From Anaerobaca lacustris (GTDB lineage: Bacteria; Planctomycetota; Phycisphaerae; Sedimentisphaerales; Anaerobacaceae): DNA of 64,000 nt. A model generated the notes under the pieces. The model worked only from the letters and a program-made list of their open reading frames with translations, was not told the DNA's origin and did no database searches. The position numbers and the translations under genes were made by a program. Shown here piece after piece: positions 1 to 64,000 of this stretch (positions are counted from its first letter, which is position 1; every line of letters begins with the position of its first letter). Where the stretch lies: contig NZ_JASCXX010000001.1 of NCBI RefSeq assembly GCF_030012215.1, forward strand, positions 124,001 through 188,000, written 5' to 3'.

Positions 1-2
1 TG

Positions 3-1715
3 GTCGATGGACATCGGGCCGACCTGCAGGAGAATGAACGGACCTATGTCCAGGCCGTGCGAACGCTGCGAGACGCGCTGCAGGAAGTCAATCATTACCA
101 GGCGTCGTTGTTGGCCTCTACCGACGCGGAACTGGACAGCCTGGTACGCGTCCTGGCAGGTGGTTACGTGGCCCCCTCCCCAGGCGGCGACGCCTTACGC
201 AGTCCCAAGGCGATTCCGACCGGGCGCAACCTTACGGCGATCGATATGGACAAGACACCCACGCCTCAATCCTGGCGGGTGGGGGTGCAACTGGCGGAAT
301 CTACCCTGCAGAAGAGGCTTGATGAGACGGGGCAGTACCCCAAGAAGGTGGCTGTGACGCTCTGGGGCGGCGAACTCATTCGCACGGAAGGCGCGCAGAT
401 TGCCATGATCTTTCACTTTTTGGGGGTCGAGCCCGTGCGCAATGCGCGCGGGACCGTGCACGCCGTCCAACTGGTGCCCATGGAGAAGTTGCAGCGGCCC
501 CGTATCGACGTGGTGGTCCAGACCTCGGGCCAGGCCCGCGACATCGCGGTCTCTCGCCTGTTCCTGATCGAGGAAGCGGTCAAGCTGGCCTCCAATGCCG
601 ACGATCCGCAGGAGTTCCCCAACCGCGTCAAGGAAGGGACTCTGGCCGCCGAGGCTGTGATGAAGGACAAGGGCCTCTCGCCCCTGGATGCCCGCACCTT
701 TGCCACGGCGCGCGTGTTCGGCGGAGTCAACGGCAATTATGGCACCGGTATTATGGGGCTGGTCGAATCCGGTGACCGCTGGGAAGAGGATACCGAACTG
801 ACCGATCAGTACCTCAAGAATATGGGAGCGATGTACACGAAGGACCATTGGGGGCACTACCAGCCGGGTGTCTTCACCGCGGCCCTGCAAAATACGGATA
901 CGGTGGTCCAAAGCCGCTCTTCCAATCAATCGGGACCGCTCTCGCTCGATCACGTGTACGAGTTCATGGGCGGCATCAACGCCGTGATTCGCAATGTCAC
1001 AGGCGAAGAGCCGGACGCGATGTTCAGTGACTTGAGAAATCCGAACAACCCGAAAGTGCAGGGGGCCAAAGAGGCCATCTGGACCGAGTCGCGCACCACG
1101 CTGATGAATCCGAAGTACATCAAGGCCATGCAGGCCGAAGGCAGTTCCGCTGCGGAGTCGTTCGCGGAGACCTTCCGCAACACCTACGCGTGGAATGTCC
1201 TGAAGCCCGTGGCCATCGACAATGAGTTGTGGGAAGGGCTCTACGACGTGTATGTCCGGGACAGCCTGGGGTTGGATATGAAGGCTTACTTCAAGGAGAA
1301 GAACCCGTACGCCCTCCAGGAGATGAGTGCCGTGATGCTGGAGACGATCCGCAAGGGGTACTGGCCGGCCGACGCGGAGGTCGTCAAAACCCTGGCGGAA
1401 CTGCATGTGGAGCTGGTCAAGGACCATGAACCGGGTTGCAGCACCTTCGTCTGCGACAACGCGAAGCTTCGGGATGTGATCGCCCAGAACGTCGCGGCGG
1501 AGGTCGCCCAGACCTATCGTCAGCAGATCGAGCAGGTTCGTGTCGGTCGCAGCGCACAGGCCGTCGATGGAATGACGCTTACACAACAGACGATGACACT
1601 CGACGCGATCAAGAACGCTGTTTCGCAGAGTCTACCGACGATTCTGATGCTGCTGGCCTTGGTCGGCCTCTTCATCGCAGCGGTCTTCCTGGGGGTGCGC
1701 CGTCATGGCAATTGA
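3..1715 (+). CDS. CobN/HmuS-like metal chelatase, C-terminal part (5' truncated by window)
   Basis: The frame is open to the left edge, so only the last ~570 residues are visible. They carry CobN-family signatures: a GGYVxPxPGGDxLR stretch, a PTGRN motif, an xLWGGExIRTEG block and a RPRIDVVVQTSG block. CobN proper inserts cobalt into hydrogenobyrinate diamide. This copy ends in a single hydrophobic helix (about the last 25 residues, before VRRHGN), as in the membrane-anchored HmuS branch of Bacteroidota haem-utilisation operons, for which reductive haem dechelation has been reported. The flavodoxin and DUF2023 neighbours are the usual HmuS companions, so a role in taking iron out of haem is inferred over cobalamin synthesis. 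The family is certain; the substrate is not. Confidence 0.85.
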   Translation, partial: VDGHRADLQENERTYVQAVRTLRDALQEVNHYQASLLASTDAELDSLVRVLAGGYVAPSPGGDALRSPKAIPTGRNLTAIDMDKTPTPQSWRVGVQLAESTLQKRLDETGQYPKKVAVTLWGGELIRTEGAQIAMIFHFLGVEPVRNARGTVHAVQLVPMEKLQRPRIDVVVQTSGQARDIAVSRLFLIEEAVKLASNADDPQEFPNRVKEGTLAAEAVMKDKGLSPLDARTFATARVFGGVNGNYGTGIMGLVESGDRWEEDTELTDQYLKNMGAMYTKDHWGHYQPGVFTAALQNTDTVVQSRSSNQSGPLSLDHVYEFMGGINAVIRNVTGEEPDAMFSDLRNPNNPKVQGAKEAIWTESRTTLMNPKYIKAMQAEGSSAAESFAETFRNTYAWNVLKPVAIDNELWEGLYDVYVRDSLGLDMKAYFKEKNPYALQEMSAVMLETIRKGYWPADAEVVKTLAELHVELVKDHEPGCSTFVCDNAKLRDVIAQNVAAEVAQTYRQQIEQVRVGRSAQAVDGMTLTQQTMTLDAIKNAVSQSLPTILMLLALVGLFIAAVFLGVRRHGN

Positions 1716-1847
1716 GAGGCAATCACGTGTGGCGAGGCAACGGTGGTGGGTTGAGTCAGAGAGGAGTGGCCAAAGGAGCGGATCATGAACGCATGACAAG
1801 AACGACCGCGTGACATTGCCTACGACCCAGCCAGCGCCGAGCAAGCC

Positions 1848-1889
1848 AGGGAGCAGGCGGAACGCCCTGTGTGGTTCCGCATGCTCCCT
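1848..1889 (+). other. Strong intercistronic hairpin downstream of the CobN-like gene
   Basis: An 8-bp arm (AGGGAGCA) and a 6-bp arm (CGGAAC) pair exactly with GTTCCG and TGCTCCCT across a 10-nt loop, with one 2x2 internal loop. No clean U-run follows (TTGCTCTTTGGG), so it is as likely an mRNA-stabilising or attenuating hairpin as a terminator. It lies between the chelatase stop and the small Cys-rich gene and could set the relative expression of the downstream genes. The rest of 1716-1965 shows no convincing gene. Confidence 0.55.
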
Positions 1890-1965
1890 TGCTCTTTGGG
1901 CCTTGGTCTTTGGGGATCGCGATCCTACGCGGAAAACAAAGTGCAACGCATCGTAAGGAGTCTCG

Positions 1966-2178
1966 ATGAAACAGAACGAAAGCGCAAAGAGAAGCGGATC
2001 GGAGCCAGGCCCCTCCCCGTGTGGATGCAGTGGCTCGGGAACATGCATGGGCTGCGACGGGGCATGTCCGAAGTGTCGTGGCCGGGAATCCAAGAAACAA
2101 CAGCTTCAGTCGCCACGTGACTTGTTGCCGACGACCACGGTAATGGTGTGGCTGATTGTGCTGTGTGTCGCAGCATAA
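1966..2178 (+). CDS. Small Cys-rich single-pass membrane protein
   Basis: This 70-residue gene has an AAGGAG ribosome site seven bases before ATG. The N-terminal half contains CGC, CMGC and ACPKC cysteine clusters (six Cys within about 20 residues), followed by a short hydrophobic C-terminal helix (TVMVWLIVLCVAA). The layout recalls the Cys-rich membrane mini-proteins found beside iron transporters, but I do not recognise the family. It sits between the chelatase and a flavodoxin with only 11 bases to the next gene. A role in binding or passing on a metal or an Fe-S cluster at the membrane is inferred from the cysteines and context only. Confidence 0.6.
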   Translation: MKQNESAKRSGSEPGPSPCGCSGSGTCMGCDGACPKCRGRESKKQQLQSPRDLLPTTTVMVWLIVLCVAA

Positions 2179-2189
2179 GGAGCATAGGT

Positions 2190-2699
2190 ATGACGGAGAT
2201 TGGCCTCTACTACGGGAGCACCATGGGAAACACCAAGGACGCGGCTGTGCAGATCAGGACAGCGTTTGGCACCGATATCGTGAAGGTGGCCAGCATTGCC
2301 GGCGCCACGGCTGAAGACCTGAACCACTTCGATGTCTTGATTCTCGGGACATCGACGTGGGGGTTCGGCGACTGGCAGGACGACTGGGCCGCCTTTCAGA
2401 GGGAGCTGGCCCAGGTCGACTGGTCCTGCAAGACGGTGGCTTTGTTCGGGTTGGGCGATCAGTACGGCTATCCCGACACGTTCGTCGATGCGATGGGATT
2501 GCTCCATGACGTGGTGGCGGCGCGGGGCGCCCAGGTCGTGGGTGTCTGGGAAGGGCAGGGGTACGACTTCGAGTCATCCTGCGCGCATCGCGACGGGCGC
2601 TTCGTCGGTCTGGCTCTCGACGCCGACAATCAGTCCGAGATGACCGGGGCGCGAATTCGAGAATGGGTCCAGGGGCTCAGAGGAGAACTGGGGCTATGA
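2190..2699 (+). CDS. Flavodoxin
   Basis: A 169-residue flavodoxin, the length of the long-chain class. The FMN phosphate loop is visible as YGSTMGNT near residues 8-15, the isoalloxazine-stacking loop as STWGFGDWQDDW near residue 53, and a FGLGDQYGYPDTF segment follows. It would carry single electrons at low potential in the cytoplasm. The chosen ATG has AAGGAG a few bases upstream; an upstream in-frame start would overlap the preceding gene. Its stop overlaps the next start (ATGA), so it is translationally coupled to the DUF2023 gene. In HmuS-type operons a flavodoxin is a plausible electron donor for reductive haem dechelation, which is the role I infer here. Confidence 0.92.
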   Translation: MTEIGLYYGSTMGNTKDAAVQIRTAFGTDIVKVASIAGATAEDLNHFDVLILGTSTWGFGDWQDDWAAFQRELAQVDWSCKTVALFGLGDQYGYPDTFVDAMGLLHDVVAARGAQVVGVWEGQGYDFESSCAHRDGRFVGLALDADNQSEMTGARIREWVQGLRGELGL

Positions 2700-3163
2700 T
2701 CATGCGCAACGATGCGGCCTGCCTCTCGCCGGCCGAACGAACGATCGTCGTCCCGGACGGGCACCAGAGGGTGTTCAATCACCACGTGTATGAGTACCGA
2801 AAGGGCCTGCGCGACCTCGCTCTGCAAACCCTGCCTCGCAGATACGGTCCCGTGGTCGTCGCCCGCCTGGAGGATCTTGATATCACCTATCTGATCTACC
2901 CTGCGGGCCGGCGAAACGTCAATGTGTTCTTCGGCGCGCCCGAGTGCCTGGAGATCGTGCGTCGGATCGGCAAGTTCGACCTGTCGCGGTACACACCCGA
3001 AGAGGATTTCATCCTGGGCATCATGTTGGGGTACGGCCGACGCCAGCAGTGCACGCGGTATCTGGACCTGCTCGGTCAGGGCGTCCTCCAACCGGCTCCG
3101 CAGGCGACGGATCGGATAAATCATCAATCGCAAGAGAGGAACTACCATGTGTACAAGACATGA
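2696..3163 (+). CDS. DUF2023-family protein
   Basis: A 155-residue protein whose core (VFNHHVYEYRKGLRDLALQT, then ITYLIYPAGRRNVNVFFG, then EEDFILGIMLGYGRRQQC) matches the DUF2023 family as I remember it. The family has no established activity but recurs beside flavodoxin and HmuS-type genes. It shows no signal peptide or membrane helix and is probably cytoplasmic. The start overlaps the flavodoxin stop by four bases; a second ATG two codons later is possible. Conserved histidines (HH) and one cysteine in GRRQQC could bind metal or a tetrapyrrole, but that is speculation. Confidence 0.82.
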   Translation: MIMRNDAACLSPAERTIVVPDGHQRVFNHHVYEYRKGLRDLALQTLPRRYGPVVVARLEDLDITYLIYPAGRRNVNVFFGAPECLEIVRRIGKFDLSRYTPEEDFILGIMLGYGRRQQCTRYLDLLGQGVLQPAPQATDRINHQSQERNYHVYKT

Positions 3164-3929
3164 AAAAACCAGTGGGTTCACACTTGTGGAACTGCTCGTC
3201 GTGATCGGGGTGATTGCCGTTCTCATGGCGATTCTTCTGCCGGCGCTGAATCGGGCACGAGGGCAGGCCCGGCGGGTGGTCTGCGCGTCGCAGTTGCGTC
3301 AGTTGGGCATGGCCCACGTGATGTACCAGGAGAGTCATGAGGGTTGGATTGTTCCGGCGATGCAGGAACTCGGGGTCAGTGAGTACTGGTACAACACGCT
3401 GGGGCCGTACTTCGAGCACCGCAACGTCGGAATGGGGAACGAGCACGCCGACGACATCGGACGGAAGATCCTACTGTGTCCACTGGACAAGAGGGCCTAC
3501 CCCAAGATGCTCAATCCGCACGGGAACAATCCGGAAGGTTGGCTGTCGTACGCGCTGAACAGCCAGCCGACGCGCCATGTCAGCAGTCGGACGAAGATCT
3601 ATGCCGGTGCCGGCGGCAACAAGCTGACGAAGTTGCGCCGTCCGGCTGAGACCATGCTGCATGCCGACTTCGCCTACCGTGCCTGGATCTGCGATTCGGC
3701 AACGTTGACGCGACATCAGTATGGCTCCGAACCTGGCGCGCACTATGATGCAATGACGGGCTATCCGCAGCAAAACGAGACCGTGGAGGAGGCCTATCGA
3801 CACGCCGGTCGCATGAACGTTCTGTGGGCCGACAGCCACGTTTCTCTGCTGGACGGCCACATGCCTTCGGCCGAGGAGCAGTCGAACTTCTGGGGTGCCG
3901 TCTACGAGAAGCTGGAGCGCAGTCAATGA
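3147..3929 (+). CDS. Type II secretion-like pseudopilin (planctomycete FTLVELLVV family)
   Basis: A 260-residue protein with a type IV pilin-like leader: about ten charged residues, then GFTLVELLVVIGVIAVLMAILLPALNRARGQ broken only by the prepilin cleavage point after Gly. The exposed domain ends with the WADSHVSLLDGH segment that planctomycete pseudopilins share (H-x9-DG signature). A GAGAGGA ribosome site precedes the ATG. The gene starts 17 bases inside the DUF2023 gene, so it is tied to the flavodoxin/DUF2023 transcript. It is expected to be inserted in the inner membrane and processed by a prepilin peptidase. Its partner machinery is not in the window. Confidence 0.88.
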   Translation: MCTRHEKTSGFTLVELLVVIGVIAVLMAILLPALNRARGQARRVVCASQLRQLGMAHVMYQESHEGWIVPAMQELGVSEYWYNTLGPYFEHRNVGMGNEHADDIGRKILLCPLDKRAYPKMLNPHGNNPEGWLSYALNSQPTRHVSSRTKIYAGAGGNKLTKLRRPAETMLHADFAYRAWICDSATLTRHQYGSEPGAHYDAMTGYPQQNETVEEAYRHAGRMNVLWADSHVSLLDGHMPSAEEQSNFWGAVYEKLERSQ

Positions 3930-4148
3930 CTGTCAGCGAGAAGGCAAGGTTGACGCGACTGCCGCGTCCAGGGGTGAGCATAGATGCGAGTGCCGGAGCG
4001 TCTGCCCCGCCATGCGGAGTAGAAGGGACGATGCCGTTCCTGAGCGAAGCACTCGTAACAGAAAGGAGGAGATCGATCGATGGTCAAGTAGAGACGAGCG
4101 TGATGAAGTGTATGCAACCATGTGCATTGAACAATGAGGAGTCTGATT

Positions 4149-5891
4149 ATGAATGCTATACGGATGCTGGTATGGAGCGCGGCCGTTGTTGTTGTTCTGT
4201 CGGTCGGTAGCGTGACGTCGGCGGTCACGGTGACGTTGACGTTTGAAGATCCCTGCTCGGTAATGGGAGCCTTGAGCAATCAGGATGGTGACGCGTACGC
4301 AGTGGTTGCCCAAGGGATGGGCGGACCGTCCAAACCGTACATCAGCACCGCTTTTTTCGGCGGCGGCCACTCGGCGGATCGCCGAGCGATTGCGGAGTTC
4401 GCCCTGAAACCGATGCGAGATGTCTCTGTGGATCCCAACGCCGTAACGTCGGCGACGCTGCGATTCTACTTCGACGATGTGATCTTCCCCGACAATTCGC
4501 CGGAGCCCTATACGACCCAGGACTTCACACTCGAATTGTACACGGAGACAGCCAACGGTCGCCTCGATGGCGTGGACGCCAATGACGCGGATGCGACCAT
4601 TGGCGGCGAGGGGCCCGATGATTGGCAAGGCCGCGTTGTGCAGAGTTGGCGCTTCGTGGCCGGGCAGGTTGAGGGGTTGCAGGCCGGTCAGAAGATCGTT
4701 GGCATGTTCGGACCGGATGAGCCCTTCCCGGCGGCTTTCGACGACGACACACTGGCTATCTTCGGGATGATCGGTTTTGAGGTCGATGTCGCCGAAGCCG
4801 TGCGGAACGCGATAGCCGACCCGGACGTCCGCTATCTGGGTTTCCGCTGGATCTGCAACAGCGAAGGGGGCTATTGGACCAGCATGGATCCCAAGGGGTA
4901 CCTGCCCAGCCTGGCCGTGGATATGGTCGCCGAGGAACCCATGGTTTTCGCCCTGCAGTCCACCGATTCCGGTCCGGTGCAGGGCAATCACGCGGGACGG
5001 CCGTACCATATCTTCAATGACGCGGACGACGAGGCGATCTACCTGACCGTCGGAGAGTGGCAGGGCGGCCACAATCCGAACGCCGTGTGGACCTGGCCGC
5101 TGGCCGATGGGATCATCAGTTGGGATGTTTTCACGGATCCCAATGGCGAAACGGATCGGCCGGAAGTGGTCACCTATGATGAGTTGGGCAACACGCTCTA
5201 CATCTACTGGGACAGCGCCATGGAGGAGTATGCCCTGATCGTCGATCAGAACAGTGTCCCGGACGGGCTGGAAAAGCTGTACTATGAAGCCGAGATTGCG
5301 GACGGTACCCTTAACATCGGCAACAACGGGATTCCGCCGGGAGGCTACGCCGACCGTCAACAAGTCCTGTTGAGCGAGTTCAATCTGATGCGACCGGGAC
5401 GCTACGGTCTCGACCCCAACCATCTGGTCTCGGCGCATCTGGAAGTGACCATCGATCGTGTTATCGACATGGCCCACACCGGAAACAACATGGCGCTGAT
5501 TCCCTCGATCATGTACGTGAACGCTTACGAGGCCGATGGCGTCCTGAATCTATTCGAGAACGCCCAGGCGGATTTCGAACGCATCAATCATGAGGACGCC
5601 GATGCGGTGGTCTGGTTGACCATCGACGGAAGCGTGGAAGGCGATCCGATTACTGACTTCGCTCTGTCCTGGTACAAACTGGTTGACCCGGGGCTCGGCG
5701 AGCAGTTCACGATTCGGATCGATGTCACGGATGCCGTCCGTCGGATGCTGGAGAACGGTGCCGGATATGCCGGGTTTGTCTGTTCGTGCTCGCCCGACGG
5801 CGAATTCGCGCTGGCCAGTGTCGATTTGGTCGATACCGTCAACGGCACCACCTACTTGCCGAGACTGGTCCTGGAGACGGACCTCCAGTGA
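4149..5891 (+). CDS. Secreted protein with two DNRLRE-like beta-sandwich modules
   Basis: A 580-residue secreted protein. ATG 4149 is chosen because TGAGGAG lies seven bases upstream; the earlier in-frame ATG at 4134 overlaps that site. A classic signal peptide spans the first ~25 residues (hydrophobic run, then VTSA). The mature part has two comparable halves, each with a "SATLRFYFDDV..." or "SAHLEVTIDRV..." opening and a closing domain that names residues across an active chain (VAEAVRNAI; VTDAVRRML), as in DNRLRE-type surface modules. No catalytic motif is evident. It is probably an extracellular or wall-associated carbohydrate-binding or structural protein. The function remains unknown. 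Confidence 0.75.
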   Translation: MNAIRMLVWSAAVVVVLSVGSVTSAVTVTLTFEDPCSVMGALSNQDGDAYAVVAQGMGGPSKPYISTAFFGGGHSADRRAIAEFALKPMRDVSVDPNAVTSATLRFYFDDVIFPDNSPEPYTTQDFTLELYTETANGRLDGVDANDADATIGGEGPDDWQGRVVQSWRFVAGQVEGLQAGQKIVGMFGPDEPFPAAFDDDTLAIFGMIGFEVDVAEAVRNAIADPDVRYLGFRWICNSEGGYWTSMDPKGYLPSLAVDMVAEEPMVFALQSTDSGPVQGNHAGRPYHIFNDADDEAIYLTVGEWQGGHNPNAVWTWPLADGIISWDVFTDPNGETDRPEVVTYDELGNTLYIYWDSAMEEYALIVDQNSVPDGLEKLYYEAEIADGTLNIGNNGIPPGGYADRQQVLLSEFNLMRPGRYGLDPNHLVSAHLEVTIDRVIDMAHTGNNMALIPSIMYVNAYEADGVLNLFENAQADFERINHEDADAVVWLTIDGSVEGDPITDFALSWYKLVDPGLGEQFTIRIDVTDAVRRMLENGAGYAGFVCSCSPDGEFALASVDLVDTVNGTTYLPRLVLETDLQ

Positions 5892-6109
5892 TGAGAGTTG
5901 GTTTCCGTCGCGACCTGGTTTGGACCGGCTTTTCGACTGTTTTACCGACGTAGGTGTTCAGTCAACAAGAAGGGATGCATGTTTCCTCGGGACCTGGGCA
6001 ATGCCGGTCCGCCAGGGCGACGGCGCCGGTCGGGCGAGGGGGGCCGAAGACAATGCCTGGCATTCGTGTTTTTCGCAGATGTGGTTTCAAAACAGAAAGA
6101 TGAAAGGAA

Positions 6110-7458
6110 ATGATGATGATCACAGCAAAGCACTTCATCGGTGTCCTGGCGGCGGCCCTGCTGATCGCCGCCTCCGGTGGGGCGGCCGAGGTGCCCGTCC
6201 TCAACGGGGACTTCGAGACGTTGAGCGATTCAGGCAAGCCCGCCGGCTGGGTCAACATGGGAGTGGCCGACGGTTTCGGCTCTACCACATGGGCGGTCGA
6301 CAGCGAAGATCGGGTGGGCTTTCTGGCGGATGGACAACTGATCTATCTGGACATCGAGGCGTCGCAACTGCAACTCGGCCATCGCCTGACCGTGGCGTTC
6401 GACGCGGTGAAAGACCCGCAGTCCGGGCCGGCGACTCTGCTGGTTCAATTGGTCTATCGCAATGCCGAAGGGGTCCTCAACTACGCCGGCAAGCAGGCGG
6501 ATTGCGAGGTGGAATTCGAGATCTTCGGTGGCAACAGCTTCACGCGGCACAGCATGTCCATCAACATCGACGACGAAGCGATGGTCGGCTACCCGCTGCG
6601 GGTGCGGTTCTCTGCCGCCGTCCAGAACGCCGGGAAGATGATCTATCTCGACAATGTGACGCTCGACGACAAAAACTGCTGGTCGGCGAGGCCGCTGTTC
6701 TGACCTATCCGATGGGATATTCCCAGGACGACGATAATCCGGACTTCCCCGCCGGGACGTCGGGGGCGTCGGTCACTTCCACCTATGGGGACAACATCAC
6801 GCAGTCCGACATCGACGCTGGATACTACGGTGCCGCAGGCGGGCCGACACCCAATGTCCTGGTCTGGAACGACTACGAGACCATCTACGTCAAGGTGGGC
6901 GACGACGGCTATGGCGACCTGCCCTCGGTGCTGTGCTCGCCGTACAACTGGTATATGATCGAGTTCAAGACCGACAACAACCACTTGATCGACCTGTACG
7001 GCTTCGAGATGGCGACGCGGGCCGACGAGGGGGCGCAGATCACGGTCGATCTTCTCATCGATGGTCAGTTGGTCAAGAGGCTCTCGCCCCACATCTTCGG
7101 CAAGGCGATAGTCGACGGCCTCGGACGCGTTCATTTCGACACCAGTGACGCCCAGGGCGAGTCCGGGACCTATGGTTTTGGGACCATCACCGGCCGCCAC
7201 CTTGGGATACGGATCTGGCCGAATCCATTGGGGGAGGATGTCGGGATCACCAATATCCATTTCAGCCAGCGAGAGGACTTCCAGTCCTTCGCGCCGGCTC
7301 CGGCTCCCGAAACCACGGACGTATCCCTCGATACGGCGTCGCTGGCGTGGACCAGTCACGACGACGTTGCGTATGATGTGTGGTTCGGGACGACGGCGGA
7401 CCTGGCGGGAGTGACGCCGGTGCGGACGGCGGAGTCTGCGCTGGATCTGGCGGATACG
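6110..7458 (+). pseudogene. Secreted beta-sandwich protein interrupted by a frameshift at an A5 run
   Basis: The gene opens with a signal peptide (MMMITAKHFIGVLAAALLIAA) and a NGDFE beta-sandwich domain, reading to a stop at 6701-6703. From the A5 run at 6671-6675 the -1 frame continues without a stop as protein-like sequence (LLVGEAAVLTYPMGYSQ onward) for about 260 residues. That part holds a second beta-sandwich and an FN3-like piece (SLAWTSHDDVAYDVWFG) that loses sense after LDLADT near 7458. Removing two A's or slipping -1 restores one continuous protein. It could be a real inactivating mutation, a sequencing error in the homopolymer, or recoding by slippage. The abrupt 3' end favours a decaying gene. 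Confidence 0.7.
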
Positions 7459-7487
7459 GCACGCCCTCCAAACTGGCGATCGTCAGT

Positions 7488-8218
7488 GGGGTCTGGCTCG
7501 GTAACCATCTCTGGCAATATGTCAACAGCTTGTCGGACGGCCGACCGTGCACCGACGATCGCGCAGGCCAGGGAGATGTCTCCCGATGCTGAGACGGTGG
7601 CTCATGATTCTATCGCCAAGGGCTTCGCCGTGCGGGACCGTCAGGTGCGGGCGATCGGAAAGACACTGCGACACAGCCTCGCCATGGCCTATGATTATGA
7701 GCTTCCGGTTGATATGCGGTCGCCGCAACGGTCGTCGCTGCGCTGTCCGTTGAGGTTGGCCACGTACGTGGAAGACGAACCTCTACTGCTCCTGGTTGTG
7801 CCCCTTCGGGGCCGCGCAGGAACTGGTGGGTCTGGCAGATGGACCGAGGCGTGCGCTGCCCGCGAAGATCGCGCGCCTCCTGCGTATCGTTCGCAGTGGC
7901 TTGCTCCTCTCGATTACGGTCGCTTTGTTGGCCGGCGTCGGTTTCGATCTGGCAACGGTCGAGCCGTTTGCGGTGTTCTCGGCGCGGGCCGCCTCCGGCT
8001 GGGTGCTGTTCCTGGCGGGGACGTGCCTGTTGGTCTCGGTGTTCCACCCCCGCCTTTGGTGTCGCGCCCTGTGTCCCACCGGCCGGATCGTTCAACTGTT
8101 GATGTGGGGGCTGCTTCGTTCCCGACGGACATTGACAAGGCCGGTGGCGCCATCGCGCTATGTCACGGTTGATGAGAGACTCTCGTGGCAGAGCGTCAAA
8201 GCCGCGGGCGACACGTAG
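7488..8218 (+). pseudogene. Decayed NapH/NosR-like membrane polyferredoxin
   Basis: No frame is intact here, but fragments in different frames resemble one membrane iron-sulphur protein. A hydrophobic stretch (AVAATVVAALSVEV) lies in frame 3 around 7713-7755. In frame 2, NLYCSWLCPFGAAQELVG follows at 7770-7825, then two membrane helices to 8040 and a second motif, FHPRLWCRALCPTGRIV. Paired CxxxCP motifs between helices are typical of NapH, NosR and related electron-transfer proteins. The segment lacks a credible start and contains at least one frame change near 7750. It stands directly after the truncated secreted gene, suggesting a deletion or rearrangement joined two gene remnants. Confidence 0.55.
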
Positions 8219-8249
8219 GCCCCTGTCTGTCCGAGGCTACTGTTTGCTC

Positions 8250-9203
8250 TCAGCGGCGTGCGTCGTTGTCTCGCAGCCAGGCGACGAAGCGGGCCAGACC
8301 GGTGGCGATGTGGGTGGCGGGGTCGTAGCCCAGTTCCCGTTGGGCCTTGGCCACGTCGGCGTAGGTCTGGTCGACGTCGCCGGGCTGGGTGGGCAGGTGG
8401 CTCCTGATCGCCTTCTTGCCGAGGGCCTTCTCGATCTCGGCGACCAGGTCGCGCACGCAGATCGGACGCGACTCACCGAGGTTGTAGATGTTGTAGCCGG
8501 CGCAGCGGTCGATGGCGGCGACGACACCGTTGATGATGTCATCGATATAGGTGAAATCGCGCCGCATGGTGCCGTCGCCAAAGACGGGGATCGGCTCACC
8601 GGCGTCGATCAGGCGGGCAAACTTATGGATGGCCAGATCGGGACGCTGGCGAGGGCCGTAGACGGTGAAGAAGCGCAGGCAGGTCATGCCGATATCGTAG
8701 AGATGGTGGTATGTGTGGCAGATCAGCTCGCCCGCCTTCTTCGTCGCGGCGTATGGCGAGATCGGGAAATCGACGTTGTCGCTCTCGGAGAAGGGGACCT
8801 TCTTGTTGTTGCCGTAGACGCTCGAACTCGAGGCGAAGACGAACTTCTTGATTCGTCGCGCGCGGGCGATCTCCAGCAGGACGACCGTCCCGTTGATGTT
8901 GACATCGCTGTAGAGGGCGGGCTGTTCGATCGACGGGCGCACGCCCGCCCGCGCCGCAAGGTGCACGATGGCGTCGATATCGTCGCCGATGGCCCGCTCC
9001 ATCGCCGCCTGGTCGCGGATGTCCGCTTCGACAAGATGAAAGTTGGGATTGCGGAGGGCCGGTGCGATATTGCGCCGTTTGATCTGCGGGTTGTAGAACG
9101 TATCGAAACTGTCGATGCCGACAACTGTGTGACCTGTTTCGAGCAGACGCTCGGTCAAGTGCGATCCGATGAATCCTGCTGCGCCGGTGATGACTGCTTT
9201 CAT
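8250..9203 (-). CDS. UDP-glucuronate 4-epimerase-like NAD-dependent sugar epimerase
   Basis: A 317-residue extended short-chain dehydrogenase. The NAD-binding GAAGFIG motif is at residues 7-13, the catalytic serine region at 125-128 (ASSSSVYG) and the YxxxK pair at Tyr151/Lys155. The YGPRQRPDLAI segment near residue 178 is characteristic of UDP-glucuronate 4-epimerases, which turn UDP-glucuronate into UDP-galacturonate for surface polysaccharides. It is the last gene of a minus-strand set with glucuronokinase and galU, which would supply its substrate. Other UDP-sugar epimerase specificities cannot be excluded from sequence alone. Confidence 0.88.
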   Translation of the reverse strand: MKAVITGAAGFIGSHLTERLLETGHTVVGIDSFDTFYNPQIKRRNIAPALRNPNFHLVEADIRDQAAMERAIGDDIDAIVHLAARAGVRPSIEQPALYSDVNINGTVVLLEIARARRIKKFVFASSSSVYGNNKKVPFSESDNVDFPISPYAATKKAGELICHTYHHLYDIGMTCLRFFTVYGPRQRPDLAIHKFARLIDAGEPIPVFGDGTMRRDFTYIDDIINGVVAAIDRCAGYNIYNLGESRPICVRDLVAEIEKALGKKAIRSHLPTQPGDVDQTYADVAKAQRELGYDPATHIATGLARFVAWLRDNDARR

Positions 9204-9259
9204 GCGATTTGTTTCCCCTCTGCGATTTGTCCCTGTGTGTGACCGTTTCTCCGGCGATG

Positions 9260-10126
9260 TCAGAGCGTCTGCGCCAACTGCCGAATATACTGGACCATGT
9301 CCTCAGCCATGTCTTCTCGCTTCAACGCGAATTCGATGTTCGTGCGAATGAAACCGTCCTTGTTGCCGATGTCGCACCGGCGGCCGTCGAGCCTGAGCCC
9401 ATACATGGGACGCTCCCGGACCAGGGCCCGCAGCGCGTCGGTCAGTTGGATTTCTCCGCCGGGGTCGGGTCCGGTCGTCCCGATGTGGTCGAAGATATCG
9501 GCGGTCAGCAGATAGCGGCCAGCGACGGCCAGGTTCGACGGCGCCTGGGCCGGCGCAGGCTTTTCGACGATGTCACGAATTCGATAGACCCCCGGACGGA
9601 CCTCCTCGCCGTCGATGATGCCATACAGGTGGACCTTCCTGGATTCGACCTGTTCGACCAGGATAACCGGCGCCTGCAACTCTTCATACAACTCGACAAG
9701 CTGCTGCGCGGCCGGCTTGGGCGCATCGATCAACGTGTCGCCCAGCAGAACCACGAACGGCTCGTCGTGGACGTGGTGCCGCGCACAGTAGACGGCGTCG
9801 CCGAGCCCCCGCATTTCCTTCTGCCAGACGAAGTGGATCTGGGCCAGTTCGGAGATTCGCCGCATCGCGTCGAGTTCATCCGTCTTGCCCTTGGCCTGAA
9901 GCTGCGCTTCGAGCTGGAAGCTGCGATCGAAATGCTCCTCGATCGAGCGTTTGCCCTTGCCGATGATCATCAGCAGGTCGGAGATTCCCGCTGCGACGGC
10001 CTCCTCGACCACGTATTGGATCACGGGGGTATCGACAATCGGCAGCATTTCCTTCGGCTGCGATTTGGTGGCCGGCAGAAACCGCGTGCCGAAACCTGCC
10101 GCCGGGATAACGGCCTTGCGTATCAT
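9260..10126 (-). CDS. galU: UTP-glucose-1-phosphate uridylyltransferase (GalU family)
   Basis: A 288-residue nucleotidyltransferase of normal GalU length. The N-terminal signature AAGFGTRFLPATKSQPKEML (residues 9-28) binds the UTP, and LLGDTLID, VEKP and EIQLTDAL segments follow at the expected places. GalU makes UDP-glucose from glucose-1-phosphate and UTP. Its start overlaps the glucuronokinase stop by four bases (ATGA), so the two are translationally coupled. That pairing suggests this copy may also, or instead, use glucuronate-1-phosphate; this is inference. The family call is firm. Confidence 0.95.
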   Translation of the reverse strand: MIRKAVIPAAGFGTRFLPATKSQPKEMLPIVDTPVIQYVVEEAVAAGISDLLMIIGKGKRSIEEHFDRSFQLEAQLQAKGKTDELDAMRRISELAQIHFVWQKEMRGLGDAVYCARHHVHDEPFVVLLGDTLIDAPKPAAQQLVELYEELQAPVILVEQVESRKVHLYGIIDGEEVRPGVYRIRDIVEKPAPAQAPSNLAVAGRYLLTADIFDHIGTTGPDPGGEIQLTDALRALVRERPMYGLRLDGRRCDIGNKDGFIRTNIEFALKREDMAEDMVQYIRQLAQTL

Positions 10127-11142
10127 GTCCGTGTCCGTGCCTCCGGGTGGGGGATCTTTGGCTTGATGACTTTGATATTGAGCTTTCCCAGCCTCTTGCG
10201 CAGCTCAGCGAACACTCTCTCGTCTATGTACGTGCCCACGATCGCGCCGCCCGAGCCGGTGAACTTGGCGCTGGCGCCGGTGGCGCGGGCCTGTTCCACC
10301 ATCCGCAGGTTGTCATCGCTGATCTTGTAGATTTGCCGTCGGCGGTCGAAGTTGGCGTTGAGCAACTCGCCGATCTCGTCACCCTGGCCGTCGAGAAGAC
10401 GGCGGTGGACCTGGTCCGTCAGGCGAGCCCAGAAGCGCATGGCGTTGACGACCTTGCGCTCGCCCTGTTCGAATCGAAGGCGGATGTTGTTGTGAAACTT
10501 CTCCGTCGGTTCGCTGAGGTCGTCGCGATAGGCAATGTAGAGCTTGGGCAGCAGGGCGGGGTCGAGCGGGGTGTAGTCGCCATAGCCCTGCCGCGTCATG
10601 GTCTCCTCGGCGAAGTCCATATAGACGAGGCCCTCGTAGACCTGGATAACGCGGTCCTGGAGGCCGGCCGGGATGTGCAACTCGTTCCTCTCGGCGGCCA
10701 GCACCAGGTTGGCCTGGACGTATTTCGGGATGCTGACGCCGTAGAAGGCCATGAGGGCGCGGAGGCAGGCGGTGATGATCGCGCTGGAGCCGGCTAGTCC
10801 CACCCCGTGTGGGATGTTCGAGCAGTATCGGATCGTGAAATTCTTCTCGTGCAGGACGATCTGGTTGTCCTGGCAGTAATCGTAGAACGTCTTGATGGTG
10901 GCCTTGAGCAGGCGGATGCCGCCGTAGTAGCCGTGGAGCCGCACATCGCGTACGATGTCCGCGATGTTATTGAAACACGAATGGTCCTTCAGGCTCGGCA
11001 AAATCTCCAGTTCCGGCGTCTCATACAGGACCACTTCGGCCCGGAAATTGCCGAACACGAACGAGATGGTTTTGCCGAAATAGCCGTCCGACGGGTTTCC
11101 GATCAGACCCGCTCTCGGATAGGCCTGCGTGCGGATAATCAT
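10123..11142 (-). CDS. Glucuronokinase-like GHMP kinase
   Basis: A 339-residue GHMP-superfamily kinase. The N-terminus GLIGNPSDGYFGKTISFVF (12-30) closely resembles plant glucuronokinases, the phosphate-binding loop is PHGVGLAGSSA (111-121), and the C-terminal GHMP motif AKFTGSGGAIVG lies near residue 295. Glucuronokinase phosphorylates D-glucuronate at C1. The product, glucuronate-1-phosphate, could be uridylylated by the overlapping GalU-family protein and then epimerised by the next gene, forming UDP-uronate from free glucuronate without UDP-glucose dehydrogenase. The family-level call is good; substrate specificity is inferred from resemblance and gene order. Confidence 0.82.
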   Translation of the reverse strand: MIIRTQAYPRAGLIGNPSDGYFGKTISFVFGNFRAEVVLYETPELEILPSLKDHSCFNNIADIVRDVRLHGYYGGIRLLKATIKTFYDYCQDNQIVLHEKNFTIRYCSNIPHGVGLAGSSAIITACLRALMAFYGVSIPKYVQANLVLAAERNELHIPAGLQDRVIQVYEGLVYMDFAEETMTRQGYGDYTPLDPALLPKLYIAYRDDLSEPTEKFHNNIRLRFEQGERKVVNAMRFWARLTDQVHRRLLDGQGDEIGELLNANFDRRRQIYKISDDNLRMVEQARATGASAKFTGSGGAIVGTYIDERVFAELRKRLGKLNIKVIKPKIPHPEARTRT

Positions 11143-11267
11143 GGCCTTTACCTCGCCAACGCGCTCGACGCGCCGAACACCTGACCGACAACTGCGTCAG
11201 TTCTTTGGATAGTTTCCGGACGTTGACCTTGCTGTAACCTCTGATTCCTGGTGCTACTGCCGACTTC

Positions 11268-11840
11268 TCATGCGGGCGGCTGGGCCCGGCGTTCCTCCAC
11301 TGGCTCGATCATGTCGATGTCGATCTCGACGCTTGCGGCCTGGCCCAACATGTCGATCTGCAGCACCAGCCGGGTGTCGCCTCGGCTCTGCACGACGATC
11401 CCTTCAAGTCCGAGAAGCGGACCGGCGATCACGCGGCACCACTGGCCTTTCTCGATATACTTGTGGGGGACCAAAGGCGCCCCGGCGCTGATCGCCCGTT
11501 CGATCCTGCCCAACTCGCTCAGAAGGCCATCCTGGTCGGGAACCTCGAGCAGATGGACCACGCGGTTGGTTTTGAGCAGCTCGACCCGGTCGTTTTCGTT
11601 GCCGCAGAAGAACACATAGCCCGTGAACAGCGGCAGCAGCGATTTGAACGTGCGGTGGCTGCGCCGGCTGACTTTCAGCGTCATCGGCAGGAAATAGCTG
11701 ATGTTCTTGGCCATCAGGTCGTGGGCCAGGACCTTCTCGTTGCGACTCTTGGTGTGTACCACCCACCACAGGCCCTCGAACGTCCGAATGGACTCGGCCG
11801 GGGGCCAGAGCACGGGCGGGTTTTCATGTATCTTGAGCAC
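11268..11840 (-). CDS. NusG-paralogue antiterminator (RfaH/UpxY/LoaP type)
   Basis: A 190-residue specialised NusG paralogue. An NGN domain spans about residues 24-118 (WWVVHTKSRNEKVLAHDL opening, FTGYVFFCG core) and a KOW domain about 131-158 (KGQWCRVIAGPLLGLEG). Such proteins ride RNA polymerase and suppress termination or pausing, typically in long polysaccharide operons. It lies upstream of and in line with the glucuronokinase-galU-epimerase genes, with a 125-base gap, so this operon is the obvious candidate target. It is not the housekeeping NusG: it stands alone rather than beside secE or ribosomal genes. Confidence 0.88.
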   Translation of the reverse strand: MLKIHENPPVLWPPAESIRTFEGLWWVVHTKSRNEKVLAHDLMAKNISYFLPMTLKVSRRSHRTFKSLLPLFTGYVFFCGNENDRVELLKTNRVVHLLEVPDQDGLLSELGRIERAISAGAPLVPHKYIEKGQWCRVIAGPLLGLEGIVVQSRGDTRLVLQIDMLGQAASVEIDIDMIEPVEERRAQPPA

Positions 11841-12019
11841 GTTCGCTCTCCCGAACTTATTCGAAACCGTCCGCCGCCCGCCAGGCTGTGCTGCTGGGCG
11901 GCGATTCGACGGGTGTACGACGTCTAAACCAGTATCCGAATCTGGTCGATTCTCATAACATGCCGAGTCTATAGAGGTTCGGTGGAGTTGTCAAAGACAA
12001 TCGCAGATTGGGCCGGCTG

Positions 12020-13027
12020 ATGGCAAAGACCGAGAAACGTCCGGATGAGGCGGTGCTGTTCACGTGCATTGGCCGCCGTGTGTCGCTGCTGGAGGCCTTT
12101 CGCGAGGCCGCCCGGCGTCTGAGGCTGGGCGTTCGCTTCTGCGGAACCGATGTCACGGCTCTGGCCCCGGCGCTGCATCGTTGCGATGAGGCCTTTCTGG
12201 TCGAGCCGACCACGCATCCCCGGTATACCGCCCGGCTCCTGTCGATCGTCGAGGACCATCGCGTCCGATTGGTCGTCCCGACAACCGACCTCGACCTGAG
12301 GGTGCTCGCCCGGCAGCGATTCCGATTCGAGAAGCTTGGCTGCCGGGTGCTGATCAGCGATCCCGACGTCGTCGATATCTGCCGGGACAAGAGGCAGACC
12401 AGCCGCTTCCTGAGACAACACGGCTTCGACGGCCCGCGCACCCTGACGGTACGCAGCGCCCTGGCGGCTGACCGAGAGGGACAGCTCACGTGGCCTTGCC
12501 TGCTGAAGCCCTCCGACGGCAGCGCCGCCAAGGGACAGGTCCTCGTGCGCAGCCGCAAGGAGCTGCTGTTCTTCGCCAAGCGGGCGCCAAACGCGATCTG
12601 CCAGGAATGGCTGGAGGCGACCGAATACACCTGCGACGTCTACGTCGATTTCGAGAGGCGCGTGCGATGTGTCGTCCCTCGCCGGCGGATCGAGGTGCGT
12701 AGCGGCGAGGTCAGCAAGGCCCAGGTGGTCAAGGACCCCCGCATCATGGAAGTGGCGGCCGATCTCGTTCGGAAACTCGGCGCCGGTCCCGGCGTCATTA
12801 CGGTCCAGTTGTTCGTGACGAAGGAGGACATCGTCAAGGTCATCGAGGTCAATCCGCGTTTCGGCGGGGGCGCGCCGCTGGCCATCGAGGCCGGGGCCGA
12901 CTTCCCCAGGTGGATTCTCCAGGAGCTTGCGGGCAAGCGACCTCGCATCGCCTTCGACGGCTTTCAGGACAGGCTCATCATGCTGCGCTACGACAGCGAA
13001 GTCTGGCTCGTCGAATCCGCCCGCTGA
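12020..13027 (+). CDS. ATP-grasp ligase of the carbamoyl-phosphate-synthase-like type
   Basis: A 335-residue protein starting at ATG 12020 (a TTG four codons upstream is possible; no strong ribosome site for either). The N-terminal ~110 residues form a pre-ATP-grasp domain (LFTCIGRRVSLLEAF; VVPTTDLDL). The ATP-grasp core follows with CLLKPSDGSAAKG (about 165-177), QEWLEATEYTCDVYVD and VIEVNPRFGGGAPLAIEAGAD near 280-300. The latter supplies the Mg-binding Glu and Asn. Such stand-alone enzymes join a carboxylate to an amine or thiol using ATP. The substrates are unknown. It is transcribed away from the NusG-like gene, in a sugar-nucleotide neighbourhood that might point to modification of surface glycans. 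Confidence 0.8.
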   Translation: MAKTEKRPDEAVLFTCIGRRVSLLEAFREAARRLRLGVRFCGTDVTALAPALHRCDEAFLVEPTTHPRYTARLLSIVEDHRVRLVVPTTDLDLRVLARQRFRFEKLGCRVLISDPDVVDICRDKRQTSRFLRQHGFDGPRTLTVRSALAADREGQLTWPCLLKPSDGSAAKGQVLVRSRKELLFFAKRAPNAICQEWLEATEYTCDVYVDFERRVRCVVPRRRIEVRSGEVSKAQVVKDPRIMEVAADLVRKLGAGPGVITVQLFVTKEDIVKVIEVNPRFGGGAPLAIEAGADFPRWILQELAGKRPRIAFDGFQDRLIMLRYDSEVWLVESAR

Positions 13028-13038
13028 TGGGCGAGGGG

Positions 13039-13986
13039 CTACAACGTGACCTTTAGGTATTCGGTGTCGGCGCCGAACGTGACGGCCCCGTCGTAGGCCG
13101 CAGGGACCACCAGGCAATCGCCTGCGGCGAAGTCCACCGGATCGGCCTGGGCCGACTCAATCGTTCCACTGCCTGATAGAGCGAGAATCGTTCGCATCTG
13201 CCCGCGCGCCAGCAGCAGTTCGGCCCCTCTGATTCGATGGCCCTTGTCGACTTTGAAGTGCTCGCAGTCCACGAGGCGTCCGATTGTGGCGACCGGCAGC
13301 CGGTCGGCGGTGACATCGAAGTGAATGCTCTCCAGGGCCTCTTCGATGTGAAGCTGTCGCGGGTTGCCGGCGTCGTCGAGGCGGTCCCAGTCGTAGACAC
13401 GATAGGTCGTGTCCGAGGGGGTCTGGATCTCGGCGATCAGCAGTCCGCCACCGATAGCGTGGGCGGTGCCGGCCGGCAGGAAATGGCATTGGCCCGGCTC
13501 GACGGGGACCTTCGCCAGCAGGTCGGCCGTGGTGCCGTCCTCGACCGCCCGGACGAACCGCTCCCGAGTGATCGGCTCCTTGAAGCCCTTGTAGATGACC
13601 GCCCCCGGCTCGGCGTCGATGATGTACCAGCATTCGGTCTTGGGCTCGCCCCGGCCCATCCGCCGGCAAGTCTGCGGATCGGGATGTACCTGGACGCTCA
13701 GCACCTCCCGTGCGTCGAGCAGCTTGATCAGCAGGGGAAACGGCTTCGGGAAGTCCCCGACGCCTGTAATCTCTTCGGGATGGTCGCGCACGATGTCGGC
13801 AAGGATGCGGCCCTGAAACGGCCCGTTGGCGATGGTTGTTTTGCCCTGCGGCAGGTCGGCCAGCTCCCAGCTCTCTCCGATCTTCTTGCCCGGCGGAAGG
13901 GCCTTGCCGAAGGCGGTCTCAAGGCCCTGGCCGCCCCAGATCCGCTCCTTGAAGATCGGTTTGCATTTCATCGGATACAACTTCAT
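13039..13986 (-). CDS. manA: Mannose-6-phosphate isomerase, class I
   Basis: A 315-residue class I isomerase of the short Bacillus-like type. The zinc ligands are visible: Gln99 and His101 in SVQVHPD, Glu118 in KTECW, and His176 in HFLPAGTAHAIGGG. It interconverts fructose-6-phosphate and mannose-6-phosphate, feeding GDP-mannose for glycans or admitting mannose to glycolysis. It converges with the ATP-grasp gene, with 11 bases between stops, and is followed upstream by the amidase gene. Confidence 0.94.
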   Translation of the reverse strand: MKLYPMKCKPIFKERIWGGQGLETAFGKALPPGKKIGESWELADLPQGKTTIANGPFQGRILADIVRDHPEEITGVGDFPKPFPLLIKLLDAREVLSVQVHPDPQTCRRMGRGEPKTECWYIIDAEPGAVIYKGFKEPITRERFVRAVEDGTTADLLAKVPVEPGQCHFLPAGTAHAIGGGLLIAEIQTPSDTTYRVYDWDRLDDAGNPRQLHIEEALESIHFDVTADRLPVATIGRLVDCEHFKVDKGHRIRGAELLLARGQMRTILALSGSGTIESAQADPVDFAAGDCLVVPAAYDGAVTFGADTEYLKVTL

Positions 13987-14030
13987 GGAGGCGATTCTAC
14001 AGCCGAAGACCGGCTGTGTCCATGCCGGCG

Positions 14031-14942
14031 CTATTGCAGGTAATCGAGAATCCCTGTGGCGATCGCCGCGGCCAGCCGGTCCTGGAAGGCGCTGTCTTGC
14101 AGCCGCAGGGCCTCCTGGCGGTTGGACAGATACCCCATCTCCACCAGCACCGCCGGTCTGCGGTTCAGCACAAGGACGCGGTAGCTCGCTGGCCGGACGC
14201 CCCGATTCTCCAGGCCGGTCGTCGCCATGGCGCGGGCGATGTTCCGGGCCGCACGCTGAGAGTCGGCCGACGCCCCTTCGGCAACGTACACGGTAAAACC
14301 CTGGGCCGACGGGCTGGGGGCCGAGTCGGCGTGGAGGCTTACGAACAGGTCGGCGTTGCGTCGGTTGGCGATCTCGGCCCGCGCCTCCAACTCGATGAAT
14401 ACGTCTCCCTGCCTGGTCAACACGACTTCGATGCCCCTGCGCCGCAGAATGGCGGCGACCTTCTGTGCGACGTCGTAGTTGACGATCTTCTCGTGGATTC
14501 CCGTGACCGCGATGGCGCCGGGGTCCCGGCCTCCGTGGCCGGGATCGATCACGACGACGCCGCGCGCCGGGCGTGGCAGCGGGCGGGCCGGGGCGACGGC
14601 TGTGCCCAGGTGTGACTTGATCTGCGCCACGAGCGATTCGGAGACGTAGACCGTCCCGGACGCCCTGCGGACCGTCCCCACCGAGCCGATGGGTTTGCCG
14701 TTGACGAAGAACCGTCCGTCGCTGTGCGTGAAGATCAGGACGGTGTTGGCCGCGTCCCGCAGGACGACGAAGGTGTCGTCGCGATCGTCGAGCCGCAGGC
14801 CCAGTTGCCGGGCCAGCTCCTCGACGCTGATTGTGTGATCTCTGGCGACGACGGCCGGTGGGGTGGTTTGCGGGCCCTGGCAGCCGACGGCCACCAGGGC
14901 CAGAAGGGCTGCAACGATTGGTATCTTCGTCCTTGTCTTCAT
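14031..14942 (-). CDS. N-acetylmuramoyl-L-alanine amidase lipoprotein (Amidase_3)
   Basis: A 303-residue protein starting at ATG 14942, where AGAGG precedes the start; a longer reading upstream lacks a ribosome site. A lipobox (LVAVGC, Cys21) follows a hydrophobic signal, so it should be a lipoprotein. Residues ~36-110 form a small copper-amine-oxidase-like N-terminal domain often found in such amidases. The catalytic Amidase_3 domain follows from ~125, with DPGHGGRDPGA, the downstream Glu, SLHAD and EMGYLSN zinc and catalytic segments. It would cleave the muramoyl-alanine bond in peptidoglycan in the periplasm, during division or wall turnover. Confidence 0.92.
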   Translation of the reverse strand: MKTRTKIPIVAALLALVAVGCQGPQTTPPAVVARDHTISVEELARQLGLRLDDRDDTFVVLRDAANTVLIFTHSDGRFFVNGKPIGSVGTVRRASGTVYVSESLVAQIKSHLGTAVAPARPLPRPARGVVVIDPGHGGRDPGAIAVTGIHEKIVNYDVAQKVAAILRRRGIEVVLTRQGDVFIELEARAEIANRRNADLFVSLHADSAPSPSAQGFTVYVAEGASADSQRAARNIARAMATTGLENRGVRPASYRVLVLNRRPAVLVEMGYLSNRQEALRLQDSAFQDRLAAAIATGILDYLQ

Positions 14943-15154
14943 GTAACCTCTGTTATCGGAGAGGATGGCTTCATGCGCACACATTTTTTCGATTCTACCC
15001 GATGATGGCGACGTTGGGAAGCCGCTGCGACGCATTTGGCGGGGCCCCGGCGTCTCGCCGTCCGTTTTCACGCACCACTTTCGCGCAGGATGGCAAACAC
15101 CACCATTCCGACGGGAGTTGCGGCAAGCGACCGATTCAGCGGGCTCTTGCTGCG

Positions 15155-15952
15155 TCACGGGGTTGCGACGACTCGCCAGTTCCGGGCCAGGTGGGCGAAA
15201 TCGACCAGGTCCACGACGCCGTCACGATTCGTGTCGGCGCGTTCCCAGTAGTCGTTGTGTCGCGAACTGTCCGGCCGCAGCCAATACTGCGACAGTGCCG
15301 CCAGATCGGCGAGGTCGACGACGCCGTCCACGACGAGATCGCCGGCGAGAGGTTCGACATTGAAGACGATGGTGAACGGTTCCGAGGGCTCATACAGCCC
15401 CAGTTCGTCGTGAAGCCGATAGGTGATCCAGTGGAGGCTCTCGCCGTCGACGGCCTGATACGACAGGTGTATGTGACCGTCGCCGCGAAGAGCGTGAATG
15501 GAGCTGTGGTCGAAACCGTCGCCCGCGCCGGCGATGGTGAACTGGGGATACTCCCTGTGCACGGCCCGCAGCCCGTCCGAGAGGTCGACGCATTCCACGA
15601 TCACGCGATAGTCGAGGTCGCCCTCACCGGCCAGCGCGCGATTGGGGTCGTAGGTGTGTGGGGCATTCGCATTGGTGCGCTGGAAGGCGTCGAAGCCCGG
15701 CTCGCCGATCCGGTAGCCGTAGGTTGAAAAGATGCTTTCTCGCAGGGGGTAGAACCACTCGGCGTATTCGACTTGGCCGCTGTTGCGATACTTCTGCGAA
15801 CTGTCCACGAACAGCTTCCAGTCGTCTTCGGTGCCCTCGATGCCGTCGTGGTTGCAGCCGATGATGAAATGGTCGAGAGGGCACTGCGCCTGGGCCGGCA
15901 TGCTGCACGACAAGAAGGTCAATATAGCGCCCACCACAATGACGAGTCTCAT
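15155..15952 (-). CDS. Secreted protein with C-terminal dockerin-like repeats
   Basis: A 265-residue secreted protein. An N-terminal signal (MRLVIVVGAILTFLSC, then MPAQAQ) precedes a Cys-containing domain beginning CPLDHFIIGCNHDG. The C-terminal ~65 residues hold two calcium-loop repeats, VVDGVVDLADLAALSQYW and DTNRDGVVDLVDFAHLARNW, the dockerin-like pair common in Phycisphaerae. The central domain is unrecognised. It is the last gene of the putative metal operon, 15 bases after the pseudopilin. It starts with CNHDG-type His/Asp residues similar in flavour to the metal-rich neighbours, but a metal role is only suggested by context. Confidence 0.8.
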   Translation of the reverse strand: MRLVIVVGAILTFLSCSMPAQAQCPLDHFIIGCNHDGIEGTEDDWKLFVDSSQKYRNSGQVEYAEWFYPLRESIFSTYGYRIGEPGFDAFQRTNANAPHTYDPNRALAGEGDLDYRVIVECVDLSDGLRAVHREYPQFTIAGAGDGFDHSSIHALRGDGHIHLSYQAVDGESLHWITYRLHDELGLYEPSEPFTIVFNVEPLAGDLVVDGVVDLADLAALSQYWLRPDSSRHNDYWERADTNRDGVVDLVDFAHLARNWRVVATP

Positions 15953-15967
15953 GGCATTGCTCCTGAC

Positions 15968-16744
15968 TTATGGATTCTCCGGCCATTTCGGCGCCGCCTC
16001 GGGATACCAGTAGCAGTCGCCGGGCCAGGCGTAGGTCCGCTCGAACGGCAGGCCTTCGGCGTGCCCATCGGCAAACAGATAATTCGACGTTCCTCTATGC
16101 CGGTTCCAGGCGATCGACTGCCGGGCGTATTCGATCGATCCCTCCCACAGATCCGGATGGATATGGTCGGCCAGGTTGAAGCTGTCGGTTTCCGGCGCCT
16201 CGCTGATCCAGATGGTATACATGGGCCGGCGGATGTTGTTGACGTTGTTGTACCGGTTGCTGTTTGGCCCATAGCGGAAGTGGACAGGATCGAGCAGGGC
16301 GTTGACGGCGAAGCTCGAATACCGCGCTTGGCGCTGTTCGCTGAGCGGCCGGGCCCAGTCAACGAACTCTTTGCTCCGGTCGCTCGGGCAGCGGACCAGC
16401 AGCGGCTCGCGCGTATAGCCGGTCAGAACGCGCAGCCAGTGGTCGTTCGGGTCTTTGCACCGGCACGAACTCGGCGGCAGTCGGTATTCCGAGTCGATCA
16501 AATACGCCTGGAGCGCGACGCCCATCTGACGCAGGTTGCTCAGGCAGGCGATCTTCCGCGCCTGTTCGCGGGCCCGGCTCAGCGACGGCAGCAGAATGCC
16601 CATCAGCATGGCGATGATCGCGACGACCACCAGCAACTCAATCAGCGTGAACGCGAGTCTGGCGAAAGAACCGGACCGGGGGTGTCCGCGGACACCCCCA
16701 ATCCCTTTGTACGTTAGTCTGTCTGGCGATGATTCCCTTCGCAT
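15968..16744 (-). CDS. Pseudopilin in the His-rich metal operon
   Basis: A 258-residue pseudopilin; ATG 16744 is favoured because GAAGGG lies six bases upstream, while the ATG two codons earlier abuts that site. The leader is unusually long (about 32 residues before [19 protein letters not shown]) and ends in Ala rather than Gly before Phe, which is odd for prepilin peptidase. The exposed part has a CRCKDPNDH motif and closes with [11 protein letters not shown], the H/DG-type planctomycete signature. It sits between two secreted dockerin-like proteins, 23 and 15 bases away, so it may help assemble or export them. Confidence 0.82.
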
Positions 16745-16767
16745 GACCATCCCTTCACTCTGCAGGC

Positions 16768-17685
16768 CTAATCATCATGATCGTGGTCGTGGTCGTGGTC
16801 ATGCGGCTCGCCGTCTTCGCCATGATAGATGCCGGACTTGCCCCAGTTCTCAATGAGAATCTCGAAATCGTGGATGTCCACGATCCCGTCGCCGTTGAGA
16901 TCGCCCGGAATCGGCTGGACTACGGTCTTGGCGAATCGCAGGACGAAATCGGCGGATCGCTCGTACATCCCACCGGCGTCATGGGCGGACAGGACGACAT
17001 AGACCTCCTGGTCGTCCTCGTCCAACCAGAAATAGAACCCCATGTGATCGTGGATGCCCCAGGCGTTCTTGTCGGCCAGCCATCGCTTCGTGAGGAAGTG
17101 GGTGGCCCCATCGGCATCCAGGACCGGCGTATCGTCGGGCAGCAGCAGGAAGAAATCATCCTCGTCCAGATTTGCGCTGGCCCGCTCCCGCCGCAGGTAG
17201 ATCTCCCATTCCGGGGCAATGGTTTCGTCGATGCTCTCCAGATTCCATGCCCCTTGCGGACCGTGGGCGGAATGCCAGCCGTCCAGGTGCACCAGGCCGC
17301 TTGGGTCGCCGTAGCCGTTGGCCTTGGTGTACGCGAAACTGCAGGTGTACAGGATCTTGGTGGGATCGCCGGGCTTGGTGATGTGCTGCTCCTCATCGAG
17401 CACAGGGCGCAACACGAGGAAGGCCGTGCCGTTGCTCTGCTCCCAGTTTGGCCAGCCCGGCGTGGCTGAGGCGTGGCTTGGCGGCAAAGAAAAGAACCAT
17501 AGTTTGCTGTTGTCCGTCGGGTCCGAATCGGTAGCCCCTTCCCCCGGTCGGCCCCAGTCGGCGGGACGCCAGGTGGGGTTGACCCCGATGTGCGTATGGG
17601 CGGCGTGGCACTGAGCGAACGCATTGCCTGCTGCCACGAGAAGCAGGGCGGCGACAATCGGAAGGAACATACTCTTTATCGACAT
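16768..17685 (-). CDS. Secreted dockerin-like protein with a His-Asp metal-binding tail
   Basis: A 305-residue secreted protein. ATG 17685 has AAGGAGG eight bases upstream; the adjacent TTG is not needed. A signal peptide ends at AFAQ, and the mature chain opens with [10 protein letters not shown] central ~200-residue domain is unrecognised (a [10 protein letters not shown] and [17 protein letters not shown] segment). Near residue 255 comes one calcium-loop repeat ([21 protein letters not shown]). The last ~20 residues alternate His and Asp ([11 protein letters not shown]), a likely zinc, nickel or copper binding tail. Placed after a Fur-family regulator and two other His-rich proteins, it is a candidate extracytoplasmic metal scavenger. 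Confidence 0.82.
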
Positions 17686-17792
17686 CAAACGAACCTCCTT
17701 CGGTTGTCAGAGGGGCGCAAAGACGTTTTCGTGCATCCAGAATCGTAGACGGGGTCCGGAGCAGATTGCGAAATCATAGAACGGCGGGGCGG

Positions 17793-18113
17793 TTACGCGG
17801 GAGGCGCGCGGGCCTGGAGGCCACAGACGCTGATTTGCGGTCGGGGCGCGCCGAGCTGGACCTCGACGGTCTGCCCGGCTTGGTCAGTCTCGATGTGCGC
17901 CGGCTCCATGCTGGGAGAGAAATCCTTCATGGAGACGAGCAGTTGCTGGCAGAAGGAACAGTGCTCGGAATCGTGTTGCAGCGGGTCGTGGTCGCACGGA
18001 TGATCGCCGTGGTGAGCGACATGCAGGTGGAGGTAGAGCACGAACCCCGAGGTCATCGCCAGGAAGCACCCGGCGGCGGACAGCAGAACGGCATGTCGCA
18101 GAGGCGACCTCAC
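17793..18113 (-). CDS. Small membrane-anchored His/Cys-rich protein
   Basis: A 106-residue protein with a GTG start and AGGAG nine bases upstream. One hydrophobic helix (AVLLSAAGCFLAMTSGFVLYLHLHV) leads into a segment dense in His, Asp and Cys (HVAHHGDHPCDHDP, then HDSEHCSFCQQLL). Cys-x-x-Cys and His clusters like this bind zinc or copper, and the topology puts them outside the cytoplasmic membrane. It lies 12 bases after the Fur-family gene and so is surely cotranscribed. It has some look of the DUF2946-like His-rich mini-proteins, but I do not assign a family. Confidence 0.75.
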   Translation of the reverse strand: MRSPLRHAVLLSAAGCFLAMTSGFVLYLHLHVAHHGDHPCDHDPLQHDSEHCSFCQQLLVSMKDFSPSMEPAHIETDQAGQTVEVQLGAPRPQISVCGLQARAPPA

Positions 18114-18125
18114 GCGGTTACGCTC

Positions 18126-18548
18126 CTATGTGCAGGCAGGGCAAAGCCCTTCGAGACGCACCTGTTGGTGTTGAATCACGAAGCCCTTGTAGCACTTCGG
18201 CGCCATGGGCATTGAGAACTCCTTGAGGCAGTGGGTCTGTCCGCAGTTCAGGCACGTGAAATGCGGGTGGCACTGGTTGGCGGTGCAATGATGGGCCATC
18301 TCGAAATGCCAGGCCCGCTGCTGCATGAACGCGCGATGAACCAGTCCGGCATGGATGAGCGACTCGAGCGTTCGGTAGATCGTCACTTTGTTTCGCGTCC
18401 TGTCAGTGAGCTGTTCGGCGATCTGATCCTGCCGCAGCGGCCTGGTCGCCTGCGAGAGGACCTTCAAGATCGCCACGCGCGCCTCAGTGCAATACAGGCT
18501 CGCCTGTTTGAGCATCCGTCGGCACTTCTCGTCGAGACTGGCGTTCAT
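18126..18548 (-). CDS. Fur-family metalloregulator, probably Zur-like
   Basis: A 140-residue Fur-family repressor. The winged-helix recognition segment RNKVTIYRTLESL is at residues 52-64. The regulatory metal site is indicated by His residues in MAHHC and HPHFTC (86-98). The structural zinc site is formed by Cys99/Cys102 (CLNC) and the C-terminal pair Cys136/Cys139 (CPAC). The His-rich partners point to zinc rather than iron, hence Zur-like, but Fur, Nur and PerR cannot be excluded. Its start overlaps the upstream membrane gene's stop (ATGA), so it would be made with its presumed target and likely autoregulates from the promoter at 19365-19399. Confidence 0.92.
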   Translation of the reverse strand: MNASLDEKCRRMLKQASLYCTEARVAILKVLSQATRPLRQDQIAEQLTDRTRNKVTIYRTLESLIHAGLVHRAFMQQRAWHFEMAHHCTANQCHPHFTCLNCGQTHCLKEFSMPMAPKCYKGFVIQHQQVRLEGLCPACT

Positions 18549-19312
18549 GGGGCGGTCTCCGGCTCCGGTGCGTCATGGGCGTGCCCGTGTGCGTGCGGCG
18601 GGGCGGACTTGATGAAGAGCAACGGAAAAACGATGTCGCTGATACAACAGGGCAGCCAGACCGCGATGAACAGGACCACGAACACGCCGACGAGCATCAT
18701 GGCGGTTAGCTCCGTGTGCGTGTTCATCAGGACGTGGAACGAGGAAGCCCAGGTGCTGACCAGGACGTGGCCGGCGTGCGGGAAGGTGGTGCGAGGCCAG
18801 AAATAGGCGATGAAAATCCCCAGCAGGGCGGCGGGATTGACGAGGTACCAATCCTCGATGAAACCCAGGTGCAGTCGCGGCCGAGTCGCGCAGTCCTCGT
18901 GAGAATGGTCGTCATGGCCGGCTGTGCCATGATCGTGATCGTGCGCATAGGGGTCGTCGCCGACGTGCTGATGGAGGTCTGCGTGCGTTGGCAAGGCGAC
19001 GCCCAGAACGGTCTCGCCGAAGTACGGTAGCACGCAGTCGCTGACGGTCGCTACGCCCACCGCGCCGAGGTAGCCAATGACCAGTAGCTTGACCAGGCTG
19101 ACGTCCTTCTCGTAACGCTTGAAAAGAGAAGTAGTTACAATTGCAGACAGGACGACGTGGGCCGGGTGGAACACCAGGAAGAGTCGGTGGTTGATCGTTT
19201 GCCCGGCGTTGTGGAACAGCAGCATGCAGACGATTCCCGTCGCCGCTCCGAAGAGTGTGAAAGGGGCGTGGTGTTTCAGTTCCGAGCTGATCGCTGCAAT
19301 TCTTCCCCGCAT
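18545..19312 (-). CDS. Polytopic membrane protein with His-rich loops (candidate metal transporter)
   Basis: A 255-residue membrane protein, starting at ATG 19312 (a GTG seven codons upstream is possible). About five to six hydrophobic helices are visible, including FLVFHPAHVVLSAIVTT and LLVIGYLGAVGVATVSD, which carry conserved-looking His, Asp and Pro within the membrane. Between helices 3 and 4 lies a ~35-residue loop crowded with His and Asp (HADLHQHVGDDPYAHDHDHG), and the C-terminus repeats the theme (HAHGHAHD). His-rich loops are typical of zinc and nickel transporters, but the fold is not one I recognise. Overlap with the Fur-family gene supports metal transport or sensing. Confidence 0.75.
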   Translation of the reverse strand: MRGRIAAISSELKHHAPFTLFGAATGIVCMLLFHNAGQTINHRLFLVFHPAHVVLSAIVTTSLFKRYEKDVSLVKLLVIGYLGAVGVATVSDCVLPYFGETVLGVALPTHADLHQHVGDDPYAHDHDHGTAGHDDHSHEDCATRPRLHLGFIEDWYLVNPAALLGIFIAYFWPRTTFPHAGHVLVSTWASSFHVLMNTHTELTAMMLVGVFVVLFIAVWLPCCISDIVFPLLFIKSAPPHAHGHAHDAPEPETAP

Positions 19313-19364
19313 AGTCGACCGCCATCCTAACACTCAGCCATCTGTACTGATCGTTCGCAGGATC

Positions 19365-19399
19365 ATTATAGAAGGTTCACAACAAAATGCAACTTTGTT
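19365..19399 (-). promoter_or_regulatory. Promoter of the His-rich/Fur operon with overlapping Fur-type operator
   Basis: On the minus strand a perfect -10 (TATAAT, at 19370-19365) lies 16 bases from a TTGCAT -35 (19392-19387). A 19-bp inverted repeat AACAAAATGCAACTTTGTT fills 19381-19399 and covers the -35, the size and placement expected for a Fur-family operator. Its outer six bases on each side match exactly. The repeat also sits upstream of the divergent CcdA-like gene at 19585, so one regulator could control both directions. Confidence 0.6.
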
Positions 19400-19584
19400 T
19401 CATATTTCTCGGGCCCGATTTGTTTCGTAGGATTTAGATACGGTACGGCGGTGCTGTTCCATCCGTCGTGCGAACCGGCGCAGGCGGACTCGTCACGGCC
19501 GGCTCGCACGGCTGGCACAGCCGGACGCACCGGATTGGAGCAGCGCATGGAACCGAAAATGGACCATCGTTGAAGGCGGATACC

Positions 19585-20298
19585 GTGATTTCGACAATCG
19601 ACAGACTGATCGGCGAGTCCCCCGTATGGGCCCTGTTCGTCGTTTTCTGGATCGGGGCAATGGCTTCGCTCAGTTCCTGTACGGTCCTTCGCCTGCCCGT
19701 GGTGATCGGCTACGTGGCGGGTGCCGGATCGTCGAAGAAGCGCGCCGTTGTTCTGGCCTGCCTGTTCACGGCCGGCCTGATTGTCAGCCACGTTCTCGTC
19801 GGCGCCGCCATGATGACGGTCGGTGGCGTCGCGGGCAAGCTGCTGAACCTCAACAAATACCTCTTCTGGTTCCTCGGCGGCTTGCTGATCGTCGTCGGCC
19901 TGCTCGTTTCGGGCATGCTGAATGTGAGACTACTGCCCGAGAAATGGCGCGATCTCGGCCCGAAGTTGCACAAGGCCAATCTGGCGGGGGCGGGTCTGCT
20001 GGGGTTCGTTTTCGGCCTGGTGGTTGTGCCCGCGTGCCCATGCTGCGGGGCGGGTCTGCTCATTCTGGCCGGCATCGCCGTGGCCAAGGGGCTCTCGGTC
20101 TACGGGCCGTTGCTGTTCCTGAGCTTTGCGCTCGGACAGAGCCTGCCGGTCCTGGCCGTCGGCGTGCTGACGGCGTTGGTCAAGCCGGACGTGATCGATA
20201 AGGCCCGAGCGAGAATCTGCTCGCTCGAAGAACGGATTCACCTGATCGCCGGCAACGTACTGATGGTTGTCGGCATCTATCTCATTGTTGTGGGATGA
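19585..20298 (+). CDS. CcdA/DsbD-like thiol-transfer membrane protein
   Basis: A 237-residue membrane protein. GTG 19585 is chosen because GAAGGCGG lies five bases upstream; longer readings add unlikely sequence. Six hydrophobic helices form the CcdA/DsbD transmembrane fold, with paired-cysteine helices at SLSSCTVLRLPVV and VVPACPCCGAGLLIL. Such proteins pass reducing power across the membrane for cytochrome c maturation, thiol repair or metalloprotein assembly. It diverges from the His-rich metal operon and shares its control region, so it could keep Cys-rich extracytoplasmic metal sites reduced. No thioredoxin-like partner is beside it. Confidence 0.85.
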   Translation: MISTIDRLIGESPVWALFVVFWIGAMASLSSCTVLRLPVVIGYVAGAGSSKKRAVVLACLFTAGLIVSHVLVGAAMMTVGGVAGKLLNLNKYLFWFLGGLLIVVGLLVSGMLNVRLLPEKWRDLGPKLHKANLAGAGLLGFVFGLVVVPACPCCGAGLLILAGIAVAKGLSVYGPLLFLSFALGQSLPVLAVGVLTALVKPDVIDKARARICSLEERIHLIAGNVLMVVGIYLIVVG

Positions 20299-20308
20299 CG
20301 GGGGCGAT

Positions 20309-20932
20309 ATGTCGGAAGGACAGGTCATCTATCCCAAGCCTCGGCGCGACCAACAGGAATGCCGGGAATTGGTGGCCAAGGGAGCGTACAGCGTCATCTT
20401 CGTCGTGGTCGCCCTGATCGTGATCCGGCCGCTGATGGTCAACCAGATCCTCAGCCGGGCCGATGCCTATTCGGCATTTCGACTGCATGACGAGGCCAAA
20501 CGACAGTGTGACAAGGTCCTGCTCATCGACGCGGACAACAGTCACGCCTGGTATCTGCTGGCTTGCACTCACAAGGCATGGGGCGATCGCGATGCGGCCT
20601 ACGGGGCCTATCAGAGGGCCACGGAGTCCGATCCCACCAACGTGCCGGCCCATTTCGAACTGGCCCTGCTGTATGTCCAGGACGGTCAGCCGCAGCAGGC
20701 GGTTCCCTATTTCGATCAGGTGCGCCAGGTCGAGTCCGGTCGGGCTCATGAGCACGCGCCGGAGAGGTTCGCCTACCACAGGGCTGCCCTCGACATGCTC
20801 GTGCTGTGCTATGAAAAGGTGGGCGACCCAACCAAGGCCGAATTCACACGCGAAGAGCTTCGCGTCTTCTATCCGCACCATACACAGATCGGCGAGCAGC
20901 GGGCGGCCTTGACCGAAGAACGGCCCGGCTGA
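20309..20932 (+). CDS. Membrane-anchored TPR protein
   Basis: A 207-residue protein, 10 bases after the CcdA-like gene. ATG 20309 is chosen; an upstream in-frame start would lie inside the previous gene. One helix (YSVIFVVVALIVIRPLMV, about 27-44) anchors it, and roughly three tetratricopeptide repeats follow (HAWYLLACTHKAWGDRDAAYGAYQRA; AHFELALLYVQDGQPQQAVPYF split at the loop; MLVLCYEKVGDPTKAE). Such proteins act as docking scaffolds, as in CcmI/NrfG of cytochrome c maturation, which would fit the CcdA-like partner, though no haem lyase genes are seen here. Confidence 0.78.
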   Translation: MSEGQVIYPKPRRDQQECRELVAKGAYSVIFVVVALIVIRPLMVNQILSRADAYSAFRLHDEAKRQCDKVLLIDADNSHAWYLLACTHKAWGDRDAAYGAYQRATESDPTNVPAHFELALLYVQDGQPQQAVPYFDQVRQVESGRAHEHAPERFAYHRAALDMLVLCYEKVGDPTKAEFTREELRVFYPHHTQIGEQRAALTEERPG

Positions 20933-21112
20933 GACGACGCACGCCGGACCCACGGTGCATTCGTCTGCGCCTACCCCGGTCGCCGACCCATCCGCTCACG
21001 CCTCTTGTTTTGTCGGTGAAAAGCCGTTGCGTCCGTGCCATGACACGATACACTCTCTCTGGCGTTCTTCCGCTTGAGTCGCCAATCGGGGTTTGTGTAG
21101 AAGGTCCGGGCA

Positions 21113-22105
21113 ATGAAGGTTCTCAAATCGCTGTCGGAGTTTGGACGCATCCGAAAAGGGTGCGTGCTGACGATTGGCAACTTCGACGGCGTGCACGTCG
21201 GGCATCGGGAGATCCTTCGCACCGCGCGGGCCCTCGCCGCAGACCACAGCGCCGAGATGGTCGTGATGACCTTCGAGCCTCATCCGGTCGCCATTCTTCA
21301 CCCGGAGAAGGCCCCGGGCGTCCTGACGCCGCTGCCGCTGAAGCTCGATCTGTTGGGCGAGTACGCCGACAACTGCGTCATCGTCCTGCAGGACAACCGC
21401 AAGCTGCTGGAACTGTCGCCCGAGGACTTTGTCGACCAGTTTCTCGTGGCCGGTTTCGCACCGCGCTTCATCGTGGAAGGTCACGACTTCCACTTCGGCT
21501 CCGGCCGCGCCGGCGACATCGAGACCTTGATCCGATTGGGCCGAGAGAAGGGGTTCGAGGTGGTCGTTGTCGAGCCCAGGCAGATGACGCTGCCGATGGG
21601 CGAGACGATTCGCGTCTCCAGCACGGTGATTCGTTACATGGTTGAGAGCGGCCACGTCGGAGATGCGGCCGTGGCCCTGTCGCGTCCGTATCGCCTCCTG
21701 GGCCCGATCGTTTCCGGCCGAGGCCGGGGCCGAGAGCTGGGTTTCCCGACGTTGAACATGGCCGTGCCCAATCAGGTCATCCCAGCCGAGGGCGTCTACG
21801 CCGGTTTCGTCGAGATCGCCGACGATCCCGAATCACTGCCGTCCAGGACCGAACGCTGTTCGGCGGTCTTCAGCATCGGTCAGATCCGAACGTTCGAGGA
21901 GAAGCATCCGTTGCTGATCGAGGCCCACGTTCTCGACGAAAGGCTGGGCGACGTGACCGGCCGATGGATGGTGATGGAATTCGTTCAGCATCTGCGACAC
22001 CAGCACAAGTTTGGCAGTCCCGAGGATCTCGCGGCCCAGATCGCCAGGGATTGCGACCAGGCGCGGACCGCACTGGAACAGTTCGTCGAAGGAGAGGCAC
22101 CATGA
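21113..22105 (+). CDS. ribF: Bifunctional riboflavin kinase / FAD synthetase
   Basis: A 330-residue RibF of normal length. The N-terminal FAD-synthetase domain opens with LTIGNFDGVHVGHREIL (nucleotidyltransferase HxGH motif) and continues with TFEPHPVAILHP. The C-terminal riboflavin kinase domain shows SRPYRLLGPIVSGRGRGRELGFPTLNM near residue 195 and GVYAGFVEI after it. It turns riboflavin into FMN and FAD in the cytoplasm. Its stop overlaps the next gene's start (ATGA). In many bacteria ribF neighbours translation genes; here it leads a short operon with an ACT-like protein and a DHH phosphoesterase. Confidence 0.96.
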   Translation: MKVLKSLSEFGRIRKGCVLTIGNFDGVHVGHREILRTARALAADHSAEMVVMTFEPHPVAILHPEKAPGVLTPLPLKLDLLGEYADNCVIVLQDNRKLLELSPEDFVDQFLVAGFAPRFIVEGHDFHFGSGRAGDIETLIRLGREKGFEVVVVEPRQMTLPMGETIRVSSTVIRYMVESGHVGDAAVALSRPYRLLGPIVSGRGRGRELGFPTLNMAVPNQVIPAEGVYAGFVEIADDPESLPSRTERCSAVFSIGQIRTFEEKHPLLIEAHVLDERLGDVTGRWMVMEFVQHLRHQHKFGSPEDLAAQIARDCDQARTALEQFVEGEAP

Positions 22106-22368
22106 AAGAAGCGCGTCACATCGTATTGGGCGTTCACATCACCGACCGAACCCGTCACGCCCATCAGGTCCAGGACCTGTTCACCGAGTACGGCTGCAGC
22201 ATCAAGACCCGCGTCGGGCTCCACACGGTCGCCGACAATTTCTGTTCGCCCAACGGCCTGGTCCTGCTGGAGATGGCTGGCGACGAGAAACCCATCTTCG
22301 AACTGATTGACAAACTCGGCGCCATCGAGGGCGTGGACGTGCAGAAGATGATCTTCGAGCACGATTGA
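22102..22368 (+). CDS. Small ACT-like regulator (iron-only hydrogenase regulator / TM1266 type)
   Basis: An 88-residue protein coupled to ribF by a four-base overlap, with GGAGAGG upstream. It has a ferredoxin-like beta-alpha-beta pattern: HIVLGVHITDRTRHAHQVQ, then EYGCSIKTRVGLHT and FELIDKLGAIEGVDVQKMIF. The GCSIKTRVGLH and LGAIEGVDVQ positions resemble the small TM1266-type ACT proteins annotated as iron-only hydrogenase system regulators. No hydrogenase gene is visible nearby. The ligand and role are unknown; a small-molecule sensing dimer is the family-level expectation. Confidence 0.75.
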   Translation: MKEARHIVLGVHITDRTRHAHQVQDLFTEYGCSIKTRVGLHTVADNFCSPNGLVLLEMAGDEKPIFELIDKLGAIEGVDVQKMIFEHD

Positions 22369-22434
22369 CCCCGACGGAAGACCGTTGCACGAATCGCTCA
22401 CGCCCCCTGCGAGGGACGATACGAAAGGCGTTGG

Positions 22435-23430
22435 ATGACGGACATGCATCAGCAGGCCCTTACGCTGATCGAGAATGCCAGTGATATCTTGATTACCACG
22501 CACACCCGGCCCGACGGCGATGCGTGCGGGTGCGTCGCCGCACTGACCGAGGCCCTGCGAGGGCTGGGCAAGACCGTGCGGCCGTTGTTCCTCTCGCCGG
22601 TGCCTTCCTGGTACGCTTTTCTCTTCGACGAGCCGGTGCCCGTTCTGCGAACGGACGTGCAGGTCGAGGAGCTGGCGCAGAGCCCGTTCGGACGATGCGA
22701 CCTGATTCTCATCGTCGATACCAACAGCTATAGCCAGTTGCCCCATTTCGAGGAGCACCTCAAGCGGATCGACACGCCGATCCTGGTGATTGACCATCAT
22801 GTCACCAGTGATGGGCTGGGCACCGTCGAGATCGTCGATCCGACCGCCGCCGCGGCCGGCCTCGTGGTGTACGATTTCTTCCGGGCCGCCGGCCTGCCCA
22901 TCACGGCAAAGATGGCCGAGGCCCTCTTCGTCGCGATCGCCACCGACACCGGATGGTTCCAGTTCAACAACACCACCAGCCGGGTGTACCGCTGCGCCGC
23001 GGACCTGATCGACTTGGGCATTTCCCCGACCGACCTGTACGACCGCCTCCACCACACATACTCGCAGGCGCGGTTCCGGCTCCTGGTGACCATGCTCGAC
23101 CGGCTCGAACTGCACCTCGACGGACGCTACGCCGTACAGTACCTGCTTCAGGAAGACTTCGTGCAGACCGGCGCCGTCTATGAGGACACCGAGAACTTCA
23201 TCAACGAATGCCATCGTATTGCTTCGGTTGTGGTTTCGACGCTGCTTGTGGAACTCAAGGACGGCCGCATCCGCTGCTCGCTGCGCAGCCGAGGGGCCGT
23301 CGACGTCAGCGAGATCGCTGCCCGGTTCGGCGGCGGAGGCCACAAGATGGCCGCCGGCACCTTCCTGCCCGGTCCCATCGATCACGCCAGGCAACTCATC
23401 TTCCACGAAGTCACCCAGCGCCTCCCCTGA
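22435..23430 (+). CDS. DHH-family phosphoesterase, NrnA-like (nanoRNase / pAp phosphatase)
   Basis: A 331-residue DHH-DHHA1 protein. Metal-binding motifs are in order: THTRPDGDACG (about 22-32), LILIVDTNSY, the DHH motif VIDHHVTS, and the DHHA1 motif GGGGHKMAAG near residue 302. NrnA enzymes degrade two- to five-nucleotide RNAs and dephosphorylate pAp. Length and motif spacing fit NrnA well. It follows the ribF pair by 66 bases, probably in the same transcript, where in other bacteria such genes sit next to translation functions. Confidence 0.9.
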   Translation: MTDMHQQALTLIENASDILITTHTRPDGDACGCVAALTEALRGLGKTVRPLFLSPVPSWYAFLFDEPVPVLRTDVQVEELAQSPFGRCDLILIVDTNSYSQLPHFEEHLKRIDTPILVIDHHVTSDGLGTVEIVDPTAAAAGLVVYDFFRAAGLPITAKMAEALFVAIATDTGWFQFNNTTSRVYRCAADLIDLGISPTDLYDRLHHTYSQARFRLLVTMLDRLELHLDGRYAVQYLLQEDFVQTGAVYEDTENFINECHRIASVVVSTLLVELKDGRIRCSLRSRGAVDVSEIAARFGGGGHKMAAGTFLPGPIDHARQLIFHEVTQRLP

Positions 23431-23525
23431 TCCTCGTCGGATCGGGATGGTAGTGGCGATGAAGTTCGAGCCACGAATTTCTGCGTCCTGCTTTCTTGCG
23501 ACTTTCTTCTCCGGCCGGTTCTTGG

Positions 23526-23531
23526 TACAAT
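23526..23531 (+). promoter_or_regulatory. Probable -10 box of the first tandem pseudopilin gene
   Basis: A TACAAT hexamer lies 61 bases before the pseudopilin ATG. A weak -35 (TTTCTT) sits 17 bases upstream. The surrounding sequence, CTTTCTTCTCC...GGTACAAT, resembles the better promoters before the next pseudopilin (24493-24521) and the reverse transcriptase (25787-25815). The three are likely copies of one ancestral promoter. Confidence 0.45.
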
Positions 23532-23592
23532 CAGATAGAACGGCTCGGGGTTTTGGGGCCGCCTTTCGGCCACGCTCTGAAGGGGCATTGTG

Positions 23593-24381
23593 ATGCGAAG
23601 AGGTCGAGGCTTCACACTGATCGAGCTTCTGGTGGTGGTGGCGATCATCTCGGTGCTGATGGCAATTCTGATGCCCAGCCTTCAGCGCGTCAGAAAACAG
23701 GCCCGCTCGGTGGCCTGCCGATCCAGCCTCAAGCAATGGGGTCTGATCTGGTACTTCTACACCGAAGACACCGACGGCAAGTTCAACCCGGGCATCCACC
23801 AGGGCACTGCGGCGGCCAATGACTGGCCCGTTGCGCTGCTGCCCTATTACCGGGACAAGGGCAAACTGGCCATGTGTCCTTCGGCCACGCTGCCGGGGGC
23901 GGTCGGCGGAGCGTTCGAACACCGCGCCTGGAACTGGGACGGAGCCGGCTGGGGCGACGTCCGAGCGAAAGACCCCGAACTCCGCGACCGCGGCAGCTAC
24001 GGTCAGAACGAGTGGATCTGCAGTCGTGCCGAGGACGACTACTGGAAAACGGTCCGTCGCATCAAGCACCCCGACAACGTCCCTCTGTTCTTCGATTGCG
24101 CCTATGTCGACGCGTGGCCGCTGCATAACCAGGGCGCGCCGGCGATCAAGGGCTTCGATGTCGCCGACGGAAACGAATGGAATGTCGTCTGCATCGATCG
24201 TCATTCGGGTACGATCAATTGTGTCTTCGCCGACTTCAGCACGGTTCGCCCCGTGGGGCTCAAAGAGCTGTGGACTCTGAAATGGCACCGCCAGTTCAAC
24301 ACCGCCGGGCCCTGGACGATGGCCGGAGGTGTCCAGGCCGGCGACTGGCCCGGCTGGATGAGGACCTTCAAGGACTACTGA
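23593..24381 (+). CDS. Pseudopilin, paralogue 1 of a tandem pair
   Basis: A 262-residue pseudopilin. ATG 23593 has GAAGGGG eight bases upstream; the GTG immediately before it is an alternative. The leader is very short (MRRGRG) and ends in Gly before [17 protein letters not shown], an ideal prepilin peptidase site. The exposed domain contains CRSSLKQWGLIWYFYTEDTDGKF, CPSATLPGAV and a conserved C-terminus ([19 protein letters not shown], then TMAGGVQAGDWPGWM). That C-terminus recurs in the next gene at 24765, showing the two arose by duplication. It is expected to be membrane-inserted and to build a secretion pseudopilus or surface fibre. Confidence 0.88.
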   Translation: MRRGRGFTLIELLVVVAIISVLMAILMPSLQRVRKQARSVACRSSLKQWGLIWYFYTEDTDGKFNPGIHQGTAAANDWPVALLPYYRDKGKLAMCPSATLPGAVGGAFEHRAWNWDGAGWGDVRAKDPELRDRGSYGQNEWICSRAEDDYWKTVRRIKHPDNVPLFFDCAYVDAWPLHNQGAPAIKGFDVADGNEWNVVCIDRHSGTINCVFADFSTVRPVGLKELWTLKWHRQFNTAGPWTMAGGVQAGDWPGWMRTFKDY

Positions 24382-24492
24382 CCTGCCATGCTGCCGGCCA
24401 CGCAACCATCCGTCGCCCGCCTCTGCGGCCCCGTGCGCCGCCTGTCGTGCCGGTTGCAGCAGGACTCGAAATACGCGTCCCTGTGATTTTCC

Positions 24493-24764
24493 TTGTCCGC
24501 CCGGAGGGGTTATGCCATAATAGGATGAGAAGATTGGGCGCCTTTGGGCCAACCTGCGTCGAGGACCTCGACATCGAGACCCACCATCCTCGACGAGGGC
24601 GTGATGGAGGCGCCTCCGGCCGCCTATCCTGAGAGGGCCACGAGCCTATGGCCGTACGATACCACGAAATCGCGAGAATGAGACGAGACAAGGAGACAAT
24701 AGGCGCCTGTTTCCTGGGGCCTTTGCGACCATACGATTGTGCAATGTTTGCAGGAGTGCGTGCA
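24493..24764 (+). promoter_or_regulatory. Promoter and ~270-base leader of the second pseudopilin (leader copy A)
   Basis: TTGTCC (24493-24498) and CATAAT (24516-24521) form a promoter with a 17-base spacer. The leader then shows landmarks: TGCGTCGAGGACC near 24560, CCATCCTCGACG near 24590, TGAGAGGGCCACGAGCCTATG near 24630 and the self-complementary AGGCGCCT near 24699. The same landmarks, in the same order, precede the reverse transcriptase (25787-26031). A leader this long before a simple gene suggests an RNA-level function, or simply a duplicated segment. The earlier part, 24382-24492, shows nothing recognisable. Confidence 0.55.
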
Positions 24765-25574
24765 ATGAGAAGGTCCAAGGCGTTTACGTTGATCGAGCTG
24801 CTCGTCGTCATTGCCATTATCGCGCTGCTCATGTCCATTCTGATGCCGGCGCTGGCGCGGGTCAGAGAGCAGGCCCGAACCGTGTCCTGTCGGGCGAACC
24901 TGAGGCAGTGGAACCTCTTCTTCTCGATGTACACCGAGGCGCACGACGGCAAGTTCCAGGCCGGCGTCGGCAGTGGGCACACCTATCACTGGATGAACAC
25001 TCTGCGCCCGTACTACCAGAACGATCACAAAATCCGCTGCTGCCCCACGGCCTTGAAACCGATCGTCGACGAGCACGGCAACACCGCCCCCGTCTGGAAC
25101 GTCTTTTCCGCCTGGGGCCGGTTCTGGGGCGAGGGATACGCGCCCGAGGGCGACTGGGGCAGCTATGGCATCAACGGCTGGGTCGAGAACCCGCCGGCCG
25201 ACTACGCCACGGTGTACGAGAACTTCGACACCAGGAACAACTGGCGGACGCCCGGCGTCCGAGGGGCCGCCTACGTGCCTCTGTTCATGGACGCCCTGCG
25301 ATTCAATATCTTCCCGTTGCCCACCGACAATCCGCCGGAGGTCCCCGACATGGCGTGGCAGGGCACCCAGCACATGCGGCGTATCTGCATCGACCGGCAC
25401 AACGGCGGCAGCAATATGGCGTTTCTCGACTGGTCCGTGCGCAAGGTGGACCTGAAGGAACTCTGGACGCTCAAGTGGCACAAGACCTATGATACCGCCG
25501 GCCCGTGGACTATGGCCGGCGGGGTCAGCCCCAGCGACTGGCCCGATTGGATGAGCCGCTACCGCGACTTCTGA
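24765..25574 (+). CDS. Pseudopilin, paralogue 2 of a tandem pair
   Basis: A 269-residue pseudopilin. ATG 24765 is chosen because CAGGAG lies eight bases upstream and it gives a normal leader (MRRSKA before [17 protein letters not shown]); the frame is open further upstream, but only through leader DNA. The exposed part aligns with its neighbour: [23 protein letters not shown], a CCP motif, and the near-identical ending [19 protein letters not shown] then [15 protein letters not shown]. The residue before Phe is Ala, not Gly, so processing may differ from the first copy. It is probably a subunit of the same pseudopilus. Confidence 0.88.
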
Positions 25575-25786
25575 GCGAGGCGGTCGATGCGGAAGAGCGC
25601 AAAAGCGTAGATGCGCGAGGTGCCCGCCATCTAAAGGGATAGCCGCCTCCAACCCATCTACCCATATACGCTTCCACGCTCCCACATCCCCAGAGCGACC
25701 AGCGACGAGACCCTCCAGCCTCCCGCCTCCAGCCTGTTATCTCCCGAGATACGAGATACGAAACACGAGATACGGCCGTTTTCTTC
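25575..25786. other. Non-coding stretch with short direct repeats
   Basis: No gene is supported here. The notable content is three copies of CGAGATACG at 25745-25753, 25752-25760 and 25766-25774, next to a CCTCCAGCCTCCCGCCTCCAG purine-poor run. Such short tandem repeats could be part of a genome-wide intergenic repeat family, or the edge of an inserted segment, because the leader copy and reverse transcriptase begin immediately after it. Confidence 0.5.
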
Positions 25787-26031
25787 TTGCCCCCGCGCCC
25801 CCATTTCGCCACAATACGGCAAATCCGAACCAGCCGGACGTGCGGCCCGGCGTGCGTCGAGGACCAGACCACCAAAACCGCCCATCCTCAACGCCCCCGT
25901 CCCCCACGCATCCGTGTCGGGCTTGCTTGAGAGGGCCAAGAGACCATGCGAAACCACAAACCCGCGACAACGCAGCGAGACACACGAAGACAGGTGCCTG
26001 TCTCTGCCGGTGTCTCTGAGACTGGTGTGCC
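25787..26031 (+). promoter_or_regulatory. Promoter and leader of the reverse transcriptase (leader copy B)
   Basis: TTGCCC (25787-25792) and CACAAT (25810-25815) give a promoter with the same 17-base spacing as leader copy A. Shared landmarks follow: GTGCGTCGAGGACC near 25855, CCCATCCTCAACG near 25884, and TTGAGAGGGCCAAGAGACCATG near 25930. Near the end lies a perfect hairpin, GACAGG-TG-CCTGTC (25989-26002). No strong ribosome site precedes the reverse transcriptase ATG. A non-coding RNA such as those that template some defence reverse transcriptases could be encoded here; that is speculation. Confidence 0.5.
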
Positions 26032-27570
26032 ATGACGCTTCAACCCGAATCAATTGACTGGGCAATCGACTTCGTCCAGGCGCATTCGGATGGCGATCTG
26101 TTCCCAAAGATCCTTGAAGTGGCGGCGATTGCTGACGACAAGCGGAAGTTTGTGTCGCAGATTGCTGGGACCACGCTCGGCGAGTTTGCACCTGGAAGCT
26201 GTCGTCGGTTTATTGTCCCCAAAGACGAAATGTCGTACCGCCAGGCCACGCAACTCGATCCTCAGGATTCGATCATTCTCTCCGCGCTTGTGTACCAGTA
26301 TGGGCTCCAGATCGAATCTCAACGACTGCCGGCTACACGAGTGTTCAGCTACCGCTTTGGGCCTACGCTGCCAGATGGTTTGTACAGCGGCAAGCCCGCC
26401 TGGAATGACTTTTGGAAAGCCGCTGCGGCACATGCACAGCATTCAACGCACATTCTATACTGTGACATCGCCGATTTCTATAACCAAGTCTACCATCACA
26501 CGGTGGAGAACCAGTTGATCGCTGCTGCACTTCCAAATCAAGCCATCAAGTGGATTGTTGCACTCTTGGGATCAACGACTGCAGGAGTGTCAAGAGGTGT
26601 TCCGGTCGGCCCGCACGCGATTCACTTGATTGCTGAATCGACACTAATCCCAATTGATAACAGCCTTCAAGGTGCTGGACTGAAGTTCATTCGATATGCC
26701 GATGACATATTGGTGTTCTGCAGATCAGATCGCAAAGCCAAGTCGGCACTGGCGACAGTTGCCAGCGTGCTCGACAAACAGCAGCGATTGACGCTTCAGC
26801 GCTACAAGACGAAGATCTACGACCCCGCTGAGTTTCGCAATCTCTGTGGTCAAATGATCGAAGATCGTCCAATCAATGCGGATGAAGAAGCTCTGGTGGA
26901 CCTTATTAAGAAATACTCTGGGGGCGACCCGTACAAGATCATCTCGTATGCGCAAGTATCGCAAGCTGATTGGGCGGCAATATCTCCAGATTCCATCCGA
27001 CGAGTCATTGAGGAATATATCAACACACAGGCGGTTGACTACGTCAGACTCCGTTGGTTCTACAGGCGGCTGGCACAGATTGGTCATCCGGGAGCCATTG
27101 AAGTCTCCCTTGAATACATCGAAAGGCTTGGTCCATGTTTTGCAAACATATGCTTCTATCTTGCGTCTGTGCAGTCAGTGCCCATAAGAGAATGGAAGCG
27201 CATCGGATCGGCGCTCCTTCGACTCCTGCGCATGCCAGAAGTCGAGGCGAACGAGTACTTTCGACTCTTAATACTCAGCCTATTTACACGAAATAGCGAT
27301 CTAAACCACTTCACAAGACTGCGTAATTTGTTCCAGCAGGCTGATCCCTTCATCCGCCGTGAGGTCATCCTCGCCGCGAAGATCAATGGTGCGTTGGATT
27401 GGATACGAGAACTCAAAGAGGACTATCCTTCTATGGACCCTTGGCAGCAGAGAGCCATGCTCTTCGCACTGTCTGGTTTGGGCAAAGATGAGAAGAGTCA
27501 CTTCATCAGGCGTCAGTCTGTTCTTCGCCCATTCGATAAGGTACTCGCCAAATGGGCCAAGAGCATCTGA
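26032..27570 (+). CDS. Solitary reverse transcriptase of the Abi/UG (DRT) type with helical C-terminal domain
   Basis: A 512-residue protein with a complete reverse transcriptase core. Motif A is ILYCDIADFYNQV (catalytic Asp145), motif B is SRGVPVGPHAIHLIAES (187-203), and motif C is the YADD box at 222-225 in FIRYADDILVFC. A KTKIYD thumb segment follows. Residues ~330-505 are predicted helical repeats with a closing DPWQQRAMLFALSGLGKDE segment, as in abortive-infection and DRT reverse transcriptases rather than retrons, group II introns or DGR enzymes. No maturase or endonuclease domain is seen. GC is visibly lower than in neighbours, suggesting transfer. Anti-phage defence is inferred. Confidence 0.85.
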   Translation: MTLQPESIDWAIDFVQAHSDGDLFPKILEVAAIADDKRKFVSQIAGTTLGEFAPGSCRRFIVPKDEMSYRQATQLDPQDSIILSALVYQYGLQIESQRLPATRVFSYRFGPTLPDGLYSGKPAWNDFWKAAAAHAQHSTHILYCDIADFYNQVYHHTVENQLIAAALPNQAIKWIVALLGSTTAGVSRGVPVGPHAIHLIAESTLIPIDNSLQGAGLKFIRYADDILVFCRSDRKAKSALATVASVLDKQQRLTLQRYKTKIYDPAEFRNLCGQMIEDRPINADEEALVDLIKKYSGGDPYKIISYAQVSQADWAAISPDSIRRVIEEYINTQAVDYVRLRWFYRRLAQIGHPGAIEVSLEYIERLGPCFANICFYLASVQSVPIREWKRIGSALLRLLRMPEVEANEYFRLLILSLFTRNSDLNHFTRLRNLFQQADPFIRREVILAAKINGALDWIRELKEDYPSMDPWQQRAMLFALSGLGKDEKSHFIRRQSVLRPFDKVLAKWAKSI

Positions 27571-27833
27571 CTCTGCCATCGAACAACATTGCGGTGGGCG
27601 GGTGGCAGCCTCAAGTCCGCAGGACTTGTAATAGCGGGACGGCCCCCAGTACCTGGGTCTGTCCACGGTAGTTTGGCGGGCTCACCTGGACCGTTTCGTG
27701 TGCGACGGTAGACTTGGTGGGGCCTGTGAGGTGGGGGAGTGCGAGCGGATGTGAGTGGGTGCGGCGGGTGTGGCCGATGCCGCGCCGCCGTTCGTATGGG
27801 CATCGCAGGCGTGTTTGCAGAAGGGTGGAGATC
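27571..27833. other. Non-coding stretch after the reverse transcriptase
   Basis: No gene is supported. A small perfect hairpin AAGTCC-GCA-GGACTT occupies 27613-27627, 43 bases after the stop, without a U-run. The remainder is GC-rich and G-heavy (GGTGGGGCCTGTGAGGTGGG), unlike the low-GC reverse transcriptase, so the foreign segment probably ends close to the stop codon. Confidence 0.45.
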
Positions 27834-28601
27834 ATGTTCCTGGTCAAATCGTTCGCGACACCGCTTGGGTGGGTTCTGGTGCTCTTGCTTGTGGGCCTGG
27901 TCCTGATGAAATGCTCGCGGAGAGAGGCCGCACCGAAGGTCGGCTGGGCTCTGGTGTTGCTCGGCACGCTGCTGCTGCTGGTCTTCAGCTTTCCGCCGTT
28001 CGCCAACGCCCTGATCTACTCGCTGGAGTCCCGCGTTCCCGTGCCCGATCCCGACATTCTTTCGACGCTCGATGTGATCGTCGTATTGGGTGGCGGCGCG
28101 TTCCCGTCCGGCGGGTTGCGCGGCGATGCGGATCTGTCCGGTCGGTCGTATCCACGCCTGTACCATGGCGTGCGTCTCTTTCAGCAGAGCGGCGCCGCCG
28201 TCATCGCCTTCTGCGGGGGCAAGATCATTGAGAGCAAGGAGAGCGAGGCGGAGATCATGAAGGCCATGTCCGTGCAGATGGGCGTCCCGGCTGAGCGGAT
28301 CCTCATGGAGACGACATCGACGAGCACGCATGAGAACGCCAAGGGCCTGGCCGCGTTGCTGCCGGCCGAGTCGGAGCGGCGCATTGGGGTGGTCACTTCG
28401 GCGACGCACGCGATGCGCGCGGCGCAGATCTTTGCCGGGCACTTCCCCGGCGACGTGATCGTTCCGGTCCCGGTCCACTACCAGCATGACGCGTATCTCT
28501 GGCGCATCGAGAATCTCCGGCCCACCGTCGGAGCGTTCGAAAGATCCACGGCCGCCCTTCACGAATGGATCGGTCTGCTCTGGCACCGCCTCCGCCACTG
28601 A
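27834..28601 (+). CDS. YdcF-like (DUF218) membrane protein
   Basis: A 255-residue protein starting at ATG 27834, preceded by AAGGGTGGAG. Two N-terminal hydrophobic helices (LGWVLVLLLVGLVLM; ALVLLGTLLLLVF) are followed by a DUF218 domain from ~75: DVIVVLGGG, TSTSTHENAKG and VVTSATHAMRAAQIF are the family blocks. In Escherichia coli, ElyC/SanA/YdcF relatives act in envelope maintenance and lipid-carrier metabolism. The exact reaction is not established. It faces the convergent oxidoreductase gene and has no obvious link to the defence genes around it. Confidence 0.88.
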   Translation: MFLVKSFATPLGWVLVLLLVGLVLMKCSRREAAPKVGWALVLLGTLLLLVFSFPPFANALIYSLESRVPVPDPDILSTLDVIVVLGGGAFPSGGLRGDADLSGRSYPRLYHGVRLFQQSGAAVIAFCGGKIIESKESEAEIMKAMSVQMGVPAERILMETTSTSTHENAKGLAALLPAESERRIGVVTSATHAMRAAQIFAGHFPGDVIVPVPVHYQHDAYLWRIENLRPTVGAFERSTAALHEWIGLLWHRLRH

Positions 28602-28669
28602 GGTCCTCTGGCGGTCGGTATTGGCGGTCGCAGGTATGCCAGCGACAGCCATCGCACAGGCCGGCGCTT

Positions 28670-30010
28670 CTATAACACCGTAGTCTGGCCGGGGAGGGCG
28701 ATGGGATAGCGGCCCTGGGCGTCGGGGACGACGGGCGGGGGCGAGTCCATCGTGTAGCCGTCGAGGCCGGGGGCGAGTTCGAGGTTCGACGACATTGCCT
28801 GGTCCCAGGTGATCATCTGGCCGGACTCGGCGGCCATACGGCCGAGGATGCCCACCATTGCGGCGTTGCACGAGCGCTGCGTCTCGTTGTACCGCTTGTT
28901 CGTGCGGATCGCGTCGAACAGCAGATCGTGCTCGACCTGATACTGGTCGCTACGCCCGCCGACGTACTGCCAGATCACGTCTTCGGGCCGCTGGCGGTGG
29001 CCCTTGAAGATGCGGGGCTGGCTGATGCCCTCGCCGAGGACAGCCGAGCCGGTGGCGCCGTGGATGATGTCGCCGAAGAAGCCCCAGCAGTTGTCCATGT
29101 GCCGGCCTTGGGCGAACAGTCGCGTTCCGTCGGGGAAGTGGTACTCGACCGCATAGTGGTCGAAGAGCTGGTCGGGCGCGGTCCGCACCTGGCGGCCGCC
29201 CTGGCCCTGGGCCGAGACGGGCCACGCGTCCTTGCACCAGCAGCAGACGTCGAGGTTGTGGATCAGCCAGTCGAGCAGGAAGCTGCCGTTGAGCCATGTG
29301 AAGTTGGAGTAGTTGCGGATCTGGTGGGCCATCTCGGTCATACCGGGCGACTTGGGCGTGAAGCCGACCGGGCCGTGCTCGCGATAGGCCCAGCAGGTGA
29401 TCAGCTCGCCGATGAGCCCTTTGTGGAGTTGCTCGACCGCCTCTTCGAGCGGCCTGTAGTGCCGGCTCATCAGGCCGCCGGCGACCTTGAGGTTCTTCTT
29501 CTCGGCCTCCTGGCCCGCCTTGAGCACGCGGCGGATGCCGGGGGCGTCGACCGCGAACGATTTCTCCATGAACACGTGGCAGCCTTTGGCCACGGCGTAT
29601 TCGACGTGCAGCGGGCGAAATGCCGGCGGGGTGGCCAGCAGCACCACACCGCCGGGGGCGACGGCGTCGATGGCCTTCCTGTAGCCGTCGAGCCCGCCGA
29701 ACTGCCGGCCGGCCGGGACATTGACCTTCTCGCCGAACTGCGTCGAGAGATTCTTGAGGCTGTTCTTCAGGTGGCTGTCGAAGACGTCGGCCATCGCGAC
29801 CAGACGCGTCGGGCCCTGGGTGGACAGCGCGTTGGCCGCCGCCCCGGTGCCGCGTCCGCCGCAGCCGACCAGGGCGACCTGGATCACGTTCTGCTCGCCT
29901 GCGTAGGCCCGCACCCCGATCGCGCCGGCTAATGCCGCACCGGCCAGGGCCCCGGAGGTCTGCTTGAGGAAGTCACGACGGCTGGTGGACGGCTCGCTCT
30001 GCACGCTCAT
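28670..30010 (-). CDS. Tat-exported Gfo/Idh/MocA-family oxidoreductase
   Basis: A 446-residue protein. The N-terminus has a twin-arginine signal (TSRRDFLKQTSGALAGAALAGA). The Rossmann motif VALVGCGGRGTG lies at about 46-57 and the family EK motif (HVFMEKSFAVD) near residue 147. The C-terminal substrate domain is rich in Trp and His (WLIHNLDVCCWCKDAWP). Such exported enzymes are greatly expanded in planctomycetes and are thought to oxidise or isomerise sugars using NAD(P) bound in the cytoplasm before export. It is closest in layout to the copy at 48124-49485. The substrate is unknown. Confidence 0.9.
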   Translation of the reverse strand: MSVQSEPSTSRRDFLKQTSGALAGAALAGAIGVRAYAGEQNVIQVALVGCGGRGTGAAANALSTQGPTRLVAMADVFDSHLKNSLKNLSTQFGEKVNVPAGRQFGGLDGYRKAIDAVAPGGVVLLATPPAFRPLHVEYAVAKGCHVFMEKSFAVDAPGIRRVLKAGQEAEKKNLKVAGGLMSRHYRPLEEAVEQLHKGLIGELITCWAYREHGPVGFTPKSPGMTEMAHQIRNYSNFTWLNGSFLLDWLIHNLDVCCWCKDAWPVSAQGQGGRQVRTAPDQLFDHYAVEYHFPDGTRLFAQGRHMDNCWGFFGDIIHGATGSAVLGEGISQPRIFKGHRQRPEDVIWQYVGGRSDQYQVEHDLLFDAIRTNKRYNETQRSCNAAMVGILGRMAAESGQMITWDQAMSSNLELAPGLDGYTMDSPPPVVPDAQGRYPIALPGQTTVL

Positions 30011-30145
30011 ACAACGCCCCTTTCCTGGTTGGCTGGTCAGACAGTCACACGCCGCAGGCCCGATACGCCCGCACCGCCATTATCCCCCCCGCACGCCTTC
30101 CACGCAACCACCATTCTCCACCGCGCAGTGCGCCCGATGGTCCTG

Positions 30146-30724
30146 TCACGCAAAGACAGCTCGGACGCGGGTGGAAAACGGTCCGAAACCTAACGGACAG
30201 CGCTGCGACAGGATTCCGAGATCGACTTGGTCCGTGATCCCGGCGTACATCTCGCTCTGAGCCATATCGTTGGGACTGTCTTCGAGCAATGCTGCGCAGT
30301 CCTCTTTGGGCTGGTGAATCGTCTCGGGATCGGGTCGCCGGTTGACCTCATAACCCAGGACGCTCGTCAGCGCACTCTCGTCGGCCAGCATCCACGCGTC
30401 GAACGTTCTGACAGCCACGCCCATGGCGCGTCGCAGGTGTGACTGCGTCGTATCTTGTGCCGTGGTGATCTGCGTCAGTCTTTCGCGCTGGCCATCTTCG
30501 TCGACGAGCAATATCAGCACGTCAACGCCTCTTCTCTCGGCCTCCAGAAGCCAGCGCACAGCCCGTTTGAAGTAACCGTCTCCTCTGCCGTGATATGCGT
30601 GAATCCTGCTGTTGGATATCTTGTCCTGCTCGTATGTTGCCTCGCCTCCCCCAAGCCTTCTCACGAGACTCTCCAGCGCCCCGGATTGCTCGTGCTTTCC
30701 CTCCGACACGATCAGGACCTTCAT
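30146..30724 (-). CDS. TOPRIM-like (DUF4276-type) protein, partner of the AAA ATPase
   Basis: A 192-residue protein overlapping the ATPase gene by four bases. The N-terminus VLIVSEGKHE (Glu8) and the later ILLVDEDGQRERL (Asp75-Glu76-Asp77) form the separated E and DxD acidic pattern of TOPRIM nuclease folds, as in DUF4276/DUF4435 proteins. A conserved-looking FDAWMLADE follows near residue 108. TOPRIM partners of ABC-type ATPases act as nucleases in OLD-like and PARIS-like defence systems. The fold call comes from motifs only, and nuclease activity is inferred. Confidence 0.7.
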   Translation of the reverse strand: MKVLIVSEGKHEQSGALESLVRRLGGGEATYEQDKISNSRIHAYHGRGDGYFKRAVRWLLEAERRGVDVLILLVDEDGQRERLTQITTAQDTTQSHLRRAMGVAVRTFDAWMLADESALTSVLGYEVNRRPDPETIHQPKEDCAALLEDSPNDMAQSEMYAGITDQVDLGILSQRCPLGFGPFSTRVRAVFA

Positions 30725-31902
30725 TCGGGACTGCCCTCCACCGGTTCCGTGGTGTTGGCGATGGTTTCGTCCTCTTCAGCGGTCCAGATCTCGCCCAGCG
30801 TAAAGACGTCGATCTGCTTGCGGACCGTGGGGCTCTCGCTCAGGCGAGTGGTCTTCACCTCGCCATTGTCGAGCTTGGTGCAGAGCGTGACCTCTTCCGG
30901 CTCGAACAAATCCACCACATACGGCGAATGCGTCGTCAGCAGAACCTGCGTGTGCGACTGCTCGCTGATCAACTCGCGCAGAATCGTCAAGACGTCCCGC
31001 AGCCGCTTCGGATGAATCCCGTTCTCCGGCTCCTCCACCAGCAACACCCTCGGCGGCTTCGGAAGATAGAGGACCGTCAGATACGCCAGCACCAGCAATG
31101 TCCCATCCGACGCCTGCGACGCCGGGATCAATTGGTGGCCGCTGTGAAGCCGGAAATAGAGCCCCTTCCCATCCGCCTTTTCCAGCATCGTCACCTGCTC
31201 CGGGGCATCCACCGGAGGCCGGTAAGACGACTCCTGCTGAAGAACGATCGAATGAATGTGAGGAAAGACGTCCGTGAAACGCTTCTCCAACTTGACGAAC
31301 TGCTCCCGGCTGTAGCTTAGAATCTCGTCCAGGCACAGCGCCAGACCGAAGCCGTTCGATTCCATCCGAAAGCTTCTCTTGGTATCGGGCGCCACAGGCA
31401 AGGCCAGGAATCTTGGCTCCCATCGGTACAAATGCACCCCGCCCAACAGACCCCTGAGAAGGCTACTGATGTCATCCGGCACGCGCAGGAACACGTCTGG
31501 GCAATCCACAGGCCAAAACTCTTCATTTTCCTGTACGGCTTCAACAAGAGAGTCGTAGTCTTTGTCGCGTGTCCGCACAATCTTTCTGTTAGGCGCAGCC
31601 AGTCTACGGCCCTGCGCGAAACCAACGCTGATCGTGTAGCCAGCGATTACCTCATGGTCGAGATTCGCCTCAATCACGACAGATGCGCAGGGTTCTCCGG
31701 CCCAAACCAGTTCTCTGTCCTTCCACGATCCAAGGAAGGCCGGGGACAGGTTGTGATCGACGCTGCGACATAGGGCGGCGAGGGCGTCGAGGATGCTGGT
31801 CTTGCCCGAGTCGTTGGGCCCGATCAGCACGTGGATCGGCGTCAGGTCGATCTCGACGTCGCGCAGTGCCTTGAAGTTCTGGATTCTCAGCTTCGTAATC
31901 AT
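30721..31902 (-). CDS. AAA/ABC-type ATPase of the OLD/RecF-like (AAA_21) family
   Basis: A 393-residue SMC-like ATPase without the long coiled coil of SMC proteins. Walker A is GPNDSGKTS (28-36) after the typical LRIQNFKALRDVEIDL opening. The ABC signature position is QASDGTLLVLAYL near 263-275. Walker B is VLLVEEPENGIHP (286-298), followed by LLTTHSPYVVDLF, the switch histidine region. This set matches OLD, AriA and PtuA-type defence ATPases. Translational coupling to a small TOPRIM-like gene makes a two-component toxin-like or nuclease system likely. A housekeeping role is less likely, given the location in an accessory stretch with the reverse transcriptase. Confidence 0.88.
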   Translation of the reverse strand: MITKLRIQNFKALRDVEIDLTPIHVLIGPNDSGKTSILDALAALCRSVDHNLSPAFLGSWKDRELVWAGEPCASVVIEANLDHEVIAGYTISVGFAQGRRLAAPNRKIVRTRDKDYDSLVEAVQENEEFWPVDCPDVFLRVPDDISSLLRGLLGGVHLYRWEPRFLALPVAPDTKRSFRMESNGFGLALCLDEILSYSREQFVKLEKRFTDVFPHIHSIVLQQESSYRPPVDAPEQVTMLEKADGKGLYFRLHSGHQLIPASQASDGTLLVLAYLTVLYLPKPPRVLLVEEPENGIHPKRLRDVLTILRELISEQSHTQVLLTTHSPYVVDLFEPEEVTLCTKLDNGEVKTTRLSESPTVRKQIDVFTLGEIWTAEEDETIANTTEPVEGSPE

Positions 31903-32059
31903 ATCGCTTGCCCTTCGAAGAAGGCCCCCTTGCAGTCAGTCCGATCCCGATCGGACACAGAGCCGGGTGCCGTCCATGTCCTTCATTCGAAGTATCGCCC
32001 ATGCCGCCCCAAAAGTCAAACGCCACGCGACGGACCGTCTCGACCCGCGGGTGGCTGTC

Positions 32060-33304
32060 TCAATCGATCCGGGGCGGGGCGGCTGCGCTCAGGTCCGGGT
32101 CGGCGGTTGTCCACGGTTTGATCCGGGCGAAGACGCCGTAGCCGGAGCCGTCCTGGCCGTCGCTCTGCCAGACGGCGACGAGCAGGTCGCCGGCGGCGCG
32201 GGCGATATCGGGCAATTGTTGCTTGCCCGCCACGTAGCCGTTGAGCTGGAACTGGTCGCCCGCCGGCGAGCCCGCCGCGTCGAAGCGCCGGGCCCAGACG
32301 TCGGTCGCCAGATTCGGATCGCCGTGGTCGTGCTGCCAGACAACGACGAACGCGTTCGCATCGTCGATCGCAACCCGCGGCCATTGCTGGGCGCCGTCGC
32401 GCAGTGAGTTGACGGTGAACTGGCCGGTTCGCGGCACACCGTTCGGATCGAAGCAACGCGCGTGGATGTCGTCGTCGCCGGCCCGGTTCGGATCGCCGTC
32501 CCAGACGATGACGAAGTCGCCCGACGGACTCATCGCCACCGCCGGCCAGGTGACCGAGCCGAAGTCGACCTCATTGACCTCAAACGGCTCGCCCAGTGCG
32601 ACGCCGTTCGCATCGAACCGCCGAGCCATCACTGCATTGGTCGTTCGGTCCTGGAGCCATGTCACCACGAAGCGACCGGCGGCATCCATCGCGACACTTG
32701 GATAGCGGGCGTCGTAGAGCCCCCCGTCGATGCGAATCTCCTGGCCCAGCGGCGTGGCGTCGGCGTCGAACAACTGGCCCCGGATGGACGTGATCTTGCC
32801 GGACGGGTTGGTCTGTCGGCTCTCCCAGACGACGGCGAATGTCCCGGTCTCGCTGCCGGCCACGCTCGGATAGAGTTGTTGGCCTTCCGTGTCCGCGTTG
32901 ACGAGGAACTCGTCGGTCAGCGCGGCGCCGAATTGGTGGAACAGGCGGGCGAAGATGTCTTCGGCGTCGAGTCCCGGTCCGTGCCAGGCGACGAGAAGAG
33001 TGCCGGCGCCGTTCGTGGCGGCGGCCGGCTCGGTCTGGTTGCCGTCGCGCACCGTGTTGACCTGGACCTCGTCGGAATCGAGGGATCGCCCCGTCGTGTC
33101 GAAGCGGCGGACGAAGATGTCATTGGAGCGGCCCGCGCTGCTGAAGTAGCTGCTCCAGACGATGGCAATGCGGCCGTCGGCGTCGGCGGCAACCGCCGCA
33201 TTGGCCTGCGCGCCGCTCGTCCGCCCGTTGACCTGGAACTCCTCGGCGCGGAGCCACAGGGGGATACACAGAACGATGGCGCAAACAACAATGGTCTTTC
33301 TCAT
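32060..33304 (-). CDS. Secreted repeat protein, probable beta-propeller
   Basis: A 414-residue secreted protein, starting at ATG 33304; an upstream extension would add unlikely sequence. A signal peptide (MRKTIVVCAIVLCIPLWLRA) precedes about seven repeats of ~55-60 residues. Each repeat carries a "VAMDAAGRFVVTW" or "AVAADADGRIAIVW" strand, a "IFVRRFD...G" strand and a "FQVN" opening strand. The pattern predicts a beta-propeller. No catalytic motif or anchoring domain is visible. It is probably an extracellular or periplasmic binding protein. The function is unknown. Confidence 0.78.
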   Translation of the reverse strand: MRKTIVVCAIVLCIPLWLRAEEFQVNGRTSGAQANAAVAADADGRIAIVWSSYFSSAGRSNDIFVRRFDTTGRSLDSDEVQVNTVRDGNQTEPAAATNGAGTLLVAWHGPGLDAEDIFARLFHQFGAALTDEFLVNADTEGQQLYPSVAGSETGTFAVVWESRQTNPSGKITSIRGQLFDADATPLGQEIRIDGGLYDARYPSVAMDAAGRFVVTWLQDRTTNAVMARRFDANGVALGEPFEVNEVDFGSVTWPAVAMSPSGDFVIVWDGDPNRAGDDDIHARCFDPNGVPRTGQFTVNSLRDGAQQWPRVAIDDANAFVVVWQHDHGDPNLATDVWARRFDAAGSPAGDQFQLNGYVAGKQQLPDIARAAGDLLVAVWQSDGQDGSGYGVFARIKPWTTADPDLSAAAPPRID

Positions 33305-33865
33305 GGGTTGTTCCCTCCTCACTTTGTGTGTACGAATCGGTCCCGCGCACGCGCAGCGGACCTGTGCGTTCCGCTTCAATCGCCCGGAGCGTTCCGACCG
33401 AGGCATCGTCTCGCGGCACCATCAGTCATTTGCCCGGACGCGCTGTTGATCTCCATCTCGCATGGATCGGGCGCTTCCTGTCGCTCCACCGGTCCATTGT
33501 ACGAAATCGCTGGCCGTTGTCCACAAAAAAGTGCAGCGAGTTCAGAGATTGGTGGTCCGGGCGTTCCGGCGGCGTGGGTGTGCAAAGCAGAGGACGGGCG
33601 GCAGCCTCATCGCGATCCCGATGGCCATCAGGACCGAGAGGGGGATGGTTGGATCGTGACCCACTCATCGGGGCTTACAGCGGCGACAGGTCCACCATTC
33701 CCCAACCTATCGCAATGGAAGTCGCGACAGGCGTGAGGCTGCCACTCGCACGAGTTCCGGTGTGCGCGTGCGGGGCTCACAGCATGGACGCAGGGGCTAT
33801 GTGCCGGCCGAGACGTCCGGGCAGGGCAGGTTCATTGTCCGGCTTGGCGTGGCGCTAAGCCCCGG
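33305..33865. other. Intergenic region without a recognisable gene
   Basis: About 560 bases with no convincing coding sequence on either strand: the open frames are arginine-rich shadows without ribosome sites or recognisable motifs. The segment near 33500-33560 is less GC-rich (TTGTCCACAAAAAAGTGCAG) and could hold a promoter or a small RNA, but I see no defined element. Confidence 0.45.
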
Positions 33866-34093
33866 TCAACGCTGCGGGAGGGCGCGCTGGGTCGGCGTAC
33901 CGCTGATCCGGCGACACTTGCGTTCGGCGATGGCTTTTCTGACCCAGTCGACGATGGCGGGCCCGTAGCGCACGTCTTCGAGGCTGCCGAGGTCATCGGG
34001 GTCGAACGGCCCGGCGGCGCCGGTGATCCGGCCGAAACTGTCGCTTCGCACCGCGTAGACCTTGCCGTTGTCGTGTTGCCAGAAGTCTTTCAT
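33866..34093 (-). CDS. Small protein, paralogue 1 of a tandem pair
   Basis: A 75-residue protein with GGGGTG four bases before its ATG. Its first 35 residues (KDFWQHDNGKVYAVRSDSF, then GRITGAAGPFDPDDL) align well with the next gene at 34194 (FWLHRKGYLYALRHDTF, then GHITGVAGPLAWDDL). Both open with FW-x-H, share YA-R-D-FG, ITG-AGP and a DDL motif, and end in charged helices. Homology between the neighbours supports both being real genes. The family is not recognised; no signal peptide or membrane helix is present. Confidence 0.7.
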   Translation of the reverse strand: MKDFWQHDNGKVYAVRSDSFGRITGAAGPFDPDDLGSLEDVRYGPAIVDWVRKAIAERKCRRISGTPTQRALPQR

Positions 34094-34193
34094 AAGACAC
34101 CCCGATAAACCATAGAATACGAACGTGGTTCGGGCAAGGGCGCTGCAAGAGTTGCGCTGTGATGGATCGACAATGGGGCGAAGAAGTCAGGGA

Positions 34194-34403
34194 CTATGAA
34201 ACCAGGGCCGGCCGCATGCGGTGCATGGCGTGCCGCGCGATCTCGCCCTCGGCCCAGGGGACCAGCTCCGTGCGATACTCGCAGTCGTCGGCTTCGGGCA
34301 GGTCGTCCCAGGCCAACGGGCCGGCGACGCCTGTGATGTGACCGAACGTATCGTGCCTCAGGGCGTAGAGATAGCCCTTGCGATGCAGCCAAAAGACATT
34401 CAT
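34194..34403 (-). CDS. Small protein, paralogue 2 of a tandem pair
   Basis: A 69-residue protein with an excellent ribosome site (GGAGGTGG) ahead of ATG 34403. It shares the N-terminal pattern FW-x-H...G-x-x-YA-R-D-T/S-FG-x-ITG-AGP...DDL with the gene at 33866. The C-terminus differs (PWAEGEIARHAMHRM). It is transcribed before its paralogue, 100 bases away. The compact beta-rich pattern could be a small ligand-binding or immunity-type domain, but no known family comes to mind. Confidence 0.72.
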   Translation of the reverse strand: MNVFWLHRKGYLYALRHDTFGHITGVAGPLAWDDLPEADDCEYRTELVPWAEGEIARHAMHRMRPALVS

Positions 34404-34509
34404 CAACCACCTCCAGTCAAATCATACGAAATGACGCGGGCGGGGGCAAACGACAGAAGGGGCAGCGCAGTGGGAAAGGACGCGTGCCGGATGGGGCGTG
34501 ACACGAGCG

Positions 34510-34620
34510 TCAGGGGACGCCTGGACCGCCCGTGCAGCCCGCGGCCAGCATCAGCAGGATGATCGCCGTCCCCGTGAGGAGAATGGCCAACATAATCAAC
34601 AACTCCGTGCGACTGATCAT
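34510..34620 (-). CDS. Membrane microprotein
   Basis: A 36-residue frame: ATG at 34620, preceded by an A-G-rich run (AGGGGGGG) about eight bases upstream, and a stop at 34510. It consists almost entirely of one hydrophobic helix (LLIMLAILLTGTAIILLMLAAG) with a short Gly/Pro tail containing one Cys. It lies upstream of the two small paralogues on the same strand. The start, ribosome site and clean helix make it plausible, but 36 residues can arise by chance. Confidence 0.5.
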   Translation of the reverse strand: MISRTELLIMLAILLTGTAIILLMLAAGCTGGPGVP

Positions 34621-34860
34621 CGTTCAGCCCCCCCCTAAAATATACCGAACCGATCGGCCAGACCCAAGCCGGCGCATACCCCGACACCGTGTGTAACACG
34701 GCGCATCGAGAACTCTCGACGTGCTCAGGAAAGAGGGGATCTCAGTCGCTATGCCTGAGAAGCAGATCGCGCCCTGTATTTGGGGTCAACGTCGCGGCTG
34801 GGGTTTGGCTGGGTGCGACGACGGCATATGGAAGGCGGGCGGGCGGCGAACGAAGGCCCG

Positions 34861-37344
34861 TCAATCGTCGTCATCGACGGTGCTGGAGATATAACCCTGC
34901 TGGCCCTCGCTGGCGTAGGCGCGGGCATGCTCTTCTCCCTCTTCCTCGTCGGCCAGATCGGCGTAGCCGGCATCGGCGTCGTCGTCCATCTGGTTGCGAA
35001 TCGCCTCGTATTCCTCCAGCGTCATCAGCACCTCGCGGGCCTGGCTGCCCTTGTATTCGCCGAGAATGCCGGCGACCGCCATCATCTCGATCATGCGTGA
35101 CGCGCGGGCGTAGCCGACGCTGAGTTTTCGCTGGAGCAGCGACACGCTGCCTCGCTTGCTTTGCAGGACCACGCGCACGCCTTCGTCGAACAATTCGTCG
35201 CGCGGCATCTCGCCGGCATCGACGCGCTTGAGCTGCGTCAGCTCCGGATGGAACTGCGGCTGCGCGACCTCCTTGAGGTGCTTGATGATCCCACGAATCT
35301 CCATCTCGTCGAGGAACGTGCCCTGGGCGCGGATCAGATCGCTGGTCCCGGGCTTGAGGAACAGCATGTCGCCCTCGCCGAGCAGCGTCTCGGCGCCGTT
35401 CTGGTCGAGGATGATCCGGCTGTCCATGCGGGCGGCGACGCGGAAGCCGATCCGGCACGGCATGTTCGACTTGATCAGGCCGGTGACGACGGTCGCCTGC
35501 GGCCTTTGCGTCGCCAGCACGATGTGGATGCCGACGGCCCGGCTCTTCTGGGCCAGGCGGACGATGTAGCCTTCGATCTCCTTCGACGCCGTCATCATCA
35601 GGTCGGCCAACTCGTCGATCACGATCATGATGTACGGCAGTTTCTTGGGGATTTGGGCCTCCTCGTCGGCGGTGCTCGGCCCAAAACGTGCGATGATTTC
35701 TTCGGTCCCCAGCTTGTTGAACTCGGCGATGTTCTTGACGCGGGCTTCGGCCAGCAGGGCGTATCGCTCGTCCATCTTCACGGTCGCCCACTCGAGAATC
35801 TGGACCGCCATCTGCGTCTCCGTCACGATCGGGCACATCAGATGCGGGACCATGCTGTAGGCCGTCATCTCGACCATCTTCGGGTCGATCAGGATCATCT
35901 TGACCTCGTCCGGGCGCTTCGTCAGCAGGATACTGACGATGATGCTGTTGATGCAGACGCTCTTGCCCGAGCCGGTCGTGCCGGCGATCAGCAGATGCGG
36001 CATCCGGGTCAGGTCCGAGACCAGCGCTTCGCCTGAGGAATCCTTGCCGAGGAACAGCGGCACTTCCATCTTCTTGGCGCGGGTTCCGCCGAGGTCCATC
36101 AGACTCTTGATGCGGACTTTTTCCTTCTCGCTGTTGGGCACCTCGATACCGATGGTGTGCTTGCCGGGCAGGGGGGCCACGACGCGGACGGCCCCGGCGC
36201 TGAGCGCCCGGGCGATGTCGTTGGACAGGTTCGTGATCCGGCTGACCTTGATGCCCGCGGCCAGTTCCAGCTCGAACATCGTCACCACCGGTCCGGTCTC
36301 CGCTGCGACCACGCGCGCGTTGATATTGAATTCGCTCAGCAGTTTCTCCAGCGCGCTGGCCTTGGCCTTGACCACCTTCTCCTGAATCGCGGCGTAGCCG
36401 TACTCGGGCTCGGCCAGAAGCTCCATCGGGGGCAGCGTGTAGTCGTCGTAGGAAGGCTGCACGAACGCCGACGGCTGGCGCTTCTCTGCGCGACGCCGTA
36501 CCTCCATCGGCAGCGGACGTTTCACCGGCGCCGCGGCAGGGGCCTCCTGCGATGCCTCGACCTCCTCCTCTTCTTCGCACTCACCTTCGTCCTCGTCAGC
36601 CTCCTCGTCTATGTATTCCTCCAACCGCTCGTCATGGGTCTGGCTCGTTCCGCCGCCGGCCAGCGCCAGCGACTTCTGCCGGGCGCTGAGCCGTTGCCAG
36701 ATCTCGGTGAGGGCCTCGGAATGTTCCTTCGCCACCGACCAGGCCGGCACGACAACGCCGATGACGCGTCGCACCGCGATCCCACAGGCGGCCAGGACGC
36801 CGATGATGAGGCTGTCGGCCAGAAGGGCCAGGCCGACCGCCCAGGTCGCCGAGAGGAGGATGAACGTGCCCAGGACGGCGAAGTGGCTCCGCAGAAACGC
36901 AGCGGACGCGACGCCGAGCACGCCGCCCGAGCCAAGAGGGAACGTGTATGCCTTGTGCGGCCAGAAGAAGTAGAACGTCGTCGAGACGGCCAAGGTCAGC
37001 AGGGTCATCCCCACGAAGCGGAAGACCACCTGGTCCACCGTTCGGTTCGCCAGCCGAGCCAGCAGGTAGCACAGCAGCGACCCGAGCAGCACGAAGACGC
37101 CGGGGCCGATGTAGTACAGCAGGTAGAACGCCGCAAAGGCGCCCATCGACCCGCACCAGTTCGCGGCCGGGTCGTTCGACGGATGGGTGTAAGGGCTGGG
37201 GCGGTCCCCGATGTCGAAGCTGAAGCAACTGCACAACAGCACCAGACAGACGACGATCCCGATGCACAGAACCGCCAGTCGAACACCCGCACCGATGGCT
37301 TTGTGTCTGCTCTTCTTCGATCGCGACTTTCTGCTTGCGGCCAC
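34861..37344 (-). CDS. ftsK: DNA translocase FtsK/SpoIIIE
   Basis: An 827-residue translocase with a GTG start and AAGGGGGTG seven bases upstream. Four to five N-terminal helices (about 18-210) anchor it at the septum. An acidic linker (EEADEDEGECEEEEE) follows. The FtsK core has Walker A GTTGSGKSV near residue 454-462, DPKMVEMTAYS, Walker B YIMIVIDELADLMM and the ATQRPQATVVTG block. The C-terminal winged-helix gamma domain (GSVSLLQRKLSVGYARASRMIEMM split at the turn) reads KOPS-like sites. It pumps chromosome ends apart at division. The protein ends in an unusual acidic tail (STVDDDD). Confidence 0.96.
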   Translation of the reverse strand: MAASRKSRSKKSRHKAIGAGVRLAVLCIGIVVCLVLLCSCFSFDIGDRPSPYTHPSNDPAANWCGSMGAFAAFYLLYYIGPGVFVLLGSLLCYLLARLANRTVDQVVFRFVGMTLLTLAVSTTFYFFWPHKAYTFPLGSGGVLGVASAAFLRSHFAVLGTFILLSATWAVGLALLADSLIIGVLAACGIAVRRVIGVVVPAWSVAKEHSEALTEIWQRLSARQKSLALAGGGTSQTHDERLEEYIDEEADEDEGECEEEEEVEASQEAPAAAPVKRPLPMEVRRRAEKRQPSAFVQPSYDDYTLPPMELLAEPEYGYAAIQEKVVKAKASALEKLLSEFNINARVVAAETGPVVTMFELELAAGIKVSRITNLSNDIARALSAGAVRVVAPLPGKHTIGIEVPNSEKEKVRIKSLMDLGGTRAKKMEVPLFLGKDSSGEALVSDLTRMPHLLIAGTTGSGKSVCINSIIVSILLTKRPDEVKMILIDPKMVEMTAYSMVPHLMCPIVTETQMAVQILEWATVKMDERYALLAEARVKNIAEFNKLGTEEIIARFGPSTADEEAQIPKKLPYIMIVIDELADLMMTASKEIEGYIVRLAQKSRAVGIHIVLATQRPQATVVTGLIKSNMPCRIGFRVAARMDSRIILDQNGAETLLGEGDMLFLKPGTSDLIRAQGTFLDEMEIRGIIKHLKEVAQPQFHPELTQLKRVDAGEMPRDELFDEGVRVVLQSKRGSVSLLQRKLSVGYARASRMIEMMAVAGILGEYKGSQAREVLMTLEEYEAIRNQMDDDADAGYADLADEEEGEEHARAYASEGQQGYISSTVDDDD

Positions 37345-37493
37345 TGTACAGCACCCCCTTCAACGGGTCCTATAAAAGCACTCGCCACGGAGGTGTACAC
37401 CCTCCGGGCGATGTCCATCCTATGCTTATATCGGCGTTGGGCGACTCTTTTCTGCACTATTGCTCGATCGTCAGGAACGGATGCAAAAGCAAT

Positions 37494-37520
37494 GGGCCCC
37501 CCTCGGAACGAGGAGGGCCC
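37494..37520 (-). terminator. Rho-independent terminator after the PpiC lipoprotein gene
   Basis: GGGCCCCCCTCG and CGAGGAGGGCCC pair over 12 positions with a single mismatch around a GAA loop. Read on the minus strand it follows the lipoprotein stop by ~40 bases and is followed by a modest T-rich run (ATTGCTTTTGC). It separates that gene from ftsK. Confidence 0.7.
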
Positions 37521-37558
37521 CTGTCTGGGATCTTGTGCAGTCGAGTCGGGCGGACGGA

Positions 37559-38737
37559 TCAGTTCATGGCCGGGGCCCCGGGTGCCGGCCTGGCGTTGAC
37601 CGGCTCGAAGCCCTCCGCGTAGACGATCGTCGCTTTGTCCCGGAGTTCCTGGAGATACTCGCGGACAACCTCCTGCTTCTTCTGTGCGACCAACCGCTCT
37701 ATGATGCCCTGCTTGGCCTCTTCGAGCGGAACCTTCTGGGCGTCCTGATGGTCCGTGACCTTGATAATGTGATAGCCGAAGCGAGTCTCGACCACATCGC
37801 TGACCTCGCCCGGCTCCAGCGCAAAGGCAGCCTCCTCAAACGGCGGGACCATCTGACCGCGACCGAACAGGCCCAGGTCGCCGCCACCGGCCGCGGAGGG
37901 ACAGCTTGAATTCGCCTTGGCCAGCTCGGCGAAATCGCCACCATCGCGGACCTGCTTGAGCAATTCCTCCGCCTTGGTTCTGGCCGCAACCTTTGCGTCG
38001 TTTGGATCGGGATGGTTTGGATCGGGGGCGATCAGGATATGGCTGGCCTGGATCTGCTCGGCCGTCTCGAATTCCTTTGGGTGCCCGTCGTAGTAGACCT
38101 GGGCGTCGGCATCGCTCACGTCGATCTTACCGGCCCACTGGGTTTCCATGAGTTCCTGTCTGGCCAGATTCAGCCGGTACTGCCGTTTGAACTCCTCGAA
38201 GCTCTCGCCCTGGGATTCCACCATCTGCCGAAGGCTATCGACGGTGATCGGCGGTTTCTGCTGGGCGCCGCGCTCTACGATGGCGGCGATGGCCTGCGCC
38301 TCGGTCACCTCGATATTGGCCGCCTTGACCTGCTGATCGATGAGCGTTTCGCCGACCAGCGAATCGAGGATACGCTGTTTCATCTGCTTCTTGAACTGCT
38401 CGAGGTAGGCGGGAGGCAGGTTGCCCAGTTGGGCTCCGGCCATCTTCATCTGCCGATTGAGGTTCTGGTCCAGTTGGCCGTGGGTGATCCGCTCGCCGTT
38501 GACGGTGGCGACGACGGCGTTCGCATCCGGTTCCGGCTCGGCCTGGACTGCCGCGTCGGCCGCACCCGGCGCGGGCGGCGTTTGCACCTGGTCGGACGTG
38601 CTGACGGCGGGTCTGTTGGGGTCGGGCGCCGTCGGTTCCTTCTTGCCACAACCGAGCGTACCGAGAACGAGGACCGTGGCCAGGCACGCCATCACGGCGG
38701 CGAGGCACTGGCTCTTGCGGTTTGTCGCTCTTTTCAT
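37559..38737 (-). CDS. SurA/PrsA-like PpiC peptidyl-prolyl isomerase lipoprotein
   Basis: A 392-residue protein starting at ATG 38737 with AGGAG upstream; a longer frame runs to 39091 through the tRNA and is rejected. A lipobox (VLGTLGC, Cys30) makes it a lipoprotein. Residues ~65-200 resemble the SurA N-terminal chaperone helices (VNGERITHGQLDQNLNRQM opening), and ~225-330 are a parvulin domain: ASHILIA, GGDFAELAKANSSCPSAAGG, DLGLFGRGQMVPPFEEAAF and GYHIIKV. It should fold or escort exported proteins. A Pro/Asp-rich spacer follows the lipid anchor. Confidence 0.92.
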   Translation of the reverse strand: MKRATNRKSQCLAAVMACLATVLVLGTLGCGKKEPTAPDPNRPAVSTSDQVQTPPAPGAADAAVQAEPEPDANAVVATVNGERITHGQLDQNLNRQMKMAGAQLGNLPPAYLEQFKKQMKQRILDSLVGETLIDQQVKAANIEVTEAQAIAAIVERGAQQKPPITVDSLRQMVESQGESFEEFKRQYRLNLARQELMETQWAGKIDVSDADAQVYYDGHPKEFETAEQIQASHILIAPDPNHPDPNDAKVAARTKAEELLKQVRDGGDFAELAKANSSCPSAAGGGDLGLFGRGQMVPPFEEAAFALEPGEVSDVVETRFGYHIIKVTDHQDAQKVPLEEAKQGIIERLVAQKKQEVVREYLQELRDKATIVYAEGFEPVNARPAPGAPAMN

Positions 38738-39027
38738 AAATATCTCCTGATTAAGATCGTTGTCCGTTCCGATTGATGATTGCGACAGGCTCCATCCCCG
38801 CAAAGGAAGGCCATGCGCCGCATTATTCCACACGCCACGAGGGAAGTCAAGAAATTCGTCCCAATGGCCCATTGGCGTTGGGGTTCGGGCCTCCAGGGAA
38901 GTACGAACGCGAGTGGGCAAGCGTTCGGCGATACACGGGGCGCCTCGGCTGTGATTTGGGGTTGCCGGCGCCTCCGGCGGCCGATATACTACGCCGCTCG
39001 ACCGGCCCATCCCGGCCGAAACGCGAC

Positions 39028-39099
39028 GCCAACGTAGCTCAACGGTAGAGCTCTGGTTTTGTAAACCAGGGGTTGTGGGTTCGAATCCCACCGTTGGCT
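39028..39099 (+). tRNA. tRNA-Thr (anticodon TGT)
   Basis: A 72-nt cloverleaf: acceptor GCCAACG pairs with CGTTGGC, the D-arm is AGCTC...GAGCT, the anticodon stem CTGGT/ACCAG encloses loop TTTGTAA (TGT anticodon), and the T-arm GTGGG/CCCAC surrounds TTCGAAT. The terminal CCA is not encoded (TTTGC follows). Upstream, TATACT near 38985 could be its promoter -10. Confidence 0.96.
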
Positions 39100-39208
39100 T
39101 TGCGGGTCAGCGGTACAATTCGGTGGAGCGGCATGCGGCTGTATGGTGCGTCTTATCGGCCGCTCGAACACTCGCGCTTGGCCCGTTCTTCGCTCACCAC
39201 CGGTTCGC

Positions 39209-42202
39209 TCACGCTCCGCCGTTGCAGTCGATCTCGATGACGGTTCCGGTCATGGCATCGAACACAACTCTTACGACGGCGCAGCACCCGTCAAATATGA
39301 TCGTGAACCCGCTGTCCGAAGCTTCCCGCGAGAAGTCGCCCATAAGGTGCATCTGACAGATGATGCGCCGGGTCCCGTCCTTGATGAAGCCGGAATACTC
39401 GCGGTTGTATCGGCGTAGATGCGCCAGCACATACTCACGGTGGAAGTACGTCCTCGCCCGTATGTTGCGATTGGCCTGAAGAAAAGACCGCAGGGCGGCA
39501 TCGAGACCGTTGAGGTCGGCCGGGGTGGGGACCCACACGTCTTCAAAGTCGATCCCCTCGAACCACAGGAATTGTCGCAAGCCTTGTGCCTCGGTAATGA
39601 TGACGGAATACGGGCCCTTGCCGGCCAGAGCCGGGTCGTTCGGATCGCCGCCCAGGGCGGCCACGGTGTCTGCGAAGCCTCCCTCACGGGCATGGTCCAG
39701 AGGCGTCCTGCTCGGCTCGGCGTCCCAGGGTGGTTCAGCGAGAGGCCGAGTTCTGGCGTCCCGGTCCGCGCCGTGGCCCACCAACAGTCCCACGAGGGTT
39801 GTGTGACCGTAGAAGGCGGCCTGGTGCAGAGGCATGGACGCATCGCGGTCCTTCGCGTTCACGTCGGCGCCCCGGGCCAGAAGCAGTTCGGCGATTTCCT
39901 CATTCCCCATCGCCGCAGCGCCGTGGAGCGGCGTCCAGCCCGGACTGTGAAGAAGCCAATGCTGTCCTCGGCCTGGCGTGCTTGTCTTGTCAATCGCTGC
40001 ACCGTGGTCCAGCAGGCACTGCGCCACGTCTCGGCAATCGTATATGGCGGCTTCGGCCAGTGGAGTGCAATCACCATCGTCTGTCGCATCGACAAACGCG
40101 CCATGTCTCAGAAGAAGCTCCGCGATCTGTTGGCATCCTGCCTGGGCGGCGTCGTGGAGCGGGGTGCGTCCGTACCATCCCCCTGCGTTGGGATCGGCGC
40201 CCTTGGCCAGAAGAAATGCGGCGACGTCCGCATGGCCGCGTCGGGCCGCCTGATGCAGCAGAGTCTTGTCTGCGGGGGTGCGACGGACGTTCACATCGGC
40301 GCCGCCGGCGATGAGGGATTGGACGGCATCGAGGGCGCCGGCCTGCACCGCCTGCCAGATGGAGGCTGTCGCGCCGTGGGCGATGAGAAGCCGCATGACG
40401 TCCTCATGGTCGTTGTCGGCTGCCGCCTGGAGCGGTGTCCAGCCGCTGTGAGCATAGTATCTTGGCTCAGGCACGTCGATCTCATGGTAGCCCAGTGTCG
40501 TTTGGGCATCGACGTTCGCACCTCGGTCGATCAGAAGGTGGACCAGATCAAGATGCCCGCGCCAGGAGGCCATGTGCAGACCGATACGCCCCATCCGATC
40601 AGCAGCGTTGACGTCTGCGCCGCCATCGGCAAGCATTCTTACCATGTCCTCGGCCCCGCGGGTCGCCGCCAGAAACAGAGGCGTTCGGCCGTATTGGTCT
40701 CGGGCGTCCACCTCGGCGCCGCCGGCGACCAGAAGTGCAGCGATGGGGCGATGCCCCTGCTCGGTGGCGAGATGCAATGGCGTGCGTCCGAGTTCGTCCG
40801 CTGCATCGAGATCGACGTCGGCCTCAACGAATTTCTCGATCGTCTCGATATCTCCGAGGTACGCGGCCAGGTGGATGGTTACTGCGGCGCCGCGGTTCAC
40901 CAGCATCGCAACGAGATTCCTGTGGTTGACATCTGCGGCCAGGGCGGTTGGCGTTCGTCCCGCACCGTCAGGGATATTTACGTTGGCCCCGGCGTCGAGG
41001 AGGTTCTGCGCGATTGGCGTAAAACCTCGCTCTGCGGCATAGTGTAGCGCCGTGCCCATTAGGTTCCCGCCCAGCGCATCCACCTCGGCGCCGCCGGCGA
41101 TGAGGCGCTCGACCAAGGTTTTATTGCCCATTGTGGTCGCCAGAATCAGGACGGTTTCATGGTCGCCGGTCCTCGCATTGATGTCGGCGCCGTTGGCGAT
41201 CAGCAGTTCCAGTATGGCGGGATCGCTGTGACGGATCGCGCGGATCAGCGGCGTGTGCCCGTCCCTGTTGGCCGCATTGACGTCGGCGTCATGAGCGATC
41301 AGGAATTCGGCAAGGGTCAGCCTGCCACGTGTTGCGGCCATCAACAGCGGCGTGTCTCCCTGAAGGTTCTGCACGTTCACATCGGCGCCGGCGGTCACGA
41401 GGGATTCGATCACGTCATTGTGCTCATCGGATTCTGCGCGTGCCATACCCTCTACGGCGGCCAGCAGTGGCGTCACAAAGCGATTGCTTTGGGCATTGAC
41501 GTCGAGTTCGGCCGCCATGAGCCGTTCAACCAGGTCGCGATCTCCGAGTCGGGCGGCGTCGTGGAGAGGCGTCTCGCCGTCCAGGGCGCGGACTCGGACG
41601 TTGGCTCCTCGGTCGATGAGCATCTCCGCAATCTCTTTCTCTCTGCGATGCAGTGCTAAGTGCATTGGGGTATAGCCGTCCGGTCGCTCTGCCTCGAGAT
41701 CGGCGCCGTGTGCCGCCAACATCGCTGCGACTTCGAAGTGGCCCTGCCGGGCCGCCCTGTGCAAAGCGGTCTCTCCATCACGGTCTCTTGTATTGACGTC
41801 GGCGCCCCGGTCGACAAGGAGCCTCGCGGTGTTCATCCGGCCGAGGGAGGCGGCGCGGTGCAGCGCGGTCCCATGGCTGCCGACGACATCAATGTCGGCA
41901 CCATGGTCTATGAGGAAGGCCACGATTTCTGCATGTTGTCCGGAGGCGGCCACCTGTAGCGGTGTTTCGCCGTGATAGGGGTCCTTTGCATCGATGTCGG
42001 CGCCGCTGGTGATGAGGGTACGCACTCGTTCGAAGTCCCCCTCGCGGGCGGCTGCGTGCAAGGGGGATGGGGGCGTCCTCTGTCCGGTTCGAACCGGCTT
42101 CTGGTGGGGGCGCGTTTCCATCATCATCATCAGGCCGATGGACATGCCGATGCCCAGGCACGACGCGACCAGAGCCAACCCCAGGATTCGTCTCCGCACC
42201 AT
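39209..42202 (-). CDS. Giant ankyrin-repeat protein with unknown C-terminal domain
   Basis: A 997-residue protein with an AGGAGG ribosome site before ATG 42202. The N-terminus has one hydrophobic helix (ILGLALVASCLGIGMSIGLMM), either a signal or a membrane anchor. Around 22-24 ankyrin repeats fill residues ~45-830, with the usual DGETPLHxAAxxGHxEVAxLLIxxGADV consensus. The last ~150 residues (from ITEAQGLRQFLWFEG to IEIDCNGGA) are not ankyrin and include two Cys pairs. Repeats are diverged at the DNA level, so this is an old array rather than a recent expansion. Extracellular or periplasmic protein binding is expected. It sits beside the tRNA. Confidence 0.85.
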   Translation of the reverse strand: MVRRRILGLALVASCLGIGMSIGLMMMMETRPHQKPVRTGQRTPPSPLHAAAREGDFERVRTLITSGADIDAKDPYHGETPLQVAASGQHAEIVAFLIDHGADIDVVGSHGTALHRAASLGRMNTARLLVDRGADVNTRDRDGETALHRAARQGHFEVAAMLAAHGADLEAERPDGYTPMHLALHRREKEIAEMLIDRGANVRVRALDGETPLHDAARLGDRDLVERLMAAELDVNAQSNRFVTPLLAAVEGMARAESDEHNDVIESLVTAGADVNVQNLQGDTPLLMAATRGRLTLAEFLIAHDADVNAANRDGHTPLIRAIRHSDPAILELLIANGADINARTGDHETVLILATTMGNKTLVERLIAGGAEVDALGGNLMGTALHYAAERGFTPIAQNLLDAGANVNIPDGAGRTPTALAADVNHRNLVAMLVNRGAAVTIHLAAYLGDIETIEKFVEADVDLDAADELGRTPLHLATEQGHRPIAALLVAGGAEVDARDQYGRTPLFLAATRGAEDMVRMLADGGADVNAADRMGRIGLHMASWRGHLDLVHLLIDRGANVDAQTTLGYHEIDVPEPRYYAHSGWTPLQAAADNDHEDVMRLLIAHGATASIWQAVQAGALDAVQSLIAGGADVNVRRTPADKTLLHQAARRGHADVAAFLLAKGADPNAGGWYGRTPLHDAAQAGCQQIAELLLRHGAFVDATDDGDCTPLAEAAIYDCRDVAQCLLDHGAAIDKTSTPGRGQHWLLHSPGWTPLHGAAAMGNEEIAELLLARGADVNAKDRDASMPLHQAAFYGHTTLVGLLVGHGADRDARTRPLAEPPWDAEPSRTPLDHAREGGFADTVAALGGDPNDPALAGKGPYSVIITEAQGLRQFLWFEGIDFEDVWVPTPADLNGLDAALRSFLQANRNIRARTYFHREYVLAHLRRYNREYSGFIKDGTRRIICQMHLMGDFSREASDSGFTIIFDGCCAVVRVVFDAMTGTVIEIDCNGGA

Positions 42203-42326
42203 CTTATTGCCTCCTATATTGGACCATCCTCGACTGCCTTGATTATAAGGCCTTCACATCCTCATGAGTAACTCCCGTCGGCCGAAAAGCCGGGTCAACC
42301 CGATCGATTTTTCGGGAAAAGACAGA

Positions 42327-42353
42327 AAGGGTGGAGCGATGGGCTCCACCCTT
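42327..42353 (-). terminator. Rho-independent terminator of the oxidoreductase operon
   Basis: A perfect 11-bp stem, AAGGGTGGAGC with GCTCCACCCTT, encloses the loop GATGG. On the minus strand it lies ~40 bases after the oxidoreductase stop and is followed by TCTGTCTTTTCCC, a U-rich tail. It closes the GH127-oxidoreductase transcript before the ankyrin gene. Confidence 0.8.
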
Positions 42354-42393
42354 GGGTGCTTACCGAGGTGTGCGAGGGGGCTGTGATGTCCGA

Positions 42394-43737
42394 TCAGCCG
42401 TCGAGGGTCCAGCCGGGGCGGTATTGGCGGCTGAGATACTCGTTGGCCTGAGCGTCGTTGGTGACGCGGCCGGCAGACGCGTCATACTCGAGCTTCTTGC
42501 CGGTGCGGTAGGCTACCAGGCCCATGAGCATGGTCTCGATCAGGCGCCCGCTGTAGTCGAAATCGCACGAGGTCTCCAGGCTGCCCTTACAGGCGTTGGT
42601 CCATTCCTTCTGGAAGTGGCCCAGGTCCGGGATCATCTGGTCTTTGTCGCGCCGATTGTAGTAGCCCATATCGGCATGATCACCGAACGGAATGATCAGA
42701 CGCGACCCGAAATCGGCGATCAGGAAGCCTTTTTCCCCCTTGAACATCACGCCGTGGCCGATCTTGTTCAGATCGACATAGTCTCTGGGCGAGCGGGGCA
42801 TCGCGCCGCCCTGGTACCAGCCGAGGCGGATGGCGGGGCGCCAGTCATTGGCGGGAATGTCGAATTGAGTCGTCAGCTCGACCGGCGTGACCTCGGGATG
42901 GTAGGGATCGCCTTTGCCCTCGGCGGTCGTCGGCAGGTCGGCGTCGAGCGCGTTCCAGGCCAAGTCCATCGTGTGGCTGCCCATGTCGCCGATCTGGCCG
43001 GTGCCGAAGTCCCAGAACATGTTCCAGCTCAGACAGTTCATGCCGGGGCCGCGCGAGAAATACTCGGGGTTGTACGGGTGCCAGGGCGACGGCCCGATCC
43101 ATAGGTCGTAATGCAGGTGGGCCGGCGGCTCGCCTTGGGCGGGCGGATAGCCGTCCCGGCGGAGTTGGCGGTTGCCCCAGGCGTAGCCGTTCTGCAACGT
43201 GCCGATTGCGCCGTCGACGATCAGCTCGCGCACGCGATTAAAATTCGGCAGGGCGTGGCGCTGTGTGCCGACCTGGGTGGCCAGTTTGTGTTTCTTTCGC
43301 AGATAATGGGCGCGGACCAGGCGGGCCTCAGCGACCGTGTTGCCCAGGGGTTTCTCCATGTAGCAGTGCAGGTCGCGATTCAGGGCCCAGTTGGCGATGA
43401 AGGCGTGCGTGTGGTCGGTGGTGCAGCAGAGCACGGCGTCCAGCCCCTTCTGATCGAGGCACTTGCGCCAATCGACGTAGGTCTGCGCCTTGGGGAACCG
43501 CTTGGCGGCGTGGGCGATGTGCGTCTCGTCCACGTCGCACAGGGCCACGACGTTCTCGCTGGAGATCGCGTCGAAGTGGGCATCGGCCCGACCCCAGGTG
43601 CCGATCAGGGCGACGTTGAGCTTGTTGCTCGGCGCGTTGGCGCCGGAGAGCACGCCGCTGGGCAGGATGGTCAGTCCGGCCCCGAGGGCGGCGCTGGCTT
43701 TGAGGAATTGGCGTCGTTGCATGGTGACGTTCTCCAT
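42394..43737 (-). CDS. Tat-exported Gfo/Idh/MocA-family oxidoreductase
   Basis: A 447-residue protein; ATG 43737 has AAGGA ten bases upstream (the later ATG 43722 lacks one). A twin-arginine-like signal ([16 protein letters not shown]) is followed by [16 protein letters not shown] (Rossmann nucleotide site with GxxGxx variation) and the family motif CYMEKPLG. The C-terminal half is Trp/Tyr/Gly-rich. It lies 72 bases after the GH127-like gene, on the same strand and before one terminator, so the two probably act on one carbohydrate. The substrate is unknown. Confidence 0.9.
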
Positions 43738-43809
43738 TCTAGATGATCCTTGTTGAAGACCGACGGAGTCAGACGTCTCCGCCGACCTATCGCTGTTTTC
43801 GTGTGCGTT

Positions 43810-46536
43810 TTATCGCTCTTTCAACCAGACGGACGAACTGAGAGGACGGCGACCGCGTCCACGGCGGCCGGGACCGTCCTGGCCGTCTTCAGCGGCGCCG
43901 GTGCCGCGATTGTCTCTGGCGTAGTTGGGGATTGCGCGGAAAGCGGAGCCGTCGGCCCACGCGCCCTCGATCGCCGTCACACCCCTGAGCAAATCATCCA
44001 TCCACTTGGCCGTCAGGGCGGACGTCGGACTCAGAACGTTGTTCAGGTCCTGATCGACGCTTTCGGCGCTGTAGATCAGCGGGCCATACCGCAGGGCCAC
44101 CTGCCCTCGGGTCGCCTCGATCTTGTCGCTGCCGCGGATTCGCTGGACCTTCATCGGCAAGGTCAGGGTGATCTCGTCTCCGGCCTGCCACGTGCGCGTA
44201 ATCACGGCATAACCATTTTCAACGGCCGGGGAGATCTTCGCCCCATTGACGGCGATGGAACTGATGCCGTCGGCTGCGGGCGCAGCGGTGTAAAGGTCGC
44301 TGACGCTGCGGTTGGGCGTGCGAATCTTGACGCTGAAGCTCCGGGGGGCGGCGGGGCGAACGGAGATGGACACCTCGCCGGACCAGGGATAGTCGGTCTT
44401 CTGGACCATCTCCACGTCGGTGCCCGCGACGCCCTCGATCGTCACGGTGCTGCCGATGAACAGGTTCACGTAGATGCTGTCGTCGCTCGTGACGTAGGTC
44501 CAGGTGGGCAGCATCAGCAGGGTTCGGGGGATATTGCCGACGCAGCAGGGGCAGACGTGCCAGTCGTAGCGCGGACCGTACGAATCGAGCGGGTTCTGAT
44601 AATAGAAGTTCTTCGCGTCGAGATCGACCGAGCCGAGCAGGGCGTTGTAGAGCGTCTCTTCGTAGAGGTCGGCGAAGCGTGCGTCGTGGTAGGTCATGTT
44701 GAGCTTGTGCTGGAAGAAGATCAGGCCGCAGCTCGAACAGGATTCGCAGTAGGCGTTGTGGCGCAGCGAATAGTCCGGGCCGAATCCCTCGGAGGTCTCG
44801 CCACTGCCGATGCCGCCCGTCACATAGTACTTGCGGTTGACCATATTGTCCCAGAGGCTCATGACCGCGCTGTGATAGTCGATGTCACCGGTTTCCATTG
44901 CGACGTCGGCCATGCCCGCGTAAGAATACGATGCTCGAACAGCGTGTCCGACCGCCTCGTACTGTTGGATCACCGGAACGTGGCTCTGATCGTATTCCGA
45001 GCCGTCCTTGCGGCAGTCCAGGAGGAACTTGGCCAGTTGGATGTACCTGTCGCCGGCGCCCTGTCCCTCGGTGTCGTTGACGAATCGGCCGAATCGAACC
45101 AGAGCGATCTCCATCGCCTGGTGGCCGTCGTACCATTCCTTTTTCGGGGGCGGGCCGATATTGGCGTCCCAACAGTCGGCGAGTTTCTTGGCCGCGTTGT
45201 AAAGGCGCAGGTCCCGGCCCTTGGTGAGGTTGTGGTGGGCCACCGCGGCTTCGAGGAAGTAGCCCGCGACGTAGCCTTCGTGGTCGGCGCGATGTCTCGG
45301 CGACCAGCGCTGGCGGTCGCTGAGCGTATAGACGGTCTGGATGTAGCCGTCCGGCTCCTGGGCGGCCAAAACCTTCGGAATCCAGTCCTCCAGCGTGCCC
45401 TTCATGGCCTGCTGTGCCTCGATGATCTCCCGGTCGCCCTGTGGATCGACCATCAGGGCCACGCAGATCGATTCGATCGTGTTGTAGACCCAGGCGTTGG
45501 AGAAGACGTAGCCCCGGTGCCGGCCGTGGGGCTTGCCCGCCAGCTTGTTGGCGGCGTCGATGAAGTTGTTGATCCCACCTTCTCTGAGGTTCGGGTCGGT
45601 GATCTTCTCGATGCAATGCGGGATCCAATTGACGATCAGGGCCTTGGCCCGGTCGTTCCACAGGCGACTGTCGATCCGGTACGGCTTGGTATCGACCAGA
45701 TGGAGATTCTCGGCCGGCGGCGGCGTCACGACCTGGACGTTCAGGGTCGACGAGCCGCTCAGCGAACCTCGGGCGGCTGTGAGCTTGAGCACGTAGTCGC
45801 CGACGGCTGAGAACGTCGCGCTGGTCGTCTCGGCGCCCGCGTCTTCGAAAACGACCGACCCAGGGCCCGACTCCTTGCTCCAGGTGACCTTCATCGGCGG
45901 CGCATTCTTCCTCGCCAGCGCCTTTGTTGTGCTCGACAGATAGGTTCTGCCGCCGAGCACGACCACGCGATCGACGCCTGCATCGACCCTGGGCGGGAAG
46001 TCGGGCGACCGGCCCGAGTCGTAGACCTTCCACTCCAGGATGCCGGTGGAGAAGGTGTCGTTCGAGTCGACCTCCAACCGGAGCTTCGACGTGCGGACCT
46101 CGTCGAAGGTCGTGGTGTTGTATCGGTCGCCTGCCACGCCCAGGCCGGAAGGATTGCTTACGGCAACGAAGGCGTCGTCGTCCCAGTACAGCAGGCGGCA
46201 GGCCTTGGGCAAGCGGACGCCCTGGCGGTCGTCCCACCAGTATACGTCGATCTTGTCTGTGCTGATCGGCTGGCTCCATTCGTACTGCACCCATTGGGTG
46301 CCCGTTCGGGGCCAGTTTCCGTACGATCCCCGGCGGTTGTCGCGCGCGCTTCGCGGATCGTACTCGTCGTTGAGTGCCGCATCGGAGGTGTCGCCGGAGA
46401 CGTAGGAACTTGACGGCTCAGCGACAACGGCCAGGTTCGCGCCGGTCGATGACTCGGCCGAGTTGTGTCCCTGGGCGAAAAGCGGGCCACCCAACGTCAG
46501 GACAAGCGATAGGGTGATGAACGTCGTTTTCCTCAT
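43810..46536 (-). CDS. GH127-like beta-L-arabinofuranosidase with N-terminal carbohydrate-binding module
   Basis: A 908-residue secreted enzyme with GGAGG before ATG 46536. After a signal peptide come an F5/8-type or discoidin-like module (~25-180) and a PKD/Ig-like module (DAGVDRVVVLGGRTYLSS to ~270). The GH127/DUF1680 catalytic region follows: NAWVYNTIESIC, EGYVAGYFLEAAVAHHN, the zinc-cysteine cluster NAYCESCSSCG (~593-603) and the second cysteine pair CPCCVGN (~661-667), which together hold the catalytic zinc and nucleophile Cys in HypBA1-type enzymes. It would remove beta-L-arabinofuranose from plant or algal glycans. The chain ends in a Gly/Arg-rich tail. Confidence 0.88.
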   Translation of the reverse strand: MRKTTFITLSLVLTLGGPLFAQGHNSAESSTGANLAVVAEPSSSYVSGDTSDAALNDEYDPRSARDNRRGSYGNWPRTGTQWVQYEWSQPISTDKIDVYWWDDRQGVRLPKACRLLYWDDDAFVAVSNPSGLGVAGDRYNTTTFDEVRTSKLRLEVDSNDTFSTGILEWKVYDSGRSPDFPPRVDAGVDRVVVLGGRTYLSSTTKALARKNAPPMKVTWSKESGPGSVVFEDAGAETTSATFSAVGDYVLKLTAARGSLSGSSTLNVQVVTPPPAENLHLVDTKPYRIDSRLWNDRAKALIVNWIPHCIEKITDPNLREGGINNFIDAANKLAGKPHGRHRGYVFSNAWVYNTIESICVALMVDPQGDREIIEAQQAMKGTLEDWIPKVLAAQEPDGYIQTVYTLSDRQRWSPRHRADHEGYVAGYFLEAAVAHHNLTKGRDLRLYNAAKKLADCWDANIGPPPKKEWYDGHQAMEIALVRFGRFVNDTEGQGAGDRYIQLAKFLLDCRKDGSEYDQSHVPVIQQYEAVGHAVRASYSYAGMADVAMETGDIDYHSAVMSLWDNMVNRKYYVTGGIGSGETSEGFGPDYSLRHNAYCESCSSCGLIFFQHKLNMTYHDARFADLYEETLYNALLGSVDLDAKNFYYQNPLDSYGPRYDWHVCPCCVGNIPRTLLMLPTWTYVTSDDSIYVNLFIGSTVTIEGVAGTDVEMVQKTDYPWSGEVSISVRPAAPRSFSVKIRTPNRSVSDLYTAAPAADGISSIAVNGAKISPAVENGYAVITRTWQAGDEITLTLPMKVQRIRGSDKIEATRGQVALRYGPLIYSAESVDQDLNNVLSPTSALTAKWMDDLLRGVTAIEGAWADGSAFRAIPNYARDNRGTGAAEDGQDGPGRRGRGRRPLSSSVWLKER

Positions 46537-46763
46537 TGCAGCCTCCAGCAGGTCATGCGTCCGCGCACGACGATTCGTGGTTGTTCGACGATATTCCCAC
46601 GTCGAATCTTAGATCAAGTCCACCGACAATTTCAAGGCTGTCTTTTCACCAATTCCCGCATGCCAAGTCGCGTGATGCCGAAGCGTTACCAGTGGCCGAC
46701 TCCGGATTCTTGCGATAGGATGATCTGCCGCTTCACGAATACTGAGAACAGAAGGAGAAGCTC

Positions 46764-48026
46764 ATGGATATGAATCGCCGTCGTTTTCTCAGATGGACGG
46801 GGCTTGCGGCCGCCGGCTCGTCCGTTTCCGGATGCAGCGGGGTCACGAGGCCGTTGCAGACCGGCCGGAAGCCATCGGGTGTCACGATGGAGGAGTTGGA
46901 CACCGCCATAGCAGGGCCGGTTCTTCAGCGTAATAGGCTCGATTTGCCCGTCGCGATCGAGTCCATTCGTCTGCTGCGAAAGGATCGGGAGTATTTCGTT
47001 CACGTCCGCTCGCGGGACGGCGCCGAAGGCATCGCGGTGACCAACGACCGCGCGGTGCAGCTTTCTGCGATTCTGAAGGAGCGGGTGATCCCGTACTTCA
47101 TCGGCAAGGACGCACGCGACCTGGAGACGCATCTTTGGGGCGTGTATCGCCATCAGAGCAACTACAAGCTTCAGGGCCTGGCGCTGTGGTGTCCCGTGGC
47201 GTGGGTGGAGTTTGCGGTGCTCGATATGCTCGGCCGTATTGCCGGCAAGTCGATGGGGGAACTGTTCGGGCCGGTGGTGCGGAGGGAGGTCCCTTACTAT
47301 GTGGCCAGCAGCCGGCGCGACAGCACGCCGCAGGAGGAGGTCGAGCACCTTCAGCAATTGATCGACGAAACCGGTGCCCGCGCCGTCAAGTACCGCGTGG
47401 GCGGGCGCATGAGTCGCAACGAGGACGCCTTACCCGGCCGCACGAAGACGCTGATCCCTCTGTCGCGCAAGGTCCTGGGCGACCGGATCGACATTCACGC
47501 CGATTCCAACAGCAGCTACGACCCGCCCGTCGCCATTGAGATCGGCCGGATGCTGGAAGAGATCCGGGCCGTCTACTTCGAGGAGCCTTGTCCTTTCGAC
47601 CATCTGGAGGATACAAAGCGCGTCGCAGATACCTTGACGATCCCCGTAGCGGGGGGCGAGCAGGAATACAGCGAGTGGCGTTTTCGCTGGACGATCGCCA
47701 ATCGCGGTGTGGATATCGTTCAGCCGGACCTGCAATACTACGGGGGGCTGGTCCGCAGCACGCGGGTCGCCCGCATGGCGGCCCTGGCGGACATGCCCAC
47801 CACCGTGCACATTTCCGGCGGCTTCGGTTTCGTCTACATGCTGCACTTCGCTTCGTACGTGCCCGATGTCGGCCGCTATCAGGAGTACAAGAAGGGCATC
47901 GAGAAATACGCCGGCTGGTTCGACCCGCCCCTGAAAGCCGCCAACGGCGCCATGGCCGTGCCGACCGGCCCCGGCGTCGGCATTGTCAACATCGCCGACG
48001 TGCTCGAAGACGCCCAGGAAGTCTGA
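46764..48026 (+). CDS. Exported enolase-superfamily (mandelate racemase-like) enzyme
   Basis: A 420-residue protein with AAGGAG six bases before ATG. The N-terminus is a twin-arginine-like signal (NRRRFLRWTGLAAAGSSVSGCSG) with a possible lipid Cys. The barrel domain shows the metal ligands DIHADSNSSY, YFEEPCPF and VAGGEQE, a general-base region AVKYRVGG and HISGGFGF. Members abstract a proton alpha to a carboxylate, as in sugar-acid dehydratases and epimerases. The usual KxK base motif is altered to KYR, so the specificity is uncertain. Its neighbourhood of Gfo/Idh/MocA and GH127 genes suggests carbohydrate acid metabolism outside the cytoplasm. Confidence 0.88.
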   Translation: MDMNRRRFLRWTGLAAAGSSVSGCSGVTRPLQTGRKPSGVTMEELDTAIAGPVLQRNRLDLPVAIESIRLLRKDREYFVHVRSRDGAEGIAVTNDRAVQLSAILKERVIPYFIGKDARDLETHLWGVYRHQSNYKLQGLALWCPVAWVEFAVLDMLGRIAGKSMGELFGPVVRREVPYYVASSRRDSTPQEEVEHLQQLIDETGARAVKYRVGGRMSRNEDALPGRTKTLIPLSRKVLGDRIDIHADSNSSYDPPVAIEIGRMLEEIRAVYFEEPCPFDHLEDTKRVADTLTIPVAGGEQEYSEWRFRWTIANRGVDIVQPDLQYYGGLVRSTRVARMAALADMPTTVHISGGFGFVYMLHFASYVPDVGRYQEYKKGIEKYAGWFDPPLKAANGAMAVPTGPGVGIVNIADVLEDAQEV

Positions 48027-48062
48027 CCTGGCGCGACCTGGTCTTCCATGCAGGTAATGAAA

Positions 48063-48090
48063 AAGGTGTCCGACCTGAGTCGGACACCTT
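48063..48090. terminator. Bidirectional terminator between convergent genes
   Basis: A perfect 12-bp stem AAGGTGTCCGAC/GTCGGACACCTT encloses CTGA. It lies 36 bases after the enolase-superfamily stop and 33 bases before the stop of the convergent oxidoreductase, and is flanked by A and T runs (TGAAAAAGG, CACCTTCG). It is placed to end transcripts from both sides. Confidence 0.8.
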
Positions 48091-48123
48091 CGCGGACGTT
48101 TCACGCGTGTTGCCGAATTGGCC

Positions 48124-49485
48124 TCAGATTTCGGTCCATTGGCCGGGGATGGGGACGGGGAACCAGCCGTCGGCGTCGGCCTTGACGGGAGGCGGGCTGT
48201 CGTAGTCCAGGTCGTCGAGGTAATCGCAGAACTGGAATCGCGACTTCATCATATCGTCCCACGTAATGGTCTGGCCCGTATGGCAGGCGGCGCGGCCCAT
48301 GCAGGAGGTGAGGTCCGAATAGACGGCGCGCTTGGTCTCGTTGTGCGGCCGATCGTTGCGGATGTTGTCGATGAAGACGTTCCACTCGTACTGCCACGGG
48401 CTGTAGCGGTCTCTCGTGGGCGTCCAGGCGATGTTGCCCTTCTCGATCCGCTGGTCCTTGAACATATGGACGGTGGCGGCGTGGACGTCGCCGGAGAACT
48501 GCGCGGCGCACTTGGTCCCATGAATGAAGGTGGCGAACTCGCTGCGGCAGTGGTTCATCCGACGGAACCCGCAGAACGCCTTGGTCCCGTCGGCGAAGGT
48601 GTACTCCATCGAATAGACGTCGATGTTCTGCCCACGGTCCTGGCTGCGCGGCACGCGGCCGCCGAGACCTTCGGCCCGGACGGGCCAGGCGTCCTTGATC
48701 CAGCAGCACTCGTCGATCTGGTGGATCAGGTTATCGACCATGTGGCCCGAGCCGATCCAGTACAACTGGGCCCGGCCGAATTCGAGCTGGCGCATGAGCT
48801 TGTTGGCGTTTTCGCCCTGGTTGCCCAGCCATCCGGCGCCGCCGAGTCGGTTGGCGCGGATCAGGGGGATCTCGCCCATCTCGCCGTTGCGGATCTTCTC
48901 GATCAGCGCCTGGCGGGCGGGCGAATGGCGGCACTGCACGCCGGCCAGCACCTTGACGCCCTTACGATCCGCCTCTTCGCCGGCGCGGAGCAGGCGATGC
49001 AGGCCGCCCGGATCGGAGGCGAAGGGTTTTTCCATGAAGACGTTGATGCCCTTCTTGATGGCGTACTCGACGTGGAGCGGTCGGATGTAGGATCGCGTGG
49101 TGCACATCGCCACATCGCCCGGCCGGAGGATGTCGATGGCCTTCTGGTAGCCCTTGAAGCCGATAAATTTGCGGTCATCGGGCACGTCGATGCGGTCGCC
49201 GAACTGCTCCTTCAGCGACTTGTATGCTGCGGCCATGCGGCTTTCCACGACATCGGCCATGGCATAGAGCTTGATGGGGCCGCCGTCGGGCACGCCGAGG
49301 GCGTCGCCGACGGCACCCGTGCCGCGTCCGCCGCAGCCGAGCAGCGCCAGGCGGATCGTGTTGTCTTCGCTGGCAAACGCAGCCGGCGAGAGGCCCCCCA
49401 GCACGGCGGCTCCCGCTGCGAGCGAGCCCGTGGCCTGGAGAAACTGTCTGCGATTGACGTTGGAATTGCTGACGGGCTGAGTCAT
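48124..49485 (-). CDS. Tat-exported Gfo/Idh/MocA-family oxidoreductase
   Basis: A 453-residue protein with GAGGAGA six bases before ATG. The twin-arginine signal NRRQFLQATGSLAAGAAVLGG is clear. The Rossmann motif LALLGCGGRGTGAVGDALG begins near residue 46 and the family EKP motif is in NVFMEKPFASD near 149. The substrate domain carries DNLIHQIDECCWIKDAWPV, close to the equivalent segment of the 28670-30010 copy (WLIHNLDVCCWCKDAWP), so the two are paralogues of one subfamily. The substrate is unknown; an exported sugar oxidoreductase is the likely class. Confidence 0.9.
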   Translation of the reverse strand: MTQPVSNSNVNRRQFLQATGSLAAGAAVLGGLSPAAFASEDNTIRLALLGCGGRGTGAVGDALGVPDGGPIKLYAMADVVESRMAAAYKSLKEQFGDRIDVPDDRKFIGFKGYQKAIDILRPGDVAMCTTRSYIRPLHVEYAIKKGINVFMEKPFASDPGGLHRLLRAGEEADRKGVKVLAGVQCRHSPARQALIEKIRNGEMGEIPLIRANRLGGAGWLGNQGENANKLMRQLEFGRAQLYWIGSGHMVDNLIHQIDECCWIKDAWPVRAEGLGGRVPRSQDRGQNIDVYSMEYTFADGTKAFCGFRRMNHCRSEFATFIHGTKCAAQFSGDVHAATVHMFKDQRIEKGNIAWTPTRDRYSPWQYEWNVFIDNIRNDRPHNETKRAVYSDLTSCMGRAACHTGQTITWDDMMKSRFQFCDYLDDLDYDSPPPVKADADGWFPVPIPGQWTEI

Positions 49486-49703
49486 GGCGGTCTCCTCGAT
49501 AGACGGTCAAACGATTAGAGGTTTTCCTTCCTGGGATACGCGGAAAGACGATATGTCCGAAAGCGGGTGGGCGGGCGATGCGTCAAATCAATCGTATCGA
49601 TCATAGCGACCCCAAGTGTAGTCTTCGCCGGGGTCAGACGCAAGCGAAGAATCCTCCTTGCTTCGGCGGATCGCGCCCCTTGGACTACGGCCGGCGGGAT
49701 TCG
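49486..49703. other. Intergenic region upstream of the prfB promoter
   Basis: No gene is supported. The sequence is a divergent control region between the oxidoreductase and prfB; only the prfB promoter at 49704-49732 is recognisable. Confidence 0.5.
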
Positions 49704-49732
49704 TTGCATTCTGACGCCGGATGTGGTATAAG
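49704..49732 (+). promoter_or_regulatory. Promoter of the prfB operon
   Basis: TTGCAT (49704-49709) and TATAAG (49727-49732) stand 17 bases apart, about 90 bases before the prfB start. This is a good vegetative sigma-type promoter for prfB, pepA, folE and the genes behind them. Confidence 0.6.
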
Positions 49733-49824
49733 GCCTTATCAAACAGCGGATTGCAGATCGTGGATTTCCGATTCGCCTGTGGGGCTGTGCTCTGGCATGT
49801 TGGAATGACCCATTGGGAGGTTTT

Positions 49825-50947
49825 ATGGAAGTAGCGGAACTGAAAGGTTTGATCGGCGAGCTTGAGGCCCGAGTCGTGAAGATTCGGGACTGGCTTTGAC
49901 TTGCCCGGCAAGAGGGCGCAATTAGACCAGTTGGAGCAGCAGATGTCTCGCGAGGGCTTCTGGGACAACCCGGAAGCCGCCCAGCGCACGACCGGCCAGC
50001 TCAGCACGCTCAAGGCGGTGGTCGAGCCGGTCGAGGAGTTGCAGCGTGAGGTGGCGGACCTGAGCGAGTTGTATCAACTGGCGGCTGAAGAAGGTGACGG
50101 CGACGAGCTGGAGCAGTTGGAGGAGGACGTCGATTCGCTGATGCGCCGCTGCGACAAGATCGAGCTGGCGGGCCTGCTGTCGCGTCCGGAGGACACGAAG
50201 AACTGCTTCATCAGCATCCACGCCGGGGCGGGAGGCACCGAAAGCTGCGATTGGGCGAACATGCTGCTGCGCATGTACACGCGTTTTTTCGATGCCAACC
50301 GCTTCAAGTACGAGGAGTTGGACCTCGTGCCGGGCGAAGAGGCCGGAATCCGCTCGGTGACGTTGCGAGTGATCGGGCCGTTCGCGTTCGGCAAGCTCTC
50401 GTGCGAGGTGGGTGTCCATCGGCTCGTGCGCATCAGCCCGTTCGACTCCCAGAAACGCCGCCACACGAGCTTTGCCGCCGTCGATTGCACGCCTGAGTTC
50501 GACGAGGATATCGAGATCGAGATCAGCGAGGAAGATATTCGTATCGATACCTATCGTGCCGGCGGGGCGGGCGGCCAGCATGTGAACAAGGTCAGTTCGG
50601 CGGTGCGCATCACGCACCTGCCGACCGGCCTGGTCGTGCAGTGCCAGAACGAGCGGAGCCAGCACAAGAACAAGGCCCAGGCCATGAAGGTGCTCAAGGG
50701 CCGGCTCTACATGCTCGAGCAGCAGAAGCGCGATGCCGAGGTGGCCAGGCTCTACGGCGACAAGGGCGAAATCGCGTGGGGCAACCAGATTCGCAGCTAT
50801 GTGCTGCAACCCTATCAGATGGTCAAGGACCATCGTACGAACTACCAGACGGGCAACGTCGAGGCCGTGCTGGACGGCGACCTGGATGCGCTCATCGAGA
50901 GCTTCCTGCGGCACCGGGTCAAGGACAACAAGACGAAGACCGCGTAG
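49825..50947 (+). CDS. prfB: Peptide chain release factor 2, with programmed +1 frameshift
   Basis: Translation starts at ATG 49825 (GGGAGG five bases upstream). After 24 codons it meets CTT-TGA at 49894-49899; shifting +1 onto GAC gives LDLPGKRAQLDQLEQQM and a full RF2 of about 373 residues. The RF2 anticodon-like region and the peptidyl-hydrolysis motif GGAGGQHVNKVSSAVR (reaching RAGGAGGQH) are present. RF2 reads UGA and UAA, so the in-frame UGA makes the gene self-regulating: low RF2 favours the shift. The Shine-Dalgarno-like stimulator found in Escherichia coli is weak here (TTCGGGAC), which is unusual. Confidence 0.95.
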
Positions 50948-50959
50948 AAAGTGAAGAGA

Positions 50960-52492
50960 ATGAAACAGATTATTGCGGTGGACATCAAGACGCGCAAGGT
51001 TGAGCCGGCCCGGTGCAAGACGGATATGCTCGTTGTCGGGCGGTTTTCGGACGGTGTCTCGCTCGACAAGGTCGGCAAGGCCCTGGATGAGAAGCTGGGT
51101 GGAGCGATCGCTCGGCTGGCCAAGCTGGGCGACTTCGTCGGCAAGGCCGGGACCAGCGCGATCGTTTACGGCGACGGCAAGCTCCCGGCGCAGCGCGTGA
51201 TGCTGATCGGCCTGGGCGAGCCGAAGAAGGCCACGCTCGATACGATCCGTAAGGCCGCGGCGACCGCCGCCAACCAGGCCGTCAACATGAAGATCCAGAC
51301 GCTGTCGCTGGCCCTGCACCAGGCGGCACAAGGCAAGTTCGACACGGTGGGGATGGGCAAGGCGATGGCCGAAGGGGCGTATTTCGGCAGCTATCGCTAC
51401 GATGAATTCATCACCGAGAGCCAGAACGGGCGGCGCAACGCGCTGAAGGTCGAGGTCGTGGACGCCGAAGCCGGCTCCATCAAGACGCTGAACAAGGGGC
51501 TTGCCGCCGGAGCGGTCATCGGCCGTGCCCAGAGCTACGCCAGGACCATCGCCAACCGGCCGGGTAACGTCATCACCCCCTCGACGCTGGCCAGGGCGGC
51601 TGTGGAGATGGCTCGGGGCACCAAAGGGCTCCAATGCACTGTCTTCGACGCTCGGCATCTCAAGACCAAGAGGATGGGGGGCATCCTGGCCGTCGGCGCC
51701 GGATCGAAGAACGAGCCAAGACTCATCATTCTCAAGTATACCCCTGCGAAGACGCCGGCCAAGGGATCGCCGCGAGTGGCGCTGGTGGGCAAGGCGGTCA
51801 CGTTCGATTCGGGCGGCATCAGCATCAAGCCGTCAGCCGACATGGACCAGATGAAGCTGGACAAGAGCGGGGGAATCGCGGTGCTGGCGGCGATGAAGGC
51901 GGTGGCCGAACTGGGGCTGCCGGTGAACGTCTGGGGTCTGATCCCGTCGGCGGAGAATCTGCCGAGCGGATCGAGCTATCGGCCCGGCGACATCGTCACC
52001 ACGTACAGCGGCAAGACTGTGGAAATCCTCAACACCGACGCCGAGGGACGGATGATCCTCTGTGACGCTCTGGCCTATGCGGCCAAGCAGAAGTTCGAAA
52101 CGATCATCGACATCGCCACGCTGACCGGTGCGTGCATGGTGGCGCTCGGCCAGTACAAAGCCGGCCTGATGAGCAACGACGACGATCTGATCGAGATGCT
52201 TCGCAAGGCGTCCGAGGACAGCGGCGAAAACGTCTGGCACCTGCCCAGCGGCGACGAGTATGCCGACGAGATGAAGAGCAAGATCGCTGATCTGCGTAAT
52301 ACCGGCGGGCGGTGGGGCGGGGCCTGTACGGCGGCCGCCTTCCTGCGGCAGTTCGTCGGCGAAACGAAATGGGCCCACCTGGACATTGCGGGGATGGACA
52401 TCCTGCAGAAGGGAACCGACTACGCCGCCCCGGGCTCGACCGGCTTCGGCGTGCGGCTGCTCGTAACCTATTTGATGAATCTCACCACGTAG
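50960..52492 (+). CDS. pepA: Leucyl aminopeptidase (M17)
   Basis: A 510-residue cytosolic aminopeptidase; ATG 50960 is preferred over the GTG three codons earlier. The C-terminal M17 domain has ALVGKAVTFDSGGISIKPS, with metal-binding Lys and Asp (about 275-293), and the signature NTDAEGRMILCDAL near 358-371. It releases N-terminal Leu and other residues during peptide turnover, and PepA can also bind DNA in some bacteria. It lies 12 bases after prfB, in the same transcript. Confidence 0.95.
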   Translation: MKQIIAVDIKTRKVEPARCKTDMLVVGRFSDGVSLDKVGKALDEKLGGAIARLAKLGDFVGKAGTSAIVYGDGKLPAQRVMLIGLGEPKKATLDTIRKAAATAANQAVNMKIQTLSLALHQAAQGKFDTVGMGKAMAEGAYFGSYRYDEFITESQNGRRNALKVEVVDAEAGSIKTLNKGLAAGAVIGRAQSYARTIANRPGNVITPSTLARAAVEMARGTKGLQCTVFDARHLKTKRMGGILAVGAGSKNEPRLIILKYTPAKTPAKGSPRVALVGKAVTFDSGGISIKPSADMDQMKLDKSGGIAVLAAMKAVAELGLPVNVWGLIPSAENLPSGSSYRPGDIVTTYSGKTVEILNTDAEGRMILCDALAYAAKQKFETIIDIATLTGACMVALGQYKAGLMSNDDDLIEMLRKASEDSGENVWHLPSGDEYADEMKSKIADLRNTGGRWGGACTAAAFLRQFVGETKWAHLDIAGMDILQKGTDYAAPGSTGFGVRLLVTYLMNLTT

Positions 52493-52533
52493 GGGCGACG
52501 CATGCGTTGCCCTCATGACTTGGATGGCTGTGG

Positions 52534-53118
52534 ATGGCAAAGAAAGTGCAGAAGGTTGATCAGGAACGGATCCGCAACGCGGTGCGTGAGATACTGCTGG
52601 CCGTGGGCGAAGACGTGGATCGCGAAGGGCTCCAGAAGACCCCCGACCGCGTGGCGCGGATGTACGCCGAGTTGCTGAGCGGGATGTACGAAGACCCGAA
52701 CGTGCACCTGCGCAGCGTCTTCACGGAAGAGTACGATGAAATCGTCCTGCTCCGCGACATTCCCTTCTATTCAGTCTGCGAACACCATCTGTTGCCATTC
52801 ATCGGCAAGGCCCACGTGGCGTATCTGCCGACCGGCAAGGTCCTGGGTGTCAGCAAGCTGGCGCGGATCGTCGATTGCTACGCGCATCGCCTGCACACGC
52901 AGGAGCGGCTGACGGGCCAGATCGCCGATGTCCTGATGCGGAGCCTCAAGCCCCAGGGCGTGGCAGTCGTTCTTCAGGCCTCGCACAGTTGCATGACGAT
53001 TCGCGGGATCAAGAAGCCCGGCTCGCTCATGGTGACCTCGGCGCTGCGCGGGATCTTCAAGAAGGACGCGCGCAGCCGCAACGAGGTGCTGAGTCTGATG
53101 CACCAGGGTACGGCGTAG
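52534..53118 (+). CDS. folE: GTP cyclohydrolase I
   Basis: A 194-residue enzyme of normal length. Zinc ligands are Cys82 and His85 in [10 protein letters not shown] and Cys153 in SHSCMTIRG. It converts GTP to dihydroneopterin triphosphate, the first step to folate, biopterin and (through QueD) queuosine. The next gene, 11 bases on, encodes a PTPS-fold protein that would use the same product, so the pair makes a coherent pterin branch. Confidence 0.96.
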
Positions 53119-53129
53119 AGGAGCGACGC

Positions 53130-53927
53130 ATGGTCCGGCTGGCCAGGCAGGTCCGATTCTCGATCAACCCCTTTCACGATCAGGACGCCCCCGGCGCCAA
53201 CGCCTATGCGTCGAGGCCGGCCGGCGAGGGTCTGGCCCTGTTCCTGGAATTGACGATCGAGCTCGTTGGTCCGGTGGCGCCTGAGACGGGCTTCGTCGTC
53301 AACGTCATGGAGATGGATCGGATCGCCAGGCAGTGTGCCGTGCCCGTGTTTGCCCAGGGCGTCCGCGATCGGTACCGGTGCGGCCGTCCGGTTGGTCTGG
53401 ACCTTGTTGTGCAGATGCTCCGGCAGGCTCAGCAACAGTTGGCAGGCCGGTTCGGCGCCGCCGAGGTGGACCGTCTGATTCTCAATCTGAACCCCTACAG
53501 GAAGCTCACGATGGATGCGAGAGAGCCGCACGTGTTGCATTTCAGCGAGAAGTTCGAGTTCGCGGCGATGCACAAGCTCTGGAACGACGCTTTCAGCGAG
53601 CAGCGCAACTTCGAGGTCTTCGGCAAATGCGCCCACCCCACCGGACACGGGCACAACTACATCGTCGATGTGACGGTGTCGATGCCCTCCGATGCGGCGG
53701 GGTTCGAGACGGGCCGGTTCCAGCAGACCATCGAGACCGAGCTGATCTCGCTGCTCGACCACAAGAACCTCAACGCCGACCTCGATGAGTTCCGTGAGGC
53801 GATCCCCACCGTCGAGAACCTCGCCGCCTTCGCCTGGCGTCGCCTGGTCGGCAAGTTCGACCCGGCGCAGCTCCACAGCGTCACCGTCTGGGAGTCCGAC
53901 CGAACCTACTGCACCTGCTCCCACTGA
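53130..53927 (+). CDS. Tandem PTPS/QueD-fold protein (6-pyruvoyl/6-carboxy-tetrahydropterin synthase-like)
   Basis: A 265-residue protein with GAGGAG before ATG 53130, about twice the length of QueD. The second half (from ~135) is a complete PTPS domain: zinc ligands His148 (AAMH) and His173/His175 (GHGHNY), and a catalytic-position Cys167 in GKCAHPTGHGHNY. The first half (SINPFHDQDAP... GFVVNVMEMDRI) has the same strand order but lacks the His triad, so it looks like a degenerate duplicate. The product could be a pyruvoyl- or carboxy-tetrahydropterin; the downstream pathway is not visible. Confidence 0.85.
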   Translation: MVRLARQVRFSINPFHDQDAPGANAYASRPAGEGLALFLELTIELVGPVAPETGFVVNVMEMDRIARQCAVPVFAQGVRDRYRCGRPVGLDLVVQMLRQAQQQLAGRFGAAEVDRLILNLNPYRKLTMDAREPHVLHFSEKFEFAAMHKLWNDAFSEQRNFEVFGKCAHPTGHGHNYIVDVTVSMPSDAAGFETGRFQQTIETELISLLDHKNLNADLDEFREAIPTVENLAAFAWRRLVGKFDPAQLHSVTVWESDRTYCTCSH

Positions 53928-53956
53928 CGGCGCCGTCTCATGGCTGAGGACCGGAT

Positions 53957-55654
53957 ATGAAGCGATATGTCATGGGGTTTCTTGTCCGTGTGGTGGGCGT
54001 TCTGATCGGAGTGATTGTAGGCACGACGGTGATCGTCGCATGGGAGTGCCGGGACGGCACGTTTGCGATCGGTCGCTCGCCGGCGATCGACAGCATTCCG
54101 AACGCCGATCCCAACGCCCTCGTGGTCGTGGCGTATCTGGGTCATCGGCAGGGCCTCACGGCTACGACCAAATGGCCGCGAGTGGCATTTGCTGTTGGAG
54201 ACGGCACGCTCCTCTTGACCGCTGCCCATTGCGTGGCCGATTTTCACGACGCGTCCGAGCAGGTGGTTTCGACGGACATCGTGGTCATTAGTCCTTACTA
54301 CGGAGATGTGTTCGACTTTCGCATCGTGGCCATCGACAAGGGGGCGGATGTGGCGATCCTCAAGGCCCCGTGGCCCTCGCACCCGGCCCTTGCCCTGGCA
54401 ACCGAAGAAGAGCTCATGGCGGCCCGGCGCATTCTCCTTGCCGGGCGACCTCAGACCAAGAAGGTATCCGCAGGCCTCCAAACGGAGCTATTGCCCCTGT
54501 CCGGCCTGGATGAGGCGGCGCCGGCCCAAGCCCTTCGGGCCAGAGGGACGCGTCGGGTTGCCGGGGGCTGGAGCGGTTCGGCGATGCTGATTCCCGATAA
54601 CGGCAAAGTGGCTGGCGTGCTGACCCGGTTGGGCAAACGTCCCGATCGGAGGGTTCTGTTCTTTCGTCTGCCGCAGTCTGTGGCGATGGGTTGCAGCGTT
54701 CGCTCGATCTATCCCTTGTTGCGTCAGCATGGTTTGGAGACGATGGCTCTGGGCCGGCCCGCCGCCATGAAGCCGATTCCCGACAGCGAACGCGCGTTCT
54801 CTGCTGCCATGGCCTACTTCCAGGCCCTTTTCGAAGTGGATCACGCCAAGCTCAGGGCGAGTGCAAGCGAACTGACGCATCTGCGGCCTCGCTCGGTACA
54901 GGCACACCTGCTGGCCGGCATCGCGGCCTTGGTGGCGAAAGGCAGTTCGGCGGTGCCCAGTCAGGAGCAGTTCGATCTTGCGGAATCGAGCTACGAACGG
55001 GCGCTGGGTATCGATCCCAACCACGCACATGCCCGGGCCATCTATGGCAACCTGCTGATTGCACGAAGGCGGAGCGCCGAAGCCCTCATCCAGAGCGAAA
55101 TGGCCCTGGCGGTTGACCCCAACAATCGCCTGGCCCTGTTCAACCGTTTGGTCCTGCTGCCTCTCGAACAGCGAAAGGACGCCACCGAGCGGCTTGTTGC
55201 GACGGAACCCAACGATCCGTTCGGCTGGTTTTACTACAGCAACGCACTGCTCGGCCTGGGCGAGAAAGAGGAAGCCCTGCGGGCGGCCCAGAGGGCGGTC
55301 GATCTCGATCCCAATGGACTGTTCTATGGCGGGCTGGCCCATGCTCTGGCGAGGCTGGGACGGATGGACGAGGCGGGAGAGTGTTACAAGCGAATGGCCG
55401 AGCGATGCGGCTGTGACAGTTGTTGGTACCGATACGCGGCCTTTCTCGCAGGGCACCGGCCCGACAAGATGGATGAGGCGTTGGAGGCCGTGAAGACGGC
55501 CGAATCGAAGGCCCATTTTGGCAAGGTGTCTCAGAAGGACATCCATGCCCTGAAATTACAGATTCTTGAGAAGAAGTCGCCGGAAGAAGCGGAGACCCTG
55601 GCGCGGGCGTTGCGGGACGCCGATCCGAACGATGCACGCCGCCGATCTCGATGA
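53957..55654 (+). CDS. Membrane-anchored trypsin-like protease with C-terminal TPR domain
   Basis: A 565-residue protein. One N-terminal helix (FLVRVVGVLIGVIVGTTVIV) exports or anchors it. A trypsin-like domain follows with the triad visible: His91 in LTAAHC, Asp131 in GADVAIL and Ser206 in GGWSGSAM. From about residue 270 several tetratricopeptide repeats follow (ALGIDPNHAHARAIYGNLLIARR; ALRAAQRAVDLDPNGLFYG). The joining of protease and TPR suggests regulated proteolysis of a bound partner in the periplasm. I do not know a characterised protein with this layout; the joined architecture is the notable point. Confidence 0.85.
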   Translation: MKRYVMGFLVRVVGVLIGVIVGTTVIVAWECRDGTFAIGRSPAIDSIPNADPNALVVVAYLGHRQGLTATTKWPRVAFAVGDGTLLLTAAHCVADFHDASEQVVSTDIVVISPYYGDVFDFRIVAIDKGADVAILKAPWPSHPALALATEEELMAARRILLAGRPQTKKVSAGLQTELLPLSGLDEAAPAQALRARGTRRVAGGWSGSAMLIPDNGKVAGVLTRLGKRPDRRVLFFRLPQSVAMGCSVRSIYPLLRQHGLETMALGRPAAMKPIPDSERAFSAAMAYFQALFEVDHAKLRASASELTHLRPRSVQAHLLAGIAALVAKGSSAVPSQEQFDLAESSYERALGIDPNHAHARAIYGNLLIARRRSAEALIQSEMALAVDPNNRLALFNRLVLLPLEQRKDATERLVATEPNDPFGWFYYSNALLGLGEKEEALRAAQRAVDLDPNGLFYGGLAHALARLGRMDEAGECYKRMAERCGCDSCWYRYAAFLAGHRPDKMDEALEAVKTAESKAHFGKVSQKDIHALKLQILEKKSPEEAETLARALRDADPNDARRRSR

Positions 55655-55759
55655 ATTGCAGACGCTGCTTGACGCAAGAGCCACACTTCGCCGATAACGT
55701 GGCTTGTCTGGAGCGCCGCGTTGGCGCGATCCCACGGATTCGGGCGCGAGGGTACGTTG

Positions 55760-56548
55760 ATGAATCTGATCGATACGCATTGCCATCTGACGTTTGAGCC
55801 GTTGGCCGACGATGTGTCTGGGGTGTTGGCGCGGAGCCGGCAGGCGGGCGTGACCGCGTGGATCACGGTTGGGACGAGCCTGGCGGACAGCCGCCTGGCG
55901 GTGGAACTGGCCGGCCGGCATGAGAACCTGTATGCTTCGGTGGGGATTCACCCGCACGACGCCAAGGATGCCGATGACGAGGCGATGGCCGAGTTGAAGG
56001 AGCTTGCCCGAAGCGACAAGGTCGTTGCCGTTGGCGAAACCGGGCTGGACTTCCACTACAACTTCTCGAAGCAGCCGGAGCAGAAGCGGGTCTTCGCCGC
56101 CCATCTGGAGATGGCGAAGGAATTGGGCCTGCCCGTGATCGTCCATTCCCGCAACGCATTCGAGGAGACGCTTGAGATTCTCGACCGCCACGGCGACGGA
56201 CTGCGGGCTGTGGTCTTTCATTGCTTCGGCGGCTCGGCCGACCAGGCCGGGCAGCTTCTGGGCCGGGGCTATCACATCTCCTTCACCGGCGTCGTGACCT
56301 TCAAGAACGCCCAGATGGCTCGCGAGGCCGCCGCAGCGGTGCCGATGGATCGGCTGATGGTCGAGACGGATTGTCCATACATGTCGCCTGAACCGGTCCG
56401 CAGCCGCAAACCGAACGAACCGGCCCTGATGGTCCACACGGCCCATTTCCTGGCGGAGCTGAAAGGCCTGTCCGCCGAGCAGTTCGCCAGCGAAAGCACG
56501 CGGACCGCGATCCGATTCTTCGGCCTGATACCGACAGGTGACGTGTAG
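55760..56548 (+). CDS. tatD: TatD-family metal-dependent deoxyribonuclease
   Basis: A 262-residue TatD/YcfH-type protein; ATG 55760 has GAGGG upstream, and the longer frame adds no family sequence. Metal-binding motifs are in order: DTHCHL (HxH), GETGLDFHY (Glu), VIVHSRNA and VVFHCFGG (His), and VETDCPYM (Asp). It would be a 3'-5' DNase or repair nuclease in the cytoplasm. It lies between the protease gene and the dnaG promoter. Confidence 0.93.
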   Translation: MNLIDTHCHLTFEPLADDVSGVLARSRQAGVTAWITVGTSLADSRLAVELAGRHENLYASVGIHPHDAKDADDEAMAELKELARSDKVVAVGETGLDFHYNFSKQPEQKRVFAAHLEMAKELGLPVIVHSRNAFEETLEILDRHGDGLRAVVFHCFGGSADQAGQLLGRGYHISFTGVVTFKNAQMAREAAAAVPMDRLMVETDCPYMSPEPVRSRKPNEPALMVHTAHFLAELKGLSAEQFASESTRTAIRFFGLIPTGDV

Positions 56549-56695
56549 GCTTGGGTGAATTGGGTGGAATGGGAATGCTCGGATTCTGTCACTATGGGCC
56601 GTCATATATGGGACGTTTGTCTCGTTTAGCCATGTGTCTAAAGTGTTCCTCGGTGGCGTTTCTCAGTACAGCAAGGGCCGTTTTGTGCCCTCTAC

Positions 56696-56724
56696 TTGAC
56701 TTTTCGTTGCATCGGGCCTATATT
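56696..56724 (+). promoter_or_regulatory. Vegetative promoter of the dnaG-rpoD operon
   Basis: TTGACT (56696-56701) and TATATT (56719-56724) are exactly 17 bases apart, about 115 bases before dnaG. This is the clearest sigma-70-type promoter in the window and fits a housekeeping macromolecular-synthesis operon. The rest of 56549-56839 shows no gene. Confidence 0.75.
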
Positions 56725-56839
56725 TAGTAGCCACGCCTCAGGAGCCATCGAGGCCGGCCCTTATCTCTACCCGTGGCCTCGACGCGGTGGAGGATTTCCG
56801 TAGAGAGCGTCTTTTCTGGAAGGATGTGCGTAAACGCTC

Positions 56840-58636
56840 ATGGCAGGGATATTCGACCATGCGGTGGTCAGCCGCGTGCAACAGGCAAACGATATCGTCG
56901 ACGTGGTGGCCGAACACGTCAGTCTCAAACGCAAAGGTCGTGAGATGGTTGGGCTCTGCCCGTTCCACGAAGACCACCGGCCGAGCATGTCTGTCAGTCC
57001 TTCCAAGCAGATCTTCAAATGTTTCGCCTGCGGCGCCGGCGGAGACGTTCTGAAGTTCGTTCAGATGCGTGAGAACCTGTCGTTTCCGCAGGCGGTGGAA
57101 CGCCTGGCCGAGCGGGCGGGCATCGCGCTGGAGTCTCGCCGGTCCGCTGCGCCGTCTCGGCGGGATTCGGGCCCGGATGTCGATCCCAACATGCTGGCCC
57201 GGCTGAACGCCTGGGCGATGAAGTTCTTCAAGCAGAGCCTCGACGATCCGGAGCGAGGCCGCGTTGCCCGGGATTACGTGGTGTCTCGGGGGATTTCGCC
57301 TCAGAGCATCGATCAGTGGAACCTCGGTGTGGCCCCGAACGCCACAGATGCGCTGTCCAAGGCGGCGGCCGGACAGAAGATCCCGCCGGTGCTGCTCCAG
57401 CAGGGCGGTCTGACGACAGGGAGCGGCCAGGACAAGTTCGTCCATCGTCTGATGTTTCCCATCATGGACGCGACGGGGCGCTGCATCGGGTTCGGGGGCC
57501 GCACGCTCAGCGACGCCGGCGCCAAGTACATCAACTCGCCGACCACGCCCCTGTTCGACAAGAGCAATACGCTGTACGGGCTCGACCGGGCCCGCCACCG
57601 GATCGTCGAGACCGGGACGGCGATCATCGTGGAAGGCTATACCGACGTCATCATGGCGCACCAGTTCGGCTGTACCAACGTGGTCGCGACATTGGGAACG
57701 AGTTTCACGACCGGTCACGGGCGGACCCTTCGCCGCTATGCGAAGCGCGTTGTGCTGGTCTACGACAGCGACGTGGCGGGGATGGAGGCGGCCAATCGGG
57801 CTCTGGAGGTGTGTCTGTCGCAGCGGCTGGATATCAAGCTCGGGTTCGTTCCGGAAGGCAAGGACCCGTGCGATTTTCTCCTCGTCGCCGGCAAAGAGGC
57901 GTTCGATCGGATCGTTGAGGGGGCCACGGACGTTCTCCAGTTCAAGTGGGACCGGTTGCAAGCGGCTTTTGAGGGCGACGATTCACTGGCCAACCGACGG
58001 ACGGTCCTGAACGAATTTCTCCAGGCGGTGGCTACGGGGCTGGCCTCCAACAACATTCCGGTGCTCGACAGCGGGCTGATCGTCAACAAGGTATCGAGGA
58101 TCATCGGGCTGACCCCGCGAGAGATCAACGCAGACCTGAGCCGGCGGATGGGCCGGGTTGCCAGGACGATGAAGTCCGACGCCGGTGGTTCTGAGGGCGC
58201 TGCGCCGGTGGACTGGGGCGACGGCCTGGACGCGGCGGCCCAGCGGGAGGTTCTCGAAGTGCTGGTCAACGAGCCCGCGCTCTTCCGCGACCACGATGGC
58301 GAGATCTCCGAATCGCTCTTCCGCGTCCCGATCCTGCGGCACGTCGGCGTCGTGTTATTGGACGCGTTGCGGTCGGACGGTGATTTTTCTCTTTCCGGAC
58401 TGCTGGCAAGGATCGAGTCAGTGTCGCTGGCCGAGGCACTGGTCGAACTCCAGGCCGCCGGCGAGAAGAAGGGCAATTACGCCCCTCGACTGACCGGAGC
58501 GCTGACGGTCCTGAGACGACATCCGAGAGATTCTCAGACCATCGAAGTCGCTCCTGAGAAAGGTGAAGCGGGTGACGTCGAGGGGGCCGGCGAGTTCCGT
58601 TCCCGCCGGAATCCCCACAGTCTGGGCCTATCGTGA
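56840..58636 (+). CDS. dnaG: DNA primase
   Basis: A 598-residue primase of standard length. The zinc-binding domain has Cys40, His43, Cys61 and Cys64 (CPFH...CFAC). The TOPRIM catalytic core shows VEGYTDVI near 262-270 and VYDSDVAG near 306-313 (DxD). The C-terminal region, for helicase binding, is diverged (VSLAEALVELQAAG). It makes RNA primers for chromosome replication. As in many bacteria it is followed by rpoD. Confidence 0.96.
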   Translation: MAGIFDHAVVSRVQQANDIVDVVAEHVSLKRKGREMVGLCPFHEDHRPSMSVSPSKQIFKCFACGAGGDVLKFVQMRENLSFPQAVERLAERAGIALESRRSAAPSRRDSGPDVDPNMLARLNAWAMKFFKQSLDDPERGRVARDYVVSRGISPQSIDQWNLGVAPNATDALSKAAAGQKIPPVLLQQGGLTTGSGQDKFVHRLMFPIMDATGRCIGFGGRTLSDAGAKYINSPTTPLFDKSNTLYGLDRARHRIVETGTAIIVEGYTDVIMAHQFGCTNVVATLGTSFTTGHGRTLRRYAKRVVLVYDSDVAGMEAANRALEVCLSQRLDIKLGFVPEGKDPCDFLLVAGKEAFDRIVEGATDVLQFKWDRLQAAFEGDDSLANRRTVLNEFLQAVATGLASNNIPVLDSGLIVNKVSRIIGLTPREINADLSRRMGRVARTMKSDAGGSEGAAPVDWGDGLDAAAQREVLEVLVNEPALFRDHDGEISESLFRVPILRHVGVVLLDALRSDGDFSLSGLLARIESVSLAEALVELQAAGEKKGNYAPRLTGALTVLRRHPRDSQTIEVAPEKGEAGDVEGAGEFRSRRNPHSLGLS

Positions 58637-58794
58637 CGGGCCGGGTCCGGTAAAGAGAGGCCGTGCGAACTGCGAAGCAGAGCCGGCCGTAGCAGAGTTG
58701 AATTCGGTCATGGAGACCGCAAAGGCAGCGACGTGCTCGAACGAAGGGTGATGATCGCGAGCGTTTACACTTTGGCTTTAGTGGAGTCGGTATT

Positions 58795-60588
58795 GTGGCG
58801 AAGAAAGTACGGAAGTCCAAGAAGGCAGCAGATATGAATCAGACGCAAGTCAGTGAAACGACCGATACGCCGCAGACGGATGAGCCAAAGGCGCAGGATA
58901 CCGAGCAGTTGATCAAGACGCTCATCGCCAAGGGCAAGACGCGCGGTTACCTCACGTACGAGGAGATGAACGACTCCCTGCCCGACGATGCCGTCAGTCC
59001 CAGCCGTCTCGAACGGATTCTCGGTACGCTGGACGAGATGGGCGTCCGGCTCATCGACGAAAGCGACGTCGAGGCCCATGAAGCCAACAAGGCCGGCGAG
59101 GAGTTCGAGGAGGACGCCGAGACGCCCGATGAGGCGCCGAGCGAGGAAGAGGACGCCCAGGAGGAGGACGAGGTCCTCGAGAAGGAGCTGGTCGAGGCCG
59201 AGACCTCCCGACGCATCGACGATCCCATCCGGATGTACCTGACCCAGATGGGGCAGATCCCGCTGCTGACCCGCAAGGACGAAATCTCGCTGGCCCGCAA
59301 GATCGAGATCGCCCGCATGGCGTTCCGCCGCAAGATGCTCCAGTGCGATTACTGTGCCCGAAACGCGGTGGAGCTGTTCCAGCAGGTGTACGACGGATCG
59401 ATGTCGTTCGATCGCACGATCAAGACGGGAACGACGCCTCTGACGGTCAAGGGCGTGATTCGCAAGCGTATGGTCGCCAATCTCAAGACCGTGACCGAGC
59501 TTCTCGATATCAACCAATCGCTGTTCAAGAAGATCGGCGGCAGCCCGGACAGCGAGGACCACAAGGCCGACGCCAAGCGGCTGCGCCGCAATCGGCGCAA
59601 GATCGCGACGCTTCTGGAGGAGCTGAGCCTTCGCACGAGCCGGATCCAGCCGATGAAGATCAAGCTGCACGGCATGTGCGAGAAGATGCGTCAGCTCGAA
59701 ACGATGATTGCCGCCGGCGTCAACGAGATCATGACGGCCGACGATATCGAAGCGGCGCAACAGGAACTGGCCGGCCTTCAGGAACTGGTGCTGGAGACGC
59801 CGGATCTGCTGGAGAAGAAGCTCCGGGCCATGGAGCGCGTCTTCGCCCAGTACGAGGAAGCCAAACGCACCCTGTCCAGCGCCAACCTCCGACTGGTTGT
59901 CTCGATTGCAAAGAAGTACCGCAATCGCGGCCTGAGCTTCCTCGACCTGATTCAGGAAGGCAACACGGGCCTGATGCGGGCGGTGGACAAGTACGAATAC
60001 CGCCGCGGATACAAGTTCAGCACCTATGCGACCTGGTGGATTCGCCAGGCGATTACGCGGGCCATTGCCGACCACGCCCGGACGATTCGCATTCCGGTGC
60101 ATATGATCGAGACGATGAGCCGCATTCGCAGCGCGTCCAAGGTCCTGCACCAGGAACTGGGCCGCGAGCCGACCATCGAGGAGATCGCCAACGAGGTCAG
60201 CATGACCGTTCAGGAAACCCGCAGGGTCCTGAACATCTCCAAGCACCCGATCAGTCTGGACCGGCCGATCGGCGACAGCGAGGACTCGTACTTCGGCGAT
60301 TTCATCGAAGACGACGACATCGATTCACCGGTGGCTTCGGCGACGCAGGAGATGCTCAAGGAGCGCATCGATATCGTCCTGAAGACCCTTTCGTACCGCG
60401 AACGGGAAATCATCAAGCTCCGCTACGGCATCGGCGACGGCTACACTTATACGCTCGAAGAGGTCGGGCGGATCTTCAAGGTGACGCGCGAGCGCGTCCG
60501 GCAGGTCGAGGCCAAGGCGATCCGCAAGCTCCAGCACCCGGTTCGGGCCCGCAAACTGGAAGGGTTCCTGGACCACAAGTCGGCATAA
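58795..60588 (+). CDS. rpoD: RNA polymerase primary sigma factor RpoD
   Basis: A 597-residue primary sigma factor from GTG 58795 (a later ATG at 58834 is possible). Acidic and lysine-rich N-terminal segments precede region 1.2 ([19 protein letters not shown]). Region 2 carries [17 protein letters not shown] then [20 protein letters not shown] and the aromatic -10 reading segment [13 protein letters not shown]. Region 4 ends with [18 protein letters not shown], which reads the -35. A long non-conserved insert (~175-350) separates regions 1.2 and 2, as in proteobacterial-type RpoD. It directs housekeeping transcription such as from the promoter at 56696. Confidence 0.96.
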
Positions 60589-60615
60589 GATCGCCGGCGA
60601 ACGCACCGCTACATC

Positions 60616-60655
60616 CGGCCGGAGGCCCTCGAATCCTCCGGCCGTTTCTGTTTCT
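60616..60655 (+). terminator. Rho-independent terminator after rpoD
   Basis: A 10-bp perfect stem, CGGCCGGAGG (60616-60625) with CCTCCGGCCG (60635-60644), followed by TTTCTGTTTCTG. It lies 27 bases after the rpoD stop and closes the dnaG-rpoD operon. Confidence 0.85.
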
Positions 60656-61073
60656 GGGCTCAATCTTCCCATCACCCTGCCGGCGGCTGGCGCGACTCAC
60701 GCGGCGCCAGTCGTGTCTTTGCCCCGACTTTCCCGCAAGAAGCCACGAATTCGTGAATGCGCGGCTTTTTTATGTGACCGGGAGCAACTTCGACGCCTTT
60801 AGCGTATAGAAAAGAGGGTCTCGATAGGAGTATGGAGTCATGTATGTGATAAATTACGCCAATCCAGGATTCAGCCGCGCATGCGGGCCGATCCCTCCAT
60901 CGAGGACCTTAAGTTCTTTTTATGTTTGGTGTTATGGTGCGTTTGGCCCTATTCTGGGGCATGTGATGAGCACGAATCGTACGATCTCGCATGGCGTATA
61001 GGCTGCCGGCGGCGATGTGGCAAAGGCTGTCCCCGAATCGGGACAGCGGGTCGCCGGGGGAAGGAGATCAATG
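60656..61073 (+). other. Intergenic control region with two hairpins
   Basis: No gene is supported. A second terminator-like element lies near 60741-60775 (GCCACG...CGCGGC followed by TTTTTT). Nearer the next gene a perfect 8-bp hairpin, GCTGTCCC/GGGACAGC with loop CGAATC (61026-61047), stands only 14 bases before the AAGGAG ribosome site. It could influence translation of the large envelope protein gene. Confidence 0.55.
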
Positions 61074-63671
61074 ATGTTCTCGACGAAAGAAAAATCCCGT
61101 TCCGTGGCGGTGGCGGTGGCCATCGCCGTAACCGCGGCCTTGCTGGTCGTCTCGGAAGCCGAAGCCCAGAGGGCGCAGCGGAGCACGAGTGACAGCAGCC
61201 GCCAGAGCAGCGGGCAAACTACCAGGCCCGCGCCCAGCCGGCCGGCCCCCTCAATCTCCCGATCGACGCCGCAACGAACGCTGCCTTCGCAAGGTAGCCG
61301 CAACCTCATGTCGCGGCCGTCGACAGCGCCGAGGCCGTCGGTCAGTCCTCGGATCAGCAGTCCTCCACAATCCAACATCCGGATCAACCGCAACAGCGCG
61401 CTGGGAACACGCGGCAACTTCTCTTTGGGCAGAACTCCAACGCCGAGCCCTGCTCCAAGCATCAGCCGTTCGGCGCCGGCGGCGCCTTCGACGCCCAGCC
61501 GCTCGTTTACAGCCCCGTCGCGAAGCAACCCGGTGATCCAGAGGCAGCCGTCGATCAGCCGACCAAGCCAGCCGAGTCCGCCACCGACTACCCAGCCTTC
61601 TCCGGCTCCGAGTCCGTCGCTTCGTTCCAGCGTTCGGACTCCGCCGACCACATGGCGGTCGGCCCCCTCGATCCGGACGCCGGCGCCAAGCATGCCGACG
61701 ACGCCGAGTCCGGACAGTTCGTCCAGCATGCGCCGGTCCATCGATTTGGAGGCACGGAGTTCGACGTTCGTTCGTCCGCCTGCGGCCTCGAGTCCGTCGC
61801 CGACCCTGAGCCCGGATCGGGCCAACAGCATCGGGGGTCGGATCGGCAAACAGGAGATGGAACAGATCACCACGCGTTCGGCCACTCCCACGACTCCTTC
61901 GACGCAACGTTCGTCGTCTTTGAACCGTTCGACGTTGCGGGACCGGACGGTGTTCGAGCGCCGGTCGGCCCCGTCGCAGCCGCAAGTGCCACAGACCAGA
62001 ACGGTCAGCCCAACGCCTCAGAGACCTTCGATTGGGTCCGCGCCGGCGAGGGACTCGACGCGCCCGAGCGACCGATCCGACGTCCTCGAAAGAAGTCGCG
62101 GTCTGAATCGTACGTCGCCCGACCTTGGGACCCGCACGATCCGTCCGTCCTCGGACTCGCAGCCGGCGATGGACTCGACGCGCCCGAGCAGCCGATCCGA
62201 CGTCCTCGAAAGAAGTCGCGATCTGAATCGCACGTCGCCGGATCTCGGAAGTCGCGCGATCACGACCCGTCCATCGTCGGGTAACGAAGGGCTCGACCGC
62301 ATTCGCGACGCCACGCGCAACCGCATCAGCGAGAGGAGAATCGATTCGGTCAGGGTGCGAACCGACAGCAGCATCGACCGATCCGAACAGGTTCGCACGG
62401 CCGGTCCGGAGCTGCGCACGCGGACGACGCTGGAGTCGCGACTGGAACGCTCCATTGGCCACCGGCCCGCGACGGTGGTCCAGCGCGACCTCGGCCGCAT
62501 CCACAGGGAGTACACGGTTCGGCCTCGTGTGGTCTATCGCGACCGTCCCGACCTGGTGCGTCACACGCCTCGCCACGTGTACGTCTATCGTGATCCGTAC
62601 GATCGGCTCTGTCACCGCATCATCTGGCCGCGATACTACTATCCGGTCTACTACACCTGGGGACCGTATCGCACGTTCCATTGGGTCTATCCATACTATC
62701 ATCGCAAGTACGTGTTCGTCAGCCTCGGCGGCTGGTGGCCCTGGGATTACGACTACGTCCGCTACTATTGGTACGGCGCCCATCCGTATGCCTGGATGGG
62801 CTACTATCCGGTCCCGCGCGAGGTCCAGAGCGCTTCGTACAACTATTACACCTACAACTACTACACGGGCGACGCTGACGTCTCGGCTGCGCCGGCGCAG
62901 ACCAGTTCAGGCGGCCTGCCCTACGGCATCGATGCCGAGACCTATGCCCGAGTTCAGCAGAGGCTCCGCGAGCAGCAGGTGGGCGAGCCGGGCGACGCGA
63001 CGCTCGTCGATACACGATTCGAAACGGGCGTCACCAGCTTCGAGGCCGGCAATTACGCCGAGGCCGCCCAGGCCTTTGCCTCGGCGATGGAGATGGCGCC
63101 GAACGACGTGATTCTGCCGTTCGCCTATGCCCAGGCGCTCTTCGCCGACGGGCGCTACTCCGAGGCGGCCGACGTTCTGCGTGCGGCGCTGAGCAACGCG
63201 TCGCCGGAGAAGGAAGGCGTGTTCTATCCGCGCGGACTCTATGCGGAAGATGATGTCCTGTTCGCTCAGATCGAGAAGCTGCTGGACAAGGTCGATGCCT
63301 ACGGCTTCGATGCGGACCTTCAGCTTCTGCTCGGCTACCACCTTCTGGGCGTTGGCGAAACGGAGTACGCGCGCGGGCCGCTGGAGCAGGCGGGAAAGGA
63401 CATCCGCAACGCCGAGGCGGCCAGAATGCTGCTGAACGTGCTGAGCAAGCAGGAAGCAGCCGGTGTTGCGGACCCTGATATGGGATCGCAGGGCCTCACG
63501 GACGCTTCTGCCACGACGCCGGACGTCGCGGAGCCTGTCACGTCGTCGAAGGAAAACGTGCTCGATCGAATGAAGGGATCGAACTCCGACGATTCGGGAA
63601 CGACCGTTCCCGGTGCGCTGCCTCAGGAAGCGCCGGCCAGGAAAGAGGATGATGGTACGCAGGCGATGTAG
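61074..63671 (+). CDS. Large secreted low-complexity protein with Tyr-rich segment and TPR domain
   Basis: An 865-residue protein; ATG 61074 has AAGGAG seven bases upstream (ATG 61071 is equally possible). A signal peptide (AVAVAIAVTAALLVVSEAEA) is followed by ~400 residues rich in Ser, Arg, Pro and Thr with a duplicated 40-residue unit. A striking aromatic stretch (~480-610) has many Tyr and Trp (RYYYPVYYTWGPYRTFHWVYPYYH style), then two TPR-like repeats (FEAGNYAEAAQAFASAMEMAP). The aromatic and Ser/Arg-rich parts suggest a cross-linked envelope or matrix protein. No homologue is recognised. Confidence 0.72.
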   Translation: MFSTKEKSRSVAVAVAIAVTAALLVVSEAEAQRAQRSTSDSSRQSSGQTTRPAPSRPAPSISRSTPQRTLPSQGSRNLMSRPSTAPRPSVSPRISSPPQSNIRINRNSALGTRGNFSLGRTPTPSPAPSISRSAPAAPSTPSRSFTAPSRSNPVIQRQPSISRPSQPSPPPTTQPSPAPSPSLRSSVRTPPTTWRSAPSIRTPAPSMPTTPSPDSSSSMRRSIDLEARSSTFVRPPAASSPSPTLSPDRANSIGGRIGKQEMEQITTRSATPTTPSTQRSSSLNRSTLRDRTVFERRSAPSQPQVPQTRTVSPTPQRPSIGSAPARDSTRPSDRSDVLERSRGLNRTSPDLGTRTIRPSSDSQPAMDSTRPSSRSDVLERSRDLNRTSPDLGSRAITTRPSSGNEGLDRIRDATRNRISERRIDSVRVRTDSSIDRSEQVRTAGPELRTRTTLESRLERSIGHRPATVVQRDLGRIHREYTVRPRVVYRDRPDLVRHTPRHVYVYRDPYDRLCHRIIWPRYYYPVYYTWGPYRTFHWVYPYYHRKYVFVSLGGWWPWDYDYVRYYWYGAHPYAWMGYYPVPREVQSASYNYYTYNYYTGDADVSAAPAQTSSGGLPYGIDAETYARVQQRLREQQVGEPGDATLVDTRFETGVTSFEAGNYAEAAQAFASAMEMAPNDVILPFAYAQALFADGRYSEAADVLRAALSNASPEKEGVFYPRGLYAEDDVLFAQIEKLLDKVDAYGFDADLQLLLGYHLLGVGETEYARGPLEQAGKDIRNAEAARMLLNVLSKQEAAGVADPDMGSQGLTDASATTPDVAEPVTSSKENVLDRMKGSNSDDSGTTVPGALPQEAPARKEDDGTQAM
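62051..62249 (+). repeat. Two tandem 120-bp units inside the low-complexity protein gene
   Basis: Units start at 62051 and 62171 (period 120 bases, 40 residues). Both encode D-S-T-R-P-S-x-R-S-D-V-L-E-R-S-R then L-N-R-T-S-P-D-L-G. They are nearly identical over ~78 bases and then diverge, so the duplication is fairly recent. The near-identity is unusual against the rest of this gene. Confidence 0.8.
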
Positions 63672-64000
63672 AATGCTGATGGTCTTGCTGCTGCTTGGCG
63701 GTTTGGGCGGGTCAACAGTCCAGGCGGGACGATGGGCTCAATGGCCCATCCTTCCGGGCCCGGACGATCAGGAGAATCCCGATATCGATGGAACGATGGT
63801 GGTCTGGCAGGAGTTTGTTTCGCAGTTCGGCGATTACGACGTTTATGTGGTGGATGTCAATGACCTCGACGATCTGCGGGTGGTCGCGATCGGCGATGCG
63901 AACGACCAGACCCATCCGGCCGTCTACGGCAGCCGGGTGGTCTGGCAGGATCTGGTGACTTGGGATGATTCGGCCGACTGGGACATCCGTATGGCGGACC
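63652..64000 (+). CDS. Start of a secreted beta-propeller-like protein (3' truncated by window)
   Basis: The frame is open to the right edge. ATG 63652 is preferred: AGAGG precedes it and it gives a good signal peptide (MVRRRCRMLMVLLLLGGLGG). It overlaps the previous gene by 20 bases. An alternative ATG at 63673 exists. The mature chain repeats ENPDIDGTMVVWQEF, YDVYVVDVND and HPAVYGSRVVWQDL, the alternating pattern of TolB/WD40-like blades. Only ~116 residues are visible. The function is unknown; a periplasmic or extracellular binding protein is likely. Confidence 0.72.
   Translation, partial: MVRRRCRMLMVLLLLGGLGGSTVQAGRWAQWPILPGPDDQENPDIDGTMVVWQEFVSQFGDYDVYVVDVNDLDDLRVVAIGDANDQTHPAVYGSRVVWQDLVTWDDSADWDIRMAD

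What the first reader, a model, noticed from the sequence alone, without database searches (positions are those of the whole stretch)
25787..27570. Solitary Abi/UG-type reverse transcriptase placed behind a copy of a pseudopilin leader
Seen: a complete RT core (YADD, PVGPHA motif B) with a helical C-terminal domain and no intron, retron or DGR partners, at lower GC than its neighbours. Its ~245-base leader repeats the landmarks of the leader before the adjacent pseudopilin (TGCGTCGAGGACC, CCATCCTC-ACG, TGAGAGGGCCA-GAG-C-ATG) in the same order and at the same promoter spacing. Known: Abi and DRT reverse transcriptases defend against phage, some using a neighbouring non-coding RNA. Inference: the RT either replaced a third pseudopilin or captured its leader, and the leader may supply the RNA the enzyme uses.
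Basis: partly seen in the sequence, partly recalled or inferred. Interest (0 to 1): 0.8.

Follow-up and report, generated by a model that had tools for sequence, protein, structure and literature searches.

The report
Foreign antiviral reverse transcriptase behind shared promoter
A bacterial anti-phage enzyme gene (a DRT8-type reverse transcriptase) that came from distant bacteria sits exactly behind a promoter-leader sequence that this bacterial genus carries in many copies, and in sister species the same spot holds other, different foreign genes, so the leader marks a gene-exchange site rather than supplying an RNA part for the enzyme.

Summary
The ORF at 26032-27570 is a full-length match to PADLOC Drt8 (E 5e-157), with an intact catalytic triad and a helical C-terminal domain. 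Its predicted fold is closest to DRT6, Abi-P2, DRT4/UG15, AbiA and AbiK, which are single-gene Class 1 UG/Abi RTs. Relatives 65-76% identical lie in Rhodanobacter, Piscinibacter, Limnobacter, Geothrix and Citrobacter; DNA homology stops at the ORF ends, so no conserved flanking ncRNA exists.

The leader belongs to a dispersed promoter-leader family with about 20 copies in four sister species, standing before pilins, a KAP NTPase, a DNA methyltransferase, AbiGi-TIR, VapBC, an SDH protease, a DUF3800 protein and a TPR protein. At orthologous sites flanks and leader are conserved while cargo differs. At the RT's own site: DRT8 here, AbiGi-TIR, SDH protease and secreted proteins in three sisters. 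DNA after the leader is GC-poor (57.7% versus 63.9% before it).

Best reading: a horizontally acquired, single-gene DRT8 expressed from a resident leader that marks hypervariable exchange sites. "The leader is the RT's RNA" is not supported. How cargo is exchanged is open.

The parts
26032..27570 (+). Drt8-family (UG/Abi, Class 1-like) reverse transcriptase, 512 aa, single-gene foreign cargo
   Evidence: PADLOC Drt8 E 5.4e-157 over residues 3-511; 65-76% identity to proteins of other phyla; GC 51.5%
26416..26832 (+). RT core (RVT_1, residues 129-267) with catalytic D145 and RYADD 221-225 (nt 26692-26706)
   Evidence: catalytic aspartates invariant in seven homologues
26878..27567 (+). all-helical HEAT-like C-terminal domain (residues 283-512)
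   Evidence: AlphaFold2 model, mean pLDDT 72; best folds DRT6, Abi-P2, UG15/DRT4, AbiA, AbiK
25774..25984 (+). core of the promoter-leader element (long subtype); similarity trails on to about 26005
   Evidence: 88% to G002:C242, 85% to G003:C71, 91% over the first 77 bases to G001:C29; model R1 hits; four-species alignment
25787..25792 (+). -35-like hexamer TTGCCC, conserved across the leader family
25810..25815 (+). -10-like hexamer CACAAT, 17 bases from the -35
25866..25930 (+). stretch between direct repeats of GAGGACCA that is present in long-subtype leaders (RT, SDH, AbiGi, pilin) and absent from the short subtype
25637..25773 (+). resident intergenic repeat tract upstream of the leader, shared with the orthologous site in sister species
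   Evidence: 74% over 25637-25982 to G003:C71
24493..24720 (+). divergent member of the same leader family, in front of pilin2
   Evidence: alignment score 51 against shuffles at most 34
24771..25574 (+). pseudopilin 2 (N_methyl); closest orthologues lie at other places in sister genomes
23590..24381 (+). pseudopilin 1 (N_methyl)
22435..23430 (+). NrnA-like DHH/DHHA1 gene, the last gene collinear with sister species before the variable region
27604..27628 (+). resident hairpin repeat GGCAGCCTCAAGTCCGCAGGACTTG, 34 bases after the RT stop, about 19 copies in this genome (up to 3 mismatches)
28670..30010 (-). GFO/IDH/MocA gene whose 3' end is the shared downstream flank of the variable site
   Evidence: 93% over 28683-30096 to G001:C29, downstream of the orthologous leader

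Best explanation
The RT is a horizontally acquired, stand-alone DRT8 of the Class 1 UG/Abi kind. It lies as an almost bare ORF behind a resident promoter-leader element. SHOWN: family and fold; ORF-limited homology to other phyla; the leader is a dispersed family confined to a few sister species; at orthologous sites the leader and flanks stay while the cargo behind it changes; cargo DNA is GC-poor. INFERRED: the leader's conserved sigma-70-like promoter drives the RT. On phage infection the enzyme, probably an oligomer, makes DNA without an RNA template, possibly protein-primed, as AbiK, Abi-P2 and DRT4 do, and this DNA arrests phage or cell. INFERRED, weaker: cargo is swapped by homologous recombination between dispersed leader copies and shared downstream flanks.
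For: Drt8 full-length match, E 5.4e-157; next family E 6.7e-42. Fold neighbours DRT6 (TM 0.62/0.64), Abi-P2, DRT4/UG15, AbiA, AbiK. Relatives 67-76% identical in Pseudomonadota and Acidobacteriota; present in only 4 of 161 genomes of the order and none of the five other genomes of the genus. Pairwise DNA homology is confined to the ORF among seven loci. GC falls from 64.5% to 51.5% and returns to 64.6% at the ORF edges. Leader copies precede a KAP NTPase, DNA methyltransferase, AbiGi plus TIR, VapBC, SDH protease, DUF3800, TPR and pilins. Four-species site: this leader is 85-91% identical to those of G001:C29, G002:C242 and G003:C71, whose cargo is secreted proteins, SDH protease and AbiGi-TIR, with the MocA 3' end as shared downstream flank. 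Four further sites share flanks with different cargo. GC after the leader is below GC before it in 18 of 20 copies, Wilcoxon p 2e-5; 14 of 16, p 3e-4, without this site.
Against: No expression or phage data. DRT8's mechanism is described as not established (PMC13213688, PMC13314766), so the Class 1 mechanism is by analogy. The AlphaFold model is of moderate confidence (7 sequences, pLDDT 72). At some sites (G000:C11, G002:C97, G003:C51) the gene facing the leader lies on the opposite strand, so the leader is not always a cargo promoter. No single-base junction is shared by all cargoes, and recombination was inferred from synteny in draft assemblies. The G003 and G002 sites are split over contigs.
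Confidence: 0.7

Rival explanations
1. The leader is the RT's own ncRNA cofactor (as in DRT2, DRT3, DRT9, DRT10), captured from a pilin gene.
For: It lies directly upstream, about 210 nt from the predicted start of transcription to the ATG; some DRTs use neighbouring ncRNAs.
Against: The leader precedes non-RT genes in the same and sister genomes. The RT's relatives in other phyla lack it, and nothing outside the ORF is conserved. No fold above shuffles (z 0.39, 0.49), and one compensatory pair of 21 in short-subtype copies. The fold is Class 1, not Class 2.
Confidence: 0.05
2. The leader is a mobile promoter that was inserted in front of genes already present (promoter propagation), so the leader is the newcomer and the RT came first.
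For: Dispersed copies with conserved -35/-10 stand before unrelated genes; leader-pilin units occur at different sites in different species.
Against: At orthologous sites the leader and its upstream flank are the conserved part and the downstream gene differs. Leader GC is host-like while cargo GC is foreign. No repeats shared by the two ends were found.
Confidence: 0.12
3. The leader is part of an active cassette-exchange system with its own enzyme (integron-like: promoter plus insertion point), not ordinary recombination.
For: One-sided, directional drop of GC behind the leader; near-bare ORF cargo; two leaders 1.5 kb apart in G002:C420.
Against: No shared junction base, no conserved 3' site and no recombinase seen next to this copy (no genome-wide search); some cargo is in reverse orientation.
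Confidence: 0.12
4. The RT is a relic or a housekeeping enzyme without a defence role, maintained by chance behind a strong promoter.
For: No experiment exists; draft-genome data only.
Against: ORF, catalytic triad and C-terminal domain are intact; the family is in a defence library; a homologue lies in an integrase-bearing element at tRNA-Sec in E. coli, near a retron effector gene.
Confidence: 0.1

Closest known systems
DRT8 (Drt8) defence reverse transcriptase
   Same: Full-length profile match, same length and intact catalytic motifs; the RTs of Rhodanobacter, Piscinibacter, Limnobacter, Geothrix and Citrobacter are 67-76% identical.
   Different: A partner protein with SLOG and PNP domains (Cap17) is listed for some DRT8 systems (PMC10952713); none was found among the neighbours tested here, nor annotated next to the E. 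coli or Rhizobium homologues.
DRT6, DRT4/UG15, Abi-P2, AbiK, AbiA (Class 1 UG/Abi RTs)
   Same: Best fold matches; RT core plus helical repeat C-terminal domain; single gene.
   Different: Sequence identity only 11-16%; DNA product, priming residue and oligomeric state of DRT8 unknown.
Chromosomal defence hotspots (Pseudomonas core defence hotspots PMC10250203; E. coli defence islands PMC10121019; P2/P4 satellite hotspots PMC9122126)
   Same: Fixed flanks with different defence genes in related genomes.
   Different: Here the constant edge is a repeated promoter-leader with many copies per genome, one cargo of one or a few genes each, rather than a unique pair of core genes or a phage satellite.
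Mobile promoters / promoter propagation (concept from own knowledge)
   Same: Near-identical promoters dispersed before unrelated genes.
   Different: At orthologous sites the promoter stays and the gene changes.
Integron promoter plus attI site (own knowledge)
   Same: A promoter followed by exchangeable genes.
   Different: No attC-like 3' site, no shared junction and no integrase found nearby; copies are dispersed.

Membership tests
DRT8 | full-length match to the Drt8 protein family | tested here: met
   PADLOC PDLC03783, residues 3-511, profile 2-491 of 493, E 5.4e-157
DRT8 | active RT core (catalytic aspartates) | tested here: met
   D145, D224, D225 invariant in seven homologues
DRT8 | SLOG-PNP (Cap17) partner reported for some DRT8 loci | tested here: not met
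   no PNP or SLOG domain among eight flanking proteins at 21.1-31.9 kb. Not shown to be required, so it does not exclude membership
DRT8 | protection against phage | not testable with these tools
   needs an experiment
UG/Abi Class 1 | helical HEAT-like repeat domain after the RT core | tested here: met
   helices H283-296 to H500-511 in the model; best folds DRT6, Abi-P2, UG15/DRT4, AbiA, AbiK
UG/Abi Class 1 | template-independent, protein-primed DNA synthesis | not testable with these tools
   inferred from the class (PMC13174585, PMC12632851)
Class 2 DRT with cis ncRNA (DRT2/3/9/10) | conserved ncRNA beside the RT gene | tested here: not met
   no DNA conservation within 1.5 kb outside the ORF among seven loci
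Retron | retron RT family and msr-msd RNA beside the gene | tested here: not met
   retron_St85 42.5 bits against a cut-off of 235; no Rfam match; no conserved flank
Group II intron | maturase family and intron RNA | tested here: not met
   57.3 bits against a cut-off of 300; no Rfam intron match
DGR | template and variable repeats near the RT | tested here: not met
   self-comparison of 23420-28700 with the window finds only pseudopilin-type matches
Integron | integrase gene and attC sites | tested here: inconclusive
   no conserved 3' element and no shared junction; genome-wide integrase search not done

The most novel reading that the evidence does not exclude
The dispersed leader family is the fixed half of a cassette-exchange system specific to this planctomycete-type lineage: each copy is a promoter plus landing edge where one or a few foreign genes, defence genes prominent among them, are swapped in and out, by recombination between copies or by a dedicated enzyme, giving each species a different immune repertoire behind the same promoters.
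Probability: 0.2. Interest if true: 0.8.

Novelty: new variant of a known kind. Interest (0 to 1): 0.5.

Why it matters
The RT is one more natural DRT8, a class whose mechanism is reported as not established, and its bare, ncRNA-free transfer between phyla argues that DRT8 works from the protein alone. The wider point is the leader: a repeated promoter that stays in place while the gene behind it changes from species to species would be a simple way for a genome to try out foreign defence genes under a ready promoter, and would give a handle for finding unknown defence genes in these genomes by searching for the leader.

Tried and rejected
1) ncRNA role of the leader: flank comparison of seven RT loci, folding against shuffles, covariation: all negative. 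2) The hairpin after the RT as a 3' cassette end: it is a repeat of about 4-45 copies per genome in this genus and does not go with leader copies. 3) Terminal repeats around the RT: none of 11 bases or more between 25601-26031 and 27571-27900. 4) RT on phages: no match in the phage collection or viral contigs; on plasmids only Rhizobium at 56%. 5) Tree test for a planctomycete clade of the RTs: p-AU 0.35, not decisive; the transfer claim rests on identity (76% to Rhodanobacter, 65% to the nearest planctomycete), GC and patchy occurrence. 6) Leader of pilin2 as an old pilin-specific leader: its closest orthologues in sister genomes do not carry it in alignable form. 8) The original DRT6-9 survey (gkac467) is not held in the library.

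Full report
Observation. The ORF at 26032-27570 encodes 512 aa with an RVT_1 core at residues 129-267. Catalytic D145 and the RYADD aspartates D224 and D225 are invariant in seven homologues. Its GC is 51.5%, while its leader (64.5%), its 3' flank (64.6%) and the window (62.5%) are alike. The leader resemblance to pilin2 is homology, not chance: local score 51 against a maximum of 34 in 2000 dinucleotide-preserving shuffles and 30 at the best unrelated place in the window. Both have hexamers 17 bases apart.

What the RT is. The best PADLOC family is Drt8, E 5.4e-157 over the full length; the next, RT_UG21, is at 6.7e-42. NCBIfam models for Drt4, Drt5, Drt3a, retrons and group II introns match only the core, far under their cut-offs. 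Rfam finds no intron or other RNA near it. AlphaFold2 on seven sequences (pLDDT 72, pTM 0.66) gives an RT core followed by a run of helices from residue 283 to the end. Foldseek's best hits in the PDB are DRT6 (TM 0.62/0.64), Abi-P2, UG15/DRT4, AbiA and AbiK, ahead of DRT9 and retrons. These are the single-gene Class 1 UG/Abi RTs. Papers describe Class 1 as carrying helical repeat domains and making DNA without a nucleic-acid template, in some cases protein-primed, and Class 2 as ncRNA-templated (PMC13174585; PMC12632851). Two 2026 papers state that DRT8's mechanism is not established (PMC13314766; PMC13213688).

Where it came from. Proteins 65-76% identical occur in Rhodanobacter, Piscinibacter, Limnobacter, Geothrix, Citrobacter and one planctomycete MAG. 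In the window's order only 4 of 161 genomes have a homologue at E 1e-30, and none of the five other genomes of the genus. In E. coli the Citrobacter-type gene lies in an integrase-bearing element at tRNA-Sec, near a retron effector gene; in Rhizobium it is on a conjugative plasmid. Between any two of seven loci DNA homology is confined to the ORF, from ATG to stop codon even for the pair with 80% identity, and nothing within 1.5 kb on either side is shared. So the transferred unit is the bare ORF, and no neighbouring RNA is conserved. The tree does not resolve the planctomycete rows; the transfer claim rests on identity, GC and patchy occurrence.

What the leader is. Searching with the RT leader found copies in three sister species at 85-91% identity and weaker copies elsewhere in the same genome, but no strong copy in the other two genomes of the genus or in the rest of the sampled order. 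A sequence model (R1) lists about 20 copies in four genomes. All share TTGCCC-N17-GACAAT-like hexamers and the block GCGCCCCGGCGTGC-CGAGGACC, followed by GAGACGTGCGAAACCGAAAACCCGCGACAACGCGACGAGACA. A long subtype (RT, SDH, AbiGi and pilin copies) has about 65 more bases between two direct repeats of GAGGACCA. Genes behind the copies include a KAP NTPase (PifA/QatA-like), an N6/N4 DNA methyltransferase, AbiGi followed by a TIR protein, VapBC, an SDH-type protease, DUF3800, a TPR protein, three pseudopilins and unknowns. The pilin2 leader in the window is a divergent member. There is no support for an RNA structure: z-scores 0.24 to 0.49 for the RT and KAP leaders and -1.05 for the pilin2 leader; one compensatory pair of 21 among short copies.

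Leader sites are exchange sites. The RT leader and the tract before it (from 25637) are orthologous to an intergenic region behind a DUF3795 gene (name from own knowledge of the family) in G001:C29, G002:C242 and G003:C71. Behind it lie three secreted proteins in G001, an SDH protease in G002, AbiGi-TIR in G003 and DRT8 here. The downstream flank, the 3' end of a MocA-type gene, is shared: 93% to G001 over 1.4 kb; G002 and G003 link through an O-methyltransferase-like segment to the same MocA end. In this genome the old upstream flank now sits before another leader copy (G000:C8:6734, 80% over 1.1 kb), while the RT leader is joined to NrnA-pilin1-pilin2; DUF3795 is absent. This is a rearrangement whose breakpoint coincides with leader copies. 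Other sites repeat the pattern: TPR against VapBC behind an upstream flank 81% identical over 1.9 kb; KAP against a 275-aa protein before a shared downstream flank; pilin against DUF3800 before the same xseA-like flank (94% over 5 kb); three different fillings at the G000:C11 / G002:C97 / G003:C51 site. The 900 bases after the leader average 57.7% GC against 63.9% before it, lower in 18 of 20 copies (Wilcoxon p 2e-5; without this site 14 of 16, p 3e-4). In the four-species alignment resident sequence runs to about 26005 and resumes by 27604, so the foreign part is little more than the ORF.

How it most likely works. Shown: enzyme family, fold class, ORF-only transfer, dispersed resident leader, changing cargo behind fixed leaders. 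Inferred: the leader's promoter drives the RT; the RT acts alone, synthesising DNA without an RNA template on phage infection; cargo is exchanged by homologous recombination between leader copies and shared flanks. A dedicated exchange enzyme is not excluded, but no shared junction, 3' site or end repeats were found. At a few sites the facing gene lies on the opposite strand, so the leader is better described as the edge of a variable site than as a promoter for every cargo.

Novelty. The RT is a new member of DRT8. The leader-marked exchange sites resemble known defence hotspots (PMC10250203, PMC10121019, PMC9122126) but differ in that the constant edge is itself a repeated promoter-leader. 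I found no description of this element in the searches made.

Noticed in passing
window 30146-31902: DUF4276 gene plus AAA_21 ATPase, matching the PADLOC candidate system HEC-01 (B and A). In sister genome G003 the MocA-type gene and the gene at 32060-33406 are adjacent without it, so it looks like a second defence insertion beside the RT.
   Followed up: partly
window 27604-27628: Hairpin repeat GGCAGCCTCAAGTCCGCAGGACTTG with 4-45 copies per genome in the genus at up to 3 mismatches; arm changes are often matched on both sides (AAGTCC/GGACTT, AAGCCC/GGGCTT, AACTCC/GGAGTT), as for a maintained palindrome.
   Followed up: partly
window 25644-25775: Intergenic tracts of imperfect repeats (CGAGATACGAGATACGAAACACGAGATACG; ACGCTTCCACGCTCCCAC) that recur upstream of other leader copies in this genome.
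   Followed up: partly
L224 (G001:C29), 162-bp repeat of the MocA 3' end, copies about 1.2 kb apart: In sister genome G001 the last 162 bp of the MocA-type gene are duplicated directly, bracketing an inserted segment; in G002 the contig breaks at the same place. It looks like integration by a single crossover at that gene end.
   Followed up: partly
G000:C68:496-1158 and G000:C38:31209-31856 (L001, L002): Two further reverse transcriptase genes in the same genome, both with stronger RVT_1 matches than the DRT8; not classified.
   Followed up: no
G002:C420:7392-7519 and 8868-8998 (L197): Two leader copies about 1.5 kb apart on one strand with a DUF3800 gene between them, an array-like arrangement.
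   Followed up: no
G083:C10:43022-44557 and G038:C526:7339-8877 (L010, L011): Two more distant RTs of this kind (42% and 26% identity) in the same family of bacteria, not checked for a leader of their own.
   Followed up: no
whole genome G000: Many pseudopilin-like paralogues (22 matches at E 1e-20 to pilin2 in this genome, more in others).
   Followed up: no
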